This document shows, piece after piece, positions 1 to 64,000 of a stretch of 64,000 bases of DNA. Position 1 is the first letter of the stretch, and each line of letters begins with the position of its first letter. This DNA is from Chloroflexota bacterium (GTDB taxonomy: Bacteria > Chloroflexota > Anaerolineae > UBA1429). The notes below the pieces were generated by a model. The model was not told where the DNA came from, did not search any database, and saw only the letters and a list, made by a program, of their open reading frames with translations. The stretch covers positions 1 to 64,000 of the forward strand of contig JAAYDC010000013.1 in assembly GCA_012729455.1 (NCBI GenBank), in the 5' to 3' direction. The position numbers were made by a program, and so were the translations under genes.

Positions 1-42
1 ACAGTATCATCTACTCTTTCAATCATAGCCACAGGAGGCATC

Positions 43-183
43 ATGCGCAGGATCATCAACGGCAGGGTTTACGACACAGACACGGCGAAACTGCTCGCCG
101 ACAACGAATTCGCGTCCAGCGACTCCAACGTCGCCCCCCATGCGGGGGCGTGGATTGAAATATACGTCACCTGGCGATACTGA
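43..183 (+). CDS. Truncated mobile-element-type small protein running into a CRISPR repeat
   Basis: An ATG with a good ribosome binding site (aggaggc, 6-7 nt upstream) opens a frame whose first 29 residues include RIINGRVYDTDTAKLLA. From memory this resembles the N-terminus of small proteins with a YDTxTA motif that are common on plasmids and integrative elements. After residue 29 the frame enters the first CRISPR repeat, reads through it, and stops in the spacer at 181-183. The C-terminal part is therefore repeat and spacer sequence, not protein family sequence. It is either a gene cut by an array or two sequences joined artificially. Family assignment is recall only. Confidence 0.35.
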   Translation: MRRIINGRVYDTDTAKLLADNEFASSDSNVAPHAGAWIEIYVTWRY

Positions 184-227
184 CGATACAGCGCCGTCGC
201 CCCCCATGCGGGGGCGTGGATTGAAAT
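130..227 (+). CRISPR. Terminal part of a type I-C-like CRISPR array (2 repeats, 1 full spacer)
   Basis: Two identical 32-bp repeats lie at 130-161 and 196-227. They begin GTCGCCCCCC, contain an inverted GCCCCC/GGGGGC core and end GTGGATTGAAAT, the form known for subtype I-C repeats. The complete spacer is 162-195 (34 bp). The ATTGAAAY end marks the 3' side, so the array would be transcribed left to right and 228 onward is its trailer side; no third repeat follows. The sequence left of 130 is not a repeat-spacer unit. No cas genes are in the window. Confidence 0.88.
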
Positions 228-376
228 GGCAGTCCACCAGCGCCGCCACCGCCAAGCGCACCTCTGTACTTCCCCTACTCCGTATTTGCACAGTCACTCC
301 AATACCCTATCATATGCTGGATTGTCTTCTTGCCTGTGGTAATCCCTTACACCCTTGAGATCAGGCGAGGTATACC

Positions 377-1110
377 TTGGACAAAAACGATCGCAGATAC
401 GGCCAGACCGCTGACGAGTTCATCCTGCGCGACCTTCGGCAGATGGAGCAGGCACCCGCCTACCACGACTGGGTATATTCCCTGGTGCAGCCTCATCTGG
501 GCAACCGCATCCTTGAGATCGGGTCGGGGATCGGGTCGTTTACCAGGCGCATGCTCACCAATGCAGACCTAGTAGTGGGCATCGAGCCAAACAACTATTG
601 CGCCTCCGTGCTGCAAGAAAACGTCACCGACGAGCACTTTATCTTTCATAACAAGCGCATCGAAGAAGTGGATACCGCCGAGCTGCGTCAACACGCCCTG
701 AACACGATCATCTGTGTCAACGTACTCGAACACATCGAACATGACCGCGAGGTGATCGAAAAGTTTCTGACATGCTCAACGAGGATGGCCTGGTGGTGCT
801 CTTTTTGCCCGCCTTGATGGCTGCTTACGGGCCTATCGACAAGGCTGTCGGCCACTTTCGGCGTTATGACAAGCGCATGGTCACCAAACTGGTCGAGGGC
901 ATCCCGCTGCGCATCGAAAAGATGTCGTACCTGAACCTGCTCGGTTTACTCGGGTGGTTTTGGTACGCCAAGGTCAGCCGCAGTACCCGCCAATCAGACG
1001 TGCTGATCTCAATCTACAACCGGTTGGTGCCAGTTGTCGACTGGGTGGAACGCAGGGTTGGCACTCCGATCGGCCTGTCGCTTCTGGTGGTGCTTCGTAA
1101 GAGCATCTGA
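377..1110 (+). pseudogene. Class I SAM-dependent methyltransferase, broken by one frameshift
   Basis: Two consecutive frames make one protein of about 244 residues. The first half (TTG start at 377 after aggcgagg) has the SAM-binding motif ILEIGSGIGSFT, an acidic post-II residue (GIEPN) and CVNVLEHIEHDREV. The second half, from about 769, continues LNEDGLVVLFLPALMAAYGP, then GHFRRYDKRM, the usual ending of glycosyltransferase-associated methyltransferases. The switch is at tttctgacatg: adding one base there (ctggacatg) would restore FLDMLNEDG. One missing base, real or a sequencing error, explains everything. Substrate unknown. It sits alone between the CRISPR remnant and the PadR gene. Confidence 0.8.
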
Positions 1111-1351
1111 GCAAACTCCCCCTGTTTCGTGAGCTGGCCGATACGAGCCGCTATAGCCGCCTGCTAACCATTTTAGGAGAACCATCTCGCACTCATCCTG
1201 AGCAGGCATATCGGGGGCGGTCTCGCGTATTCCGGCTCCTTGACCCCGCCGCTTAACTACCACATATAGGCGCTGATTCCGCTGGATTCGGAGGCTCTCC
1301 TTCTAGCGGGCAAACCGGCTAATAACTCTTGAAGCGTTCCTAACACCGGTG
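1111..1351. other. Intergenic region without a recognisable gene
   Basis: About 240 bases follow the methyltransferase stop before the PadR promoter. No frame with a start and ribosome binding site, no tRNA and no convincing terminator were seen. Confidence 0.5.
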
Positions 1352-1380
1352 TTGACAAACAAAGCATTATTTGCTATAAT
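1352..1380 (+). promoter_or_regulatory. Consensus sigma-70 promoter of the PadR/NifX cluster
   Basis: TTGACA at 1352-1357 and TATAAT at 1375-1380 are separated by exactly 17 bp, so both hexamers match consensus perfectly. A promoter this strong directly before a regulator gene suggests control by repression. Confidence 0.85.
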
Positions 1381-1401
1381 CTATTTGCATTATACAAATA
1401 G
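1381..1401 (+). promoter_or_regulatory. Candidate PadR operator
   Basis: The inverted repeat CTATTTG-7-CAAATAG begins directly after the -10 hexamer and covers the expected transcription start. The heptamer gcattat also occurs twice (1364-1370 and 1387-1393). PadR proteins bind AT-rich dyads that overlap their own promoters, so autoregulation is likely; this is inference. Confidence 0.55.
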
Positions 1402-1431
1402 ACCGATATCAATAGAGGTTTAAAGAAACAT

Positions 1432-1878
1432 ATGACCCATCGACATGCTTTCCGCAGAGGGCGGGGTGCCAGAGGCATACCTCCCCGCCGTATCAACCGC
1501 TTTCTCGAGCCAGCGCTGCTGTTGCTCTTGCACCATCATGCTGCTCACGGCTATGCGCTCATCGAGGGGCTAAACAAGCTGGGGCTGGAAGCCTACCCCG
1601 CTGATGTCAGCACCGTCTATCGCGTACTCTACGACCTGGAAGCGGCCGGGATGGTCACCTCGACCCACGAGACGGAGCAGACAGCCGGCCCTCCGCGCCG
1701 AGTCTACCAGCTAACTGAGGAGGGCCAGGCTTACCTGGCGTCTTGGGTACAGGAACTCGAACAGACCGATCGAATGCTGCACCGCTTTCTCGAGGCCTAT
1801 CAAGAGCATGTGGAAGGAGACGCCGCCCACACGCACAACGCAACGCAGAATGTCATAGATCAGGAAGGAGCCCAATGA
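1432..1878 (+). CDS. PadR family transcriptional regulator
   Basis: A 148-residue winged-helix protein. Residues about 25-105 form the PadR DNA-binding domain: LLLLHHHAAHGYALIEGL, then DVSTVYRVLYDLEAAGMV and the wing RRVYQLTEEGQAYL. The C-terminus carries a helix typical of the dimerisation arm and a His-rich tail (HTHN). The N-terminus is basic (RRGRGARG). It is the first gene after a consensus promoter with a dyad on the start site, and its stop overlaps the NifX-like start (ATGA, 1875-1878). It is therefore the likely self-repressing regulator of the whole redox/cofactor cluster to 6097. The inducer is unknown. Confidence 0.9.
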   Translation: MTHRHAFRRGRGARGIPPRRINRFLEPALLLLLHHHAAHGYALIEGLNKLGLEAYPADVSTVYRVLYDLEAAGMVTSTHETEQTAGPPRRVYQLTEEGQAYLASWVQELEQTDRMLHRFLEAYQEHVEGDAAHTHNATQNVIDQEGAQ

Positions 1879-2270
1879 AAATCGCCTGTATTACCGAAGA
1901 CGGCAAGACCATCAGTCAGCACTTTGGTCGCGCTCCCTACTATGTGGTATTCACCATCGACGATGGCGCGGTCGTTGCCACAGAAATGCGCGACAAGCTA
2001 GGCCATCAGCACTTTTCGACGAGCGAAACTTACCAGGAGCACGTATCGCCGCGCGGTACCGACCCCGCCAGCCACGAACGTCATCTGAGCATGGCCCAGA
2101 CCATTGCCGACTGTGAAGCACTGCTGTGCGGTGGGATGGGCTATGGCGCCTATCAGAGCATGCAGCGGCTCGGGATCAAACCGGTCGTTACGGATCTCGC
2201 CGATGCCGAGAGCGCTGCCCTCGCCTATGTGCGCGGTGAGGTGGTTGATCATACGGAACGGCTGCACTAA
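1875..2270 (+). CDS. NifX/NifB-type dinitrogenase iron-molybdenum cofactor family protein
   Basis: A 131-residue single-domain protein. The N-terminus MKIACITEDGKTISQHFGRA holds the ISQHFGRAPYY signature of the NifX/NafY/NifB C-terminal domain family, and the middle has ADCEALLCGGMGYGAYQS, the typical glycine-rich segment. These domains bind Fe-S or FeMo-cofactor precursors in nitrogen fixers, but many anaerobes carry stand-alone copies of unknown role next to MinD/ferredoxin ATPases, as here. An internal insertion (HFSTSETYQEHVSPRGT) is unusual. Translation is coupled to the PadR gene by an ATGA overlap. No nitrogenase genes are visible, so a role in nitrogen fixation is not supported. Confidence 0.85.
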   Translation: MKIACITEDGKTISQHFGRAPYYVVFTIDDGAVVATEMRDKLGHQHFSTSETYQEHVSPRGTDPASHERHLSMAQTIADCEALLCGGMGYGAYQSMQRLGIKPVVTDLADAESAALAYVRGEVVDHTERLH

Positions 2271-2295
2271 ATCCCTTCAGTATGGGGTTAGGGCG

Positions 2296-2430
2296 ATGGC
2301 AGCAGAAGCAAAGATCCGCAATGTGCTGACGCAGGTTCAGGACCCTGGATTGCGGCAGAGCATAGTTGGCAGGATCAGGAAGCCTGCCCAGATCCCTGGG
2401 CACGAGCCGCGGCTAATGAGCCGCGCATAG
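2296..2430 (+). pseudogene. Possible remnant of a DUF59/MIP18-type N-terminal domain
   Basis: A 44-codon frame starts MAAEAKIRNVLTQVQDPGLR and continues QSIVGRIRK before losing similarity. The pattern I-x2-VL-x2-V-x-DP-x-L-x2-SIV resembles the start of MIP18/DUF59 domains that precede Mrp/ApbC-type ATPases, which would fit the neighbouring MinD-like genes. It has only a weak ribosome binding site and no complete domain. It may be an eroded gene, a short real protein, or chance. Confidence 0.3.
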
Positions 2431-2443
2431 AGGATTGGTAAGA

Positions 2444-2477
2444 GGCCGATATGGGGGTGGTGGATTCCCCCACGGCC
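2444..2477 (+). promoter_or_regulatory. Stem-loop in the leader of the DUF5320 gene
   Basis: GGCCG at 2444-2448 pairs with CGGCC at 2473-2477, and inside it GGGGG pairs with CCCCC. This leaves a compact hairpin 28 nt before the DUF5320 start. There is no T-run, so it is not an intrinsic terminator; mRNA processing or stability is possible. Confidence 0.4.
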
Positions 2478-2505
2478 AACATTTGAAGCACACAGGAGGT
2501 GTAAC

Positions 2506-2847
2506 ATGCCAGGTGGAGATAGAACGGGACCTAGGGGAATCGGTCCGAGGACGGGACGAGCGGCTGGATTCTGTGCGGGCTACCCGTACCCCGGAAGTGC
2601 AGCCAGGTTCGGGCTTGGGCTGGGATGCGGAATGGGCCGTGGATGGCGCAACAGGTATTATGCCACGGGTTTGCCCGGTTGGGTGCGCGCAGGCTATCAG
2701 GCTGAGTGGGGGATGCCACCCGCTAGAGCCTATCGGGCGCCCAGCGCCGAAGAGGAGTCCGCCGCGCTCAAGCTGCAAGCCAAGGCTATAAGCGACGAGC
2801 TGGCGGCGATCAACGAACGGATCGCAGAGATAGAAAAGGGCGACTAG
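2506..2847 (+). CDS. DUF5320 family protein
   Basis: A 113-residue protein with strong ribosome binding site aggaggtgt 5 nt before ATG. The N-terminus MPGGDRTGPRGIGPRTGRA followed by GFCAGYPYPG is the hallmark of DUF5320, a small Gly/Pro/Arg-rich family. The middle is Gly-rich (GLGLGCGMGRG). The C-terminal 35 residues form a helix (ALKLQAKAISDELAAINERI) likely to be a coiled coil. The family is found almost always with NifX-like and MinD/ferredoxin proteins in anaerobes. Its function is unknown; a scaffold for metal or cluster handling is only a guess. Confidence 0.88.
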   Translation: MPGGDRTGPRGIGPRTGRAAGFCAGYPYPGSAARFGLGLGCGMGRGWRNRYYATGLPGWVRAGYQAEWGMPPARAYRAPSAEEESAALKLQAKAISDELAAINERIAEIEKGD

Positions 2848-3320
2848 CAGCCACAAGTCCGCCCGGTTGGACAGGGCAGGACAGACAAGGCGTACATAGA
2901 CACGCGAACCTGCCTGCCCGGGCAAAGCAGATGCATGGCGCGTCCAGCGAGAGATCGTAGCATCACAGTGCTCATCCTGATGGCCTCATAACCATGGTTA
3001 GGCAGGTGATGAGACACTAAAGCCCAGGTTCAGGCCACAAGCTGGTACGACGTAAGGCGCCTGGGCGCAGTCTTGAGATAGCCGGTTTCCTGACTCGCCC
3101 GCGGCACGTTCGGAGCTACCATTATGTGTCCATGCTTGTTCAGCCAGTTGCGCGGACGAGTTGCCAGAGATCACCGTAGTTCATCCGATAGACGAGGACG
3201 CGGTATGTGAGTTTCACGCCTTGCGTGAGGCCGACTGGCCCTTGTGCAGAACCTTATAGCGCAGGGCCTGCTTATCGAGACGGAATTTCAGGATCACATG
3301 ATCATTAAAAGGAGTTTATC
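2848..3320 (+). other. Gene-poor stretch with a possible eroded reading frame
   Basis: No intact gene is visible. From about 3077 a frame without a start codon reads LPEITVVHPIDEDAV-CEFHALREADWP and then stops. A one-base shift near 3237 continues LVQNLIAQGLLIETEFQDHM up to the next gene. The two pieces look like one protein C-terminus, suggesting a decayed gene, but I do not recognise the family. The last bases (aaaaggag, 3307-3314) are the ribosome binding site of the next gene. Confidence 0.25.
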
Positions 3321-3818
3321 ATGACAAAAGTAGTCGTCAGTAGTGTAGGTGATAGTCTGGATGCGCAGGTCAGCCCGGTCTTTGGGCGCTGTGCCTATCT
3401 GCTCTTTGTGGACACGGACACTATGGCCTTGCAGACTTTTGCCAATCCGGCCGTTGGCCTGTCAGGGGGTGCAGGCATTCGCGCTGCCCAGTTCGCGATG
3501 GACCAGGGCGCCCAAGCCGTGCTCACCTCCAATGTAGGCCCCAATGCGATGGCTGTGTTCCAGGCAGCCGGTGTTCCGGTCTATCCCGTGTGGGAAGGGA
3601 CCGTGCGGCAGGCTGTGGAGGCTTTCCAGCAGGGCAAGCTGGAGACGATCAACGAAGCAACAACTCCTGTCGATACCGGCAAGATGGGGGCCACCGGCTC
3701 ACTGCCTCCCTCCGGCGCCGGTATGGGGCGCGGGATGGGACAGGGGCGCGGAAGAGGACTTGGCCGAAGCCGAGGCGGGGCAGGCAGGGGCGGCGGATTC
3801 GGCGGAGGGCGCTCCTAA
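3321..3818 (+). CDS. NifX/NifB-type cofactor family protein with Gly/Arg-rich tail
   Basis: A 165-residue protein. Residues 1-120 form the NifX-like domain: VVVSSVGDSLDAQVSPVFGR, then AQFAMDQGAQAVLTSNVGPNA and AAGVPVYPVWEGTVRQAV. This is the form typical of stand-alone 'dinitrogenase iron-molybdenum cofactor' proteins. After residue 128 comes a low-complexity tail rich in Gly, Arg and Met (GMGRGMGQGRGRGLG). ATG follows aaaaggagtttatc. It is the second NifX-like protein of the cluster and differs clearly from the one at 1875, so they are probably not recent duplicates. Partner proteins are likely the ferredoxin and MinD-like ATPases directly downstream. Confidence 0.88.
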   Translation: MTKVVVSSVGDSLDAQVSPVFGRCAYLLFVDTDTMALQTFANPAVGLSGGAGIRAAQFAMDQGAQAVLTSNVGPNAMAVFQAAGVPVYPVWEGTVRQAVEAFQQGKLETINEATTPVDTGKMGATGSLPPSGAGMGRGMGQGRGRGLGRSRGGAGRGGGFGGGRS

Positions 3819-3862
3819 AGGCGCCTCGCACCTCGCCGGCACTCCAGGAAGGCTGATAAGAT

Positions 3863-4306
3863 ATGATTCGCATTGATATGGAGCGGTGCATCGGCTGTGG
3901 GCTGTGCGTCAGCGCATGTCACAAGGGGGCGATCAGCATCTGCGAGGACCTCGCCGTGCTGGACGCCTTCCGGTGTGACCAGTGTGGCGCCTGTATCAGC
4001 GCCTGCCCGCAGTCGGCGCTATCGAGCATAGCCAGCGCCATTCAGGTGGTGGAAGAGCAACCGCCGTTGTTGCCGGCTACCTTGATGCAAGCGGACGTGC
4101 TCGCGCCGCCCCGCACGCGTGCCGTCTGGTGGGCAAGCCTTGTGCCCTTTGTGGGGAGCCTGGCTACCGTCGCCATACGGGAGTTGGTGCCGCGCATGGT
4201 GGCGGCTCTGACGCGCTCGTCGCCACAGAACCCTAGTGAACGCACCGCCACGTCAGGACAGCGTCTGCGCCGACGCTATCGCCATCGGTCGCGAGACCGC
4301 TCATGA
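3863..4306 (+). CDS. Dicluster 4Fe-4S ferredoxin with a hydrophobic C-terminal segment
   Basis: A 147-residue protein. Two CxxCxxCxxxC motifs (Cys 9/12/15/19 and 38/41/44/48) bind two 4Fe-4S clusters, as in 2[4Fe-4S] ferredoxins. Residues about 86-106 (RAVWWASLVPFVGSLATVAI) are hydrophobic enough for one membrane segment or a membrane-associated helix, followed by a very basic tail (RLRRRYRHRSRDR). The tail is long for a ferredoxin of this kind. It lies between the second NifX-like gene and the first ATPase and probably carries electrons to, or clusters for, those ATPases. Confidence 0.88.
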   Translation: MIRIDMERCIGCGLCVSACHKGAISICEDLAVLDAFRCDQCGACISACPQSALSSIASAIQVVEEQPPLLPATLMQADVLAPPRTRAVWWASLVPFVGSLATVAIRELVPRMVAALTRSSPQNPSERTATSGQRLRRRYRHRSRDRS

Positions 4307-4337
4307 CAGGTAAGACTGGGATTAAGGACAAGACCTT

Positions 4338-5216
4338 GTGATTAAGATTGTTGTAGCCAGCGGTAAGGGCGGCACGGGGAAGACGCTCGTCGCCACGAGC
4401 CTGGCCCTGGTAGCCTCCGAAGACAGCGTGACTGCTTTTCTCGACGCCGATGTGGAGGCGCCCAACGCTGCTTTATTCCTGCATCCTCGTCTCGAGGAGC
4501 ACCTGCTCGTGGAGCGACTGGTCCCGGAAATAGACGCCAACCGATGCAATCACTGCGGGCGCTGCGCTGAGGTCTGTCAGTATAACGCCCTCGCCGTTCT
4601 GCCAAACCAGACGCTCGTCTTTTCTGAAGTTTGCCATAGCTGCGGGAGCTGCGCGCGTCAATGCCCGCAAGGGGCCATCCGCGAGGTGCCGCAAGCGATC
4701 GGCTCGCTCGACGTGGGTTGGGTCGACACGTCACTCTCCTTTGTCCAAGGGACGCTGGAGATCGGTCAGGCAATAGCCACGCCGGTTATCCGTGCGGTCA
4801 AACGTCACGCACGCGAGGCGGGATGGGATCGGTTCAGCGTCAACATCGTGGATGCGCCACCCGGCACCGCCTGTCCTATGGTCGAGTCGCTTAGGGGCGC
4901 CAGCGTCGTCCTCCTGGTGACGGAACCGACCTCCTTTGGGCTGCACGATCTTCGGTTGGCCATCGAGGTGGCGCGCGACATGCTCTCGCTGCCCGTGGCT
5001 GTGGCGATCAACAAGGAGAGGTCTGACAATACGATGATGGATGACTTTTGCCGTGCCGAGCAGATCCCGGTGGTGCTGCGCATCCCTCTGGATAGGCGCA
5101 TAGCGGTTGCCTACTCCCAGGGGATCCCCTTGGTACAGGCTTTGCCAGAATACCGCCCAAAGCTGGCCGAGGTGCTCCAGAATCTGCGACGCATTGCCAC
5201 GGAGGATCGAACATGA
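4338..5216 (+). CDS. MinD/ParA-type ATPase with inserted 2[4Fe-4S] ferredoxin domain (first copy)
   Basis: A 292-residue P-loop ATPase starting at GTG. The deviant Walker A motif SGKGGTGKT is at residues 8-16, with FLDADVEAPN at 34-43 and the Walker B-like VDAPPGTACP at about 171-180. A ferredoxin domain is inserted after the first lobe, with clusters at Cys 70/73/76/80 and Cys 99/102/105/109. This is the 'MinD superfamily P-loop ATPase with inserted ferredoxin domain' family, which occurs in pairs in methanogens, sulfate reducers and Clostridia. It is related to Mrp/Nbp35 Fe-S carriers. Its stop overlaps the start of the second copy (ATGA). Confidence 0.93.
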   Translation: MIKIVVASGKGGTGKTLVATSLALVASEDSVTAFLDADVEAPNAALFLHPRLEEHLLVERLVPEIDANRCNHCGRCAEVCQYNALAVLPNQTLVFSEVCHSCGSCARQCPQGAIREVPQAIGSLDVGWVDTSLSFVQGTLEIGQAIATPVIRAVKRHAREAGWDRFSVNIVDAPPGTACPMVESLRGASVVLLVTEPTSFGLHDLRLAIEVARDMLSLPVAVAINKERSDNTMMDDFCRAEQIPVVLRIPLDRRIAVAYSQGIPLVQALPEYRPKLAEVLQNLRRIATEDRT

Positions 5217-6097
5217 AGCAAGTGGTAGTGCTGAGCGGCAAAGGGGGTACAGGCAAGACTACTGTCGTAGCCGGATTGGCGCATCTGGCATCTCGAGATG
5301 GCTCTCTCATCCTGGTAGACGCCGATGTAGATGCTCCCAACCTGGAGCTGCTGCTGCAGCCGCAAGTCATCGCTGAGACGCCCTTTTACTCGAGCAAGGT
5401 GGCAGAGATCGCGCAGACAGAGTGTCTGCGATGCGGCGACTGCCAAGCAATATGTCGTTTCGAGGCTGTTGTTCAGAATGACGGAGACTATTGGGTGGAC
5501 CCCGTGGCCTGCGAGGGATGCGCGAGCTGCTATTATGCGTGTCCCGGCGGGGCGATCCAGATGCATGAGCATCTCGACGGGCAGTGGTACCACTCCGCCA
5601 CGCGCTTTGGCACCTTGTTCCACGCTCGTTTGGAAGCAGGGGCAGAGAACTCGGGCAAGATGGTCAGCACCCTCAGGCAGCAGGCACTGTTTCGGTCCCA
5701 CGAGGAGCAGGCCGACTGGATCATCGTAGATGGCGGCCCCGGCACTGGCTGTCCGGTCATCGCCGCGGTCACGGGAGCCGATCTGGCGGTACTGGTCAGC
5801 GAGCCAACCGTCTCAGGCGTGCATGATCTCAAGCGGGCGATGGGTATCTGCGATCATTTCCGGGTTCCCGTATTGGTATGTGTCAACAAGTGCGACATCA
5901 ACCCTGCCGTGGCGCAGGAGATCGTCGACTATTGCCGTCAACGCGCTGTGTCCGTCGTCGCCAGGGTTCCTTATAATGAGATCGTCCTGACCTCCATACA
6001 GCGGAGCTGTGCGGTAACCGAGCTGAACGACAACGTTGTAGCCAGAGAGATCCAGAACCTGTGGGTGGCAGTCAGGGGGCGTCTGGCTAAGACGTAA
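5213..6097 (+). CDS. MinD/ParA-type ATPase with inserted 2[4Fe-4S] ferredoxin domain (second copy)
   Basis: A 294-residue paralogue of the preceding gene, translationally coupled by ATGA. Walker A SGKGGTGKT is at residues 8-16, DADVDAPN at 36-43, cluster motifs at Cys 71/74/77/81 and Cys 100/103/106/110, and DGGPGTGCP replaces the DAPPGTACP seen in copy one. Such pairs probably form a heterodimer whose ATP hydrolysis drives electron or Fe-S cluster transfer. That is the common proposal for the family and is not proven. It ends the cluster; the next feature downstream is the tRNA-fMet on the other strand. Confidence 0.93.
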   Translation: MKQVVVLSGKGGTGKTTVVAGLAHLASRDGSLILVDADVDAPNLELLLQPQVIAETPFYSSKVAEIAQTECLRCGDCQAICRFEAVVQNDGDYWVDPVACEGCASCYYACPGGAIQMHEHLDGQWYHSATRFGTLFHARLEAGAENSGKMVSTLRQQALFRSHEEQADWIIVDGGPGTGCPVIAAVTGADLAVLVSEPTVSGVHDLKRAMGICDHFRVPVLVCVNKCDINPAVAQEIVDYCRQRAVSVVARVPYNEIVLTSIQRSCAVTELNDNVVAREIQNLWVAVRGRLAKT

Positions 6098-6192
6098 GGG
6101 CCCTTCGTTAAGGGCGTGCTGCGAGTCAGCCGTCAACTCAATTCGAGCCCATCGCGGTGCTTTATTCAGAGCATCATTGGGCATTGCACGGA

Positions 6193-6230
6193 TAAAAAAA
6201 CCAGCCGGTGTGCACCGCACCGACTGGTTC
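6193..6230 (-). terminator. Intrinsic terminator of tRNA-fMet
   Basis: On the minus strand AACCAGTCGGTG pairs with CACCGGCTGGTT across a short loop and is followed by seven T residues (the A-run at about 6194-6200). It lies directly after the tRNA 3' end. Confidence 0.85.
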
Positions 6231-6232
6231 AG

Positions 6233-6304
6233 TAGCGGGGACAGGACTCGAACCTGTGACCTTTGGGTTATGAGCCCAACGAGCTGCCACTGCTCCACCC
6301 CGCA
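6233..6304 (-). tRNA. Initiator tRNA-fMet (CAT)
   Basis: A cloverleaf folds on the minus strand: acceptor strand TGCGGGG, D-arm GGAGCAGTGGCAGCTC, anticodon arm GTTGGGCTCATAACCCAA, T-arm ACAGGTTCGAGTCCTGT and acceptor CCCCGCT with A73. The anticodon loop CTCATAA gives CAT. Three consecutive G-C pairs in the anticodon stem (GGG/CCC) and an unpaired 1-72 position are initiator identity features. Here 1-72 is T-T rather than the usual C-A. CCA is not encoded. It has its own promoter inside the end of the upstream gene. Confidence 0.9.
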
Positions 6305-6315
6305 TCAACAGCGGT

Positions 6316-6344
6316 AGTATACCCCAGAGGGGGATGCTAGTCAA
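6316..6344 (-). promoter_or_regulatory. Promoter of tRNA-fMet
   Basis: On the minus strand TTGACT (6344-6339) and TATACT (6321-6316) are spaced by 17 bp and end 11 bp before the tRNA. The -35 box overlaps the stop codon region of the DivIC/FtsB-like gene. Confidence 0.8.
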
Positions 6345-6762
6345 ATCCTCCCAGCAGCCTGCGCCAAGCATGCCAGTTGGGGTTATCGAACCAGCGCATT
6401 ACGGGTGCCGTCAAAGCGGGCGGCTGCGCCTCAGCCTCGGGAGTGGCGGGGATGTCGGTCGCCTGCGGAGTAGCCGTCACGACCTGCAGTACCACCACGT
6501 CTTCCTTTTTCCAGCCGGCGTCGCGCAGTTCCTTTTCCCGCCAGGCCGGGCTGCTCATGCGCTCATACTGGGCTCGCCAGTCAGCCTGTTGACGCTCGAG
6601 CTGCTGCACCTCGCTTTGCAGGCGTTCGCGCCAGTTGCGCAGGCGGATGGCCTCGAGCACCTTACCGCCAAAGGCCACTGCAAACATTACGCCCAGAATC
6701 ACAGCAGCCGCGCCGATAAAGCGAGTTGCCTTGGTTTGTTCAAGTTTGCTACGCCACGCCAT
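6337..6762 (-). CDS. Septum formation initiator (DivIC/FtsB-like)
   Basis: A 141-residue bitopic membrane protein: short basic N-terminus (MAWRSKLEQTKATR), one membrane helix at about residues 15-35 (IGAAAVILGVMFAVAFGG), then a coiled coil (LRNWRERLQSEVQQLERQQA) and the segment SSPAWREKELRDAGWKKEDV, which matches the FtsB/DivIC pattern where an aligned YxExxAR-like region follows the coil. A Thr/Pro/Ala-rich linker follows. ATG at 6762 is chosen; an in-frame GTG three codons upstream (6771) is possible. The family bridges division proteins FtsL and FtsQ at the septum. Upstream lies an unusual leader with its own terminator. Confidence 0.8.
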   Translation of the reverse strand: MAWRSKLEQTKATRFIGAAAVILGVMFAVAFGGKVLEAIRLRNWRERLQSEVQQLERQQADWRAQYERMSSPAWREKELRDAGWKKEDVVVLQVVTATPQATDIPATPEAEAQPPALTAPVMRWFDNPNWHAWRRLLGGFD

Positions 6763-6804
6763 GATAATCACCCAGTGTCACACCCCTATTATACGCACTT
6801 TATG

Positions 6805-6834
6805 AAAAAGACCCCTCCTGCGAGGGGTCTTTTT
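6805..6834 (-). terminator. Intrinsic terminator between leader peptide and DivIC/FtsB-like gene
   Basis: AAAAAGACCCCTC pairs with GAGGGGTCTTTTT around a 4-nt loop. The A-run and T-run make it bidirectional. On the minus strand it lies 7 nt after the leader hairpin and 43 nt before the downstream start, so it can act as an attenuator for that gene. Confidence 0.88.
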
Positions 6835-6840
6835 CGACGT

Positions 6841-6909
6841 GCGCCCTAGCTCCCACTCCGAGGTGATGCTAGGGCGCTTCTAGTACAATGGTCCATTCAC
6901 ATCACCTCC
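6841..6909 (-). promoter_or_regulatory. Candidate Shine-Dalgarno-sequestering leader element (possible pseudoknot)
   Basis: The minus-strand RNA has an extended Shine-Dalgarno AAAGGAGGTGAT (6912-6901) that fully matches the 16S 3' end. Downstream, a perfect 10-bp hairpin GCGCCCTAGC/GCTAGGGCGC (6877-6868 with 6850-6841) has a 17-nt loop. The loop starts with ATCACCTC, a copy of the anti-Shine-Dalgarno that can pair with the upstream site (9 bp, 6908-6900 with 6868-6860). The two pairings are compatible except at base 6868, as in an H-type pseudoknot. Confidence 0.6.
6846..6896 (-). CDS. 16-residue leader peptide MDHCTRSALASPRSGS
   Basis: A tiny frame starts with ATG 8 nt after a full-length Shine-Dalgarno sequence and ends with TAG inside the distal arm of the 10-bp leader hairpin. 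Its codons for Ala-Ser-Pro-Arg form the anti-Shine-Dalgarno-like loop. A consensus-like promoter precedes it and an intrinsic terminator follows. Its position suggests a translated leader that tunes expression of the DivIC/FtsB-like gene. I know no homologue; it could also be an independent tiny protein. Confidence 0.5.
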   Translation of the reverse strand: MDHCTRSALASPRSGS

Positions 6910-6955
6910 TTTTCGTTGGGATAGCAAGTTTGGGATGGTATGAAACCACCAATCC

Positions 6956-6984
6956 ATTATGACCGACCCGCAACGGTTTGTCAA
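6956..6984 (-). promoter_or_regulatory. Promoter of the leader peptide transcript
   Basis: On the minus strand TTGACA (6984-6979) and CATAAT (6961-6956) are separated by 17 bp. Transcription would begin about 40-45 nt before the extended Shine-Dalgarno sequence. Confidence 0.8.
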
Positions 6985-7052
6985 GACCAGGGCCTTGTGG
7001 GATGCCGCCGGTGCTCTTATAATACCATCAACCCCGCGATACGAGGACGCAG

Positions 7053-7862
7053 ATGAGCGCTACAGAACAGATTCGCCTGGTGGTCTTTGACTGGGCCGGC
7101 ACCACGGTCGACTATGGGTCGAGCGCCCCCAGTGACGCCTTTGTGCGCATTTTCGAGGACGAGGGCATCCGCCTGACACGCGCCGAGATCAACACCCCGA
7201 TGGGTATGGAAAAGCGCGCTCACATCCGCACCTTGCTGACGAGCCCCTCAGGGGCGCGCCAGTGGCTGGCGATCCATGGCAAGCCGGCTCAAGACGCCGA
7301 TATCGGGCGCCTTTACCGCGCCTTTGAGGCGGTTCTGGAAGCGCTGCTTGAGGCACGCAGCGTACTGTTGGATGGGGTGGTTGAGACGGTGGCAGCGCTG
7401 CGCGCGGCGGGTATTGCCATTGGATCGACCACTGGCTATTCAGCAAAGATGATGCAGTACGTCGCCCCGTGCGCCGCCGAGTTGGGATATCAGCCTGATT
7501 GCATCGTCACCCCCGAAGTCACTGGCAGCGGACGGCCTGGGCCTTTTATGCTGCTGGAATGCATGCGCCGGCTCGATATTTATCCGCCGCGCGCAGTCGT
7601 CAAGGTGGGTGATACCGCCGTTGACATGCGTGAGGGCGTCAACGCGGGCGCCTGGTCGGTGGGCGTACTGGAGGGCTCCAGTATGCTGGGGTTGAGCGCC
7701 AAGGAGTATGCCGCCCTCACGGCCGAAGAGCTGCAGCGCCTGCGTGAGGACGCCACCGCGCGCTATCGCAGCGCCGGTGCTGATTTGGTGATCGGCTCCA
7801 TCCGCGAGCTGCCGCAGGCCATCGCCGCACTCAACCGCCGCCTGGCCGAGGAGCAGCGCTGA
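7053..7862 (+). CDS. phnX: Phosphonoacetaldehyde hydrolase (phosphonatase)
   Basis: A 269-residue HAD-superfamily enzyme that splits phosphonoacetaldehyde into acetaldehyde and phosphate, the C-P bond cleavage step of 2-aminoethylphosphonate use. The nucleophile loop is FDWAGTTVDYGS (residues about 11-22), the Schiff-base lysine sits in PMGMEKRAHI, motif II is GSTTGYSAKMM and the Mg-binding motif is VKVGDTAVDMREG. Length is normal. It is followed at once (TGA then GTG, no gap) by an iron alcohol dehydrogenase, so the two are one operon. No phnW transaminase is seen nearby. Confidence 0.9.
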   Translation: MSATEQIRLVVFDWAGTTVDYGSSAPSDAFVRIFEDEGIRLTRAEINTPMGMEKRAHIRTLLTSPSGARQWLAIHGKPAQDADIGRLYRAFEAVLEALLEARSVLLDGVVETVAALRAAGIAIGSTTGYSAKMMQYVAPCAAELGYQPDCIVTPEVTGSGRPGPFMLLECMRRLDIYPPRAVVKVGDTAVDMREGVNAGAWSVGVLEGSSMLGLSAKEYAALTAEELQRLREDATARYRSAGADLVIGSIRELPQAIAALNRRLAEEQR

Positions 7863-8981
7863 GTGAGCACCTACTATAACCCGGTGCGTGTCACGCTGGC
7901 GCCTGGCTGCGCCGGGGCACTGCCGGAGCGCCTGGGCAAGTTGGCGGTGGAGGACAGCCGCGTGTTGCTGGTAGTGCGCGATGCCGCATTGCTGGACATG
8001 CCCGCGCTGGCCGGGTTGGCGGATCGCTGGGATGTGCACAGCCTGGTATATGCCGAGAGCCTGCCGACCCTCAGCCAGTTGCTGGCATTGCACAACCAAC
8101 TGCAGCCATTTGCCCCGCGGGCTATCGTGGGAGTAGGCGGCGGCAGCGTGCTGGATGTGGCCAAGTCGCTGGCCAGCCTTTTGCACCAGCCGCTGGGGGG
8201 GCTCGATGCGCTGCGCGCCATCCTGCACTCGCGCGAGTTCCCTGCCGGGGCGATCCCCTGGATCGGGCTGCCCACCACGGCCGGCACCGGCAGCGAAGTG
8301 ACCTGTTGGGCGACGTTGTGGGATCCTGACCAGGGCGCCAAGTGGTCGCTCGAGAACCCGCGCAACTATGCCTACGCCGCCCTGGTGGATGCCGAACTGC
8401 TGGCGGGCATCCCGCTGGGCCTGGCCACCACCACAGGTCTGGACGCCGCCGCGCACGCCATCGAAAGCTATTGGGCGCGCGCCGCCAACCCCATCTCGAG
8501 CGCCCTGGCCCTGCGCGCCCTGTCACTGCTCTTCCCCAGCCTCGAGCGTCTGCCGGATAAACCGGCTGCGGTGCACCCCGCCCTGGCCGAGGGCAGCCTT
8601 CTGGCCGGGCTGGCGTTCAGCAACACACGCACTACCGGGTGTCACTCGATCTCGTATCCGCTCACCATGCGCCACGGCCTTCCGCACGGTGCTGCCGTAG
8701 CCATGCTGCTGGGACCGGTGTTGGCACTCAACTATCCAGCCACTATGGGCCGTGAAGCGCTGCTTGACGCACTGGGCGTCTCATCGCCCCAAGAGCTGAC
8801 TGCGCGGGTGCGGCAAATCCTGCGCGGCGCAGGCTTGCCCGATACGCTCTCGGGCTGGGGCGTGCCGGCTGCGGCACTGCCCGATCTGGCGCAAGCGGGC
8901 ATCACGCCAGGACGCGCCGACAACAACCCCGTCGAACTAAACCCGGCGCGCGTCCTGGCGCTCCTGCAGGAGACCTTCTAG
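7863..8981 (+). CDS. Iron-containing alcohol dehydrogenase, phosphonate-associated
   Basis: A 372-residue group III Fe-dependent dehydrogenase starting with GTG directly after the phnX stop. The NAD-binding motif is VGVGGGSVLDVAKSLA, the family motif LPTTAGTGSEVT follows, and metal ligands lie in DAAAHAIESYW and the HGLPHGAAVAMLL segment. Next to phnX it could reduce the acetaldehyde made by phosphonatase or act on phosphonoacetaldehyde itself, as in phosphonate biosynthesis; the sequence alone does not separate these. The tight spacing supports a shared role in phosphonate metabolism. Confidence 0.85.
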   Translation: MSTYYNPVRVTLAPGCAGALPERLGKLAVEDSRVLLVVRDAALLDMPALAGLADRWDVHSLVYAESLPTLSQLLALHNQLQPFAPRAIVGVGGGSVLDVAKSLASLLHQPLGGLDALRAILHSREFPAGAIPWIGLPTTAGTGSEVTCWATLWDPDQGAKWSLENPRNYAYAALVDAELLAGIPLGLATTTGLDAAAHAIESYWARAANPISSALALRALSLLFPSLERLPDKPAAVHPALAEGSLLAGLAFSNTRTTGCHSISYPLTMRHGLPHGAAVAMLLGPVLALNYPATMGREALLDALGVSSPQELTARVRQILRGAGLPDTLSGWGVPAAALPDLAQAGITPGRADNNPVELNPARVLALLQETF

Positions 8982-8992
8982 CCGGCAAGTGC

Positions 8993-9022
8993 TTGTCGCG
9001 AGGGGCGGCGCTGTGCTAGAAT
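8993..9022 (+). promoter_or_regulatory. Promoter of the sugar nucleotidyltransferase operon
   Basis: TTGTCG at 8993-8998 and TAGAAT at 9017-9022, spacing 18 bp, lie 29 bp before the nucleotidyltransferase start. Confidence 0.6.
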
Positions 9023-9050
9023 AAGCTACCAAACCCTGCAGGGATCACCT

Positions 9051-9911
9051 ATGAACATCATCAAGGCTGTGATCACGGCGGCTGGCCGCCATCAACGTAC
9101 CCTCCCGCTGCAACTGCTGATCGACCGCGACGGTGAGCAAAAAGCCGTGCTGCGCATTATCGTCGAGGAGGTGCTGGGCGCCGGCATCGACGAGATCGGT
9201 GTAGTGGTCGCTCCCGGCGACCAGGATGCCTACCGCGCTGCCTGCGGCGAGCTCGCTAACCGCCTGCACTTTATCGAGCAGGCAGCGCCGCGCGGATATG
9301 GCCACGCCGTCCTGTGCGCCGCCGATTTCACCGCCAGCGAGCCCTTTTTGTTGCTGGTGGGCGACCATCTATACGTCTCTTCCGAGGCGCGCAGCTGTGC
9401 CCAACAACTCGTGCAGGCTGCCCGCCAGCACGAGTGCGCCGTCTCGGCGGTGCAACCCTCGCGCGAAAGCCTGCTGCCCTATTACGGGGCAGTCGGCGGG
9501 CGCCTGATGGACGTCAGCAATGCCCTCTACCAGGTCGAGCGCGTGCTCGAAAAGCCCACTCCCACTGCCGCCGAACAGGAACTGGTGGTGCCGGGAATGC
9601 GCGCCGGGCATTACCTGTGCTTTTTCGGCATGCACGTGCTGACTCCGAGCGTTATGGCGATCCTGCGTGAGCAGCTAACCCGCCTGAGCTCCGATGAGCG
9701 CCTTGAGCTCTCCCCCGCGCTGGATGAACTGGCCCGCCGCGAGCGCTACCTGGCGCTGCAGATCCACGGCTGGCGCTATGATGTGGGCGTAAAATATGGC
9801 CTGATGCTGACCCAGCTGGCGCTTAGCCTTGCCGGCAAGGAGCGCGAGCGCGTGCTGGCGCAGCTGGTCGAGTTACTGGCCACGCGCCAGCTTGCTCAGG
9901 GAGAGCGTTGA
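9051..9911 (+). CDS. GalU-like sugar-phosphate nucleotidyltransferase
   Basis: A 286-residue protein with a nucleotidyltransferase fold: [20 protein letters not shown] at the N-terminus, LLVGDHLYV as the metal-binding motif around residue 105, [10 protein letters not shown] and [12 protein letters not shown] near the end. Order and spacing match UTP-glucose-1-phosphate uridylyltransferases. The usual GxGTRxLPxTK loop is altered ([12 protein letters not shown]), lacking the GTR and the catalytic Lys position, so substrate or activity may differ. The next gene begins 1 nt after its stop and holds a second, unrelated UDP-sugar pyrophosphorylase domain. Confidence 0.8.
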
Positions 9912-9912
9912 G

Positions 9913-13230
<3,318 letters not shown>

Positions 13231-13254
13231 AACTGCTGGAGAAACCCGCTTACA

Positions 13255-13401
13255 ATGGACGCTGATAGGGTTTTCGAGCTGATGAGTGCCGAGTATGCTG
13301 CCTGGTTCGAAAACTACTGTGCTGCCCACCTGATCGCGCTGGAAGCCGGCGCCGGCGAGGGGCTCTTTGTGAGCCGCGGAGCAAAGCCATATGACGGCTG
13401 A
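13255..13401 (+). CDS. Possible 48-residue protein of unknown function
   Basis: ATG at 13255 opens a short frame that overlaps the next gene's start by 11 nt and fills the gap between the fusion enzyme and the glycosyltransferase. The translation begins MDADRVFELMSAEYAAWFEN and is rich in Ala and Glu, compatible with one amphipathic helix. A weak ggag lies 12 nt upstream. It may be a real small protein coupled to the glycosyltransferase or a chance frame. Confidence 0.35.
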   Translation: MDADRVFELMSAEYAAWFENYCAAHLIALEAGAGEGLFVSRGAKPYDG

Positions 13402-15298
13402 GGCGCGTCCGCTCAACCGCGCTATGCGCCTGACGGCCGCCCTGGCAGTGGCGGTGGCGCTGCCCGAAGTGCTGGTGCTGGTGCTTTCGCTGGCCAGGAT
13501 CGGCGTAGGTCAGGGGATGTCGATCGTGCTGTTGGTGCTGGGAGCCGCCGCCGGTTGGATGACATGGCGCATACTGGCCTCCGCCCAACACGCAAGCGAG
13601 CCAACCCCGCGCTGGGAGTGCGCCGCGGTCGTCGTGACAGGGCTCATCGCCGGTCTTGTATATCTCTTGCTGTGGTATGTGGCCTACCTCTCGCCCGACC
13701 TGACGTGTGACGGTACGGCTTACCACATCCCAGCCATCAGCATGTGGGCGCATCGGGGATACGTTTACTGGATCGACCCCTTCTTTCAGCTCGAATCGCT
13801 GGTGAACGGCTACCCCAAAGCAGTCGAGCTGTGGGCGTTCATCGTCATTCGCGCGACGGGCCTCTCGCAGTTCTCCAACACACTTAACCTGCTTTTTATG
13901 CCGTTTGGCGTGCTGGGCGCCGCTGCACTGGCCCGAACGCTGGGGGCGAGACGTTGGACGGCGCTGCTGGCAGGATGCCTGTGGCTGCTGATCCCGGTGA
14001 ACCTGTTCCAGGCCACCACCGCCTATATTGACACGGCCTTTGGGTCGCTGGCGATTGCCTATCTGGCACTGTTGGCGGGCACCTGGCAACTGCTGGTTGG
14101 GCGCGATCGGCAGGTCTGGCAGATTGTGCCGGCCCTGGGAGCGGCGGCCGGGCTGACTTTGGCGGCTAAGGGCTCGGCAGCGATGATGGTGTTGGCGGGC
14201 TTGGCTGCCCTGGTGGTGCTGGGCGCTCTTACATTGCGCAACAAAAAGGCTTTTGGCCAAGCAGTGGCGATCGCTGCTATGGCAGGTGTGCTGGCGCTGG
14301 CAGTGGGCGGGTTCTGGTATATCCGCAACTGGGTGATGACTGGCACGCCTCTGTATCCGGTGGGCGTCAAGTTCGGAGAGAGGGTTATCTTCCCCGGGAT
14401 AAGGGTGGCAGAAGCGCTGTGGGAGGAAGGCAACATGCCGCAGCCCTACCACGCATGGAGTGTGCCGCAGCGCATCCTGTACACCTGGAGCCAGACGCTC
14501 AGCCGGGAGGTAGACGGCATGCCCAAGTGGCCGGCCAGTGCCTGGGGAGTCGACAGCCGCATGGGCGGACTGGGGTTCCTCTGGCTGGGACTGTGCCTGC
14601 CAGCCAGTCTGTATGTGCTCGTGAGCAGCCTGCTGCGCCATAACAAGAGCTCGCGGTGCGCCATCTGGGTTGTGGCGGCGACGGTGGTGGTTGCCTTTGC
14701 AGGCGCCCCGATGAACTGGTGGGCGCGCTACACCGTCTGGCTGTACGGGCTGGGCTTGCCCGCCCTGGCAGTACTGTTCAGCGACCTGGTGCGTACGCGC
14801 CACCTCGTGGCCTGGCTGGCACGCATCTGGGTGCTGACGATGCTGGCGCTGGGCTTTTACGAGGGCTACAGGAGCCTTGAGGAGACGCTGCGCTGGGCCT
14901 ACCCAGGCCGTTGGCTGCCTGCCAGCGCTCAGGAGTGGCTGCCGGAGGCCTGGATCTGGCGCGACGGCTATCTCTTCCCCGAGACGCGCGGCACGATGCT
15001 CGAACGCGTTATGCAATCCGACGGGCCGATCGCAAGCGGCCCCCTGTGGGGCTTTGCCCCCGGCGGGAGGCTGCAGCACAACGTCTTTGGCCAGCTATCC
15101 GAGCCGATCGGCCAACGCGAGTTAATGTTCCTGAGCGCCGAATGGAACGAGCAGGTCGCGGCGCACCTCGAGGCCAAGTGGCCGATGTACATTATCTGGG
15201 ATGGCAACAACGACCTTCCTGACTGGGTGCGCGCGCTGGCCGAACGCGTCGACAAGGCGCCCGGCTTTTGGATTATTACCACCAAAGGAGCCCCATGA
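13391..15298 (+). CDS. Multi-pass membrane glycosyltransferase (GT-C type)
   Basis: A 635-residue protein with roughly a dozen hydrophobic helices (for example LAVAVALPEVLVLVLSL near the N-terminus and ALAVGGFWYIRNWVMTG around 310). Between the second and third helices, PDLTCDGTAYHIPAISMWA contains the acidic D-x-x-x-D-G-x-x-YH pattern of the first periplasmic loop used by GT-C enzymes such as PMT/ArnT to bind a lipid-linked sugar donor. The C-terminal 130 residues are soluble. It overlaps the next gene by ATGA. It probably transfers a sugar at the outer face of the membrane, fitting the upstream sugar-activation genes. Confidence 0.7.
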   Translation: MTAEARPLNRAMRLTAALAVAVALPEVLVLVLSLARIGVGQGMSIVLLVLGAAAGWMTWRILASAQHASEPTPRWECAAVVVTGLIAGLVYLLLWYVAYLSPDLTCDGTAYHIPAISMWAHRGYVYWIDPFFQLESLVNGYPKAVELWAFIVIRATGLSQFSNTLNLLFMPFGVLGAAALARTLGARRWTALLAGCLWLLIPVNLFQATTAYIDTAFGSLAIAYLALLAGTWQLLVGRDRQVWQIVPALGAAAGLTLAAKGSAAMMVLAGLAALVVLGALTLRNKKAFGQAVAIAAMAGVLALAVGGFWYIRNWVMTGTPLYPVGVKFGERVIFPGIRVAEALWEEGNMPQPYHAWSVPQRILYTWSQTLSREVDGMPKWPASAWGVDSRMGGLGFLWLGLCLPASLYVLVSSLLRHNKSSRCAIWVVAATVVVAFAGAPMNWWARYTVWLYGLGLPALAVLFSDLVRTRHLVAWLARIWVLTMLALGFYEGYRSLEETLRWAYPGRWLPASAQEWLPEAWIWRDGYLFPETRGTMLERVMQSDGPIASGPLWGFAPGGRLQHNVFGQLSEPIGQRELMFLSAEWNEQVAAHLEAKWPMYIIWDGNNDLPDWVRALAERVDKAPGFWIITTKGAP

Positions 15299-16776
15299 GC
15301 AGCTTTCACGCCCTGATCGAGCGCACATATGAACGGCCCCGCATCGCCACTTTTGGCTGCGGCTGCTGGTTTTATTGGGACCAGTTCCCCGGCCTGAAGG
15401 AACGCCTGCTGGCGCATCAGGCACGTTTTGAGGATGGCCTGCGCGCCCTGGGGGCAGAGGTAATTTCGGGCGGTCTGGCGGATCATCCCAACGCGGCCGT
15501 CGCCATCGGCGATGAGCTGCGCCGGCAGGATCCCGACCTCCTGATGTGCTACATGAGCACCTATGCCCTTTCAGCCAGTGTCCTGCCGATCATCCAGCGT
15601 GTGGGGGCGCCGCTGGTGATCATCTCGCTGCAGCCCAACAAAGCAATGGATTATGCGCACGGCACCACTTTTATGCAGCTCGAGCACGATAACCAGACCA
15701 GCCTGCCAGAGCTGTGCTATGCGCTCAACCGCGCCGGTCTGCCGCCCAAGGGGCTGGTGGTTGGCACGCTCGATAACGACCCGGCTGCCTGGGGGCGCAT
15801 CGCCGGATGGGTGCGGGTGGCGCGGGCCTATGCGAGTTTGCGCAAGGCACGCATTGGCGTAATGGGCCACCCCTACGAGGGCATGCTCGACATGAGCGCC
15901 GATACTTCATCTTTTGACGGCGCCTTTGGCCTGCACTGCGAGCACCTGGAGATGGACGACCTGCATCAGTGCGTGGCCGAGGTAGGTGAGCTCGAGCTGC
16001 GCGACAAGCTGGCTGAGATCGATATCCTCTTTGACCGGCTAGCCCCCGGTGCTGACCCGATCGCCGGGCCCGCCGAAGCGCAGGATCTGGAATGGTCAGC
16101 CCGCGTGGCCTGCGGGCTCGACCACCTGGTGGCGCGCTTTGGACTGACGGGGCTGGCCTACTATTACCGCGGGCTAGCCGGCAACGCTAACGAGCGCCTC
16201 GGCTCGTCGCTGATGGTGGGGGCGTCGCTATTGACGGCGCGCGGCGTGCCGCTGGCCGGCGAGCTGGATATCCGCAACTGCCTGGCGATGCTGGCACTCG
16301 ACCGGCTGGAGGCGGGCGGATCGTTTTGTGAGATCCACCCCTGCGATTTTGAGAGTGATATCGTGCTGGTGGGGCACGACGGCCCGCACCACATCGGGGT
16401 GGCGCAAGGCAAACCGGTGCTGCGCGGACTTTCGATCTTGCACGGCAAGCGCGGGCGCGGCGTGAGCGTCGAGTTCCAGCTGCGCAACGGACCTGTCACC
16501 TGCGCCGGCCTGACTCAGGATTATGACGGCTGCTTCCGTTGGGTGCTGGCCGAAGGCGAGTCGCTGCCCGGGCCGATCCCGGCTACCGGCAACACCAACA
16601 CGCGCTGCCGTTTTCCGCCCAATGTGGCGGGGTTTATCGAAGCTTGGAGTCTGGCGGGCCCCACGCATCACTTTGCGCTGGGGGTCGGGCACATCGCCGG
16701 GCAGGTGCGTGACCTGGCGAGCTGCTTTGGCCAGACCAGCGTGGTGGTTACCGAACCGGGATATCGCAGCGTCTGA
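15295..16776 (+). CDS. L-fucose/L-arabinose isomerase family protein
   Basis: A 493-residue protein; the start at 15295 is chosen for aaaggagcccc upstream and the ATGA overlap with the glycosyltransferase. The N-terminal half follows the FucI/AraA fold (VAIGDELRRQDPDLLMCYMS, then VIISLQPNKAMDYAHG). The C-terminal half has LVGHDGPHHIGVAQGKPVLR and THHFALGVGHIAGQVRDLA, as in the arabinose isomerase-like family. Usual metal ligands (two Glu, two His) are plausible at EIHPCDFESD and the HH/GH motifs. It may interconvert an aldose and ketose that enters or leaves the sugar-activation route just upstream. Confidence 0.75.
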   Translation: MSSFHALIERTYERPRIATFGCGCWFYWDQFPGLKERLLAHQARFEDGLRALGAEVISGGLADHPNAAVAIGDELRRQDPDLLMCYMSTYALSASVLPIIQRVGAPLVIISLQPNKAMDYAHGTTFMQLEHDNQTSLPELCYALNRAGLPPKGLVVGTLDNDPAAWGRIAGWVRVARAYASLRKARIGVMGHPYEGMLDMSADTSSFDGAFGLHCEHLEMDDLHQCVAEVGELELRDKLAEIDILFDRLAPGADPIAGPAEAQDLEWSARVACGLDHLVARFGLTGLAYYYRGLAGNANERLGSSLMVGASLLTARGVPLAGELDIRNCLAMLALDRLEAGGSFCEIHPCDFESDIVLVGHDGPHHIGVAQGKPVLRGLSILHGKRGRGVSVEFQLRNGPVTCAGLTQDYDGCFRWVLAEGESLPGPIPATGNTNTRCRFPPNVAGFIEAWSLAGPTHHFALGVGHIAGQVRDLASCFGQTSVVVTEPGYRSV

Positions 16777-16801
16777 GGGATGCAAAGTTTCGTAAAAGCG
16801 G

Positions 16802-16830
16802 TTATCATGCACCCGACCTGTCCGTAGAAT
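16802..16830 (+). promoter_or_regulatory. Promoter of the acetyl esterase gene
   Basis: TTATCA at 16802-16807 and TAGAAT at 16825-16830, spacing 17 bp, lie 20 bp before the esterase start; a ribosome binding site aaggag follows. Confidence 0.6.
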
Positions 16831-16849
16831 TAGTGTAAGGAGAGCACCC

Positions 16850-17821
16850 ATGGCATTTTTCGATCTTCCGCTGGATAAACTGCAAACTTACTTACCCGAG
16901 CGCGATGAGCGCCCCGATTTCGATGCATTTTGGCAGGCAACCCTTGAGGAAGCCCGCTCATACCCGCTCAACGCCAGCTTTACCGCGGTCGATTACGGCT
17001 TGAACGAGCTCGAGACCGCCGATGTGACCTTTAACGGCTTTGGCGGCCAGCCGATCCGGGGCTGGTTTGTGGCGCCCAAAAAGCGGAGCAAGCTGCCCTG
17101 CGTGGTCCAGTATGTCGGCTACGGCGGCGGGCGCGGTTACCCGCACGAGTGGACGCTGTATGCCAATGCTGGCTTTGCCACGCTGGTAATGGATACGCGC
17201 GGGCAGGGCAGCTCCTGGCAGCCCGGCGATACCCCCGATAACGCCGCCGAAGGCCAAAATCCGCAGATACCCGGCTTTATGACGCGCGGTATCCTGGACA
17301 AGAACCATTACTATTACCGGCGCGTCTTTACCGACGCGGTGCGTGCTATCGAGGCAGCCGTCAGCGAGCCTTCTGTCGATCCTAAGCGCATCGCCGTGGC
17401 AGGCGGCAGCCAGGGCGGCGGCATCACCATTGCGGCAGCCGGGCTATCCGATATCCCACAGGTTGCCCTGCCGGACGTGCCGTTTTTATGCCATTACCGA
17501 CGCGCCACCGAGATTGTCGACAGCATGCCCTATGGCGAGATCAGCAACTATTTAAAAACCCATCGCGACAAGATCGACCGGGCTTTTGAAACGCTTTCGT
17601 ACTTTGATGGCGTCAACCTGGGCGCACGAGCCAAGAGCCAAGCGCTCTTTTCGGTGGGGTTGATGGATATGACCTGCCCGCCCAGCACCGTCTATGCGGC
17701 CTACAACCATTGGGGCGGCAAAAAGAAGGCCGTCGAAGTGTACCGCTACAACAACCACGAGGGCGGCGGCATTTTCCATACCATGGCCAAGATCAAGCTG
17801 CTGCACGAGCTGTGGGGATAG
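16850..17821 (+). CDS. Acetylxylan esterase / cephalosporin-C deacetylase family (CE7)
   Basis: A 323-residue alpha/beta hydrolase of the CE7 family, which removes acetyl groups from xylo-oligosaccharides and other small acetylated molecules in the cytoplasm. Visible landmarks are MDTRGQGSS (the conserved RGQ motif), the nucleophile elbow GGSQGGG (Ser about 186), the acid region GLMDMTCPPST and the catalytic histidine in YNNHEGGG. Length is typical of the family. No signal peptide is present. It fits the polysaccharide-use genes downstream. The nitroreductase gene starts 7 bp after its stop. Confidence 0.92.
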   Translation: MAFFDLPLDKLQTYLPERDERPDFDAFWQATLEEARSYPLNASFTAVDYGLNELETADVTFNGFGGQPIRGWFVAPKKRSKLPCVVQYVGYGGGRGYPHEWTLYANAGFATLVMDTRGQGSSWQPGDTPDNAAEGQNPQIPGFMTRGILDKNHYYYRRVFTDAVRAIEAAVSEPSVDPKRIAVAGGSQGGGITIAAAGLSDIPQVALPDVPFLCHYRRATEIVDSMPYGEISNYLKTHRDKIDRAFETLSYFDGVNLGARAKSQALFSVGLMDMTCPPSTVYAAYNHWGGKKKAVEVYRYNNHEGGGIFHTMAKIKLLHELWG

Positions 17822-17828
17822 TGTAAAC

Positions 17829-18344
17829 GTGGGAGGCATCCTCGAGCACATCCTGGCACGCCGCAGTATCCGCAAGTACACCAACGAGGCCGTTGCGCGC
17901 GAACTGCTCGAGCAGGTGCTGCGTGCGGGTATGGCCGCGCCGAGTGCTACCAACCGCAAGCCGTGGGAGTTTTTGGTGCTCTGCGAGCCCGAGCGCGTCG
18001 CCGCGCTCACCAATTGCCTGGTGCTGGGGCGCTACCAACCGGCAGCCGTGATCGTGCCGTGCGGCAACCTGCTGCGCGCCATCCCGCTGGTGGGGCGCGA
18101 CTTTTGGGTGCAGGATTGCTCGGCTGCCATGCAAAACATGTGGCTGGCGGCCACCGGTCTGGGACTGGGAGGGGTGTGGATCGGCATCCACCCCCTCAAA
18201 CCGCTGGTGCGCAGCGTGCAAAAGGCACTCGGCCTGCCGCGCCACGTGGTACCGCTGGGGGCGCTCTACCTGGGGCATCCGGTGGAGACCAAAGAACCGC
18301 GCACGCAATACGATGCCGAGCGCGTCCACTGGGAACGTTACTAG
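17829..18344 (+). CDS. Nitroreductase family protein
   Basis: A 171-residue FMN-dependent nitroreductase-fold protein starting with GTG at 17829 (ggaggc follows the start, so the ribosome binding site is weak). It begins ILEHILARRSIRKYTNEAV, the RRSxRxY FMN-binding motif, followed by AAPSATNRKPWEFLVL and the late motif LGLGGVWIGIHP. The substrate is not predictable; members reduce nitro compounds, quinones or flavins or cut other substrates. A second member sits at 46710-47234 on the minus strand. Confidence 0.87.
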   Translation: MGGILEHILARRSIRKYTNEAVARELLEQVLRAGMAAPSATNRKPWEFLVLCEPERVAALTNCLVLGRYQPAAVIVPCGNLLRAIPLVGRDFWVQDCSAAMQNMWLAATGLGLGGVWIGIHPLKPLVRSVQKALGLPRHVVPLGALYLGHPVETKEPRTQYDAERVHWERY

Positions 18345-18359
18345 CACTCGCTGGACGCT

Positions 18360-18387
18360 TTGACAAATCTGATGTTGTTACCATACT
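18360..18387 (+). promoter_or_regulatory. Promoter of the CBS-domain membrane protein gene
   Basis: TTGACA at 18360-18365 and CATACT at 18382-18387, spacing 16 bp. The start codon is 53 bp further on. Confidence 0.7.
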
Positions 18388-18440
18388 AGGACATAAGGCT
18401 TGGAACCCAGTCTCCTGGCCCGAGGAGAGAAAACTCGGTA

Positions 18441-19778
18441 ATGCCCTCGCTTGCGCTGCAGATCGTGGTCGTGTTCGGCCTGATCCTTGCCAATGGTTTG
18501 TTCTCGATGGTTGAGATTGCTCTCGTTTCGGTACGTAAAGCACGTTTTCAGCAGAAAGCTGAAAACGGCGATAAGCAGGCCCAGCGTGTCCTGGAGCTGA
18601 CACAAAACCCCGGACGTCTGTTTTCGACGGTGCAGGTTGGCATCACACTGATCGCCATTCTCACCGGTGCCATCGGCGGTGCGGATATCTCGCGCGCCCT
18701 GGCAGTCGAGCTAGCCAAGATCCCCTTCCTGGCTCCCTATGCCGCCACGATCTCCTTTGTGCTGGTAATGGGCGTGCTGACCTTTTTCTCGATCGTGCTG
18801 GGCGAGCTGGTGCCCAAGCGCCTGGCAGTTAACTCGACGGAGAAAATCGCCCTCTCGTTTTCCGGCTTTATGAAGTTCCTTATGGCGGTATCCAAGCCGG
18901 CAGTGAGCCTATTGAACGGCAGCACCGAGCTGGTTCTGCACTTGATGGGGGTCAAGCTCGCTAACGAACCAGCCGTGACAGAAGAGGAATTCCGCGTGTT
19001 GCTCGAAGAGGGCACCGAGGCGGGCGTGTTTGAGGCTGCCGAGCAGGAGATGGTCGAATCGGTGCTGGATCTGGGCAGCCGGCGCGTCAGCTCGCTGATG
19101 ACCCCGCGCCCCGACATCGTGTGGCTGGATGTGGATGAACCGCTCGAAGAAACCCGCCAGAAAGTGATGAACAGCGGTTTTTCGCGCTTCCCCGTAGGGC
19201 GTGAAAGCCTAGACCAGTTGTTGGGCGAGGTGCAGGCGCGCGACCTGCTGGTACGCGTGCTCGATAACCAGCCCTTTGACCTGATGGCCAGCATCACGCC
19301 GGCGCTGTATGTGCCGGAAGTGATGCCGGTGCTGGACGTTCTTGAGCAGTTCAAGCAGGCCAGCTCGCAGATGGCGCTGGTGATCGACGAATATGGCTCA
19401 CTGGTGGGGTTGATTACCCTCACCGACATCCTCGAGATGATCGTGGGCGACATGCCCTCCACCGAGCCCGGCGAAGACCCCGACATCGTACAGCGCGAAG
19501 ACGGCTCCTACCTGCTGGACGGCATGCTGGCAATCGAGGACCTAAAGGAGCTCTTGCACATCGACCAGCTGCCCGGCGAAGAGCAGGGCCTGTTCAATAC
19601 CCTGGCCGGTTTTATCACCAGCTATCTCGGGCGCATCCCCGCCACAGCCGACTACTTCGAGTGGGGCAACCAGCGCTACGAGGTAGTGGATATGGACGCC
19701 AACCGCATTGACCGCGTGCTGGTGAGCGAAGTGCCGCCCATCACCGAAGAGACCACTGAAGAAGGCGCCGCCAGCTAG
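18441..19778 (+). CDS. CNNM/CBS/CorC-type membrane protein (hemolysin family)
   Basis: A 445-residue protein of the HlyC/CorC family. Residues 1-165 form the CNNM (DUF21) domain with three to four membrane helices, including ILANGLFSMVEIALVSVRKA and FFSIVLGELVPKRLAV. Then come two CBS domains (LMTPRPDIVWLDVD at about 215, and SSQMALVIDEYGSLVGLITL at about 310) and the C-terminal CorC-HlyC domain (EDGSYLLDGMLAIEDLKELL to the end). Family members are linked to Mg2+ or Co2+ efflux and resistance. It is a single-gene unit with its own promoter and terminator. Confidence 0.92.
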   Translation: MPSLALQIVVVFGLILANGLFSMVEIALVSVRKARFQQKAENGDKQAQRVLELTQNPGRLFSTVQVGITLIAILTGAIGGADISRALAVELAKIPFLAPYAATISFVLVMGVLTFFSIVLGELVPKRLAVNSTEKIALSFSGFMKFLMAVSKPAVSLLNGSTELVLHLMGVKLANEPAVTEEEFRVLLEEGTEAGVFEAAEQEMVESVLDLGSRRVSSLMTPRPDIVWLDVDEPLEETRQKVMNSGFSRFPVGRESLDQLLGEVQARDLLVRVLDNQPFDLMASITPALYVPEVMPVLDVLEQFKQASSQMALVIDEYGSLVGLITLTDILEMIVGDMPSTEPGEDPDIVQREDGSYLLDGMLAIEDLKELLHIDQLPGEEQGLFNTLAGFITSYLGRIPATADYFEWGNQRYEVVDMDANRIDRVLVSEVPPITEETTEEGAAS

Positions 19779-19794
19779 GCTCCTATAAACCACA

Positions 19795-19825
19795 AGAGGG
19801 CAGGATGATGATCCTGCCCTCTTTT
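19795..19825 (+). terminator. Intrinsic terminator after the CorC-type gene
   Basis: AGAGGGCAGGAT pairs with ATCCTGCCCTCT and is followed by TTTT. It lies between convergent genes and may serve both. Confidence 0.88.
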
Positions 19826-19839
19826 AATATGTGATCGGG

Positions 19840-22323
19840 TTACAGGTCCGAGACCAGCTCGGTGATGCTGGCAGCCGTGACCTTGCCGGGCGCTGCCGAA
19901 CAGGTGACCTTGACAGCCACGCCAGGCTCTAGGTTGAGACAGTTATCCGAGAGCGTCACACCGTTTTCCGTCTCGATAAAGACGCCAAAGGCCGGCACCG
20001 CGCTGGTGAGCGTGATCGTCTGGCCGCGCGCGGCAACCTTGATCTGGGGCGCCACCAGCTGCAGGGTGCGGAAGCGGTCAAACACCAGATAGTTGCGCCA
20101 GGTAGACGCACCGTCGCTCAGCTCGACATACAGCACCGTGTCAAGCAGCTCGCCGTTGAGTTGCTGCGGGTAGGTAGTGCTGCGGGCATCGCGCGGGAGC
20201 ACCCGCGGGCTGTAGCCAATCCCGAGCTGTGCCAGTTCCCACTCATCCAGGGTTGTTACACCGTTGGCCAGCAGCTTGCCCTTGACGGGCACCTCGGCCA
20301 CCTGTTTGCCGTCCAGGCGGTAGGCCGTCACGTGCCCGGATACCTCTAGCGGGGAATCAACATCGCTGGCAACACGCAGCTGCACCCGCCCATCCTCGAG
20401 GCGCAACATCGGCAGGACGTTGTCGAAAAAGCGCTGGGTATAATACCACAGGCCCTTCCTGCGGCGCGCGTAATCCACCGACGACCAGCTGGCAACCGGC
20501 CAGCAGTCGTTGAGCTGCCAGTAGAGTGCGCCCGAGGTCATGAACTGGCGGCTGCGCCAGTGTTCCACGCCGGTACGGATTGCCTCTGCCTGCACAAACT
20601 GGGTCAGCTGGCAAAAGCTCTTGAAATCCTTGGGGAAGCCGACGCGACCGACCATAAAGCGCACCAGCTTTTCCATGCCCTCGACCATCTTCTGGTGGCT
20701 GAGCATGGTCGGCGAAAAGACGCGACGTTCTTCGGGAGTGGTGTATTCCAGCACGGTCTCCCAGTTGGGCATGGCCTGGAAACCAAATTCAGAGATAAAG
20801 CGGCCGTTATCCTGCAGGTAGCCCGAATAGTCCTGCCAGTTCGACCACACCATCCAGGAATGTGTATCGCCCTCGGATTTGCAGTTGGGGTGCTCGCCGC
20901 CATAAGGGCTCGAGACCCAGTAGGGGCGCGAGGGGTCGAACTGGGCACACACGGCAGGCAGGATCTCGCGGTAGACATAGTTGCCCAGATATTTGGGCTC
21001 GCCCACATGCCACCATTCGTCAAAGCCCCAGTTGTTTTCGTTATTGCCGCACCACAGTACGATCGAGGGATGGTTGCGCAGTGCCAGCACCACCGCCTCG
21101 GCCTCGTCGGCCGCCAGGTCCTGGAACCAGTCGAACTCGTCGGGGTATTGCGCGCACGAGTACATGAAATCCTGCCAGACCATGATGCCCATCTCGTCGC
21201 AGGCCTCGTAAAAGGCGGGGTCTTCGTAGATGCCGCCGCCCCAGATGCGCAGCATATTCATGTTGGCGTCGCGCGCCAGGCCGATCAGTTCGTAATAGTC
21301 GTCACGCGTAAGCCGGGGCAACATGGCCTCGGCGGGGATCCAGTTGGCGCCCTTGCAAAAGGTCTTGACGCCGTTGATCGCCAGGATAAAGCTCTTGCCC
21401 TCGGTGTCGGCTTCCTGGATCAGCTGGATTGTGCGGATGCCGGTGCGGAAGCTGGTGCGGTCAAAGACTTTGCTGCCATCTCCAACCTTGATGCCGACCT
21501 CATAGAGCGGCTGAGCGCCCTTGCCGTTGGGCCACCACAACGCCGCATCGGGCACCTCAAAATCAACCTGCACATGGTAGAGCGACTCGTTCAGCGCGGT
21601 GAGATCGACGCTCTCCTTGGCGATGACCTTGCCATCCAGCGAAAGGGCAACCTCGGTGAGGAAGGGGCCGTCCACATAGGGCTCAATCTGCGCTGAGACG
21701 CGCACCAGGGCGGTACCATCGATAATCGAGATCGTGCGGGCATAAGGCTGTGAGATGCGCACACCGCTGTTGAGCTCGACATACACCGGCCGCCACAGGC
21801 CAACGGCGGCAATGCGGGGTCCCCAATCCCAGCCATACGAGTACTGCGCCTTGCGGGCATAGACGCGCGCCGTCTCGGCGCTGGAAGCCAGATCGAGCGG
21901 ACTGTTGCGCTCCATGGCGCGGATCGTCTCAACCGGCGAATCAAAACGCACCTCAGCCATGTTCTCGCCCGCCAGAGCGACACCGGCGATGTCGTAGCGC
22001 TGCTGGTAGAACATGTTTTCGGCGCGCCCGAGGTAGGCGTCGTTGAGGTAGACATCAGCCAGAGTATCGATGCCCTCAAAGACCAGCTCAAGGCTGTCGG
22101 CATCCAGGTCCTTTTCGCTGAGGGTAAACACCTTGCGATAGACCCAGGCCTTGTCTTCGATGCGGTGCATCTCGATCTCGTTCAGGCCGATATACGGATC
22201 GGGCAGCTGGCCAAGTTCGATCAGATCCATCTGAACACAGCCGGGCACATTGCCAGGCATCCAATCGTCGCTGCCGACGGCTTTAAACTCCCACTGTCCG
22301 TCGAGCGTGATGCGTCTGCTCAT
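19840..22323 (-). CDS. Beta-mannosidase-like glycoside hydrolase, GH2
   Basis: An 827-residue GH2 enzyme; ATG at 22323 is chosen for aggaggcttttc just upstream. Domain order is sugar-binding jelly roll (VPGCVQMDLIELGQLPDP), immunoglobulin-like domain, TIM barrel, then C-terminal domains. Mannosidase landmarks are KGANWIPAEAMLPR, RIWGGGIYEDPAFYE, the acid/base Glu 429 in WCGNNENNW and the nucleophile Glu 512 in RFISEFGFQ. No signal peptide, so it probably trims beta-mannosides in the cytoplasm. It is divergent from the GH42-like gene; the shared 137-bp region must hold both promoters. Confidence 0.93.
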   Translation of the reverse strand: MSRRITLDGQWEFKAVGSDDWMPGNVPGCVQMDLIELGQLPDPYIGLNEIEMHRIEDKAWVYRKVFTLSEKDLDADSLELVFEGIDTLADVYLNDAYLGRAENMFYQQRYDIAGVALAGENMAEVRFDSPVETIRAMERNSPLDLASSAETARVYARKAQYSYGWDWGPRIAAVGLWRPVYVELNSGVRISQPYARTISIIDGTALVRVSAQIEPYVDGPFLTEVALSLDGKVIAKESVDLTALNESLYHVQVDFEVPDAALWWPNGKGAQPLYEVGIKVGDGSKVFDRTSFRTGIRTIQLIQEADTEGKSFILAINGVKTFCKGANWIPAEAMLPRLTRDDYYELIGLARDANMNMLRIWGGGIYEDPAFYEACDEMGIMVWQDFMYSCAQYPDEFDWFQDLAADEAEAVVLALRNHPSIVLWCGNNENNWGFDEWWHVGEPKYLGNYVYREILPAVCAQFDPSRPYWVSSPYGGEHPNCKSEGDTHSWMVWSNWQDYSGYLQDNGRFISEFGFQAMPNWETVLEYTTPEERRVFSPTMLSHQKMVEGMEKLVRFMVGRVGFPKDFKSFCQLTQFVQAEAIRTGVEHWRSRQFMTSGALYWQLNDCWPVASWSSVDYARRRKGLWYYTQRFFDNVLPMLRLEDGRVQLRVASDVDSPLEVSGHVTAYRLDGKQVAEVPVKGKLLANGVTTLDEWELAQLGIGYSPRVLPRDARSTTYPQQLNGELLDTVLYVELSDGASTWRNYLVFDRFRTLQLVAPQIKVAARGQTITLTSAVPAFGVFIETENGVTLSDNCLNLEPGVAVKVTCSAAPGKVTAASITELVSDL

Positions 22324-22460
22324 GAAAAGCCTCCTGTGACGGCATAGGTCGGATGCTGACATCATACCCGCAGGCCGAGGCGCGGTCAAGCAAAGCATTT
22401 GCTAATCTGGCGCGGGGGTGCACAATAGGAGCGCAAACAGTGCACCAGGGGAGGGATAAC

Positions 22461-24410
22461 ATGACCAAGCCGTTCAGCGAGATCAAGTCCTATCGGGGAG
22501 CACCGACCATCCATGTCGACGGCCAGCCAATAGCGGGTTCGGGGTTCTGGCGGTCGCTCAATGCCGACGAGCGATACCTGGCGGATTTCCATCAGTTGGG
22601 CGTGAGGCTGGTGTGGTTTTCGGTCGGTACCAACTATTGGCTGGCGAATGGCCGCTATGATTTCAGCTCACTCGACCAGGCCTGGGAGCGCATGCTCAAG
22701 GCCGCCCCGGAGGCTTACTTTATCCCACGGCTGTATCTGCGTCCGCCCGACTGGTGGACGAACGCCAACCCCAAAGAGCTGCGCATGACGGAAAACGGCG
22801 AGCCCTACCGCGGCACGCCCGACGAATACCTGGATGGCCAGGTGCTGCCCTCTTCGGCCTCAACCAAGTGGCGCGACGACACGCGCGCCTACATTCGCGC
22901 CTTTATCGAGCACCACGAGGCCAGCCCGTTCGCCGAGCGCATCATTGGTTACCATCTTTCCAACGAACAGAGCGAAGAATGGTTCTATTGGGGTGGACCC
23001 GACAGCGACTATAACCCCCAGAACGTGGTGCGCTTTCGCGACTATCTTGAGACGATCTATGCCTCGGATGAGGCGCTGCAGGAGGCTTGGGCCGACCCGC
23101 AAGTGACCCTGGCATGCACACAGCTGCCGCGCATCGCAGATCGACGCAGCCCGCAGGAGGGAGAGTTCTTTTCGCCCGCTGCCCAGCAGCAGGTGGTCGA
23201 TTATTATCGCTACAAGCACACAAACATGGTGGATATAATCAGCGACTTTACCCACCTGGCCAAGGATCTTACCGACCGGCGGGCGCTGGTGGGCGTCTTT
23301 TACGGTTACCAGCTGCAGAGCATCCCGCGCGGCCAGCTGGATTCAGGCCACTATGCCCTGGCCAAGCTGCTGGCACTGGATAGTGTCGACTATCTTTCCA
23401 GCCCGACCTGTTATGCCGGCCGCGAGCTGGGAAGCGGTTACAGCTATTTCATGTCGCTGCAGGCCTCGGTACGCTTGCACGGCAAGTTGTGGATCGACGA
23501 GAACGACATCCGCACGCACGTGCCCGCCCCCAGCAACGAGGGCTTTGGCAAGACGCTCACCCTGGCGGATACGATCTCGATGCAGCGCCGCGAGCTGGCC
23601 AATGCCCTGTGCAACGGCGCCGCTTACTGGTGGATGGACCAGGGCGGCGGCTGGTATGCCGACCCGAAACTCTTGCAGGAGCTGGGTTGGCTGCATAACC
23701 TGATGACCAAGGCCATGCAGGGCGACCGCTCCAGCCGTGCCGAGGTGGCGGTGGTGATCGATGAGGGCTCGGTGATGTGGCGCGCCTCAAGGAGTAGGCT
23801 GCAATCCCACATGGGCATTACCGAGATCGGCCACCTGGGTGCGCCGGTGGATTTCATCCTGTTGAGCGACCTGGAAGAGGCGCGCGACTATAAACTCTAC
23901 TATTTCAAATACTGCTACCGCCAGAACCGCGCCCTGCGCGCCATGATCCGCCGGGTGCTGGAGCGCAGCCAGGGCATGGCAGTGTGGATCGACAAGCCCG
24001 GATGGATCGACGAGGACGCCCGTACCGCCGGCATCGATAACGCTCAGCAGCTGACGGGCTTGCAGATACCCGGCGTGCGCGAACCCGGCGTGCGCGAACC
24101 CGGCGTGCGCAGCGTGTGGCTCCAGGATCTGCCGGATGCCGCAGCCCTGCGTGAGCTGTGCCGAGAGGCGGGCGTGCACATCTATGTTGATAGTGGAGAT
24201 GTGGTCTATGCGGATGCCTCCTTTATCACCGTGCACAGCCAAGAAGCTGGTGAAAAGGAACTGACGGTGCTGCCCGGTGAGCAGCTCACCGACGTGGTGC
24301 GCAACTGCCCGCTGGAGACTGCCGACGGGGTAGCACGCCTGACGATGGATGCAAGCAGCACAGCGATCATCTACCGCGGCAACCGCTCAGCCTGGAACGA
24401 CCTGCAGTAG
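22461..24410 (+). CDS. GH42-like beta-galactosidase-type glycoside hydrolase
   Basis: A 649-residue protein; the ATG at 22461 follows gggagggataac. The first 400 residues form a GH-A clan TIM barrel: GFWRSLNADERYLADFHQLG, YFIPRLYLRPPDWW, the acid/base pair Asn-Glu (Glu 169 in HLSNEQSEEW) and a likely nucleophile Glu 347 in KLWIDENDI. A Rossmann-like trimerisation domain follows (AEVAVVIDEGSVMWRAS, DFILLSDLEEARDYKLY), as in GH42. Similarity is to the wider GH42 group, so the substrate is uncertain. A perfect tandem repeat at 24069-24110 adds PGVRE units near the C-terminus. Confidence 0.8.
   Translation: MTKPFSEIKSYRGAPTIHVDGQPIAGSGFWRSLNADERYLADFHQLGVRLVWFSVGTNYWLANGRYDFSSLDQAWERMLKAAPEAYFIPRLYLRPPDWWTNANPKELRMTENGEPYRGTPDEYLDGQVLPSSASTKWRDDTRAYIRAFIEHHEASPFAERIIGYHLSNEQSEEWFYWGGPDSDYNPQNVVRFRDYLETIYASDEALQEAWADPQVTLACTQLPRIADRRSPQEGEFFSPAAQQQVVDYYRYKHTNMVDIISDFTHLAKDLTDRRALVGVFYGYQLQSIPRGQLDSGHYALAKLLALDSVDYLSSPTCYAGRELGSGYSYFMSLQASVRLHGKLWIDENDIRTHVPAPSNEGFGKTLTLADTISMQRRELANALCNGAAYWWMDQGGGWYADPKLLQELGWLHNLMTKAMQGDRSSRAEVAVVIDEGSVMWRASRSRLQSHMGITEIGHLGAPVDFILLSDLEEARDYKLYYFKYCYRQNRALRAMIRRVLERSQGMAVWIDKPGWIDEDARTAGIDNAQQLTGLQIPGVREPGVREPGVRSVWLQDLPDAAALRELCREAGVHIYVDSGDVVYADASFITVHSQEAGEKELTVLPGEQLTDVVRNCPLETADGVARLTMDASSTAIIYRGNRSAWNDLQ
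24069..24110 (+). repeat. In-frame 15-bp tandem repeat (2.8 copies) in the GH42-like gene
   Basis: CCCGGCGTGCGCGAA occurs at 24069-24083 and 24084-24098, with a 12-bp partial third copy at 24099-24110. It encodes PGVRE-PGVRE-PGVR. Unit length is a multiple of three, so copy changes keep the frame. Confidence 0.95.
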
Positions 24411-24491
24411 CTCTGGTTTGCCTATGAACGCATTGCTTCAGACCGGGATCCCAGCCGCCTGGCGCTCGGCAGACGAACGCTCGGCTGTCAT

Positions 24492-26459
24492 ATGAAGCTG
24501 AGCCTGCGTCACCGCCTAAAGCGGCTGGGATATGCCCTTACCGTGTTGGGGCTGCTCCTGCCGCTCAGCGTGCTGGTATGGCGCCTGGCAGCCGCGCAAC
24601 GCCCAGCCGAGTGGCAGCGCTATAGCCATCGAGGGTTGGGGATCTCGTGGAGCGCCCCAGCCAGCTGGAGCCTGCGCGAAGTGCGCGATGCATTCGGCAC
24701 GGTGCTGGTGCTGGAGGAGCAGGAGGGACCGCGGGCGGTCTTGTACATCTCGCTCAACCGCGACGAGCAGGAATACCGCTCCTGGGATCCTTCTCTGGCC
24801 AACCGTAAAGTTGCCGGGCTGCCGGCACGCGAAGAAGCCCTAAGCGCTGGGCATAATCCTGCGCAATGGCTGGTGAGCCTGCGCACCCCCGATGGCGGCG
24901 TCCTGCATCTAACGCTCAGCTTTGGCCCCGGCTTTAACCTGAGCCTCTACGAGCAGTTACTGGCAAGTGTAAGCCTGGGCGTAGAAGAGGCCCATATCCG
25001 AATGTACCCCTCGGTGGCGGCCCTTTCGGGCAGCTTTGCGCCCTGTGCTCCTGATTGCGGGCTGGCAAGCTCTTCGCCCAACTGGTGCATGGTGGATGTG
25101 GCCTCGAGCGAGTGGGATGGCGTAGACGTCTACTCCAACGGCAGCAACTTTCCGTACTTTTATGATAACGAATGCCCCGACTATTACGGGTTAAAGTTCC
25201 AGTGTGTTGAGCTCATCCAGCGCTACTATTGGGAAAGGGTTGGGCGCGCCACCGGCACGGGCAGCCCGAGCTGGGGCATCGCCAGCGCCTACCAGGCGTG
25301 GTGGAAGCATCCTTCCGAGTATGTGCCTGTCGCCAACGGCAGCGGCCCCACCCCGCAGCACGGCGATATTCTCATCTGGCGGCCAGAGGGGCGCTTTGCC
25401 CCACACGGCCACATCGGCATCGTGGTAGGCGTCTCGGGCGGCAGGGTGATCTTTGTGCACCAGAACTCGAAAGAGGGCGGCGTCTCGACCAGGGCGTGGG
25501 TTAACGGCTGGATTGACGACCCCTATCTATACGGCTGGCTGCATGCCGGAACGCACGACCGCATCCCGCCGGATGGCGCCATCACCCAGCCTGCCCCGGG
25601 CGATATCATAAGCACGGACGTGCTGCATCTGGAGGGCTGGGCCAGCGACGACGAGAGCGGCTTAGCCAAAGCGCGCTTTCACGCCATCTATGGCGAGACG
25701 CGCCTGCCGTTGGGTCAGCCCAGCACGAGCTCGCCATTCAGTTATGACTGGGACCTGGCCGCCGCCGGCGTGCCCAACGGCCCGCTGACGATCACGCTCG
25801 AGCTGGTGGATGCCGAGGGCAATATAGCTTATTCGCCGCGAGGGGTTGTCCAGCTCGAGGTGCGCAGGCCTACTACCACACCTGCTCCAACCGCTACGCC
25901 GGCACCCGACACCACGCGCACGGCAGAGCCGCCTCCGGTGCCCACGCCGGCCGCTACGCTGCCCTCCGGCCTTTATGCGGGTTGCCAGGATCTGGCAGCC
26001 GGCGGCACAGTCGAGTTCAACCGCTACTGGTTGTTGGGCGGCGACCTGGCGCCGCGCATGCGCCCCTTCGGCGAGGACGGCCAGCAAAGCCTGGTAGTTG
26101 GCATCACCGAGGGACCGAGCCTGAAGGGCGTTTCGATCGCTCAGCAGATCATCGACATCCCCCGCGAGGCTGCCAAGCTCAAGCTGGTATTGCGTTACCG
26201 GGCGACAGCCAGCGTATTGGCGGTATATCCGCAGCGTATCGTGATCGTGAGCGAACGCGGCGAGGTAACAGAGCTGCTGGCACTGGCCGCACCTTACAGC
26301 CATACCGGCGCCTGGCAGACGGTCGGGTTCGGCAGCGACGTGCTGGCACCCTTCCGCGGCCAGCGCATCCGCCTGCAGTTTCAGGTATATAATGGCGGTT
26401 ACGAAGACCGACCCGCCGCACTCGAGGTTGAGGACCTGCACCTGTATCGCTGCCCATAG
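24492..26459 (+). CDS. Secreted or anchored CHAP-domain amidase/peptidase
   Basis: A 655-residue extracytoplasmic protein. Residues 15-35 (LTVLGLLLPLSVLVWRLA) are a signal anchor. A small beta domain (residues 40-165) is followed by a CHAP domain with catalytic Cys in KFQCVELIQRYY (about 238) and His in APHGHIGIVV (about 305-307), then an Asn in HQNS. An immunoglobulin-like domain (QPAPGDIISTDVLHLEGW), a Thr/Pro-rich linker (TTTPAPTATPAPD) and a C-terminal beta-sandwich follow. CHAP domains cut peptidoglycan cross-bridges or amides, so a role in cell-wall remodelling is likely. Confidence 0.85.
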   Translation: MKLSLRHRLKRLGYALTVLGLLLPLSVLVWRLAAAQRPAEWQRYSHRGLGISWSAPASWSLREVRDAFGTVLVLEEQEGPRAVLYISLNRDEQEYRSWDPSLANRKVAGLPAREEALSAGHNPAQWLVSLRTPDGGVLHLTLSFGPGFNLSLYEQLLASVSLGVEEAHIRMYPSVAALSGSFAPCAPDCGLASSSPNWCMVDVASSEWDGVDVYSNGSNFPYFYDNECPDYYGLKFQCVELIQRYYWERVGRATGTGSPSWGIASAYQAWWKHPSEYVPVANGSGPTPQHGDILIWRPEGRFAPHGHIGIVVGVSGGRVIFVHQNSKEGGVSTRAWVNGWIDDPYLYGWLHAGTHDRIPPDGAITQPAPGDIISTDVLHLEGWASDDESGLAKARFHAIYGETRLPLGQPSTSSPFSYDWDLAAAGVPNGPLTITLELVDAEGNIAYSPRGVVQLEVRRPTTTPAPTATPAPDTTRTAEPPPVPTPAATLPSGLYAGCQDLAAGGTVEFNRYWLLGGDLAPRMRPFGEDGQQSLVVGITEGPSLKGVSIAQQIIDIPREAAKLKLVLRYRATASVLAVYPQRIVIVSERGEVTELLALAAPYSHTGAWQTVGFGSDVLAPFRGQRIRLQFQVYNGGYEDRPAALEVEDLHLYRCP

Positions 26460-26485
26460 CGAACAGTTGGTATCCGGGAGGAGCG

Positions 26486-28135
26486 ATGCGCATCTGCCTG
26501 GCACAAATGAACAGCACGATCGGCGACTTGAATGGCAACCTGGCGCTCATGCGCGCGGTGCTCGAGCAAAGCGTTGAATCCAACCCCGATCTGGTGGTAT
26601 TCCCCGAGCTGTGCCTGACGGGCTATCCGCCGCGCGACCTGCTCAAGCGCAAGTGGTTTATCCGCCAGAACGAAAAGGTAGTGCTCGAGGCTATCAAGCT
26701 GACCAACGACTTTCCGGGTGTGGCGATTCTTTTCGGAGCCCCGCTATCGGCTGAGCGCCCCGGGGGCAAGGGTCTGCAGAATGCTGCCTTGCTGGCATAT
26801 GAGGGCAAACTAATCGCCAGCACCAGCAAGCGCGCGCTGCCCGGCTATGACCTCTTTAATCAGGAGCGCTACTTTGATGCGTGCGATAAAACCGAGGTGG
26901 TGCCGTTCAAAGGTCAGCGCCTGGGCATTCTGCTGAGCGAGGATATCCTCACCGATTCCGCCTACCGGAAGGCGCCCGAGTTGCTGCCCCCTCTGCCGGC
27001 CGATGACCTGGTAGAGCAGGGCGCGACAGTGCTGATCTGTCTGGCGGCGCTGCCCTATCAGCTGGGACAGGAAGCACGCCGCATGGCACACCTGAGCGCC
27101 ATGGCCAAACGCCTGAAGGTGCCGATCGTGCTGGCTAACGCGGTGGGCGCCAACGACGAAACCATCTTTGAGGGCAAATCGTGCTGCCTGAGTGCCGAGG
27201 GCGAGCCGCAGCTGCTTCTGCCGGGCTGGCAGAGCGCTCAGGGCACTATCGACCTCAACGCCAGCATGCGCGCCGCACCCCTGCAGCCCGAGGAGGATGT
27301 GGCCGCGCTCTGCCAGGCGCTGGTGCTGGGCATCCGCGACTATGCCCGCAAGACGGGCTTCAAGCGCATTGTACTGGGACTTTCCGGCGGGATCGATTCT
27401 GCCCTCTCGTGCTGCCTGGCGGCGCAGGCTCTCGGCGCCGAGAACGTTTTAGCACTGGCGCTGCCTTCGGCAGTCTCGACGGCCGGGTCGCTTTCCGACG
27501 CACAGCTGGTGGCAGCCGCCTTGGGAGTGCAGCTCAAGACCATCCCGATCGCCCCGATCGTAACCGCCCTTGAGCAGGCACTCGAGCCGATCCTGGCGGG
27601 CACCAAACCGGATACCACCGAGGAAAATATCCAGTCCAGGGTGCGCGGGGTGCTGTGGATGGCGGTCTCGAACAAATTCGGCCATCTGGTGCTAGCCAAC
27701 GGCAACAAGAGCGAGCTGCTGGTGGGCTATTGCACGCTATACGGCGATATGGCCGGCGGGCTGGCGCCCCTGGCGGATGTGCCCAAGACGCTGGTGTATG
27801 CGCTGGCGGAATACATCAACCGCGAGAGGATTGTCATCCCCACCAGCGTGATCCTCAAGCCGCCATCGGCCGAGCTGCGCCCCAACCAGACCGACCAGGA
27901 CACCCTGCCCAGCTATGATATTCTCGATCCGATCCTGGAGCTGATGGTAGAAGAGGGCAAGACCCTGGAAGAGATTACCGCGCGTGGTTATGAGGCCGAG
28001 ACGGTACGCTGGGTAGCGCGTGCTGTGGCGCGTACCGAATTCAAGCGCCGTCAGGCCGCACCCATGCTGAGGGTCACCAGTTCGCCCCTTGGCATCGGCA
28101 AGCAGATGCCGCTCACCACATACTCGAGCATCTAG
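26486..28135 (+). CDS. nadE: NAD+ synthase, glutamine-type, with an altered glutaminase site
   Basis: A 549-residue two-domain enzyme for the last step of NAD biosynthesis. The N-terminal nitrilase-type glutaminase domain has Glu 41 (VFPELCLTGYPPRDLL) and Lys 115 (KRALPGYDLFNQERYF). The motif normally reading xxxCEDxW is GILLSEDIL, with Ser 151 (codon 26936-26938) where the catalytic Cys is expected. The C-terminal synthetase domain is intact: P-loop LGLSGGIDSAL, LANGNKSELLVGYCTLYGD and ILKPPSAELRPNQTDQD. If the Ser is real, glutamine hydrolysis should fail and the enzyme would depend on free ammonia. Confidence 0.93.
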   Translation: MRICLAQMNSTIGDLNGNLALMRAVLEQSVESNPDLVVFPELCLTGYPPRDLLKRKWFIRQNEKVVLEAIKLTNDFPGVAILFGAPLSAERPGGKGLQNAALLAYEGKLIASTSKRALPGYDLFNQERYFDACDKTEVVPFKGQRLGILLSEDILTDSAYRKAPELLPPLPADDLVEQGATVLICLAALPYQLGQEARRMAHLSAMAKRLKVPIVLANAVGANDETIFEGKSCCLSAEGEPQLLLPGWQSAQGTIDLNASMRAAPLQPEEDVAALCQALVLGIRDYARKTGFKRIVLGLSGGIDSALSCCLAAQALGAENVLALALPSAVSTAGSLSDAQLVAAALGVQLKTIPIAPIVTALEQALEPILAGTKPDTTEENIQSRVRGVLWMAVSNKFGHLVLANGNKSELLVGYCTLYGDMAGGLAPLADVPKTLVYALAEYINRERIVIPTSVILKPPSAELRPNQTDQDTLPSYDILDPILELMVEEGKTLEEITARGYEAETVRWVARAVARTEFKRRQAAPMLRVTSSPLGIGKQMPLTTYSSI

Positions 28136-28140
28136 CCCGG

Positions 28141-28168
28141 TTGTAATATCTGGGGCGTGCGTTATGAT
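28141..28168 (+). promoter_or_regulatory. Promoter of the alpha-L-fucosidase gene
   Basis: TTGTAA at 28141-28146 and TATGAT at 28163-28168 with 16-bp spacing, 37 bp before the start codon and its aaaggagcg ribosome binding site. Confidence 0.6.
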
Positions 28169-28205
28169 GCACCCAACCAATCATGTCGACGTAAAGGAGC
28201 GTAAC

Positions 28206-29450
28206 ATGAACGATCAGGCTTATCTGGACGCAACCGCCAAGACCCGCGACGCGCGTATGCAGTGGTGGCGTGAGGCGCGCTTTGGCATGTTCATCCACTG
28301 GGGGCTCTATTCACAGCTGGCGCGCCACGAGTGGGTGATGAACCGTGAGCGCATCCCGATCGCCGAATACGAGCCGCTGGCGGATACGTGGCACCCCATT
28401 GAGCGCCCGGCACGCGAATGGGCGCGCCTGGCCAAGGCCTCGGGGATGCGCTACATGGTGCTCACCAGCAAGCACCATGAGGGCTTTTGCCTGTGGGATT
28501 CCAAGCTGACCGATTACAACTCCGTCAAGCGCGGCCCCGGGCGCGACCTGGTACGCGAATTTGCAGAAGCCTGCCGCGAGTTTGGCCTGCGCTGGGGGTT
28601 GTATTATTCGCTGATGGACTGGCACCATCCCGACGGCGCCAACTGTGCCAACGACGAAGCCGCGCGCCGGCGCTTTTTGGATTACACCCAGGGTCTGGTG
28701 CGCGAGCTGTGCACCAACTATGGCAAGCTCGATATCCTGTGGTACGACGTCTCGTGGCCGCTCAAAAGCCCCGCGCTGTGGGAATCGGTCAAGATGAACG
28801 CGATGGTGCGCGAGCTGCAGCCCGATATCCTGATCAACAACCGCTCGCAGTTGGACGAGGATTTCGGCACCCCGGAAGAAGAGGTGCGCGCTGCTGAGGG
28901 CGGGCGCGACTGGGAAGCCTGCATGACCTTTAACGGTTCGTGGGGCTATATGCCGTCGGCCATCGACTGGCATTCCACCCGCTCGGTGATCTCGATGCTG
29001 CGCACTGCCGCTGGCGGCAAGGGCAACCTGCTCCTCAACATCGGCCCCGCGCCGGATGGCTCGGTACCCGCCGAGGCCTACGAGCGCCTCGAGCCGGTCG
29101 GCAAGTGGCTCAAAGATAACGGCGAGGCCGTCTATGGCGAAGTGGACGACGCCCGCCATATGGAGTGGATGCCCACCGGCCAGTGGACCATCAAGGGCAA
29201 CACCGCCTACTACTGGTGCAACCGCTGGGCGGGCAGCACCCTCACCATCGGCGGTTTAAAGAGCAAGGTCTTGCGCGCGTCGCTCCTGCCGGGCGGCGAG
29301 GCGCTCTGTTTTGACCAGCAGGAAAACCGCCTGATGATCGGCGGCCTGCCCGAGATCAGCCCCGACCCCTATGCCGGTGTGGCTGTGATCAAACTCGACT
29401 TTGAGACCCCGCCCGAGCAAAAGCTGGGCGCCGGCTGCGTGGTGCTCTGA
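28206..29450 (+). CDS. Alpha-L-fucosidase, GH29
   Basis: A 414-residue GH29 enzyme without signal peptide. Typical landmarks are WWREARFGMFIHWGLYS at the N-terminus, YMVLTSKHHEGFCLWDS (the conserved HHEGF), and LDILWYDVSW with the nucleophile Asp at about residue 180. GGKGNLLLNIGPAPDGSVP ends the barrel, and a C-terminal beta-sandwich follows. It releases L-fucose from oligosaccharides. Fucose could feed the fucokinase-like fusion enzyme upstream in the window, an attractive but unproven link. Confidence 0.95.
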   Translation: MNDQAYLDATAKTRDARMQWWREARFGMFIHWGLYSQLARHEWVMNRERIPIAEYEPLADTWHPIERPAREWARLAKASGMRYMVLTSKHHEGFCLWDSKLTDYNSVKRGPGRDLVREFAEACREFGLRWGLYYSLMDWHHPDGANCANDEAARRRFLDYTQGLVRELCTNYGKLDILWYDVSWPLKSPALWESVKMNAMVRELQPDILINNRSQLDEDFGTPEEEVRAAEGGRDWEACMTFNGSWGYMPSAIDWHSTRSVISMLRTAAGGKGNLLLNIGPAPDGSVPAEAYERLEPVGKWLKDNGEAVYGEVDDARHMEWMPTGQWTIKGNTAYYWCNRWAGSTLTIGGLKSKVLRASLLPGGEALCFDQQENRLMIGGLPEISPDPYAGVAVIKLDFETPPEQKLGAGCVVL

Positions 29451-29460
29451 CGATTTTGTT

Positions 29461-29490
29461 CACAGGGCTGGCCAGATGGCCAGCCCTGTG
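29461..29490 (+). repeat. Perfect 13-bp inverted repeat after the fucosidase
   Basis: CACAGGGCTGGCC and GGCCAGCCCTGTG flank a 4-base loop. No T-run follows on either strand, so it is a strong mRNA 3'-end hairpin at most, not a standard intrinsic terminator. Confidence 0.7.
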
Positions 29491-29568
29491 CTCTGGACAC
29501 AACGCACCGCCTCGGCTAGACTCTCACCAACACTCATCACAAACCAACGGATGCACAAGGAGGATATT

Positions 29569-31185
29569 ATGCCTGCAACCCGCGTAACCATGTTGAACGT
29601 GCCGACCGAGTGGTCCTTTGCCTCGGGCAAGGCCTATCGCGACCCGGGCAACACAGTGACGGTGGATGTGCGCTTTACCGCGCCGGATGGCAGCACTCAA
29701 CTGGTGCCCTGCTTTTGGGCTGGCAGCAACGAGTGGCGCGTGCGCTTTGTCCCCTTCCAGCTGGGCGAATACAAGTGGGAAAGCGTGTGTTCGGATGCCG
29801 ACAACCCCGACCTGCACGGCATCTCCGGCACGCTGACGGCCGAACCGTACTATGGCAAGAACCAGCTGTATGCGCGCGGCAAGCTGCAGATCGCGGCTGA
29901 CAAGCGCCACATGGAATTCGCCGACGGTACGCCCTTTTTCTGGCTGGCGGATACCTGGTGGATGGGCCTCTCCAGCCGGCTGCACTGGCCAGATGAGTTC
30001 CAGGAGCTTACCACGCTGCGCGCTTCGCAGGGTTATACCGCTATCCAGATCATCGCGGGGCTCTTTCCCGACATGCCGGCCTATGACGAGCGCGGTTATA
30101 ACGAGGCTGGGCACCCCTGGGAGCCCAACTATGCCAGGCTCAACCCGCGCTACTTTGATATGGCCGACCTGCGCATCCGCCACATGATCTCGAACGGCTT
30201 GGTGCCGTGCATCGTGGCGGCCTGGGCCTATCACCTGCCGTGGCTGGGCATGGACAAGATGAAGCTGCACTGGCGCAACCTGATCGCGCGCTGGGGCGCC
30301 TATCCCGTGCTGTGGTGCCTGGCTGGTGAGGGCGCCATGCCCTATTACCTCTCAGAAGATAAAGCCGGCGACCGCCAGCGCCAGATCGATGGTTGGACCG
30401 AGATCGGGCGCTATGTGCGCGCCACCGATCCCTTCAAACGCCTAGTAACGATGCACCCGACCGATTCTGGCCGCAGCAACGTAGCTGACCCGACCATCCT
30501 TGATTTTGAGTTCCTGCAGACCGGCCACGGCGGCTGGGATAGCGTCCCCAACATCGTCAAAAAGGTACGCGAGGGCATGGCGGCCGAGCCCAAGATGCCA
30601 GTGATCAACTCCGAGGTGAACTTTGAGGGTATCCTCGAGGGCAGCCGCGAAGAGATCCAGCGCTTTGATTTCTGGGCTACCGTGCTGCTGGGAGCGGGAT
30701 TCACCTATGGCGCCAACGGCTTGTGGCAGATCAACCGCAAAGAACAGCTGTATGGGCCTTCGCCGCACGGCGCCTCGTGGGGCGATACCCCGTGGGACGA
30801 AGCCGCACGGCTCAAGGGCGGCGAGCAGGTAGCGCTGGGCAAGCAATTCCTGATGCGTTACCCGTGGTGGGAGTTTGAGGCGCATCCGGAGTGGATCGAC
30901 GGGGCGGCTACCAACGAAAAACCGTTGGCCCCCTACCCGGCCGGCATACCGGGCCAGCTGCGCCTGATCTACTTCCCCAAGCCGATCTTTCCGTGGGGTT
31001 CAAACCCGACCCGTCTGCGCCAACTCGAGCAGGGTGTGACCTATCGTGCCTTTTGGTTCAACCCGCGCACCGGCGCCGAGCATCAGCTGGATAACATCAG
31101 CGCCGACGCCGAGGGTTCGGCTGCGCTGCCGATCCCGGTGGTGATGCAGGACTGGCTGCTGGTGCTCGAACGCATAGCCGGCTGA
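29569..31185 (+). CDS. DUF5060/DUF4038 (apiosidase-like) glycoside hydrolase
   Basis: A 538-residue protein; ATG at 29569 follows aaggaggatatt. Residues 1-90 form a DUF5060 beta domain (VPCFWAGSNEWRVRFVPFQL). Residues 110-430 are the DUF4038 TIM barrel: GTPFFWLADTWWMGLSSRL, GYTAIQIIAGLFPDMPAYD, VLWCLAGEGAMPYY with a probable acid/base Glu, and MPVINSEVNFEG with a probable nucleophile Glu. A C-terminal beta domain ends the protein. The family includes apiosidases and related enzymes acting on rhamnogalacturonan-type side chains. Substrate unknown. It lies 12 bp before the second GH2 gene, so the two are co-transcribed. Confidence 0.82.
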   Translation: MPATRVTMLNVPTEWSFASGKAYRDPGNTVTVDVRFTAPDGSTQLVPCFWAGSNEWRVRFVPFQLGEYKWESVCSDADNPDLHGISGTLTAEPYYGKNQLYARGKLQIAADKRHMEFADGTPFFWLADTWWMGLSSRLHWPDEFQELTTLRASQGYTAIQIIAGLFPDMPAYDERGYNEAGHPWEPNYARLNPRYFDMADLRIRHMISNGLVPCIVAAWAYHLPWLGMDKMKLHWRNLIARWGAYPVLWCLAGEGAMPYYLSEDKAGDRQRQIDGWTEIGRYVRATDPFKRLVTMHPTDSGRSNVADPTILDFEFLQTGHGGWDSVPNIVKKVREGMAAEPKMPVINSEVNFEGILEGSREEIQRFDFWATVLLGAGFTYGANGLWQINRKEQLYGPSPHGASWGDTPWDEAARLKGGEQVALGKQFLMRYPWWEFEAHPEWIDGAATNEKPLAPYPAGIPGQLRLIYFPKPIFPWGSNPTRLRQLEQGVTYRAFWFNPRTGAEHQLDNISADAEGSAALPIPVVMQDWLLVLERIAG

Positions 31186-31197
31186 GGGTGAGGTAAG

Positions 31198-33543
31198 ATG
31201 AACCACTATCAACAGCGCATAGTGCTGAGCCTGGATGGCGCCTGGAAGCTGGCGATCGGCAGTGAGGAGCAAAACCAGGATTACAGCACCTGGCAGGAAC
31301 TTGCCGATGCCGGGCTCGAACCTCTGCCGGCAACGGTGCCCGGCAACCTGGAGCTGGACCTGCAGGCTGCCGGCCAGCTGCCCGAACCGTTTTTTGGTAT
31401 GAACATGACCAGGCTTGCCGAGCTGGAGCGTATGCACGTGTGGTACGGGCGCACCTTTACAGCACCGGAAGGCCTGGGCGAGGATGTGCGGCTGCTTTTT
31501 GAGGGGCTGGACTGCCTGGCTGAGATTTACCTCAACGGTGAGATGCTCGCCTACACCGATAACATGCTCATCGAGCACGAGATCTCGACTGTCGGCCTGC
31601 TCAGGCCGGGCGAAGAGAACGAGCTGCTGGTACACATCAGCCCGGTACTCATCGCCGCCCAGGACTATGCCTACCCAGCCGGGTTGCACGCCGGGGCAGC
31701 CTCGTTCGAGAGCCTCTATATCCGCAAAGCCCCGCATATGTTCGGTTGGGATATCATGCCGCGCGCCCTCTCGGCCGGCATGTGGCGGCCGGTCAGCCTG
31801 GTGGCGTATCCTGAAGAGTACATCGCCGAGGTGTACCTCGAGACGCTCTCGCTCACTGCCGACCACTCCAGCGCGGATATGCTGCTGCACTTTGATTGCG
31901 CCATCGCCAACGCCGCTCAGGATACCTATGAGATCGAGATCGCCGGCACTAGCGGCGACTTGGCCTTTGCCCATCGCCAGCGCATCCTGTTTGGCGCGGG
32001 CAACAGCCGCTTTCGTGTGACCAGGCCGGCATTGTGGTGGCCGAAAGGACGCGGTGAACAGGCGCTCTACGACTGCACTGTGACGCTCTACAGAAATGGC
32101 GCCCAGATCGACCAGCTATGCTTCCGCACCGGCATCCGCACCACCGAGCTCAAACGCAGTAGCATCACCGACGAGCAGGGCTCGGGCGAGTTTTGCTTTA
32201 TCATCAACGGTGAGCGCGTCTTTGTGCACGGCTCTAACTGGGTGCCGGCAGATGCCTTTCACTCGCGCGACCGCGCGCGCATTCCGAGCATCATTGACAT
32301 GGCGGTGGACCTGAACATCAACATGTTCCGTTGCTGGGGCGGCAACGTCTACGAAGACGACCTGTTTTATGCCCTGTGCGACGAGAACGGCATCATGGTC
32401 TGGCAGGATTTCTCGATGGCCTGCGCGGTGTATCCGCAGGATGAGGACTTTCAGCAGGCCCTTGACGAAGAGGCGCGCGCCGTGGTGCGCCGGCTGCGGA
32501 TGCATCCGGCGATCGTGCTGTGGGCGGGCGACAACGAATGCGATTCGTCGTATTCGTGGAATGGCCGCCTGCGCGACCCGAACCACAACGTGCTGACGCG
32601 CAAGGTGCTGCCGCAGGTGCTGCGCGATGAAGACCCCGCACGGCCCTATCTGCCGAGTTCACCTTATGTCGATGACGTGGCTTTCCAGGCAGGCGAGATC
32701 TACTTGCCTGAGGCGCACCTGTGGGGTCCGCGCGACTATTTCAAGAGCTCGTACTATAAAACGGCGTTGTGTCACTTTGCCAGCGAGATCGGCTACCACG
32801 GCTGCCCAGCGCCAAAATCGATCGAAAAGTTTATCTCGCCGGATAAAATCTGGCCATATCACGATAACGAAGAGTGGCAACTGCACTCGACCTCGCCAGT
32901 GCCCGATATGCGCCTGTTTGACGGGCGTGTGCAGCTGATGGAAAAGCAGGTGCGCGAGCTGTTTGGTACCGTTCCGGATAACCTGGCGAGCTACGCCCTG
33001 GCCAGCCAGATCTCGCAGGCTGAGGCGAAAAAGTTCTTTGTAGAGCTCTTCCGTACCATGAAGTGGCGCCGAACCGGCATCCTGTGGTGGAACCTGATGG
33101 ATGGCTGGCCGCAGTTCTCGGATGCCATTGTCGACTATTACTTTAACCGCAAGCTGGCCTACCAATACCTCAAGCGCTCGCAGATGCCGCTGTGCCTGGT
33201 GCTGCGCGAACCGAGCCACTGGGAACAGGGGCTGATCGCCTGCAACGATACCCGCATCGACCTAAAGGTGCGCTACAGCGTCACCGACCAATCCAGCGGC
33301 CAGGTAGTACTGGAAGGCGAGGGCACCGCCTGGCGCGACGCCAGCACCGAGCTCGGACGCATTCCCTTTTCGATGGGCAGCCACCGGCTGTACGTCATCC
33401 GCTGGGGAAGCGACTTGGGCACGGGAGCCAACCACTACCTGGCGGGCAATCCGCCCTTTGATTTCGCCCAGTACGGCAGCTGGATGCTTGGCTCGGGCCT
33501 GCTGAATGAGGACTGGCTGCGCCAAAACAGCATGCACTTTTAG
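31198..33543 (+). CDS. Second beta-mannosidase-like glycoside hydrolase, GH2
   Basis: A 781-residue GH2 protein, clearly divergent from the one at 19840-22323. It opens with SLDGAWKLAIGSEEQNQDY and a jelly-roll domain; the barrel has HGSNWVPADAFHSRDRARIP, NMFRCWGGNVYEDDLFYALC, acid/base Glu 447 in WAGDNECDSSY and nucleophile Glu 530 in FASEIGYHG. No signal peptide. The neighbouring DUF4038 gene and the shared operon suggest work on one plant or host glycan. The substrate could be a beta-mannoside or another beta-linked sugar. Confidence 0.9.
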   Translation: MNHYQQRIVLSLDGAWKLAIGSEEQNQDYSTWQELADAGLEPLPATVPGNLELDLQAAGQLPEPFFGMNMTRLAELERMHVWYGRTFTAPEGLGEDVRLLFEGLDCLAEIYLNGEMLAYTDNMLIEHEISTVGLLRPGEENELLVHISPVLIAAQDYAYPAGLHAGAASFESLYIRKAPHMFGWDIMPRALSAGMWRPVSLVAYPEEYIAEVYLETLSLTADHSSADMLLHFDCAIANAAQDTYEIEIAGTSGDLAFAHRQRILFGAGNSRFRVTRPALWWPKGRGEQALYDCTVTLYRNGAQIDQLCFRTGIRTTELKRSSITDEQGSGEFCFIINGERVFVHGSNWVPADAFHSRDRARIPSIIDMAVDLNINMFRCWGGNVYEDDLFYALCDENGIMVWQDFSMACAVYPQDEDFQQALDEEARAVVRRLRMHPAIVLWAGDNECDSSYSWNGRLRDPNHNVLTRKVLPQVLRDEDPARPYLPSSPYVDDVAFQAGEIYLPEAHLWGPRDYFKSSYYKTALCHFASEIGYHGCPAPKSIEKFISPDKIWPYHDNEEWQLHSTSPVPDMRLFDGRVQLMEKQVRELFGTVPDNLASYALASQISQAEAKKFFVELFRTMKWRRTGILWWNLMDGWPQFSDAIVDYYFNRKLAYQYLKRSQMPLCLVLREPSHWEQGLIACNDTRIDLKVRYSVTDQSSGQVVLEGEGTAWRDASTELGRIPFSMGSHRLYVIRWGSDLGTGANHYLAGNPPFDFAQYGSWMLGSGLLNEDWLRQNSMHF

Positions 33544-33558
33544 CTAGCTGCGTCTCCC

Positions 33559-33585
33559 AAGGGGCAGCCACGCGCTGCCCCTTTT
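33559..33585 (+). terminator. Intrinsic terminator after the second GH2 gene
   Basis: AAGGGGCAGC pairs with GCTGCCCCTT across 5 bases and ends in TTTT. Confidence 0.88.
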
Positions 33586-33671
33586 GTATTGCAGTGTTTC
33601 GTTTTGGACATGGCTTGGTCTATACTGACGTTTGAACACGCACGCGTTTCAGTGTGCCCAGGAGGCCAAGC

Positions 33672-34889
33672 ATGCCAGCAATCGAAATCCGCCCGGATAT
33701 TTACTGGATCGGCGTGAACGACCGCACCACCGACCTGTTTGAAGGGATGTGGCCGATCACCGAAGAGGGCGTCTCATACAACTCGTACCTGATCCTGGAT
33801 GAGAAAAAAGCACTGATCGATATCACCAGGAACACCCAGGAAGCCAACCTGCTCGCCCAGCTGCAGGGCAGGCTGGATTGCCACGAGCTCGACTATATCG
33901 TCGTCAACCATATGGAGCCCGACCACACCGGCGCGCTGAGGGTGCTACGCAGCCTGGCACCCCAGGCCACCATCCTGTGCAGCGCCAAAGCCCAGGCGAT
34001 GCTGAAGGACTACTATGGCATCACCGACAATGTGCAGGTGGTGGCGGATGGCGAGACGCTCTCGCTGGGCAAGCATCAGCTCCAGTTCCACATGATCCCC
34101 TTTGTGCACTGGCCCGAAACGATGGCCACCTACGAGACGACTGAAAAGGTGCTCTTTTCGTGCGATGCTTTTGGCGGCTATGGCGCCCTGCGCGGCAGCA
34201 TCTTTGACGACCAGGCTGTCGACCTTGCGCACTATGAGCGCGAGGCGCTGCGCTATTATGTCAATATTGTAGCGCGCTTTTCGCAGCCGACTCTGAACGC
34301 CATAAAAAAGCTGGGTGGCATCGAGATCGCCGTTGTGGCACCCTCGCACGGGCTGATCTGGCGGCGCGACACGAAGCGCATCATCGAGCTCTACCGTCAG
34401 TGGGCGCTGCTGGCAACCAACCAGCCCGATCCGGGCGTCACGCTGATCTATGGCAGCATGTATGGCAACACCGAGGCGATGATGAACGCCGTGGCGCAGG
34501 GCATCTCGCGCGCCGGCGTGCCGGTGGAAATATTCAACGCCGCGCGCACGCATGCCAGCTATATCCTGCCCTCGGTATGGACGCACAGCGGAGTGATGAT
34601 CGGCGCGCCTACCTACGAAGTGGGCCTCTTTACGCCCATGGCTGAGCAGCTGCGCTATATCATCGAAAAGCGCATCAGCAACCGCAAAGCGGCCTTTTTT
34701 GGCAGCTATGGCTGGAGCGGCGGCGCCCTCAAGACGGCCAAGCAGCTGGTCGAACCGCTCAAGTGGGAATGGGTCGAGACGCTCGAGTTCCAGGGGCGTG
34801 CCACGCTTGAGCAGCTGGCTGAGGGCGAAGCTTTTGGCTACCGCTTTGCTGAGAGCTTGAAACCGCAGCAGGGGGTAATCCCTCAATAA
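33672..34889 (+). CDS. A-type flavoprotein (flavodiiron protein, FprA family)
   Basis: A 405-residue enzyme that reduces O2 to water or NO to N2O, protecting anaerobes. The N-terminal metallo-beta-lactamase domain carries diiron ligands His 80, Glu 82, Asp 84 and His 85 (VVNHMEPDHTGAL), with further ligands in VHWPETM, SCDAFGG and APSHGLIW. The C-terminal flavodoxin domain binds FMN (TLIYGSMYGNTEAMM at about 255, GAPTYEVGLF, GSYGWSGGA). No rubredoxin is fused. It is a single-gene unit between two terminators; its electron donor is not visible nearby. Confidence 0.95.
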   Translation: MPAIEIRPDIYWIGVNDRTTDLFEGMWPITEEGVSYNSYLILDEKKALIDITRNTQEANLLAQLQGRLDCHELDYIVVNHMEPDHTGALRVLRSLAPQATILCSAKAQAMLKDYYGITDNVQVVADGETLSLGKHQLQFHMIPFVHWPETMATYETTEKVLFSCDAFGGYGALRGSIFDDQAVDLAHYEREALRYYVNIVARFSQPTLNAIKKLGGIEIAVVAPSHGLIWRRDTKRIIELYRQWALLATNQPDPGVTLIYGSMYGNTEAMMNAVAQGISRAGVPVEIFNAARTHASYILPSVWTHSGVMIGAPTYEVGLFTPMAEQLRYIIEKRISNRKAAFFGSYGWSGGALKTAKQLVEPLKWEWVETLEFQGRATLEQLAEGEAFGYRFAESLKPQQGVIPQ

Positions 34890-34890
34890 C

Positions 34891-34925
34891 AAAACGCCCC
34901 GCAGGCAAGTCTTGCGGGGCGTTTT
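34891..34925. terminator. Bidirectional intrinsic terminator between flavodiiron and aldolase genes
   Basis: AAAACGCCCCGCA and TGCGGGGCGTTTT form a perfect 13-bp inverted repeat with a 9-base loop, between convergent genes. Confidence 0.92.
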
Positions 34926-34935
34926 ACGTTAACAG

Positions 34936-35853
34936 TTATTCGATGTTGCCCAGGTCGGCGCTGCGATGCTGGGTCTTGGGGCTGCTAAAGCCGGAGGACG
35001 TGACGGTACCGCTGGCGCCAAACAGGCGCATCTTGTGGCGCACGATCTCTTTGACGGCCTCGCGCGAGTGGGTGAGGAACTTGCGCGGATCGCTGGCTTT
35101 CGTATCAGCCGCCACGGCGGCGCGCAGGGCATCCATAAAGCCGATGTTCAGGAGCGTCGCGACGTTGATCTTGGCAATGCCATAGCCGATCGCCTCGACC
35201 TCGCTCTCTTCCAGCACGCCGGATGAGCCGTGCAGCACCAGCGGGATATCGACAGCCTCCGAGATGGATTTCAGGCGGTCGATATCAAGACTGGCCGCCT
35301 TGCTCGACATGGCATGCACCGAGCCGATCGCCACAGCCAGCGAATCGCAGCCGGTGCGCGCGACGAAATCGGCCGCCTGGTCGGGCTTGGTCATGGCGTC
35401 CAGCACGTCCTGCGGGGTGATATCGGGGGTCGATTGCAGCACCTTGCCCAACTCGGCCTCGACGGGGATGTCGCAGATATGGGCGATCTCGACGATACGC
35501 GCAGTGGTGGCGATGTTTTCCTCATAGGGCTTTTTGGAGCCGTCAAACATCAGCGAGGTAAAGCCGGCACGCAGGCATAGGACGTTTTGGTCGAAATCGG
35601 TGCCGTGGTCTAGGTGCAGCACAACGGGCACATCCGCCATCGCGGCAGCCGTCTTGACCATCGCGGCGGCGAAATCCAGCCCGGCGTAGCGGATGGCGCC
35701 CTGGCTGACCTGCAGAATCACCGGCGCGCGCTCTTCGACGGCGGCATCGACGATCCCCTGGATCTGTTCCATGTTGTTGGCGTTAAAGGCGCCAACGGCA
35801 AATCTTCCGGCACGGGCAGCCTGAAGCATCTCTTTGCTGGTAGTAAGTGGCAT
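34936..35853 (-). CDS. Class II (zinc) fructose/tagatose-bisphosphate aldolase
   Basis: A 305-residue class II aldolase; ATG at 35853 is chosen for gaggagactact upstream, an ATG six codons earlier lacking such a site. Landmarks are RFAVGAFNANNMEQIQGIVD, the Zn ligands in VVLHLDHGTDFD, EAELGKVLQ, LAVAIGSVHA, VLHGSSGV and KINVATLLN. It splits or forms fructose-1,6- or tagatose-1,6-bisphosphate. The tail after residue 285 (FSSPKTQHRSADLG) is extra. The gene lies just downstream of the tRNA-Leu terminator, and no separate strong promoter was found. Confidence 0.92.
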   Translation of the reverse strand: MPLTTSKEMLQAARAGRFAVGAFNANNMEQIQGIVDAAVEERAPVILQVSQGAIRYAGLDFAAAMVKTAAAMADVPVVLHLDHGTDFDQNVLCLRAGFTSLMFDGSKKPYEENIATTARIVEIAHICDIPVEAELGKVLQSTPDITPQDVLDAMTKPDQAADFVARTGCDSLAVAIGSVHAMSSKAASLDIDRLKSISEAVDIPLVLHGSSGVLEESEVEAIGYGIAKINVATLLNIGFMDALRAAVAADTKASDPRKFLTHSREAVKEIVRHKMRLFGASGTVTSSGFSSPKTQHRSADLGNIE

Positions 35854-35881
35854 AGTAGTCTCCTCGTTCAATCAATTTGAT

Positions 35882-35917
35882 AAAAAACCGCCAACGCAGG
35901 TAAACGGTTGCGTTGGC
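35882..35917 (-). terminator. Intrinsic terminator of tRNA-Leu
   Basis: On the minus strand GCCAACGCA (35917-35909) pairs with TGCGTTGGC (35898-35890), followed by GGTTTTTT. It ends 29 bp before the aldolase start. Confidence 0.9.
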
Positions 35918-35937
35918 CAGCCTTTTAAGCTACACTA

Positions 35938-36020
35938 TGCCGAAGGTGGGATTCGAACCCACAAGGAGCAACCTCCAGTGGTTTTTGAGACCACCGCGTA
36001 TGCCGTTCCGCCACTTCGGC
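35938..36020 (-). tRNA. tRNA-Leu (CAA)
   Basis: An 83-nt class II tRNA on the minus strand: acceptor GCCGAAG/CTTCGGC with discriminator A, anticodon stem GTGGT/ACCAC around the loop CTCAAAA (anticodon CAA, codon TTG), a long variable arm (TGGAGGTTGCTCCT) and T-arm GTGGGTTCGAATCCCAC. CCA is not encoded. Confidence 0.95.
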
Positions 36021-36032
36021 ACGAGCAGTAAG

Positions 36033-36060
36033 AGTATACCCGAATGGGTCTACGCGTCAA
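36033..36060 (-). promoter_or_regulatory. Promoter of tRNA-Leu
   Basis: On the minus strand TTGACG (36060-36055) and TATACT (36038-36033) with 16-bp spacing lie 12 bp before the tRNA 5' end. Confidence 0.8.
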
Positions 36061-36098
36061 CTCACCGCACTGTTCTCCGCCAAGGAGCTTTAGGTTTG

Positions 36099-36683
36099 AT
36101 GAATGAAGCGGCGCTCATCGCGCAAGGCGTACAAGGCAGCGTTGAGGCCTTTAACCAACTGGTGCTGCATTACCAGCAGGCGGCCTACAACGTCGCTTAT
36201 CGTATACTGGGCGATGCCGACGCCGCTACCGATGCCACCCAGGATGCCTTTATCCGCTGTTATAACGCCCTCGACCAGTTCCATGGGCCCACGCTGCGGC
36301 CTTGGCTGTTGCGCATCGTTACCAACTGCTGCTATGACCAGTTGCGCGCACGCTTCCGCCGTCCTGCTACCCCCATCGACGATCTGGTAGAAGACGAAGA
36401 GGCTAGCTACCTCCTGCGCGACGACCAACCCTCCCCTGAGCAGGTTCTCGAACAGAGCGACCTCAACAGCCTGCTTCAGAACGCGCTCGCGCAGCTGCCG
36501 CCCGAGCAGCGTGCCGTGGTAGTGCTGGCGGATATCGAGCAGATGTCGTACGAAGAGATCGCCCTGGTCATGTCGTTGGCGCTGGGGACGGTCAAATCGC
36601 GTCTGAATCGCGCGCGCAGCAAGCTGCGCGACTATATGCTCGCTCACAAGGAACAATTACCCGATCGATACCGTTTATCCTAG
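36099..36683 (+). CDS. ECF RNA polymerase sigma factor
   Basis: A 194-residue sigma-70 family factor of the extracytoplasmic-function type. Region 2 has FNQLVLHYQQAAYNVAYRIL and DATQDAFIRCYNALDQF. Region 4 has LAQLPPEQRAVVVLADIEQM and the helix-turn-helix MSYEEIALVMSLALGTVKSRLN. The start at 36099 follows aaggagctttaggtttg. An anti-sigma factor gene follows after 23 bp, so activity is probably held by that membrane protein until an envelope signal frees it. Confidence 0.93.
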   Translation: MNEAALIAQGVQGSVEAFNQLVLHYQQAAYNVAYRILGDADAATDATQDAFIRCYNALDQFHGPTLRPWLLRIVTNCCYDQLRARFRRPATPIDDLVEDEEASYLLRDDQPSPEQVLEQSDLNSLLQNALAQLPPEQRAVVVLADIEQMSYEEIALVMSLALGTVKSRLNRARSKLRDYMLAHKEQLPDRYRLS

Positions 36684-36706
36684 TAAAGTGAACCGATCGC
36701 ATAGCC

Positions 36707-37471
36707 ATGATCAGCTTGATGAAGCGTCAACACAATAGTCACCAACACACGCGCGATAACCTTTCGGCATTGTTGGATGGCCAGCTCACGACACATGAAG
36801 AGGCTGCGACCCGCGCGCACCTGGCAGGCTGCGCCAAGTGCCGCCTGGAGCTGCAAACGCTCGAACAGATGCGCGCGATCTTGCGCGAGGCGCCGCGCCT
36901 CGATGCTCCGCGCAGCTTTGTGCTGGATGCCTCTGCCGCCGAACAGCGCAGCTGGCTGGTGCGCCAGAGACAGCTCGTCACACGCTTGTATCGCGCCAGT
37001 TCCGTGTTAGCGGCTGCCATCTTGCTTCTGGCAGGGGTAGCCGGCTGGCGCATCAACACCCTGGCAAACGAATCGGCCGGGTTGGTGCCGATGAGCTATG
37101 CTATACCGGCCGAAGACACTTGGGAAGAAGGCACTGCCGACGAGGAAGCACCTGCCATGCGCTCCATGCCGGCCGACGAGCAGGAGGCCTATCCAGCGGC
37201 GGATTTAGCCAAAGAGCCCGCTTCAGACCTCGTCGCCGAAGAGGCTGCATATCCTGCCGCCGCTGACGAAACCGCGGCCACACTAGCAAAGGCATACCCC
37301 AGCGGCGGCGAAGCGCCGTCAGAAGGGTTTGGCGATATACAGCAGACGCGCGAATCGGCTTTGCAGGATCCGCTTGCCCGCACTCTGCTGACGGCGGCAG
37401 CAATCCTGGCGGTTATTGCCGCGCTGCTGCTAGCCGCCGTCTTGTGGCTGCGCGCCCGCCAGCCCGGCTGA
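36707..37471 (+). CDS. Membrane anti-sigma factor with zinc-finger domain
   Basis: A 254-residue protein. Residues 15-70 form a zf-HC2 anti-sigma domain (LSALLDGQLTTHEEAATRAH then LAGCAKCRLELQTLEQM, the HxxxCxxC metal motif). A first membrane helix is at about residues 97-115 (SSVLAAAILLLAGVAGW), followed by an acidic extracytoplasmic segment and a second helix near the C-terminus (LTAAAILAVIAALLLAAVLW). The second helix is unusual, since most ECF anti-sigma factors cross once. The start could be the ATG at 36719, four codons in. It partners the sigma factor directly upstream. Confidence 0.85.
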   Translation: MISLMKRQHNSHQHTRDNLSALLDGQLTTHEEAATRAHLAGCAKCRLELQTLEQMRAILREAPRLDAPRSFVLDASAAEQRSWLVRQRQLVTRLYRASSVLAAAILLLAGVAGWRINTLANESAGLVPMSYAIPAEDTWEEGTADEEAPAMRSMPADEQEAYPAADLAKEPASDLVAEEAAYPAAADETAATLAKAYPSGGEAPSEGFGDIQQTRESALQDPLARTLLTAAAILAVIAALLLAAVLWLRARQPG

Positions 37472-37498
37472 GCAGCCCTCATCCCCCGCATAAAAGCT

Positions 37499-37527
37499 TT
37501 GGCGCTGCCACACAGGCGCGCTATAAT
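37499..37527 (+). promoter_or_regulatory. Promoter of ftsY
   Basis: TTGGCG at 37499-37504 and TATAAT at 37522-37527 with 17-bp spacing, 24 bp before the start codon. Confidence 0.78.
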
Positions 37528-37551
37528 GTGTTTTTCAGAGGTGAACGCCCC

Positions 37552-38466
37552 ATGTTCAGCAGACCCAAACCGATGGATGAACCGCTGGCGAAAACGCGCC
37601 GCGGCTTTTTTAACCGTATCGCCGGACTCTTTCAACAGCCCAAGCTGAGCGAGGAAACCTGGGAAGAGCTCGAAGCGCTGCTGCTGCAGGGCGATGTAGG
37701 CGCCGCTACCACCATACGTCTGATCGAGACCCTGCGCGCCCAGGTAAAGCCCGGGACGCTGCCGGCCGAAGCCCAGCTGATGCTCAAAAGCGAGCTGTAC
37801 AACATCCTCAAGCGCGTACAACGCCCCTACCTGCCCGATGTCAACGATCGCCTGCTGAACGTGGTCTTTATGGTGGGGGTCAACGGCTCGGGCAAGACCA
37901 CCTCGATTGCCAAGCTGGCCAACTATCACAAGGCCAGGGGCGAAACTGTCTTGCTGGCCGCCGCTGATACCTTTCGCGCGGCCGCCATCGACCAGCTCAA
38001 GGTGTGGGGCGAGCGCGTGGACGTAGAGGTGATCGCCCAGCAGCCCGGGGCCGACCCGGGCGCGGTAGTATACGATGCCATCGCGGCGGCACGCTCCCGC
38101 AACACCAGGGTGTTGATTATCGACACAGCTGGCAGGTTGCAGACCAAGTACAACCTGATGCAGGAGCTGCACAAGCTGGTCGAGGTTTCACGCCGGCGGG
38201 TGCATGAAGCCCCCCATGAGACGCTCTTGGTGGTGGACGCGACCACCGGACAGAATGGCCTCAGCCAGGCCAAAGCCTTTGCCGACGCCGTCTCGGTGAC
38301 GGGCGTGGTGTTGGCCAAGCTGGATAGTTCGGCCAAGGGCGGGATCGTCTTCCCGATCGCCGAAGAGTTCAAGCTGCCGGTGCTTTTTGCTGCCACCGGC
38401 GAGCACCTTACAGATTGGTCCGAGTTTGACCCGCAGGCCTTTATCGACGGCCTGTTTGAACACTAG
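37552..38466 (+). CDS. ftsY: Signal recognition particle receptor FtsY
   Basis: A 304-residue SRP-type GTPase that docks ribosome-SRP complexes to the membrane. The N-domain (residues 20-95) includes LSEETWEELEALLLQGDVGA. The GTPase G-domain has GVNGSGKTTSIAKLA (G1), DTFRAAAIDQLKVW (insertion box), LIIDTAGRLQTKYNLMQEL (G3), AKLDSSAKGG (G4/G5) and the closing GEHLTDWSEFDPQAFIDGLF. The acidic A-domain of E. coli is absent, as in many bacteria. prfB follows 26 bp downstream. Confidence 0.97.
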   Translation: MFSRPKPMDEPLAKTRRGFFNRIAGLFQQPKLSEETWEELEALLLQGDVGAATTIRLIETLRAQVKPGTLPAEAQLMLKSELYNILKRVQRPYLPDVNDRLLNVVFMVGVNGSGKTTSIAKLANYHKARGETVLLAAADTFRAAAIDQLKVWGERVDVEVIAQQPGADPGAVVYDAIAAARSRNTRVLIIDTAGRLQTKYNLMQELHKLVEVSRRRVHEAPHETLLVVDATTGQNGLSQAKAFADAVSVTGVVLAKLDSSAKGGIVFPIAEEFKLPVLFAATGEHLTDWSEFDPQAFIDGLFEH

Positions 38467-38492
38467 ACCACGATTTCCACGAGGAGTACACC

Positions 38493-39594
38493 ATGGAAGA
38501 CCTGGAACTGCGCCTGAAAGCGATGCTGAGTGAAGTACGCGACCTTGCGGAGCGTCTTTGACCTCGCGAGCATGCGCGCACAGGCTGCTGAATTACACGA
38601 ACGCTCTGCCGCCCAGGACTTGTGGGAGAACCCCGACCAGGCTCAGAGCCTGATGCAAGAACTTGCGGTATTGCAGGGCGAGGTGGATGCCTGGGACCAA
38701 CTCATCCGCCAGACCGATGAACTGAACGAGCTTTACGAATTGGCCAGCAGCGAGCAGGATGAGGCCATGCTCGCCGACCTTGAGCCCGAGACCGAGGCGG
38801 TTGCTGCCAAACTGGCCGAAATGCGCCTGCGCACGCTGATGTCAGGCCCGCATGATAGTGCCGATGCGATCATGACGATTTATTCCGGCGCGGGCGGCAC
38901 CGAATCGCAGGACTGGGCCTCGATTTTAATGCGCATGTATCTGCGCTGGGCTGAACGGCGCGGCTTTACCACCGAGATACTGGAAGAGACGGAGGGCGAC
39001 CAGGCCGGCATCAAGGAAGTGACCTTTGAAATCCGCGGCAAAAACGTGTATGGCAACCTGCGCTCAGAGCGCGGCGTGCACCGCTTGGTACGTATCTCAC
39101 CCTTTGATAATGCCAAACGCCGCCATACCTCGTTTGCGCTGGTAGAGGTGATCCCCGATGTGACCGATGAGGTCACCGTCGAGCTGAACATGGACGACGT
39201 GCGGGTCGATGTGTTTCACGCCTCGGGCCATGGCGGACAAAATGTGCAGAAAAACTCGACCGCGGTGCGTCTGACACACCTACCCACCGGCATTGTGGTG
39301 AGCTGCCAGAACGAACGCTCGCAGCTGCAGAATCGCGAGCGCGCTATGGCAGTGTTAAAGGCACGTCTTTACAGCCTGGGACTGGCTCGCCAGGAAGAAG
39401 AGCAGGCCAAGCTGCGCGGTGAGTTCATCACACCCGGCTGGGGCAACCAGATCCGGTCGTACGTGCTGCAGCCCTACCGCATGGTCAAGGATCTGCGCAG
39501 CGACTATGAAACCGGCAACACAACCGCCGTTCTGGACGGTGATCTTGACGAAATAATCAGCTCTTATCTACAATATATGGTAGGTAAAAACTAG
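38493..39594 (+). CDS. prfB: Peptide chain release factor 2, with programmed +1 frameshift
   Basis: RF2 ends translation at UGA and UAA. The zero frame starts at 38493 (MEDLELRLKAMLSEVRDLAE) and meets an in-frame TGA at 38559-38561. Shifting +1 at CTT-TGA-C continues DLASMRAQAAELHERS to the stop at 39594, giving about 366 residues. The catalytic GGQ is in ASGHGGQNVQKNST and the SPF stop-codon recognition motif in VRISPFDNAKRRHTSF. An internal GGAG at 38549-38552, three bases before CTT, matches the known frameshift stimulator. This is the classic autoregulation of RF2, not a sequencing error. Confidence 0.97.
38549..38562 (+). promoter_or_regulatory. prfB programmed frameshift site
   Basis: GGAG-cgt-CTT-TGA-C: internal Shine-Dalgarno-like GGAG, a 3-nt spacer, the slippery CTT and the UGA stop followed by C, the weakest termination context. 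All elements match the conserved bacterial prfB site. Confidence 0.95.
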
Positions 39595-39607
39595 AGTTTG
39601 AGGACGC

Positions 39608-39928
39608 ATGATCGATTCTGAAGGCAACCTGTCGTTTACCCCTGAACTGATCACCCTGGTCGAGCAGGTGCTGAGCGCCTATGAGGCTGCCAACGGACCG
39701 CTGGAGAGCGACTTGCAGCGGGGTCTGGCGATCTCGTTCGTACTGGGGTATCTGCACTGCAACCTCGACGCCATCTGGGACGAGCTGGCCACCGCGCCGC
39801 ATTTTGCTGCCCAGCACCCGCGCGAAATGTTTGCCGATTGCCAGGGGCGCACCCCGCACATGACGAGTGAGGACGTAAAACGCCTGCGCAACGTGTTAAT
39901 GCGCTACGGCTGGGTAGAAGAAGACTAA
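39608..39928 (+). CDS. Hypothetical protein
   Basis: A 106-residue acidic protein 13 bp after prfB, with tgagga just before its ATG. It is predicted helical: LITLVEQVLSAYEAANGPLE, GLAISFVLGYLHCNLDAIWD, and a C-terminal SEDVKRLRNVLMRYGWVEED. One Cys-containing stretch (FADCQGRTPHM) is notable but there is no full metal motif. I do not recognise the family. Its stop overlaps the stop of the convergent MBL gene by 4 bp. Transcription with prfB is likely. Confidence 0.75.
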   Translation: MIDSEGNLSFTPELITLVEQVLSAYEAANGPLESDLQRGLAISFVLGYLHCNLDAIWDELATAPHFAAQHPREMFADCQGRTPHMTSEDVKRLRNVLMRYGWVEED

Positions 39929-40767
39929 TCTGCGCTTTCCTCGGTGGTAAAGCGCTGGTAAAGCGAATTCAGGTTGGTCTGGTGGATGCGGCCGACCAGG
40001 CCATCCAGTGGGATGCGCGAAATACCGCAGGCCTCGATATCGACCGAGAGCAGGCTCGCGAGCGACTGTTTGCGTTCGACCAGTTCGCGCACGCGCTCGG
40101 TGATCGTAACTAGATAGCAGATGTTGGTCTCTATGGCTTCATCCACCTCACCGCGTAAGAGCACATCGCCATGCCCCTGCACGATAAAGTTGGGGTTGAG
40201 CTCTTGGATGCTGCGCAACGAGGCTACCAGGCTGGTGATGTCGCCCCCGGAGATGTGCGGAATCGGCATCATCGTATCGCCGGCGATCACCACGCGGTCG
40301 TCCACCGTAAAGGCAATGATGCTGTCGCTGGTATGGCCAGGAGTGTGGATCAGCCGGACGTGGCGCGGGCCGAGATGCAGATGCATTTCGTTGGCAAAGG
40401 TCACCTGCGGCGGGCGCAAGCGTACTTCGGCCAGGTTGGTGTTTTCGCGCTGGGCACGTGCCAGCAATCTCTCACCGCTGCGCAGCAGGATTTCGCGGCA
40501 CAGGTCGTGGCTGATGACCGTCGCGCTCTCGAACAGGTATGAGCCGTAAACATGGTCGGCATGGCAGTGGGTGTTAACGACATAGCGCACTGCATCGGCG
40601 CCCAGTTTGTCCTCAATAAAGCTCAGCATCTGGCGGGTTTCAGCCGGGTATGGCAGTGTGTCGATGACGATGGCGCCCTGGTTGGTGAAGATAACCGCGG
40701 CTGTGACCTGAGCATACATCTCACTGATCACAATAAATATGTCTTCGGCAACTCGATCGAGCCGCAT
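39925..40767 (-). CDS. MBL-fold metallo-hydrolase
   Basis: A 280-residue metallo-beta-lactamase-fold hydrolase; the start at 40767 (MRLDRVAEDIFIVIS) fits the promoter 32 bp upstream. Metal ligands are visible in VVNTHCHADHVYGS (HxHxDH), IHTPGHTSDS, VIAGDTMMP and VQGHGDVLL. The C-terminal 80 residues are helical (TERVRELVERKQSLASLL). The fold covers many substrates, such as thioesters, lactones and quinone-type amides, so no specific reaction can be named. It is divergent from the RpiR regulator. Confidence 0.85.
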   Translation of the reverse strand: MRLDRVAEDIFIVISEMYAQVTAAVIFTNQGAIVIDTLPYPAETRQMLSFIEDKLGADAVRYVVNTHCHADHVYGSYLFESATVISHDLCREILLRSGERLLARAQRENTNLAEVRLRPPQVTFANEMHLHLGPRHVRLIHTPGHTSDSIIAFTVDDRVVIAGDTMMPIPHISGGDITSLVASLRSIQELNPNFIVQGHGDVLLRGEVDEAIETNICYLVTITERVRELVERKQSLASLLSVDIEACGISRIPLDGLVGRIHQTNLNSLYQRFTTEESAD

Positions 40768-40798
40768 TATGCAGGATTCCTTGCAGATTGATGCAATT

Positions 40799-40827
40799 AG
40801 GATAACATATCTGGCAGTCAGCGTCAA
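40799..40827 (-). promoter_or_regulatory. Promoter of the MBL hydrolase gene
   Basis: On the minus strand TTGACG (40827-40822) and TATCCT (40804-40799), spacing 17 bp, lie 32 bp before the start. Confidence 0.7.
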
Positions 40828-40847
40828 GGGTTCTGGCTGGAGGCGGA

Positions 40848-41678
40848 ATGCTGCTGGAAACCATTCGTAACCACTATACCACCCTGAGCAAGAGCCACCG
40901 CAAGTTAGCCGATTATATTATGGCGCATTACCGCCAGACCGCCTTTATGACCTCGGCACAACTGGCCAGTAAAGTAGGCGTCAACTCGGGCACCATCACG
41001 CGCTTTGCACAGTATCTGGGCTACACGGGTTACCCAGAGATGGTCGCCGAGCTGCACGCCCTGGTGCTGACCGAGCTCAAAGGCCAAACGGCGGACTCCT
41101 CCGACGCGGCGCCCGGCCGGCTGCAGCACAGCTTGAGTGCCCTGAGCGAACAGGTGACCCGTATGCCCCAACAGCTCGACCTGGCAGCCGCCGAGAGCTT
41201 GGCAGGGCTTCTTGAGCGCGCTGAACGCGTCATCCTGGTGGGGCAAGGCGCAGCCGCTGAGCTTGCGGCGATCTATGCGCGTCTATCCAAGTCGGTCGGC
41301 AAGCCAGTCATCGCTCCCTCCGGCGACCCGTACGCCATCACTGCCGAAGTGAGCACCTGCAAGCCGGGTGACCTGGTGATCGCACTGGCGCTCTTTGAAG
41401 AAAGCCAGACCACCGCACGAGCACTGCGGCATGCCGCCGAACTGGGTGCGGATACTGCTGCGCTTTGTGCCACACCAACCAGCCCTGCGGCGCTGGCGGC
41501 CGCCCTGCCGATCACCTGGATGGCCGATGAAGACGCACCACTGGCAGCCCTGTGCCAGCTCAGCTGGTTGTTGGCAGGCCTGTTACAGGCATGGCTGGAA
41601 GATGTGAGCCTAGCGGGGGGTGTGGAGGATGGTTTGCGCCAGACCCTCGAGCCCGGAGCGGCCCGGCGGCGCCGATAA
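40848..41678 (+). CDS. RpiR family transcriptional regulator (HTH plus SIS domain)
   Basis: A 276-residue regulator. The N-terminal HTH (residues 1-75) includes SKSHRKLADYIMAHYRQTAF, MTSAQLASKVGVNSGTITRF and AQYLGYTGYPEMVAEL, the RpiR pattern. The C-terminal SIS sugar-phosphate-binding domain (residues 115-250) has RVILVGQGAAAELAAIYARL and DLVIALALFEESQTT. The SIS loop usually rich in Ser/Gly is Gln-Gly-Ala here and the second loop lacks the usual SxSGxT, so ligand binding may be modified. It could control sugar use in the glycosidase genes, but no operator is identified. Confidence 0.87.
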   Translation: MLLETIRNHYTTLSKSHRKLADYIMAHYRQTAFMTSAQLASKVGVNSGTITRFAQYLGYTGYPEMVAELHALVLTELKGQTADSSDAAPGRLQHSLSALSEQVTRMPQQLDLAAAESLAGLLERAERVILVGQGAAAELAAIYARLSKSVGKPVIAPSGDPYAITAEVSTCKPGDLVIALALFEESQTTARALRHAAELGADTAALCATPTSPAALAAALPITWMADEDAPLAALCQLSWLLAGLLQAWLEDVSLAGGVEDGLRQTLEPGAARRRR

Positions 41679-41681
41679 AAA

Positions 41682-41850
41682 GGGACTCCCGCCCTGCCGT
41701 GTGCCGAGTGTCTTGAACCTGCTTTCGCAGGTGGGCACCTTCCTACGGTCAGGCCTCCCAAAAGGGAAGCGAGGCCGTGAATGGATTCCAGCGCCCTAGA
41801 CAGATGTGTTGGCTCAAGACAAGAGCATCACGAACAACGCAGGAGTACGC
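41682..41850 (+). ncRNA. Structured non-coding RNA, 6S-like candidate
   Basis: The gap between convergent rpiR and aspS is highly structured. Outer pairings ACTC/GAGT (41685-41688 with 41843-41846) and CTGC/GCAG (41694-41697 with 41839-41842) close a domain. TGTCTTGA (41709-41716) pairs perfectly with TCAAGACA (41814-41821). Inside lie hairpins ACCTGC-tttc-GCAGGT (41717-41732) and GGCCTC/GAGGCC (41752-41776). A rod of about 165-180 nt with internal bulges fits 6S RNA, the RNA polymerase-binding regulator, but I cannot confirm the family. The strand is assumed. Confidence 0.5.
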
Positions 41851-41857
41851 AACCAGT

Positions 41858-41892
41858 CTAACCGATTTGAAAGGGTTAAGCAAATCAGTTAG
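41858..41892. other. Inverted repeat at the aspS 3' end
   Basis: CTAACCGATTTG (41858-41869) pairs with CAAATCAGTTAG (41881-41892) with one mismatch; the right arm covers the aspS stop codon. There is no clear T-run on either strand, so it is a possible 3'-end or processing hairpin. Confidence 0.5.
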
Positions 41893-43649
41893 TCATTGAT
41901 CGTCAGGTGCAGTTCCTTTAGCTGGCGCGGCGATACTTCAGAGGGCGCGTTGGTCATCAGATCGACGGCACTCTGTGTTTTCGGAAAGGCGATCACCTCG
42001 CGGATATTGGGTTCGTCGGCCATCAGCATCACCAGGCGGTCGACGCCGGGTGCCATTCCGCCATGCGGCGGGGCGCCGTACTCAAAGGCATCGAGCATGT
42101 GCCCAAAACGCTCACGCGTCTCAGCCTCGCTGTAACCCAGTACGCTAAAGATGCGCTGCTGGATATCCGAACGGTGAATACGGATGCTGCCCGAGGCAAG
42201 CTCATAGCCGTTGCACACCAGGTCGTAGGCATCCGACAGGACGTTAGCCGGGTCACTCTCGAGGTGCTCGAGGTCGGCCTGGCGCGGCATGGTAAAGGGA
42301 TGATGCGCCGCATCCCAGCGCTTTTCCTCGGCATTCCACTCAAACATGGGAAAGTCCACCACATAGGCAAAAGCCATCAGATCTGGATCGGCCAGGTTGA
42401 GCGCATCACGGAAATAAAGGCGCAGGGCGCCCAGCGCCTTGCTGGCAGTGAGTTCGCTATCGGCGGCGATGCACACTAGGTCGCCCTGGTTGGCGCCCAT
42501 TGCGCGCACGATCGCCTCCAGCTCGCTTTCGCTTAGGAATTTCACAGCCGGACCCTTGATGCCTTCCGGGCTGAGCGCCAGGGTCGCCAACCCGCCTGCG
42601 CCCTGAGCGCGCGCCATCTCAGCCAGCTGGTCGAGCTCGCGGCGGGTGTAGCCGGCGCATCCCGGCACAGCGATAGCTCGCACCACACCACCTGATTCGA
42701 TCGCCTGGCGAAAGACCTTGAACTCGCTGGCGGCCAGTTGCGGTGTCAGGTCGGTGATCAGCATGCCAAAGCGCAGGTCGGGCTTGTCGGAGCCGTAGCG
42801 CGCTATGGCCTCGGCATAGCTCATGCGCGGGAAGGGTGTGAGCATCTTTTTATGAGGAACCACCGCCGGGATCAGCTCCGTAAAGAGCCCCTCGATCAGG
42901 TCGAGGATATCGTCGCGCGTGATAAAGGCCATCTCCACATCCAGCTGGGTGAACTCGAGCTGGCGGTCACCGCGCTGGTCTTCGTCGCGGAAGCAGCGTG
43001 CGATCTGAAAGTAGCGGTCATAGCCGGCCACCATCAGCAGCTGCTTGAGCTGCTGGGGGCTCTGCGGCAAGGCATAGAACTTGCCGGGATGCACCCGTGA
43101 GGGCACGATATAATCGCGCGCGCCTTCTGGCGTGCTCTTGAACAGGATGGGCGTTTCGATCTCGAGAAAGCCGCGCTGCGAGAGATACTGGCGCATAAAG
43201 AGCACCGTATCGTGGCGCAAGGTCAGATTGCGCTGCATGCGCTCGCGGCGCAGGTCGAGATAGCGGTAACGCAGACGCAGGGATTCGTCGGGCACGATCT
43301 CTTCGTTGATGGCAAAGACGGGCGGCTTGGCTTCATTGAGGATCTCGAGTTCCTGCACAGCCACTTCGACTTCACCCGTGGCCAGCTTGGGGTTGGCCAG
43401 GCCGGGCGGGCGCATGCGCACCAGCCCCACCACGCGGATGACGTACTCGATGCGCAGCTTTCCGGCCAGCTCGTGTACCGCAGCGTTGATATTTGGGTCA
43501 AACACCACCTGGGTCAGGCCCCAGCGATCGCGCAGGTCGACAAAGATCAGGTTGCCGTGATCGCGGCGGCGGTGCACCCAGCCAGCCAAATGGACGACCT
43601 CGCCGCTGGAGGCGGCACGTAATTCACCGCAGGTGTGCGTCTTGAGCAT
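41889..43649 (-). CDS. aspS: Aspartyl-tRNA synthetase
   Basis: A 586-residue bacterial-type class II synthetase. ATG at 43649 is chosen ([20 protein letters not shown]) because gaggt precedes it and the promoter leaves almost no leader for the ATG at 43673. Domains: OB-fold anticodon binding ([20 protein letters not shown]), catalytic core with motif 2 ([20 protein letters not shown]), the bacterial GAD insertion (about 290-420) and motif 3 ([19 protein letters not shown]). Length is normal. It charges tRNA-Asp, and in organisms lacking an asparaginyl enzyme also tRNA-Asn. Confidence 0.97.
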
Positions 43650-43684
43650 CTTGGTGTACCTCTTCGGAGTCATTGCAATATACT

Positions 43685-43712
43685 ATTATAAGCAGCCCTG
43701 AGGTGCATACAA
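43685..43712 (-). promoter_or_regulatory. Promoter of aspS
   Basis: On the minus strand TTGTAT (43712-43707) and TATAAT (43690-43685) with 16-bp spacing. Transcription would start near 43678. Confidence 0.78.
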
Positions 43713-43719
43713 AACCGGT

Positions 43720-43748
43720 TTGCGAGCCTCCTGCAGCACCTTTATAAT
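43720..43748 (+). promoter_or_regulatory. Promoter of the sulfatase operon
   Basis: TTGCGA at 43720-43725 and TATAAT at 43743-43748 with 17-bp spacing, 26 bp before the start codon; caggag provides the ribosome binding site. Confidence 0.78.
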
Positions 43749-43774
43749 GCCGATATCGCATCAGGAGTTACCGC

Positions 43775-45109
43775 ATGCCGCAGGAGACACGCCCCCAGCC
43801 CAACATTGTGCTTGTCTTTGCCGACCAGTTGCGTTCCTCGGCGGTTGGTTATAACGGCAACCCGGACGTGCGCACGCCGGTGATGAACCATCTGGCAGCC
43901 GACGGGGTTGTCTTTACCTCGGCGGTGGCTGGCTGCCCGGTGTGCACCCCCTACCGCGCCTGCCTGCTGACGGGGCGCTATCCGCTTTCGCACGGCCTGT
44001 TTATGAACGATGTGCGGCTGCCCGAGTCGGAGCGCACTTTTGGCGAGATCTACAGTGCCGCCGACTACGACACGGCCTACATCGGCAAGTGGCATCTGGA
44101 TGGCAACCAGCGCTTAGCCTACACCCCGCCCGGGCCGCGCCGCCATGGGTTTGGTTTTTGGGCTGTCGGCAATTGCACGCACGACTATTTTCACTCGCTT
44201 TACTATTGCGATACGCCCGAGCCGCTTTACTGGGAGGGCTACGACGCGCATGCTCAGGCACGTCTGGCGTGCGACTATATCCGCAGCCGCGACCCGCAGC
44301 GCCCCTACTGCCTGTTCCTCTCATGGGGGCCACCGCACAATCCCTTTGAGTGGGTGCCGCAGAACTATCTGGATATGTACGCTCCCGACGCGCTGCACAT
44401 CCCGCCCAACACACCCAAGCCAGTACGGCGCGACCTGGCGGGCTATTATGCGCATATTACCGCCCTAGATGAGGCCCTCGGATGGGTGCTCGAGGCAATC
44501 CGCGCGAGCGGTCAGGAAGAAAACACCATCGTGGTGTTTACCTCTGACCATGGCGAGATGCTGGGCGCGCAGGGCTATAACCGCAAGCAGCTACCCTGGG
44601 ATGATTCGGTGCTTGTGCCTCTGATCGTACGCTACCCGGCGGCGCAGCGCCCGGCCTGCCGGGTGGATGTGCCCATCAATGCCCCCGACCTGCTGCCCAC
44701 GCTGCTGAGTTTGTGCAGGCTGACCATCCCGGCCGAGGTGGAGGGCACCGATCTGGCACACTTGGTAACGGGCACTGAGGGAACAGCCCCCGATTCGGCG
44801 CTGATCGAGGTAATCGCCCCGTTTTCGGAATACACCGGTCCAGAATGGCGCGGCGTGCGCACCAACCGCTACACCTATGCGCGCACGCTGGAGGGACCCT
44901 GGATCCTTTATGACAACCTGATAGACCCCTATCAGGTGCACAACCTGGTGGGTGATCCAGCCTACAACGCTTTACAGGCCGAGATGGAGGCCAAGTTGCA
45001 GGGCTGGCTCGAACGCACCAACGACACCTTTGAGCCCGCTGCCACCTACCGCGAGCGCTTTGGGCATGTGGATATCGACGAGCGCAACGCGATCCGTTAT
45101 ACCCCCTAG
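43775..45109 (+). CDS. Type I sulfatase (formylglycine-dependent)
   Basis: A 444-residue sulfatase that hydrolyses sulfate esters, probably on glycans. The signature is Cys 57-Thr-Pro 59-Tyr-Arg 61 in VCTPYRACLLTGRYP; Cys 57 must be oxidised to formylglycine by a maturase not seen in this window. Metal-binding residues lie in NIVLVFADQLR and FTSDHGEMLG; IGKWHLDGN is the conserved GKWHxG-like motif. No signal peptide is visible, so action is cytoplasmic or export is unusual. It is followed 10 bp later by a creatininase-family gene. Confidence 0.9.
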   Translation: MPQETRPQPNIVLVFADQLRSSAVGYNGNPDVRTPVMNHLAADGVVFTSAVAGCPVCTPYRACLLTGRYPLSHGLFMNDVRLPESERTFGEIYSAADYDTAYIGKWHLDGNQRLAYTPPGPRRHGFGFWAVGNCTHDYFHSLYYCDTPEPLYWEGYDAHAQARLACDYIRSRDPQRPYCLFLSWGPPHNPFEWVPQNYLDMYAPDALHIPPNTPKPVRRDLAGYYAHITALDEALGWVLEAIRASGQEENTIVVFTSDHGEMLGAQGYNRKQLPWDDSVLVPLIVRYPAAQRPACRVDVPINAPDLLPTLLSLCRLTIPAEVEGTDLAHLVTGTEGTAPDSALIEVIAPFSEYTGPEWRGVRTNRYTYARTLEGPWILYDNLIDPYQVHNLVGDPAYNALQAEMEAKLQGWLERTNDTFEPAATYRERFGHVDIDERNAIRYTP

Positions 45110-45119
45110 GAGGCGCTTT

Positions 45120-45875
45120 ATGCAGTTCGGAGACCTGACCTATCTGGAGATTCGCGAGCTGATCGAGGCAGGGGCAATCGCCCTGTGGCCGACGGGCTGC
45201 ACCGAGCAGCAGGGCCCGCACTTGCCGGTTGATTATGACACCTTCTGGATCTCCAGCGTGGCCGAGACGCTCTCGGAGGCCGCCCAGGAACGCGAGGGGC
45301 TGCTCTCGCTGGTGGTGCCCACTATGCCCTTTGGGCCCACGCCTGAGCATCGCAACTATGGCACGGGGTTTATCGACCTGCCGCAGGAACTCTATGAGCA
45401 GCTCTGTACGGCGGTGCTGCAGTCGCTCGCCGACCAGGGCTTTACACGGGTAATCTGGCTGGCGGGCTGCGGCGGGCACCACCTGCTGCCCACCATCGAG
45501 GCCTTTAACCGGCGGATGGCGGGTCGCTGTTACGTGCAGCAGCTGCAGCTGCCGTTATATGATATCTGGTGCCGGTTGGGAGATGAATCCGTCGAGGAAG
45601 GCCACGCCGACAGCTTTACCACCGCCATTGCGCTGCACCTGCGCCCGGAGAGTGTGCGGCGCGAGCTGATCTATGCGCCGCACATGCTGCCAGTGCCCTG
45701 GGATGACCCAAAGCTCGATTTTTCGCTCTATTCGGATACCGGTGTGGTAGGCGACCCGACCTACTCCTCCTCCGAGCTGGGCGCTCAGCTGTGGGAAGAG
45801 GTTATCAACAGCGGCTTACAGTCACTGATGGCGCTCCTGCAAGAGCCGCCGCCCGCCGCTCCAAAGGCTCAGTAA
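45120..45875 (+). CDS. Creatininase family amidohydrolase
   Basis: A 251-residue protein. The ATG at 45120-45122 follows taggaggcgcttt. The family pattern is visible: ALWPTGCTEQQGPHLPVDYD with Glu, His and Asp metal ligands, PFGPTPEHRNYGTGFIDLP, VIWLAGCGGHHLLPTIEAF and EEGHADSFTTAIALHL with a further ligand Glu. Members hydrolyse cyclic amides (creatinine) or act in cofactor biosynthesis, and many of unknown role occur in sugar-use operons. Co-transcription with the sulfatase suggests a catabolic role. It overlaps the convergent aldolase gene by 7 bp. Confidence 0.87.
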   Translation: MQFGDLTYLEIRELIEAGAIALWPTGCTEQQGPHLPVDYDTFWISSVAETLSEAAQEREGLLSLVVPTMPFGPTPEHRNYGTGFIDLPQELYEQLCTAVLQSLADQGFTRVIWLAGCGGHHLLPTIEAFNRRMAGRCYVQQLQLPLYDIWCRLGDESVEEGHADSFTTAIALHLRPESVRRELIYAPHMLPVPWDDPKLDFSLYSDTGVVGDPTYSSSELGAQLWEEVINSGLQSLMALLQEPPPAAPKAQ

Positions 45876-46690
45876 AGCTCGCCCTTTTTGGAGCCAGTCT
45901 TGCGCCGTTCGACGCCGGCTGCCGCCAGTTCGTCCTGGGCCTGCTTGGTCATAAAGCGTGCATCGCTGGCGCACGCCAGAAACTGAAATCCCTCAGCGAT
46001 GCGTTGGCGCACTTCGGCGCCATCGTTGCAGTGTTTGCCGACCGGTGTGCCGACCTTTTGCCCAACCTGCAGCACATGCTGGATAAGCGCCTCGTGTTCG
46101 GTGCCGGGGCCCATCTGGTCGAGCCGGATGCCCATCGAGAGCGCCAGGTCGACGGGCCCGATAAAGCAGGCATCCACTCCTGGCACGGAGAGGATCTCGT
46201 CGGAGTGCTGAGCCGCCTCGACGGTCTCGATCATCACCACGCACAGCATATTGGCATCCGACCAGGACTTCCAGTCGCCCTGTACATACGGCCGCAGACG
46301 GCTGCCGCCATAGCTGCGTTCGCCGGCTGGCGAGTAGTGCATATTGGCGACCGCCTTTACGGCATCGGCCTCGCAGTTAATCATTGGGATGATCAGCCCC
46401 ATCGCGCCGGCATCCAGGGTGCGCTGCATCCAGACGGGGTCGTTCCAAGGGATACGCGCCATCGGCACCCCGCCGCCCAGTTGGATGGCGCGGAAACAAC
46501 TCACCGTGGTATCCCACCCGACGGGGCTGTGCTGGATATCAACCGCCAGCCAGTCAAAGCCCAGCGGAGCCATAGCCTCGGCTACCACTGCCGAGCTAAA
46601 GGTGATCCAGCCCCCAATCGTGGCATCGCCGGAGATGAGGGCTTCTTTAACGGGGTTGCGACCGATGCGGGTGAACCCGATGCCTGGCAT
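45869..46690 (-). CDS. HpcH/HpaI-type 2-keto-3-deoxy acid aldolase
   Basis: A 273-residue class II (metal-dependent) aldolase that splits 2-keto-3-deoxy sugar acids or related compounds to pyruvate and an aldehyde. Landmarks are GGWITFSSAVVAEAMAPLGF, FDWLAVDIQHSPVGWD with the catalytic His region, LDAGAMGLIIPMI, metal-binding Glu in MIETVEAAQH and Asp in CFIGPVDLALSMG. ATG follows aaaggagccat. It could finish breakdown of a sugar acid released by the glycan enzymes. The nitroreductase gene is 19 bp upstream, so the two share a transcript. Confidence 0.9.
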   Translation of the reverse strand: MPGIGFTRIGRNPVKEALISGDATIGGWITFSSAVVAEAMAPLGFDWLAVDIQHSPVGWDTTVSCFRAIQLGGGVPMARIPWNDPVWMQRTLDAGAMGLIIPMINCEADAVKAVANMHYSPAGERSYGGSRLRPYVQGDWKSWSDANMLCVVMIETVEAAQHSDEILSVPGVDACFIGPVDLALSMGIRLDQMGPGTEHEALIQHVLQVGQKVGTPVGKHCNDGAEVRQRIAEGFQFLACASDARFMTKQAQDELAAAGVERRKTGSKKGELY

Positions 46691-46709
46691 ATGGCTCCTT
46701 TATGCTGGC

Positions 46710-47234
46710 TTACCAGCGTTCCTGATGGATACGGCCCGCATTATATTGGGTGCGGGGCTCTTTTTGCTCGCCCGGCTGGCCGATGCACACCACACAGAAC
46801 GGCACAATATGTTCGGGAATCCCGAGCAGCTCGCGTATCGCCTGCACGCGTTCGGCGTTGGGGTGCACACCGCACCACACTGCCCCCAGCCCCAAGCCAG
46901 TCGCGGCGAGGAGCAGGTTCTGGGTAGAAGCAGCCAGGTCCTGGATCCAAAAGTCGTTCATGTTGGGAAAGCTGGCACCCGGCTCTCCACAGGGGATGAT
47001 CACCACGGCTGCCTGAGCGGCCATCCCGGCGTAGGGGTGCTTTTCTGCGATGCGCTTACGCATCGCAGCTTCACGCACGACGATATAGTGCCACGGCTGG
47101 CGGTTGCCGGCATTGGCGGCGGCCATGGCAGCCTTCAACAGGGTGGTGATCTGCGCGTCAGTCACCTCGCCGGGCGCGTACTGGCGGATCGAACGGCGTG
47201 CAAACAAGTTCGGGATTGGTAGATTTGGTGGCAT
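46710..47234 (-). CDS. Nitroreductase family protein
   Basis: A 174-residue FMN-binding nitroreductase-fold protein. FMN motif FARRSIRQYAPGEV at the N-terminus, AANAGNRQPWHYIVVREA, and the late motif LGLGAVWCGVHPN. ATG follows ggagggactgac. It resembles the one at 17829-18344 in length and in the end motif KEPRTQY (both share ETKEPRTQY/EQKEPRTQY), so the two are probably paralogues. Substrate unknown. It is upstream of, and likely co-transcribed with, the HpaI-type aldolase. Confidence 0.9.
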   Translation of the reverse strand: MPPNLPIPNLFARRSIRQYAPGEVTDAQITTLLKAAMAAANAGNRQPWHYIVVREAAMRKRIAEKHPYAGMAAQAAVVIIPCGEPGASFPNMNDFWIQDLAASTQNLLLAATGLGLGAVWCGVHPNAERVQAIRELLGIPEHIVPFCVVCIGQPGEQKEPRTQYNAGRIHQERW

Positions 47235-47326
47235 GTCAGTCCCTCCACTGGTCTGCCGTCAGTATAAAAGCCGCGGAGCGACCCGTCAACCGGCGTGCCG
47301 CCCCGCGGTAGTTGAGCCAGGGATCG

Positions 47327-48262
47327 TTACTGGCCCTTGGATTCCCTCCACAGCGCCGAATCGGGGGTAAAGAGCGCCCCGCCGTACTCTTCGACGCCAT
47401 ATTGCGAGATTTTCTCCTGCACCGGCACCGAGATAATCCAATCAACAAACTTGGTGGCCAGGTCAGCCTGGATCATATCGTTCTTTTCAGGGTTAACGGT
47501 GATGACGCCGTAGGGGTTAAAGAGCGCCTTGTCGCCCTCGACGAGCACCACCAGGTCAAGCCCACCCTTGACGCGCGAAAGGTAGGTAGCGCGGTCGGAG
47601 AGGGTATAGGCCTGTTTTTCCTGAGCCATGGTCAGCAGGTCACCCATGCCCAGGCCAGTCTTGACGATGAACGCGCTGTTTGGGTCGATGCCGTTAGCTT
47701 CCCACAGGGCGATCTCTTTGGCGTTGGTGCCGGATTTGTCAGCGCGCGAGAGGAACTCGGCACCGCTGTCGGCTAGCATCCTTAAGGCATCCGCCACCGA
47801 CATGCCCTTGATGCCCACCGGATCATCAGCCGGGCCGATGATCACAAAGTCATTATACATCACATCTTCGCGGCGGGTGCCGTGGCCGCCATCCATGTAT
47901 TCCTTCTCGGCCTTGGGCGAGTGCACCAACAGCACGTCGGCATCGCCGGCCTGGCCCAGGCGCATAGCCTCGCCCGAACCCACCGCGATCACGTCCACCT
48001 TGACGCCAAACTCTTTTTCGAAATCGGGCAGAATGTCATCCAGCAGGCCAGAATCCTGGGTCGAGGTGGTGGTGGCGAGGATCAGGCGCCCCGCAGTGTG
48101 TTGGGGCAGATCTTTGGTTGGCTCAGCGTCAGCCGCAGGAGCTTTGGTCGGTTCGGCAGCTGATTCTGGCACGGCAGTTTCCGCCGGGGCAGCGGGCGAG
48201 CAGGCACTCAGCCCCAACGACAACAGCAGCACACAGACGATCAGTACAGACAGTTTACGCAT
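47327..48262 (-). CDS. tupA: Tungstate ABC transporter substrate-binding lipoprotein (TupA-like)
   Basis: A 311-residue periplasmic-type binding protein. ATG at 48262 is chosen for aggagaaagaag upstream. The signal peptide ends in the lipobox LGLSAC (lipidated Cys about 20). A Pro/Ala/Glu linker is followed by the TupA signature LILATTTSTQDSGLLDDILP, then VDVIAVGSGEAMRLGQAGDA and DFVIIGPADDPVGIKG. It binds tungstate outside the membrane for the TupB/TupC import system, the two genes directly upstream. The TTTSTQDSG loop separates TupA/WtpA-type from ModA-type binding proteins. Tungstate selectivity is inferred from the family. Confidence 0.92.
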   Translation of the reverse strand: MRKLSVLIVCVLLLSLGLSACSPAAPAETAVPESAAEPTKAPAADAEPTKDLPQHTAGRLILATTTSTQDSGLLDDILPDFEKEFGVKVDVIAVGSGEAMRLGQAGDADVLLVHSPKAEKEYMDGGHGTRREDVMYNDFVIIGPADDPVGIKGMSVADALRMLADSGAEFLSRADKSGTNAKEIALWEANGIDPNSAFIVKTGLGMGDLLTMAQEKQAYTLSDRATYLSRVKGGLDLVVLVEGDKALFNPYGVITVNPEKNDMIQADLATKFVDWIISVPVQEKISQYGVEEYGGALFTPDSALWRESKGQ

Positions 48263-48305
48263 CTTCTTTCTCCTATTAAACATATTTGATCAAGCCCGGA
48301 TTGGC

Positions 48306-49037
48306 TTAATACACCATATCACCGCGCACAAAGGCAGCCGTGCGCGCATCATCGGGAGCATTAAAGAACGCCTCGGTCGGCAGAGTCTCCACCAGGTGGC
48401 CATCCAGCAGGAGCGCGGTGCGATGCGCCAGACGACGAGCCTGAAACACGTTATGGGTGACGATTACCACAGTAGCAGCACGCTGCTGGTTGATGCTGCG
48501 GATGGCGTTCTCGATCAACGAGACGTTGTACGGGTCGAGGTTGGCAGTCGGCTCGTCCAGCAGCAGGATGGGGGTCTCCAGTACCATGGCACGCGCCAGG
48601 CTGACGCGCTGCGCTTCTCCACCCGAGAGATTGCGCGCATTGGCACGCGCCAGGTCGGTTAGACCGAGCTGCTCAAGGACTTGCGCCACGCGTTCCTTGG
48701 CCTTCAGGCCGCGCAACCGCAGCCCATATTCGATGTTGGCCGTCACATTACGGTTTAAAAGGAGCGGCCGCTGGAATACCATCGTCAGCTGGCGGCGCAT
48801 CGCCAGGCTGGGGCGCGCCCCGCCCATGGCTACCTCGACCCCCTGGAATTGGAGCGATCCCGAGGTGGGTGCCTCCAGCAGCGCCAGCAACCTCAGCAGG
48901 GTGCTCTTGCCCGCCCCGCTGGGCCCCACCAGCGCCAGGATCTCGCCGCGCTCGATTTCGAGCGAGGCCACATCGACCACAGTGCGTTCTTCATAACGCT
49001 TGGTCAGGTTGGTGGCGCGATAGAGGAGCTCGCTCAT
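48306..49037 (-). CDS. tupC: Tungstate ABC transporter ATP-binding protein (TupC-like)
   Basis: A 243-residue ABC ATPase: Walker A LVGPSGAGKSTLL (about 37-49), Q-loop MVFQRPLLLNRNV, signature LSGGEAQRVSLARAM, Walker B PILLLDEPTANLDPYN and the H-loop VIVTHNV. There is no TOBE/Mop regulatory domain, typical of Tup rather than ModC-type ATPases. Its start overlaps the permease stop (ATGA), showing a tight tupB-tupC-tupA operon. It powers tungstate import. Confidence 0.92.
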   Translation of the reverse strand: MSELLYRATNLTKRYEERTVVDVASLEIERGEILALVGPSGAGKSTLLRLLALLEAPTSGSLQFQGVEVAMGGARPSLAMRRQLTMVFQRPLLLNRNVTANIEYGLRLRGLKAKERVAQVLEQLGLTDLARANARNLSGGEAQRVSLARAMVLETPILLLDEPTANLDPYNVSLIENAIRSINQQRAATVVIVTHNVFQARRLAHRTALLLDGHLVETLPTEAFFNAPDDARTAAFVRGDMVY

Positions 49038-49741
49038 TGGTCGAGTGCCTTCCCCTGCAGGCGCAGCATGGCGGCGTTGGCGATGAACGAGATGAGCAGC
49101 AGGATCAGCCCCAATGCCATGGCCATACTGAATTCGCCCTTGCGTGTCTCAAGGACGATGGCAGTGGTGAGGGTGCGTGTCGAGCCCTCGATGTTGCCGC
49201 CCACCATCATCACCGCACCGACCTCGGAGATGATCGAGCCAAACCCGGCGATCACCGCGATCAGCACACCCACCCTGGCTTCCACCAGCATGGTCCACAG
49301 CGCCTGCCAGGAGGTGGCACCCAGGGCATGCAGCTGCAACCGCAGGTGGCTATCCAACCCCAGCACAGCTGCCATGGTAAAGCCCGCCACCAGCGGAAAC
49401 GAGATGATGATCTGTGCCATGATCATGGCGCCGGTGGAATAGAGCGCGGGCACCAGCGGTGAGCCCAGCTGCCCCAACGGACCGGATCGCGAGAGCAGCA
49501 TGTACACAAATAAACCCACCACTACGGGCGGAAAACCCATACCAGTGTACAATAGAGCGATCACCAGACGTTTGCCGACAAAGCGTTTGAGCCCCAAAAA
49601 GATGCCCAGCGGGATCCCCAGGGCCGAGGCGATCACCAGCGAGATGCCGACCACCTGCAGCGACACGGCGATCACATTCGCCAGTGCCGTATCCGCTTGC
49701 AGGATCAGTCTTAGTGCTTCAATCAGGCTCTTGCCAAACAA
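49034..49741 (-). CDS. tupB: Tungstate ABC transporter permease (TupB-like)
   Basis: A 235-residue inner-membrane permease. The TTG at 49741 is chosen because ggagg lies 5 nt upstream and the result (MFGKSLIEALRLILQADTAL) matches the usual TupB length and start; longer in-frame extensions run into the riboswitch. Five to six membrane helices are visible, with the BPD-transporter segment around HALGATSWQALWTMLVEAR and VGVLIAVIAGFGSIISEVGA containing the EAA-type loop. It is the first gene behind the Moco-type riboswitch, so transport is probably shut off when cofactor is plentiful. Confidence 0.9.
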   Translation of the reverse strand: MFGKSLIEALRLILQADTALANVIAVSLQVVGISLVIASALGIPLGIFLGLKRFVGKRLVIALLYTGMGFPPVVVGLFVYMLLSRSGPLGQLGSPLVPALYSTGAMIMAQIIISFPLVAGFTMAAVLGLDSHLRLQLHALGATSWQALWTMLVEARVGVLIAVIAGFGSIISEVGAVMMVGGNIEGSTRTLTTAIVLETRKGEFSMAMALGLILLLISFIANAAMLRLQGKALDQ

Positions 49742-49756
49742 AATATCCTCCACAAC

Positions 49757-49791
49757 AAAAAACCGCGGCTCACCAAAAAGGAGAGCAGCGG
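49757..49791 (-). terminator. Riboswitch-controlled intrinsic terminator before tupB
   Basis: On the minus strand CCGCTGCTCTCC (49791-49780) pairs with GGTGAGCCGCGG (49774-49763), with two mismatches and a TTTTT loop, then TTTTTT (49762-49757). The ribosome binding site of tupB follows at once. Its 5' arm can instead pair with the aptamer's closing strand. Confidence 0.8.
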
Positions 49792-49811
49792 CTGCAGGCA
49801 ACCGATGCGCA

Positions 49812-49930
49812 ACTCTCCTTTCCAAAGATGGGAGGCGTGCGCGTTTCCACGCACACCCTCGCCAGCCCCTTCCGGGGCTGGACCGATCATCCGCCATCAC
49901 CGTGACCAAGGTCGGATGACTCGAAGAGTG
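49812..49930 (-). promoter_or_regulatory. Moco/Tuco-type riboswitch aptamer controlling tupBCA
   Basis: On the minus strand the leader folds with P1 ACTCTTC (49929-49923) pairing with GGAGAGT, a CAGCCCC-ggaa-GGGGCTG hairpin, and GTGTGCGT-ggaa-ACGCGCAC extended by GAGGG/CCTCC. The 3' part GCCTCCCATCTTTGGAAAGG matches, from memory, the conserved end of the Moco RNA motif. Context (tungstate transport and molybdopterin genes) strongly supports this. Moco RNAs sense molybdenum cofactor; variants in tungsten users are called Tuco. The family match has not been computed. Confidence 0.8.
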
Positions 49931-49941
49931 ACTATCAAGTT

Positions 49942-50391
49942 TTAGGACGCAGGATCAAGCACCTCCACAACGTCGCCAACGGCAATCTGCCCGTCTGCCA
50001 GTATGCGCACAAAGACGCCCTCGCGCGGCATCACGCAGTCGCCGGCTGTCTCATAGATGGCGCAGCGAGTGTGACATTCCTTGCCGACCTGGGTCAGTTC
50101 AGTAAGCACATTACCGAGGCGGATGCGCGTGCCCACCGGCAGGGTATGCAGCTCGAGGCCCTCGGTGGTAATGTTCTCAGCAAAGCTGCCTGGATGCACA
50201 TTGAGCCCCCTGGTGCGCATCTTGTCGATGCTTTCCTGCGCCAGCAGGCTGACCTGGCGATGCCAAGGCCCGGCATGCGCGTCGCCCACGATGCCCCACT
50301 CGGTGCGCAGCTCGGCCTGGCCGATATCGTGCTTTTGCACACCCTTTTTAGCGCTGACGCACACGGCCACGATTTTGCCTTTAGCTGCCAT
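49942..50391 (-). CDS. MOSC domain protein
   Basis: A 149-residue stand-alone MOSC (molybdenum cofactor sulfurase C-terminal) domain. ATG at 50391 is preferred over 50400 for spacing from ggaag. Visible motifs are [35 protein letters not shown] and the conserved Cys in [11 protein letters not shown], the presumed sulfur-carrying or Mo-binding residue. MOSC proteins bind molybdopterin or move sulfur to the metal centre. It overlaps the end of moaC and closes the Moco biosynthesis operon. Confidence 0.92.
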
Positions 50392-50875
50392 CTGCCTCAT
50401 CTTCCAGGACGATGTCGCCGCTACGCCCGCCCGACTTGCGTAACAGGCGCACCTCCGTCAGGCGCATGCCGCGGTCGACCGCCTTGCACATATCATAGAT
50501 CGTCAGCCCGGCAATGACAACCGCCGTGAGGGCTTCCATCTCGGCGCCGGTGCTGCCATGCGTGCGCACGGTGGCGCGGATGTTCACCAGGCTGTGTTCG
50601 CGGTCGGGCGTCAGCTCGAGTGCCACATGGCTGAGCATCAGCGGGTGGCACAGCGGGATCAGCTCGCTGGTGCGCTTGGCCGCCATAATGCCGGCGATGC
50701 GCGCCGCCGCCAAGACGTCGCCCTTGGGCAGATCGCCCTGCAGGATGAGCGCCAGCGTGGCGGACTGCATCAGTACGCTTCCGCCTGCTACGGCCTCGCG
50801 CCAGGTAGCTGGTTTATCAGAGATATCAACCATGCGGGCGTTTCCCGCGCTGTCGAGATGCGTGAGTTCGCTCAC
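50381..50875 (-). CDS. moaC: Cyclic pyranopterin monophosphate synthase MoaC
   Basis: A 164-residue enzyme that with MoaA turns GTP into cyclic pyranopterin monophosphate, the first molybdopterin intermediate. Conserved motifs are [36 protein letters not shown] (including the HPL segment), [17 protein letters not shown] and [13 protein letters not shown] with catalytic Lys and Asp. Length matches the family. It follows moaA with no intergenic base and overlaps the MOSC gene by 11 bp. Confidence 0.97.
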
Positions 50876-51859
50876 TCAGCCTCCTGTACGCGACATGGCG
50901 CGCCCAGCTGGACCAGGGGTGGCGCTGCGGCGACGTCCAGCCGGCTTGGCTGCCACGATCTGGCTTAGCAACTCGGCGATCGCGTTGTCATCCGCCCCCC
51001 TGCGCAGCGGGGTGCGCAGGTCATATTCCAGAGAACTGAACAGGCAGGGCAGCACTCGGCCATCGGCACTCAGGCGCAGGCGGTTGCAGCTGCCGCACAG
51101 ATGCCAGTTATCCGCCGCGATCAACCCGATGGTGCCGGGCGCGCCGGCAATACGCCAATATTGCGCCGGGCCACTGCCATGCAGGTCTGCCGGCTCCAGG
51201 GCGCCATACACAGCCTCGATTCGGGCGCGCATCTCTGCAACATCCATGCCTGCGGCACCCTCGGGGGGCGGTATGCCGATCGCCATGCGTTCAATCAGGC
51301 GTACATGCCAGCCGTGGGTCAGGCTACGGGCGGCGAAATCCACCACTTCGTCGGCATTCATATCCGACAGCACGACCATATTGATCTTGACCGGCTCCAG
51401 GCCGGCAGCATGCGCCGCCTCGATGCCAGCCAGGGTATCATCCAGGGCACCCCCGCGTGTGATAGCGCGATAGCGCCCAGGCTTGAGGGTATCCAGACTG
51501 ATGTTGACCCTGTGCAGCCCTGCCTGGCGCAGCGCCATGGCGTGCGACGCCAGCAGAGTGCCGTTGGTAGTCATTGACAGGTCGCTCAAGCCCTCGATCT
51601 GCCCGAGCATACTCACCAGGCCGACCAACCCCTTGCGTGCCAGAGGTTCACCGCCCGTCAGGCGCAGCTTGTCGAACCCCAGCTTTACGGCGATACGCGC
51701 CACGCGCGCGATCTCTTCATAACTGAGGATATCCGCGTGCGCCAGGAGAGGAATGCCCTCGGGGGGCATGCAATAGCTGCAGCACAGGTTGCAGCGGTCG
51801 GTCACCGAGATGCGCAGGTAGTGCACCTGCCGGCCGCACGCATCCGTCAGGCGAGTCAT
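50876..51859 (-). CDS. moaA: GTP 3',8-cyclase MoaA (radical SAM)
   Basis: A 327-residue radical SAM enzyme. The N-terminal 4Fe-4S cluster binds CNLCCSYC (CxxxCxxC), SAM binds around LTGGEPL, and the C-terminal cluster uses CGSCNRLRLSADGRVLPC. The protein ends in Gly-Gly (MSRTGG), the conserved tail that MoaA inserts into its active site. It rearranges GTP to the 3',8-cyclo compound used by MoaC. The ATGA overlap with the upstream moeA and zero gap to moaC show one operon. Confidence 0.97.
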   Translation of the reverse strand: MTRLTDACGRQVHYLRISVTDRCNLCCSYCMPPEGIPLLAHADILSYEEIARVARIAVKLGFDKLRLTGGEPLARKGLVGLVSMLGQIEGLSDLSMTTNGTLLASHAMALRQAGLHRVNISLDTLKPGRYRAITRGGALDDTLAGIEAAHAAGLEPVKINMVVLSDMNADEVVDFAARSLTHGWHVRLIERMAIGIPPPEGAAGMDVAEMRARIEAVYGALEPADLHGSGPAQYWRIAGAPGTIGLIAADNWHLCGSCNRLRLSADGRVLPCLFSSLEYDLRTPLRRGADDNAIAELLSQIVAAKPAGRRRSATPGPAGRAMSRTGG

Positions 51860-53094
51860 TCCCTCAACTCAGGCAGATTGATAAAGATCACTTCGACTTC
51901 TTCGCCCGCATCATAGTCGCCCTTGCCGGCCGACAGCACCGCCAGACCGTTGGCACCCACCAGCGACTTGAGCCTTCCTGAGCTCTGTCCGCCGGTCGAG
52001 TAGGCGACCGCCCCCTCACCCGAGCAGCATACACAGACGCGCTGGAACTCGGTGCGATCGGGATCGTGCTTTAGGGTTTGTGCCAGCTTGATGCGCATAC
52101 TCGGGCGCCACAACAGGCGGTGCCCCGCCAGGATGCGCAGCACCGGGCGCACGAACTGCTCAAAGCATACCAGCGACGAGACAGGGAAGCCGGGCAGCCC
52201 GAAAAAGGGCTTTCCGGTGATGAGGGCATAGGTAAGGGGCTTGCCGGGTTTGATCGCCACACGCCCAACCAGGATCTCGCCCAGCCCCGAAACGACCTCT
52301 TTAATCAGGTCGCGCCGGCCCATCGAAACACCGCCGGTCGAGATGACCATATCGGCGCTGATAAAGCCGGTACGGATAGCCTGTTCAATGGCGGTCTGCG
52401 TATCGGCCACCGGGTCGGGACGCGCGATCGGCTCCGCGCCGGCTGCGCGCAGGGCGGCGGAGAGCGCCAGAGTGTTGGAATCGCGGATCTGCCCGGGCCT
52501 GAGCGGGGCGCCTACGCGCACCAGCTCATTACCGCTGGCAAACACAAATACCCGCGGGCGCGGGTACACCAGCACCTCACTATAGTTGAGTGAGGCCAGC
52601 AACCCGATCTCGGGCGGCCCCAGAGGCGTGCCCTTTTTCATGGCCACCTCACCGGCCTTGATATCCTGGCCGACGGGGCGCACGTTGGCGCCCGGCTTGA
52701 TGGGAAATTGAGGATGCAAGAGCCCTTCGTGCTCGACCGACTGCTCAAAAGGCAGCACAGCGTCGGCGCCCTCCGGCAGGGCTCCGCCCGTCATAATCCG
52801 CAGCGCAAAGCCAGGACTAATGCTATAGTCGCGCCGCAAGCCGGCCTCCTGTTCGCCCACCAGGGTGCGCACAGCAGAGGGGTCGTCGGCGATCACAGCA
52901 TAGCCATCCATACCCGCCGCGGCAAAGGGTGGCGAGTCGTCGCGCGCGACGATATCCTCAGCCACCACCAGGTTGGCAGCCTTGGCCAGTTCGACACGGC
53001 TGGGAGGCAGCGGTTCCACGGTCTGGGCGATGGTCTCCCACGCCTGGGCATGCGAGATCATCGGAAAACTATCAGCTCGTAACGGCTGGGTCAT
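51856..53094 (-). CDS. moeA: Molybdopterin molybdenumtransferase MoeA (second copy)
   Basis: A 412-residue MoeA that inserts molybdate or tungstate into adenylated molybdopterin. Motifs: AAAGMDGYAVIADD, RIMTGGALPEGADAVLPFEQ, STGGVSMGRRDLIKEV and LPGFPVSSLVCFEQFVRPVL. The last motif has FPVSS where bacterial MoeA and the copy upstream have NPVAA, and VSMGRRD replaces VSxGxxD spacing variants, so this is the more divergent copy. It overlaps both neighbours by 4 bp. A pair of MoeA proteins is known in organisms that use both Mo and W. Confidence 0.94.
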   Translation of the reverse strand: MTQPLRADSFPMISHAQAWETIAQTVEPLPPSRVELAKAANLVVAEDIVARDDSPPFAAAGMDGYAVIADDPSAVRTLVGEQEAGLRRDYSISPGFALRIMTGGALPEGADAVLPFEQSVEHEGLLHPQFPIKPGANVRPVGQDIKAGEVAMKKGTPLGPPEIGLLASLNYSEVLVYPRPRVFVFASGNELVRVGAPLRPGQIRDSNTLALSAALRAAGAEPIARPDPVADTQTAIEQAIRTGFISADMVISTGGVSMGRRDLIKEVVSGLGEILVGRVAIKPGKPLTYALITGKPFFGLPGFPVSSLVCFEQFVRPVLRILAGHRLLWRPSMRIKLAQTLKHDPDRTEFQRVCVCCSGEGAVAYSTGGQSSGRLKSLVGANGLAVLSAGKGDYDAGEEVEVIFINLPELRE

Positions 53095-54326
53095 ATCAGG
53101 AGCACCTCCACTTCTGTGCCAGCGGCAAGCTCTTGCGCTGATTCCGGTATAACGACCAGCGCATCAGCAGCCGTTAGCGACGACATGATTCCTGAGCCCT
53201 GATCCCCAGTCAGAGTAGCGGATAAACCGTCCGGTCCGTTGTGCAAGCGGGCGCGCAGATAATGACGCCGCCCATCCTTGCGTTTAATCGCCTCAGCCAG
53301 GCGCGCACGAATTACCGGCCGTTCGCGCTCGACGCCGCCCTGCAGCCTGATAATGGCCGGGCGCACAAACAGCTCAAAACTGATAAAGGCTGCCACCGGG
53401 TTGCCCGGCAGCGCCACGATCGGCGCCCCAGCCAGTGTGCCAAACGCCAGAGGACGCCCCGGCTTTATGTTGATCCACCAAAAGTCGAGCTCGCCCTGGC
53501 TGAGCATCATGTGTTTGATGAGGTCATAGTCGCCCGCTGAGACACCGCCGGATGTCACAAAAAGCTGCACACCCTGTCGCAAACCGCGCCGGATCGCCCT
53601 GGTAATCGCCTCGGGTTCATCACGCACAACCCCGAGGTTGATACCGATGCCGCCGCTGCGCGCCACCTGCGCCAGGTTGGTGACGGCGTTTGTGTTATAG
53701 ATCTGCCCAGGCTGCAGTTCCTGGCCAGGCTCTACCACCTCGTTGCCGGTAGCCATCACAGCCACGCGCGGCTGCTGCCCCACTAGCACGGTGTCGATGC
53801 CCGTAGCGGCGATCAGCCCGAGCTCTTGCGGACGCAGGATACATCCGCGCTTCAGCACAAGGCTACCGCTTTGCAAATCCTCGCCAGCCTGACGTACGTT
53901 GCGTCCCAGACGTTCCGGCTTGCCAAAGATAACCCGGTCACCCACACAGTATACGTCTTCAAAGCGCACCACCGTATCCGCTCCTGGCGGCAGCGGTGCA
54001 CCTGTCATTATCCTTATCGTATGACCAGGCAGCAAGGCTTGGGCAGGCTCCCCGGCAGCGCCGGTGCCCTGCACCACCAGGCTGACAGGCAGCTCCAGGC
54101 TGGTGCTGGCCAAATCAGAGGCGCGCAGCGCATAGCCATCCATGGCTGAATTCGCCCAGGGCGGCACATCCCGAGCCGCGATAATATCCTGCGCCAGCAC
54201 GCGCCCTAGGGCCTCAGCCAGGGGCAGCTCCACGGCGCCCAACGGTTCCAGGCCTTCCAGGATGCGTTCCTGTGCCTCTTCGACCGAGAGCAGCCGGTAC
54301 TGGGCCGGAGGGGTAGCTTGGGTCAT
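53091..54326 (-). CDS. moeA: Molybdopterin molybdenumtransferase MoeA (first copy)
   Basis: A 411-residue MoeA; ATG at 54326 is chosen since it overlaps the moaB stop as ATGA. Motifs are canonical: WANSAMDGYALRASD, RIMTGAPLPPGADTVVRFED, TSGGVSAGDYDLIKHMM, KPGRPLAFGTLAGAPIVALP and LPGNPVAAFISFELFVRP. It is about equally long but clearly different from the neighbouring MoeA, so the duplication is old. One copy may serve molybdenum and the other tungsten, consistent with the linked tungstate transporter; which is which cannot be read from the sequence. Confidence 0.95.
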   Translation of the reverse strand: MTQATPPAQYRLLSVEEAQERILEGLEPLGAVELPLAEALGRVLAQDIIAARDVPPWANSAMDGYALRASDLASTSLELPVSLVVQGTGAAGEPAQALLPGHTIRIMTGAPLPPGADTVVRFEDVYCVGDRVIFGKPERLGRNVRQAGEDLQSGSLVLKRGCILRPQELGLIAATGIDTVLVGQQPRVAVMATGNEVVEPGQELQPGQIYNTNAVTNLAQVARSGGIGINLGVVRDEPEAITRAIRRGLRQGVQLFVTSGGVSAGDYDLIKHMMLSQGELDFWWINIKPGRPLAFGTLAGAPIVALPGNPVAAFISFELFVRPAIIRLQGGVERERPVIRARLAEAIKRKDGRRHYLRARLHNGPDGLSATLTGDQGSGIMSSLTAADALVVIPESAQELAAGTEVEVLLI

Positions 54327-54814
54327 GCGTGCTCCGTATGGTCGCCGCGTGCCATCTGCAGGGCGTGCAGCAGAACCGGCTCCAGGAACTGTATATTTTC
54401 TACCACCGCCTTGTAGCTCCCGGGCAGATTGATGATCAGGCAGCGCCCGCACAAGCCGGCTATGCCGCGCGAGAGGACGGCTGTCGGCACTGTTTCGGCG
54501 CCTTTACGGCGCAAAAGCTCGGGGATGCCTGGTACTTCGCGCTCGATGACAGCGCGGGTGGCTTCGGGAGTCCAGTCGCGCGGGGCAAAACCGGTGCCGC
54601 CGGTTGTGATCACCAGGTCGAGGCCCATCTCCAGAGCCCATATCGCCAACCGGTCGCTGATCTGGTCCGCTTCGTCGGCGACGATGGCCGTCGCTGCCAC
54701 CTCAATACCTATCGCAGAGAGTGCCTCAACAATGGCAGGGCCGGCGGTATCGCGCCGCTGGCCGCGAGAGCCCTTGTCGCTGACGGTCAGAACAGCTGCA
54801 CGATAGGTTTGCAC
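54323..54814 (-). CDS. moaB: Molybdenum cofactor biosynthesis protein MoaB/MogA
   Basis: A 163-residue molybdopterin adenylyltransferase-type protein, first gene of the Moco operon. GTG at 54814 is chosen for ggaggac 3 nt upstream; the longer frame has no such site. Motifs: AVLTVSDKGSRGQRRDTAGP, DLVITTGGTGFAPRDWTPEA (the GGTGxxPRDxT signature), and LIINLPGSYKAVVENIQFL. MoaB/MogA adenylates molybdopterin before metal insertion by MoeA. No moaD, moaE or mobA is found in the window, so those genes must be elsewhere. Confidence 0.93.
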   Translation of the reverse strand: MQTYRAAVLTVSDKGSRGQRRDTAGPAIVEALSAIGIEVAATAIVADEADQISDRLAIWALEMGLDLVITTGGTGFAPRDWTPEATRAVIEREVPGIPELLRRKGAETVPTAVLSRGIAGLCGRCLIINLPGSYKAVVENIQFLEPVLLHALQMARGDHTEHA

Positions 54815-55111
54815 ACGTCCTCCAAAAACAGCACGCCGGCATTCTAGCCCAGAACGCCGGCTTACCGCTGCGTTCACCATATATCGGGGCGCCCAATATC
54901 TGGCGCCGAAAACGCGTGTCACACAGGACGCGTGATGGCAGCTCTAACTCTATGAACCGCCATCTGGGGGCAGTTTAGCATGCTTAGTTTACTTGATCAA
55001 GTTACCCGCGCTAAACACTGGTGTGGATTATTGCCGGTAGTTTGTTTATGGTATAATCGATCTTTAGAACTGTCACAAAAGCTGCGCGTCTCTGCAGAAC
55101 CGCGGTGAGGA
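54815..55111. other. Divergent intergenic region with a 12-bp palindrome and an opp promoter
   Basis: Between moaB (minus) and the opp gene (plus). ACTTGATCAAGT at 54991-55002 is a perfect palindrome. Just downstream, TGGTATAAT (TATAAT at 55052-55057) is an extended -10 element for the plus-strand gene. The palindrome lies about 50 bp before the -10 and could be an operator. A minus-strand tagaat about 24 bp before moaB is a weak -10 candidate. No Moco-type aptamer was recognised here. Confidence 0.5.
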
Positions 55112-56821
55112 ATGTCAAAGAAAACAAGCATCATCCTGGTTGTTGCTGTGCTCGTGCTTTGCCTTGGCGCATCGTTATGCGCCGGCAGTTTCCTAGTCTA
55201 CCGCTCAATTATCTCTAAAGTGCAAGCTACCCTGATGCCGAGAGAGCCGACGCCCGGAGGGCGTGCCACCCGGATGCCGGGCGAACCGACTCCCAGAGTG
55301 CGCGCCACGCGCATGCCCGCTGATGACGGCGGAGTAGGCGTCCTGCGGCTAGTCGGCGGATACCCCCCCACCCTCGACCCGGCCATGAGCCAGGATAGCA
55401 CCTCGGCCGAGTACATTGTCAATATCTTTAGCGGGCTGGTGACGCTGGATAGCCAACTCGAGGTTGTGCCCGACCTGGCGGAACGCTGGGAGCTCTCAGA
55501 CGATGGCCTGACTTATACGTTTTACCTGCGCGAGAACGCCGTCTTTCAGGACGGCAAAGCCATTACCTCTCAGGATGTGATCTATTCGATCGAACGCGCC
55601 TGCAGCGTGGCAATGGGTTCGCCGGTAGCCGCCAGCTACCTGGATGACATCGTGGGCGTGGCGGAATTTGCCAGCGGTGAGGCACGCAGTATCAGCGGCC
55701 TCTCGGCGCCCGATAAGCGCACCGTAGTGATCACCATTGACGCGCCCAAAGCCTACTTCCTGGCTAAGCTGACCTATCCCGCCAGCTTTGTGGTCGATCG
55801 CGAACAGGTCGAAGGCGACTACGAAGCCTTTTTGGAATCGCCCAATGGCAGCGGGCCTTTTGTGCTGGAAAGTATCAGCCGCGACAGGATCGTGCTGGTT
55901 CGCAATGCGCTTTACTATCGCGAGCCTGCCAAACTCGAACGGGTCGAGTTCAACCTTGCGGGCGGCGATCCGATGACCATGTACGAAAACGGCCTGCTGG
56001 ACATCGTGGATGTGGGGTCTTCGGCTATCGAACGTATCCTGGACCCGGTCAACCCGCTCAATGCCGAGTTGTCCAGCAGTTCTGAGCTGTCGATCCAGTA
56101 CATTTCGTTCGATGTCGAGATGCCGCCCTTTGATGACCCCAACATCCGGCGCGCCTTTACCATGGCGATCGATCGCGAAAAACTGGCCCACTTGGTCATG
56201 CTGGGCACCGCCGAGGCAGCCAAAGGCATTCTGCCGCCTTCGATGCCCGGATACAACGATGCATTGGAAGGCCTGCCCTACGACCCGGCAAAGGCGCGCA
56301 AGCTGTTGGCAGCCTCGCGTTATGGCCGTCCCGGGCAGATGCCCGAGCTGGTGTTGTCAGTTACCGGCACATCGGGGCACATGGATGACATCACCCGCGC
56401 GGTGCTGTATATGTGGGAAGAAAACCTCGGCGTCAAGGTCAATGTGGAGCAGGTGGCCTGGGAAGACTTTTTGGACGATATGAACCGGCGCACGTACCAG
56501 ATGTATTCGTCGGGTTGGATTGCCGACTACCCCGACCCGCAGAACTTTGTTGACCTGCTGTTCCATTCCAGGAGCTCACAGAACCACGCCGGTTACAACA
56601 ACCCCGAAGTCGACCGCTTGCTCGAGGCCGCGCGTGTGGCCGAAAGCCCCGACGAGCGTTACGCGCTCTACCATCAAGCCGAAGCGCTCATCGTCGAGGA
56701 CGCGCCCTGGCTGCCCCTGACACATGGCATCGAATACACGCTGGTAAAACCCTATGTGCAGGGCTTTCATTCGGCCTCTGCCATTTATCCGTGGCTCATC
56801 GATATCTCGGTAAACCAATGA
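55112..56821 (+). CDS. Peptide/nickel-type ABC transporter substrate-binding protein (SBP family 5)
   Basis: A 569-residue extracytoplasmic protein. A hydrophobic signal sequence (IILVVAVLVLCLGASLCAG) ends near residue 25; a Cys follows a small residue (SLCAG) but the lipobox is imperfect, so it is anchored by lipid or by the helix. A repeated linker follows (MPREPTPGGRATRMPGEPTP). The SBP_bac_5 domain begins LRLVGGYPPTLDPAMSQDS, with TYTFYLRENAVFQDGKAITS and YSSGWIADYPDPQNF as usual landmarks. It would capture peptides, oligosaccharides or nickel chelates for the ATPases encoded next. Confidence 0.9.
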   Translation: MSKKTSIILVVAVLVLCLGASLCAGSFLVYRSIISKVQATLMPREPTPGGRATRMPGEPTPRVRATRMPADDGGVGVLRLVGGYPPTLDPAMSQDSTSAEYIVNIFSGLVTLDSQLEVVPDLAERWELSDDGLTYTFYLRENAVFQDGKAITSQDVIYSIERACSVAMGSPVAASYLDDIVGVAEFASGEARSISGLSAPDKRTVVITIDAPKAYFLAKLTYPASFVVDREQVEGDYEAFLESPNGSGPFVLESISRDRIVLVRNALYYREPAKLERVEFNLAGGDPMTMYENGLLDIVDVGSSAIERILDPVNPLNAELSSSSELSIQYISFDVEMPPFDDPNIRRAFTMAIDREKLAHLVMLGTAEAAKGILPPSMPGYNDALEGLPYDPAKARKLLAASRYGRPGQMPELVLSVTGTSGHMDDITRAVLYMWEENLGVKVNVEQVAWEDFLDDMNRRTYQMYSSGWIADYPDPQNFVDLLFHSRSSQNHAGYNNPEVDRLLEAARVAESPDERYALYHQAEALIVEDAPWLPLTHGIEYTLVKPYVQGFHSASAIYPWLIDISVNQ

Positions 56822-56843
56822 ACCGTCACCGAAGGAGTTGTGC

Positions 56844-57836
56844 ATGGCGGCCCTGCTCGATGTTCAGAATCTAGAGACCAAGTTCTTTACCCAGGATGGC
56901 GTGGTTAACGCCGTCAATGGGGTCAGTTTTCATGTGGATGAGGGCGAGACCCTCGGCCTGGTTGGCGAAAGCGGCTGCGGCAAGAGCGTCTCGATGCTTT
57001 CGGTGATGCGCCTGGTCTCGCCGCCGGGTCGCGTGACGGGCGGCAAGGTCTTTTTCGAAGGCCGTGACCTGCTTACGCTGAGCGAAGAGGAGATGCGCGA
57101 CTTACGCGGCAACCAGATCGCCATGGTCTTTCAGGACCCAATGACCTCGCTCAACCCGGTACTGACGATCGGCCAGCAGATGGCCGAGAGTTTAAGGCTG
57201 CACATGGGCATGACCCAGGCGCAAGCCTACAAGCGCGCTATCGAGCTGCTCGAGATGGTCAACATCCCCGAGGCCGCTAACCGCATCAAGGACTATCCCT
57301 TCCAGTTCTCGGGCGGGATGCGTCAGCGTGTCATGATCGCCATGGGGCTTTCGTGCAACCCAAAACTGCTGATCGCCGACGAACCCACTACCGCGCTGGA
57401 CGTAACCATCCAGGCGCAGATTATCGATATTGTTAAAAGCCTAAGGCGCGAGCTGGGCATGGCGATCGTGTGGATCACCCACGATCTGGGGGTGGTGGCT
57501 GGCCTGGTCGACCGTGTGCAGGTGATGTACGCCGGCTTTATTGTCGAACGCGCCGAGGTGCACGAGTTTTTCAACAACCCGCTGCACCCCTATTCGCTGG
57601 GGCTGATTGGCTCGCTGCCAAGGCTGGATGCGCGCACTCGCGAAAAGCTGGTGCCGATCGAAGGGTTGCCGCCTGACCTGATCGAGCTGCCCAAAGGCTG
57701 CCCCTTCTTTGCACGGTGCCGCTACCGGGTGGCCAAATGTCAGAACGAGAATCCCCCGCTCAAGCCCACCCGCCGGCCTGGCCATGAAGTGGCCTGCTGG
57801 GTTGCAAGCGAAAAGCAGATGGAGGCCGCACAATGA
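56844..57836 (+). CDS. Oligopeptide-type ABC transporter ATP-binding protein (OppD/DppD-like)
   Basis: A 330-residue ATPase; ATG at 56844 follows gaaggagttgtgc. Walker [16 protein letters not shown] (about 40), Q-loop [12 protein letters not shown], signature [15 protein letters not shown], Walker [15 protein letters not shown] and the H-loop WITHDLGV. The C-terminal Opp/Dpp extension has the Cys-containing [18 protein letters not shown] that binds a 4Fe-4S cluster in some relatives. It overlaps the oppF-like gene by ATGA. No permease genes (oppB, oppC) lie beside it. Confidence 0.92.
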
Positions 57837-58828
57837 GCAGCGCCGAACCCAGCACCATCCTGCAAGTGCAGGATTTAAAGGTATACTTTCCGATTACGCG
57901 CGGCGCGCTGTTCCAGCACCATGTCGGCGATATCAAGGCTGTGGATGGCATCAGCTTTGATGTGTACCGTGGTGAGACGCTCGGTCTGGTAGGCGAAAGC
58001 GGCTGCGGGAAATCCACCACCGGCCGCGGCGTGTTGCAGCTCTACAAGCCCACCGGCGGTGATGTGATCTTTAAAGGGCAAAGCCTGATCAAGTCGCGCC
58101 CCAATGAGATCCGTAAACTGCGTCAGAGCATGCAGATGATCTTTCAGGACCCTTATTCATCACTCAACCCGCGCATGACGGTTGGGTCGATCATTGGTGA
58201 GCCGCTCGAGGTCTTTAATCTGCTGCCCAAAGCCCAGCGGCGCGAACGCATTCAGGAGCTGTTAAAGCGCGTCGGGCTAAACCCGTACTTTATCAACCGC
58301 TATCCGCACGAGTTTTCGGGCGGACAGCGCCAGCGCATCGGCGTGGCGCGCGCGTTGGCGGTCGAGCCCGAGTTTATCATCTGCGATGAGCCGATCTCAG
58401 CCCTGGACGTCTCGATTCAGGCTCAGATCATCAACCTGCTCGAGGAACTGCAGGCCGAGATGGGGTTGACATACCTGTTTATCGCCCACGACCTCTCGGT
58501 GGTGCGCCATATCAGCGACCGCGTGGCCGTGATGTACCTGGGCAAGCTGTGCGAGCTCACCGACCGCGCCGCGCTCTACGATAACCCGATGCACCCCTAT
58601 ACCAAGGCGTTGCTTTCGGCGGTGCCCATCCCCGATCCCGATACCGAAGAACAGCGTCAGCGCATCCTGCTGGAGGGCGATATCCCCAGTCCGGCCAACC
58701 CGCCTTCGGGCTGCCGCTTCCGCACGCGCTGCTATATGGCGACCGACCGCTGCACTGAAGAAGAGCCCGAGTGGCGTAATGTGGGCGATGGATCGCGCGC
58801 TCATTGGGTAGCCTGCCACCACGTCTGA
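57833..58828 (+). CDS. Oligopeptide-type ABC transporter ATP-binding protein (OppF/DppF-like)
   Basis: A 331-residue ATPase, partner of the preceding gene. Typical OppF start [20 protein letters not shown], Walker [18 protein letters not shown]-loop [14 protein letters not shown], signature [15 protein letters not shown], Walker [15 protein letters not shown] and H-loop FIAHDLSV. The C-terminal extension [20 protein letters not shown] has the same Cys pattern. A terminator follows, so the operon ends here with only the binding protein and two ATPases. Confidence 0.93.
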
Positions 58829-58847
58829 TAAATCCAGGCATAACAAC

Positions 58848-58882
58848 GCCCAGCCCCGTTTTGGCTGCTGGGCATTTTGTTT
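58848..58882 (+). terminator. Terminator of the opp-type operon
   Basis: GCCCAGC (58848-58854) pairs with GCTGGGC (58867-58873), followed by ATTTTGTTT. Confidence 0.75.
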
Positions 58883-60917
58883 ACTGATGGATCAGCACCG
58901 CCCCCAAAGGCGGTACTGTTGCCGTCAGGGCGCCCTCACGCGCCTCGAGCGTCTGACCCGAGGTGTGCAACTGCCAGGTGCCCGCCAGACGGGCATCTCT
59001 TAGCGTGACCTCACGTTCGATAGTACCCCAGTTCGCCAGCACCACCCCTAGGCGGCCATCGGGGGCCTGCCAGCACCTCTGATACAACGCCGGAATGCGG
59101 TGTACACGCGCGTTGTACTCCCAGATAACGAGATCGATGCCCTCAGTTGCCAGCGGACGCTGCATGCGTCCAAACACCAGCCAATCGCGCGCCGGCCCGC
59201 GCCTCAGGGCGGTAGCAGAGCGCAGCGAGGCGAGCGCGTCGTCGTTCGAGCCGATGTAGGGCTCCCAGGGAGCCCAGTTTTCGGTGTCATAGTTGAGCAG
59301 CCGGCCGTCGCCCGTCAGCACCGCGCCCGGTATCTCGCCTACCACCAGGTTATAGGCTGTGCGGATCGGCATGTGGAAGGGCTCAGGCCCCATGCCAAAG
59401 CCGCCCTGTATGAGGATGCACTCGTGGTAGAGGTAGTGATAGAGGGGGATCCAGCTGGCCGGCCAGTGGCGGTGCCCCTCCGGCACCACGCGCACATCGC
59501 AGATAACAAAATCCTGCAGATTGTACTCGTTGCAGGGCGCCTCGACCGAGAGCACGACCTGCCGCCGGCTATCTTTGGACTGGGCGCGCTGGCCTTCATC
59601 GAGCAGGCGCTTGATCAGGACGCCCATCGCCTCTGTCATCCAGCGCCCCGGCTCATGGGCGTAGCCGTAGGCGTCGCTGGTGACCTGCGACGCGCTGCAA
59701 CAGGCATAGCTCGGCCGCCACGAGGTGTCCCAGCCTTCCTTCCAGGGTTGTTGGTCGGCAGCGATCGAAACCGATTCTGGCCCACGGTTGGCCTCGTAGT
59801 AAGCGTCGCCCTGATAGCCGGTCCAGCGATGGCCGGTGACCCAGCGCGTGCCGTTGCAAAAGGTACCCACACGCCAGCCGCGCTCGCGCGCCAGAGCGCT
59901 GAACTCGCTCAGCAATTCATCGCCGCCGGCCGGCGGGAAGCAATCCGGATACACCCACGGGCCAGGGCGCTCCCACGACATGATCATCGGCACAAGATGC
60001 GAGCATCCTGGCTATTGGCTCGAGCAAGGGGATCAGTTTGCGATAGGGCAGGAATTCCTCGTTGGGTTCGGCGGGCCCGGCATCCAGCTGGCCCTGGATG
60101 CGAACTATGATGTACGGCGGCGAATCGAGCAGCCACTCGGGCACGTCGTCGCGTTTGGCAATCGGTCTGGCCCAGGGCTGCTGCAGGCTCCAGCTGCGGT
60201 AAAGATCCGCCGCCGTGTACCAATCGCCTGTAAATGACCCGAGCGATAGCCCATAAGGCAGCCGCCGCGTGCCCCGGCGCGGCCAATCGCCCAGATGCGC
60301 CATCCCCAGGCGCAGGCCGCCGGCGCGATGCACCGCCTTGATGAACTTGATATAGCCTTCGGCGTCGCGGGCGTGCAGCATCAACCCCGCCTGCGGCCCA
60401 TAATAAGCGAGAAACTGCGCACCGATATAGTCCGGGTAGTGATAGGCGTTGCATCTGCCAGAGGGCGGCGTGGGCGGGCTGCAGCTGGTGCGGTTCGGGT
60501 GAACGCAAGAGAGATTCGGGACCGTAGGGGATCACCAACCCCTCAGGACCCTCCCCGAGGCGATAAGGCATCACCACAAAGGGGAACTGCACGCCGGTGA
60601 TGTGCAGGTCCGCCTGGTTGGTAAGTGAGAGGCTCCAAAAGGTCAGCTCGCCTTCAGCGCGGACCTCGAACTCGGCCGACAGATCGAATCCTCAATCTTT
60701 CATAGGTGAACGTCAGGCGGTCGGACTGCTGCCGGCAATTGACGGAGGCGGCCTGGCGCGAGGTGACCTCGTAAAAGCGCCTTTCCTGCAGGTGATGGAT
60801 GACAAAGGCCATACCATCAGCCGGTGTGATCAGCTCGCACTCGGGCGCATCCAGGGGCTTTAGCGAGAGCAGCGCGTCGCGGCTGCTCGAGAGGTGCACA
60901 ACGCTTACCGTGGTCAT
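58881..60917 (-). pseudogene. DUF6259-type glycoside hydrolase-like gene, broken by three frameshifts
   Basis: One long gene is split over several frames. It starts at 60917 (MTTVSVVHLSSSRDALLSLK, ggaggcaagcg upstream). The frame breaks near 60690 (after TFTYERLR, continuing DLSAEFEVRAEGELTFWSLS), near 60460 (before NAYHYPDYIGAQFLAYYGPQ) and near 59990 (after ARMLAS, continuing LVPMIMSWERPGPWVYPDCF). The last part runs intact to 58881 and includes WTGYQGDAYYEANRGPES and YHECILIQGGFGMGPEPFHM. Together about 675 residues resemble the DUF6259 glycosidase-like family. Three lesions suggest a pseudogene, but low-quality sequence is possible. Confidence 0.8.
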
Positions 60918-60928
60918 CGCTTGCCTCC

Positions 60929-62065
60929 TTACGGGAGTACTGCCAACTCGTGCGCCAGCGGCAGGACCTCGAGGGTCTGAGCGCGGTCCATCTCCAGCGG
61001 GATCGGCATGGGGATGCCGCGCCAATGGCGTGTGGTAAAGGCCGGGAAGGCGCACCGGATGAACTGCTCGCATGTCAGATGCGGCAGATCGTTGCAGGTA
61101 AGCAGAGCGTGGTGCGCCAGCAGCACCTGCTGCGAGCTCAGGCGGTCGAGTACGGTATCCAGGTTGGTCTCGGTGATGCTGATGTTGATGCCCACCAACC
61201 CGTGCGTGGCAGCCAGGGCCGGCAGGTTGTGCTCGATACTGCCGCAGGAATGGATCACGGTGCCGCCCCAGGCGCGTGCGATGCGCTCGTTATAGGGCAC
61301 TCCAAACTCGCGATAGAGGCGCGGCGAAACGACTGCCAGCAAGTCCTCGCTGAGTGCCACCCCTGCCGCACGCGGCATCCACACGGATGGCATGCAGTGC
61401 AGCGGCACCCAGTCGCCCTCGGAAGCCTCACTGACCAAGCGCAGGTAGCGGATATAGTCGTTGGTCACCAGCTCCAGCAGGGCGTGCACCGCCTCGGGGG
61501 CTTCCATCATCGCCATGATCAAATCCTGAGTACCCCACAGGTTGCTGGCAAGGTCGAGCGGCCCCTGCATGTCGGGCATCTGGATGGGGATGCGCCCATG
61601 GGTGAGCGCGCGCCAGGTGCGGATCATCTCGAGGAACTCGGCCGCCACACCCTCTCGCGTGAAATCGGGCGGTACCAGGCTGTAGACATCCGCCGGGTCA
61701 TTGATGATCGGTTCAGCCCAGATGTGTCCGCCCGTCTCGATCTCACGCGCACCATAAGGTGTGGTGAGCAGGCCCTGGCGAAGACCCGGAAAGAGCGAAG
61801 GGATGTAATCATCCGTCAACACCGCGCGCGCGATAATGCTCTCCAGCTGGCCGCGTAGGCTGGCCTCGGCTTTCAATTCGCCCTCTGGTACAGGCGCTTC
61901 ATCGGCTGCTGCGTCTGCGGGCAGGTGAGTAAAGACAAAGGGCAAGCGGTCGGGCAGTTCATGCCCGAACCACACCGCCGCCAGGCGCCGGCGGCTGGCA
62001 TTGATGCGCTCGGGCGGATATAACCGATCGATCTCGTCCAGCAGGGTATTGATGACCTGGCTCAT
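60929..62065 (-). CDS. Uroporphyrinogen decarboxylase-fold (MtaA/CmuA-like) protein
   Basis: A 378-residue protein of the URO-D superfamily, which includes heme enzymes and the corrinoid methyltransferases MtaA, MtbA and CmuA. Visible motifs are RRRLAAVWFGHELPDRLPFV near the start, RIPIQMPDMQGPLDLASNLW, VPLHCMPSVWMPRAAGVAL and GGTVIHSCGSIEHNLPALAA, whose His and Cys fit the zinc site of the methyltransferase group. No corrinoid protein is nearby. Such proteins often sit in sugar or methylated-compound operons with no known reaction. Its start overlaps the adenosine-kinase-family gene by 4 bp. Confidence 0.82.
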   Translation of the reverse strand: MSQVINTLLDEIDRLYPPERINASRRRLAAVWFGHELPDRLPFVFTHLPADAAADEAPVPEGELKAEASLRGQLESIIARAVLTDDYIPSLFPGLRQGLLTTPYGAREIETGGHIWAEPIINDPADVYSLVPPDFTREGVAAEFLEMIRTWRALTHGRIPIQMPDMQGPLDLASNLWGTQDLIMAMMEAPEAVHALLELVTNDYIRYLRLVSEASEGDWVPLHCMPSVWMPRAAGVALSEDLLAVVSPRLYREFGVPYNERIARAWGGTVIHSCGSIEHNLPALAATHGLVGINISITETNLDTVLDRLSSQQVLLAHHALLTCNDLPHLTCEQFIRCAFPAFTTRHWRGIPMPIPLEMDRAQTLEVLPLAHELAVLP

Positions 62066-62547
62066 GCTTTATAGCCGATCGTGCGCAAGAATTGGGTGCG
62101 CCAGGCGACGCCCTCGGGCCCCTCAATGCCGCTGGGAGCAGAACCATCGATGACCCCAAGAATGCCGCGTCCCTGCTCGCTGACGGCTACGATTACCTCG
62201 AGCGGGTTGGCAGTGGCGCAGTAGATGCCGCACACCTCGGGCACAGCCTGCACCGCTTTGAGCACGTTGCTGGGGTAGTAGCCCTCCCCCAGGAAGATGA
62301 TAAAGCTGTGTCCAGCGCCCAGAGCGAGGGCATTTTGTGCAGCCAGCTCTGTAAGGACAGGATCGGTGCCGGAGCAGCGCACCAGGCAGGCGCCTGAGGC
62401 TTCGCAAAAGGCCAGCCCGAAACGGATGCCCGGCACTGCACCCACCAGAGCCTCGTGCAGGTCTTCGACGGTCTTGATAAAGTGCGACTGCCCGAGGATC
62501 AGGTTTACCTCGGCAGGCTTGACGATCTTGATGCTTTCCAACTGCAT
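62062..62547 (-). CDS. Adenosine-specific kinase family protein
   Basis: A 161-residue protein. ATG at 62547 follows aggagcgttgcc. The sequence shows IVKPAEVNLILGQSHFIKTV, VGAVPGIRFGLAFCEASGAC, AGHSFIIFLGEGYYPSNVL and GIYCATANPLEVIVAVSEQG, matching the small archaeal and bacterial family named after an adenosine-binding crystal structure. The kinase activity of the family is weakly supported. It overlaps the URO-D-like gene by ATGA, so the two act together or at least are co-expressed. Confidence 0.9.
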   Translation of the reverse strand: MQLESIKIVKPAEVNLILGQSHFIKTVEDLHEALVGAVPGIRFGLAFCEASGACLVRCSGTDPVLTELAAQNALALGAGHSFIIFLGEGYYPSNVLKAVQAVPEVCGIYCATANPLEVIVAVSEQGRGILGVIDGSAPSGIEGPEGVAWRTQFLRTIGYKA

Positions 62548-62665
62548 GGCAACGCTCCTAGGTGATGTCAGAGCTACGATATCATCCCCAAATGGGGGTG
62601 TCAACAGCTTTGCGGGGCGTCCTGTTTTGCATTATGCTAAGCGCAATCCACCTGCAGGAGCCAGG

Positions 62666-63295
62666 ATGTCCTGCCTCAGAAAGTCAAGCATCCGAGCGTT
62701 ACTGGGCGCGATTGTTGTATGCAGCCTGCTGCTGACTGGTTGCGACCCGGTGCATCAGATGCGCATCGAAAACCGCACCACCAAAAAGATCTCGGTGGGC
62801 GTCGAACCACTCGGGCGCGATTTCGTGCTGGCGGGCTGCTCGGTACGCGTGCATCGCTGGGCAGGGCCGCCTCTGCCGGGTAAACCGATCACCTTTACAG
62901 CGATTTACGCCGAACGCCATGAGCCGCTCAGCACCACCGTGCTGACCGCCACCAACTCGAGCGATCCCGGTTTTGTGCTCAAGCTGACATCGGCGATCGA
63001 CCACTGCCCCGGCGACATCACCGACCGCTACCAGCTGTGGGTGCACAACCAGACCAACCTGGACCTGACTGTGGCGCCCAAGGGCCAGGAGCCGATGCTG
63101 GTGCGAGCCGGCAGCGACACGCTCCTGGGCCCGTACGTTGGCAGCATCAGCGCAGTGTGGGGTGAGATCGGCATCTTCGCAGCGCCCTACCAGCCCAAAT
63201 CCGGGCAGTTACGCCCGGTTCGCGAGCTGATGGTAGAGTACCCCCTTGGCGAAGTGCCCACCGGACACCTGACCCTGACGGGCGAGCTCAAGTGA
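62666..63295 (+). CDS. Hypothetical lipoprotein
   Basis: A 209-residue secreted protein with caggagcc before ATG. Basic N-terminus, hydrophobic core (ALLGAIVVCSLLLTG) and lipobox LLTGC give a lipidated Cys near residue 26. Two similar halves begin with HQMRIENRTTKKISVGVEPL and LWVHNQTNLDLTVAPKGQEP, suggesting two repeated beta domains. Family not recognised. It may bind to the cell surface or envelope. trmD starts 27 bp downstream. Confidence 0.8.
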   Translation: MSCLRKSSIRALLGAIVVCSLLLTGCDPVHQMRIENRTTKKISVGVEPLGRDFVLAGCSVRVHRWAGPPLPGKPITFTAIYAERHEPLSTTVLTATNSSDPGFVLKLTSAIDHCPGDITDRYQLWVHNQTNLDLTVAPKGQEPMLVRAGSDTLLGPYVGSISAVWGEIGIFAAPYQPKSGQLRPVRELMVEYPLGEVPTGHLTLTGELK

Positions 63296-63322
63296 TGATG
63301 TGTGTTGAATCGGCAAGTGCGC

Positions 63323-64000
63323 ATGCGTTTTGATATACTGACACTCTTTCCGCAACTGTTTGATGCGATCTTTAGCGAGAGCATCTTGGCCAAGGCCCAG
63401 ACAGAAGGCCTGGCAGAGATCCGCGTGCACAATATCCGCGATTGGGCGCTCGACAAACACCACATCACCGACGATACCCCCTACGGCGGCGGCGGCGGCA
63501 TGGTGATGAAGGCCGAGCCGATTCTGCTGGCGATCGATGCTCTGCTGGGCGAGGGGTTTGCCGCGGCGCAAAAGGCCAGCGGTGATGTAAAGGTGCCGAT
63601 CATCCTGCTGACGCCGACGGGCACACTGTTTAACCAAACCTGCGCGCGCACCTTGGAAGGCTACAGCCGTATGATCCTGATCTGCGGGCGATACGAGGGC
63701 GTGGATGAGCGCGTGAGCAGCCTGGCCGTGACCCACGAGCTCTCGATCGGCGATTATGTGCTTTCGGGCGGCGAGATCGCCGCGATGGTAGTGGTAGAGG
63801 CCGTCACCCGCCTGGTGCCCGGCGTGCTGGGTGATATGCGCGCTATGATCGACGATTCGCATTCCTCCGGGCTGCTCGAATACCCGCATTATACCAAGCC
63901 GGCCGAGGTGCGCGGCTTGGGCGTGCCGGAGGTACTCACCTCGGGCAACCATGCCCGCATTGCGCATTGGCGCCGCGAACAGGCCCTCTTGCGCACCCGC
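63323..64000 (+). CDS. trmD: tRNA (guanine-N1)-methyltransferase TrmD, truncated by the window end
   Basis: The first 226 residues of TrmD, which methylates G37 of tRNAs to prevent frameshifting. It starts [20 protein letters not shown] and contains [32 protein letters not shown] and [20 protein letters not shown], the trefoil-knot SAM site. The frame is still open at position 64000. An upstream GTG in frame (63302) is possible, but the ATG gives the normal family start. Confidence 0.96.

What the first reader, a model, noticed from the sequence alone, without database searches (positions are those of the whole stretch)
6841..6984. Leader with full-length Shine-Dalgarno, mimic of the 16S 3' end, 16-codon ORF and attenuator
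A minus-strand promoter drives an RNA whose ribosome binding site is fully complementary to the 16S tail. A downstream hairpin loop carries ATCACCTC, the same sequence as the ribosomal anti-Shine-Dalgarno, and can pair with that site over 9 bp. The loop lies inside a 16-codon ORF, so translation would melt the structure. An intrinsic terminator follows, then a DivIC/FtsB-like gene and tRNA-fMet. This looks like a sensor of free ribosomes or of initiation capacity that controls a division gene. I know of no described element like it.
Basis: partly seen in the sequence, partly recalled or inferred. Interest (0 to 1): 0.7.

Follow-up and report, generated by a model that had tools for sequence, protein, structure and literature searches.

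The report
Self-masking mini-gene RNA of Chloroflexota
A very small gene found in many lineages of the bacterial phylum Chloroflexota carries a full-length ribosome-binding site that can pair with a matching "anti-ribosome-site" sequence inside its own 16-codon reading frame, so its predicted short RNA would likely switch between open and closed depending on whether a ribosome starts on it; what the RNA does for the cell is unknown.

Summary
At window 6984-6805 (minus strand) lies a complete small transcription unit: promoter, full-length Shine-Dalgarno (SD), 16-codon ORF, 10-bp hairpin whose loop is complementary to the SD, terminator. Covariance models find the same unit in 245 of 396 genomes of the class and in other classes of the phylum, usually once per genome; no Rfam family covers it. 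Hairpin arms covary (9 of 10 pairs changed on both sides, 77 sequences). SD and anti-SD change together (0 of 5000 permutations as good). Reading frame and stop position are kept. Best reading: a stand-alone, translation-gated small mRNA/RNA whose SD is masked by its own ORF and probably kept open by ribosomes. Masking rests on sequence evidence; the ribosome-gated switch and the biological output are inferred. A "ribosome-availability sensor" remains possible but untested.

The parts
6979..6984 (-). -35 box TTGACA
   Evidence: sequence; promoter with at most 2 of 12 mismatches in 58 of 77 homologous units versus 1 of 77 shuffled once
6956..6961 (-). -10 box CATAAT, 17-nt spacer; predicted transcript start near 6949
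   Evidence: sequence; similar position in relatives; transcript start is inferred
6919..6925 (-). conserved 5' box GCTATCC (GCYAUCY in most Anaerolineae-type units, GCCGUCC-like in most other-class units)
   Evidence: alignments A3, A6; role unknown, may weakly pair with the SD
6901..6913 (-). full-length Shine-Dalgarno AAAAGGAGGTGAT
   Evidence: sequence; AAGGAGGTGAT occurs only here in the assembly
6846..6896 (-). 16-codon ORF MDHCTRSALASPRSGS* (stop TAG inside the start of the 3' arm)
   Evidence: frame kept in 74 of 76 and 73 of 77 units
6868..6877 (-). hairpin 5' arm GCGCCCTAGC
   Evidence: stem: 9 of 10 pairs with changes on both sides in 77 sequences, 99.7% paired
6860..6869 (-). anti-SD GCATCACCTC (last 2 nt of the 5' arm plus 8 nt of loop)
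   Evidence: predicted duplex with own SD of -16.4 kcal/mol or better in 77 of 77; own better than permuted, 0/5000; 18/20000 on 26 collapsed types
6841..6850 (-). hairpin 3' arm GCTAGGGCGC
   Evidence: as the 5' arm
6805..6834 (-). intrinsic terminator AAAAAGACCCCTC-GCAG-GAGGGGTCTTTTT
   Evidence: sequence; terminators found in 72 of 77 units versus 16 of 77 shuffled once
6337..6762 (-). downstream ftsB/divIC/ftsL-like gene (one TM plus coiled coil by eye); neighbour, not part of the unit
   Evidence: no Pfam or NCBIfam hit for this protein; FtsL profile hits below cut-off in two homologues
6232..6304 (-). tRNA-Met(CAT), probably initiator; neighbour

Best explanation
This is a stand-alone small gene of Chloroflexota whose predicted ~145-nt RNA carries a full-length Shine-Dalgarno site that can pair with an anti-Shine-Dalgarno strand inside its own 16-codon ORF, and which is likely a ribosome-gated switch. 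Shown by sequence: promoter-like and terminator-like ends, a covarying hairpin, SD and anti-SD changing together, the ORF kept in frame through the hairpin with its stop at the 3' arm. Inferred: as the RNA is made, the SD comes out first; once the anti-SD emerges it masks the SD unless a 30S subunit has already loaded; a translating or terminating ribosome covers the anti-SD and 3' arm and so keeps the site open, while an empty RNA closes. The 3' arm competes for, or stacks with, the anti-SD strand (in other-class members such as L298 the 3' arm is itself a copy of the SD region). The output (peptide, RNA stability, or action in trans on ribosomes or other RNAs) is unknown; the weak amino-acid constraint makes the act of translation a likelier signal than the peptide.
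For: Unit recurs: R1, built without the window's sequence, finds it at 6e-17 and hits 245 of 396 class genomes, 237 of them once; R2 hits 46 of 55 same-class genomes and 54 of 345 others of a phylum sample at E<=1e-3; R3, built from 25 other-class sequences, hits 70 of 400 phylum genomes, 68 outside the class, 57 of these at E<=3.5e-7 (25 gave the seed, 32 did not), and hits the class member G047 at the place R2 hits. Hairpin covariation: 9 of 10 pairs, 127 double-change cells, 0/500 shuffles; 5 of 10 pairs in other classes, 1/500. SD/anti-SD: 0 of 5000 permutations; 0 of 20000 on 67 distinct combinations and 18 of 20000 on 26 collapsed types; in 25 other-class sequences SD and 5' arm pair in 99.6% of cells, 31-62% when slid. 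Frame: 74 of 76, 73 of 77; stop -17 to +2 nt from the 3' arm in 76 of 77. Promoter 58 of 77, terminator 72 of 77. Variable, often convergent neighbours.
Against: No expression, probing or ribosome data. Predicted SD accessibility is already low before the anti-SD in Anaerolineae-type units (0.22 early, 0.08 mid, 0.17 full; window 0.35, 0.20, 0.34) and does not recover in the full RNA in other classes (0.68, 0.39, 0.30), so the folding model supports masking but no clean release by the hairpin. In other classes SD/arm pairs change on one side only (five on the arm, two on the SD), and the shuffle control does not separate them from chance (500 of 500). The first seed set was selected for exact SD and loop, so their invariance in A3 is not evidence. 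Permutations do not model relatedness. The unit was not found in several families of the class (26 of 34 chosen genomes without a match, the other 8 at E 0.003-0.05).
Confidence: 0.62

Rival explanations
1. Cis attenuator or leader peptide that controls the gene downstream (ftsB-like here) by terminator read-through or translational coupling.
For: In this genome and in L102 the ftsB-like gene follows directly on the same strand; in some families a same-strand gene follows (AIR-synthase-like in a 7-locus cluster; homoserine dehydrogenase in L253, L254, L256, L257; one of each checked by Pfam).
Against: Downstream genes differ between lineages; 29 of 76 loci have a convergent HNH or kinase gene close behind; no run of regulatory codons in the ORF (peptides).
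Confidence: 0.1
2. Trans-acting RNA: the anti-SD strand of the hairpin base-pairs with Shine-Dalgarno sites of other mRNAs and represses them.
For: The strand is an 8-10 nt SD complement held in the hairpin in most members.
Against: When the loop departs from the general anti-SD, the unit's own SD departs with it (f28, f36, f22), which points to self-pairing; no targets were tested.
Confidence: 0.12
3. Ribosome decoy: an unusually complete SD binds and holds 30S subunits or the 16S 3' end, and the anti-SD releases them; a buffer for initiation capacity.
For: Full-length SD; predicted SD:16S-tail energy (mean -20.5) nearly equals SD:own anti-SD (mean -21.4 kcal/mol); no other AAGGAGGTGAT in the assembly.
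Against: One gene per genome would need very high expression; the conserved ORF and stop position are then unexplained.
Confidence: 0.1
4. A small-peptide gene (like type I toxin mRNAs) in which the masked SD only prevents premature translation.
For: Same layout as aapA3 mRNA, where anti-SD hairpins in the leader and ORF mask the SD during transcription (PMC6733600, passages).
Against: Peptides are short, polar and variable at the C end; 55 of 194 single-change codons are synonymous (28%) versus about 18% expected at equal rates, a weak amino-acid constraint.
Confidence: 0.06

Closest known systems
AapA3/AapA1 and hok-type (type I toxin) mRNAs
   Same: Small ORF whose SD is masked by anti-SD sequences, partly inside the ORF, during and after transcription (PMC6733600, passages read)
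   Different: Here no hydrophobic toxin, no antisense partner known (none was searched for), a full-length SD, stop codon set at the hairpin, and spread as a mostly single-copy gene over a phylum
Ribosomal-protein S15 (rpsO) pseudoknot operator (recalled; not read)
   Same: SD region and a downstream structure interact near the start codon
   Different: No ribosomal-protein gene seen downstream; the pairing strand lies in a hairpin within the ORF
Transcription attenuators with leader peptides (trp/his type, recalled)
   Same: Short ORF overlapping a hairpin, followed by a terminator
   Different: No regulatory codon run and no conserved downstream gene
Extended-SD small ORFs of Staphylococcus aureus (PMC13009471, abstract and outline only)
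   Same: Extended SD pairing, small ORFs, and a small uORF acting as leader peptide
   Different: Different phylum; the parts I saw describe no anti-SD hairpin family

Membership tests
Rfam families (release 15) | match at gathering score over the element | tested here: not met
   none on the window element (only sub-gathering matches at E up to 10) nor in 40 related loci, 3 of them uncertain members (tRNAs only)
Cis transcription attenuator / leader peptide | conserved same-strand regulated gene after the terminator | tested here: not met
   29 of 76 loci with a convergent HNH or kinase gene close behind; ftsB-like in 5 of 76
Cis transcription attenuator / leader peptide | run of regulatory codons in the ORF | tested here: not met
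   peptides listed show none, by eye
Cis transcription attenuator / leader peptide | intrinsic terminator after the hairpin | tested here: met
   72 of 77
Type I toxin mRNA (hok/aapA) | SD masked by an internal anti-SD | tested here: met
   (sequence evidence only); consistent but not separated from its shuffles
Type I toxin mRNA (hok/aapA) | hydrophobic toxin peptide | tested here: not met
   peptides such as MDHCTRSALASPRSGS are short and polar
Type I toxin mRNA (hok/aapA) | antisense RNA antitoxin | not tested
   no antisense promoter search was made
Dual-function small RNA | own promoter and terminator | tested here: met
   predicted from sequence
Dual-function small RNA | regulates other RNAs by pairing | not testable with these tools
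   needs expression and target data
Ribosomal-protein leader | ribosomal-protein gene directly downstream as a rule | tested here: not met
   neighbours vary; not every neighbour was identified

The most novel reading that the evidence does not exclude
A phylum-wide RNA gauge of translation initiation: a mostly single-copy RNA carrying an exceptionally complete ribosome-binding site and a built-in copy of its competitor. If a 30S subunit arrives before the anti-SD is transcribed, the RNA stays open and is translated; if not, it locks. The ratio of open to locked RNA would then report free-ribosome or initiation capacity to the cell through the RNA or its peptide, for the ribosome roughly what 6S RNA is for RNA polymerase.
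Probability: 0.2. Interest if true: 0.88.

Novelty: new variant of a known kind. Interest (0 to 1): 0.72.

Why it matters
A small transcription unit kept, usually once per genome, across many families of a deep bacterial phylum, with covarying structure, a kept reading frame and self-pairing between its ribosome site and its own ORF, is the kind of signature left by a core regulatory RNA, yet neither Rfam nor the open-access paper searches made here turned up a description of it. If the gating holds, it shows how a bacterium can turn ribosome loading itself into a signal. It also gives a directly testable handle on translation control in Chloroflexota, and covariance models to find the RNA elsewhere.

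Tried and rejected
Rejected: (1) control of ftsB or of the tRNA (neighbours vary). (2) Plain 16S mimicry: loops follow their own SD, not the 16S tail. (3) A peptide-only gene: amino-acid constraint is weak (transition bias was not modelled, so even the small excess of synonymous changes may be neutral). (4) Known Rfam families. (5) Pairing of the GCYAUCC box with the SD: plausible in folds, but no covariation was seen by eye; unresolved. (6) The conserved nGTnGT codons (AGTAGT) after the start: no pairing partner found by eye.

Led nowhere: profile scans of the downstream protein; paper searches; 16S search in the own assembly. A search for R2 in other phyla could not be run; as a substitute R2 was run on 94 non-Chloroflexota loci already held, best score 24.7 bits, against 54-101 bits for the 77 members scored with R1. 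Hits of R2 in other classes at 22-37 bits are borderline one by one; they count here only where R3 confirms them or the layout is plain.

L113 passed the filter by chance and was dropped (76 of 77 kept); identical copies were merged there, and that filter required an ATG. A3 used 40 of the 76 units and left out short-loop ones, the window among them. One search used 77 of the 82 sources (near-duplicates L243, L245, L247, L252, L254 left out); two partial reverse-strand matches fell out with the stricter cut-off. Of 40 other-class loci fetched (L291-L330) A6 used 25; L305-L307 and L310 were judged not members, L299, L300, L308 and L329 uncertain, L330 gave no unit, and L291, L295, L325-L328 have a different hairpin. 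In L315 and L327 the usual stop is missing. A first display of sequence beside the ftsB-like gene showed the downstream side for minus-strand loci, so absence beside that gene was read instead from contig positions. A first count of HNH neighbours from the cluster was replaced by the motif count.

Full report
What is there. On the minus strand, 6984-6805, the window holds a compact transcription unit: TTGACA-17-CATAAT, a ~36-nt leader (from a predicted start) with a GCTATCC box, AAAAGGAGGTGAT, a 16-codon ORF (MDHCTRSALASPRSGS), a perfect 10-bp hairpin whose loop begins ATCACCTC, and an intrinsic terminator. The leader with terminator folds better than all 200 dinucleotide shuffles (z -5.25). 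The 54-nt piece ending at the anti-SD folds as a 10-bp SD:anti-SD helix (-16.2 kcal/mol; 3 of 200 shuffles as good); once the 3' arm is present the hairpin wins (-27.9). AAGGAGGTGAT occurs once in the 2.64-Mb assembly, here, about what chance gives.

Conservation, first pass. The ftsB-like protein search led to G001, another genus of the same family, whose locus L004 carries the same unit in front of the same gene with the same hairpin arms and loop start. In G002, G003, G008, G011 and G036 the unit lies on another contig than the ftsB-like gene, in G005, G010 and G012 at 1-2.7 kb from it. From these titles the window's phylum is taken as Chloroflexota. The pattern GGAGGTGAT-N(10-40)-ATCACCTC then matched in 92 of 396 genomes of the class, not all of them this unit; the reversed control matched in one genome that I see.

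Conservation without pattern bias. A covariance model (R1, from 40 sequences without the window) finds the window's unit at 6e-17 and a match in 245 of 396 class genomes at E<=0.01, down to 5e-25, two matches in 8 genomes and one in 237. R2 (77 sequences) finds 46 of 55 same-class genomes in a phylum sample and weaker but recurrent matches in 54 of 345 others. Read by eye, many of these show the same layout: TTGAC-type promoter, GCCGUCC-like box, AAAGGAGGTGATGCCCATG, a 13-16-codon ORF, hairpin, terminator. R3, built from 25 of them, matches 70 of 400 phylum genomes, 68 outside the class, 57 of those at E<=3.5e-7 (25 gave the seed), including families not in its seed (f65, f81, f85, f88, f102, f110, f118), and hits the class member G047 at the place R2 hits. 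So this is most simply one family spread over the phylum. It is not universal: with laxer filters 26 of 34 chosen class genomes without an earlier match still gave none, the rest only E 0.003-0.05. Control: 94 non-Chloroflexota loci preselected for the pattern score at most 24.7 bits.

Structure. In 77 class sequences the hairpin stem is 99.7% paired, 9 of 10 pairs change on both sides, 127 double-change cells, 0 of 500 shuffles as high, and slid versions far lower (the alignment was fitted to this stem). In a free MAFFT alignment of 40, 6 of 10 pairs do. In 25 other-class sequences 5 of 10 pairs change on both sides (1 of 500 shuffles), 94% paired. An inner stem just after ATCACCTC also varies in concert (CGG..CCG, CCC..GGG, CTG..CAG, GCG..CGC; seen by eye).

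SD and anti-SD. Their invariance in the first seed is built in by the search pattern and proves nothing. In the unbiased set they vary together: family f28 has GGAGGAGGTGATGTC with GGCATCCCTCCTC; f22/f36 have GGAGGTGGTGC with GCACTGCCTCC or GCACTACCTCC; L263 pairs AAAGGAGGTGATGCC with GGCGTCACCTCCTTT. Own-pair duplex energy averages -21.4 kcal/mol, permuted -20.6 (sd 0.18), 0 of 5000 permutations as low. On 67 distinct combinations 0 of 20000 and on 26 collapsed core types 18 of 20000 are as low; relatedness is not modelled. The mean energy with the recalled 16S tail is -20.5, so the internal strand and the ribosome look like near-equal competitors. In the other classes seven of ten SD/arm pairs vary, five by the arm and two by the SD, always to another standard pair in all but one cell (99.6% paired; slid versions 31-62%), but never on both sides, and the shuffle control does not separate this from chance; the 3' arm covaries with the 5' arm. 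In L298 the 3' arm GGTGATGCCC is a copy of the SD region, so there the two pairings exclude each other. In the class they share two or three bases and could otherwise coexist as a pseudoknot (inference).

Reading frame. SD-to-ATG spacing and ATG-to-loop distance vary, yet the frame reads ..A-S-P.. across the loop in 74 of 76 units and keeps the same phase in 73 of 77, and the stop starts -17 to +2 nt from the 3' arm in 76 of 77. Amino acids are only weakly constrained: 55 of 194 single-change codons are synonymous (28%) versus about 18% expected under equal rates. Keeping the frame and stop with little peptide constraint suggests that passage of the ribosome matters more than the peptide (inference).

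Stand-alone gene. Promoters within 2 of 12 mismatches in 58 of 77 (one letter-shuffle each: 1), terminators in 72 of 77 (shuffle: 16). Neighbours differ: a convergent HNH nuclease begins within 260 nt behind the hairpin in 19 of 76 loci (motif count), a convergent response-regulator/GAF/histidine-kinase gene in 10, a same-strand AIR-synthase-like gene in a 7-locus cluster, an ftsB-like gene in 5; homoserine dehydrogenase follows in four f36 loci. One HNH, one kinase, one AIR-synthase and one homoserine-dehydrogenase representative were confirmed by Pfam. The ftsB link is lineage-specific.

Mechanism proposed. Shown by sequence: capacity for masking, covariation, frame, unit borders. Inferred: the SD can load a 30S subunit only before the anti-SD is made or when the anti-SD is held elsewhere; a ribosome on the ORF unwinds the hairpin, and at the stop it covers the 3' arm, so translated copies stay open and empty ones close. 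Folding calculations support masking (mean SD accessibility falls from 0.22 to 0.08 in 77 class units and from 0.68 to 0.39 in 26 others as the anti-SD appears) but show no clean release by the completed hairpin (0.17 and 0.30), so ribosome action rather than spontaneous refolding would have to open it. The output is unknown.

Known systems. The nearest mechanism in print that I read is the aapA3 toxin mRNA with anti-SD hairpins in leader and ORF (PMC6733600, passages); extended SD sites at small ORFs are described in S. aureus (PMC13009471, abstract and outline). PMC2864571 lists a Chloroflexi-1 motif and others in Chloroflexi (passages); no Rfam family reaches its gathering score on the unit. 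Paper searches (listings only) gave no description of this unit; subscription journals are not covered.

Noticed in passing
window 129-227 (+): Two identical 33-nt direct repeats (CGTCGCCCCCCATGCGGGGGCGTGGATTGAAAT) 66 nt apart at the window start, CRISPR-like by eye; whether an array runs off the edge was not checked.
   Followed up: partly
window 41682-41848 (-) and 49799-49938 (-): 6S RNA (Rfam RF00013) and a Moco/tungsten riboswitch aptamer (RF01055) at gathering score.
   Followed up: no
window 2000-6100 (+): Cluster of ORFs that look by eye like small dinitrogenase-cofactor proteins, a ferredoxin and MinD/ParA-type ATPases with 4Fe-4S motifs (the ATPase at 5213-6097 confirmed by Pfam).
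   Followed up: no
window 6919-6925 (-), and alignments A3/A6: Nearly invariant box GCYAUCY (GCCGUCC-like in other classes) about 10 nt upstream of the SD; no partner shown.
   Followed up: partly
window 6878-6890 (-) and homologues: Codons after the start mostly keep an nGTnGT (often AGTAGT) sequence while the amino acids vary, which looks like an RNA-level motif.
   Followed up: partly
L003 1393-1465, L004 1951-2023, L016 1962-2116: The ftsB-like gene is followed by tRNA-Met genes in some relatives; L016 shows it without the small RNA unit in the stretch displayed.
   Followed up: no
families f20, f39, f43, f46, f54 of the class: The 13 genomes tested from these families had no significant match (f39 and f43: one match each at E 0.02-0.05), which points to clade-wise loss or strong divergence.
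   Followed up: partly
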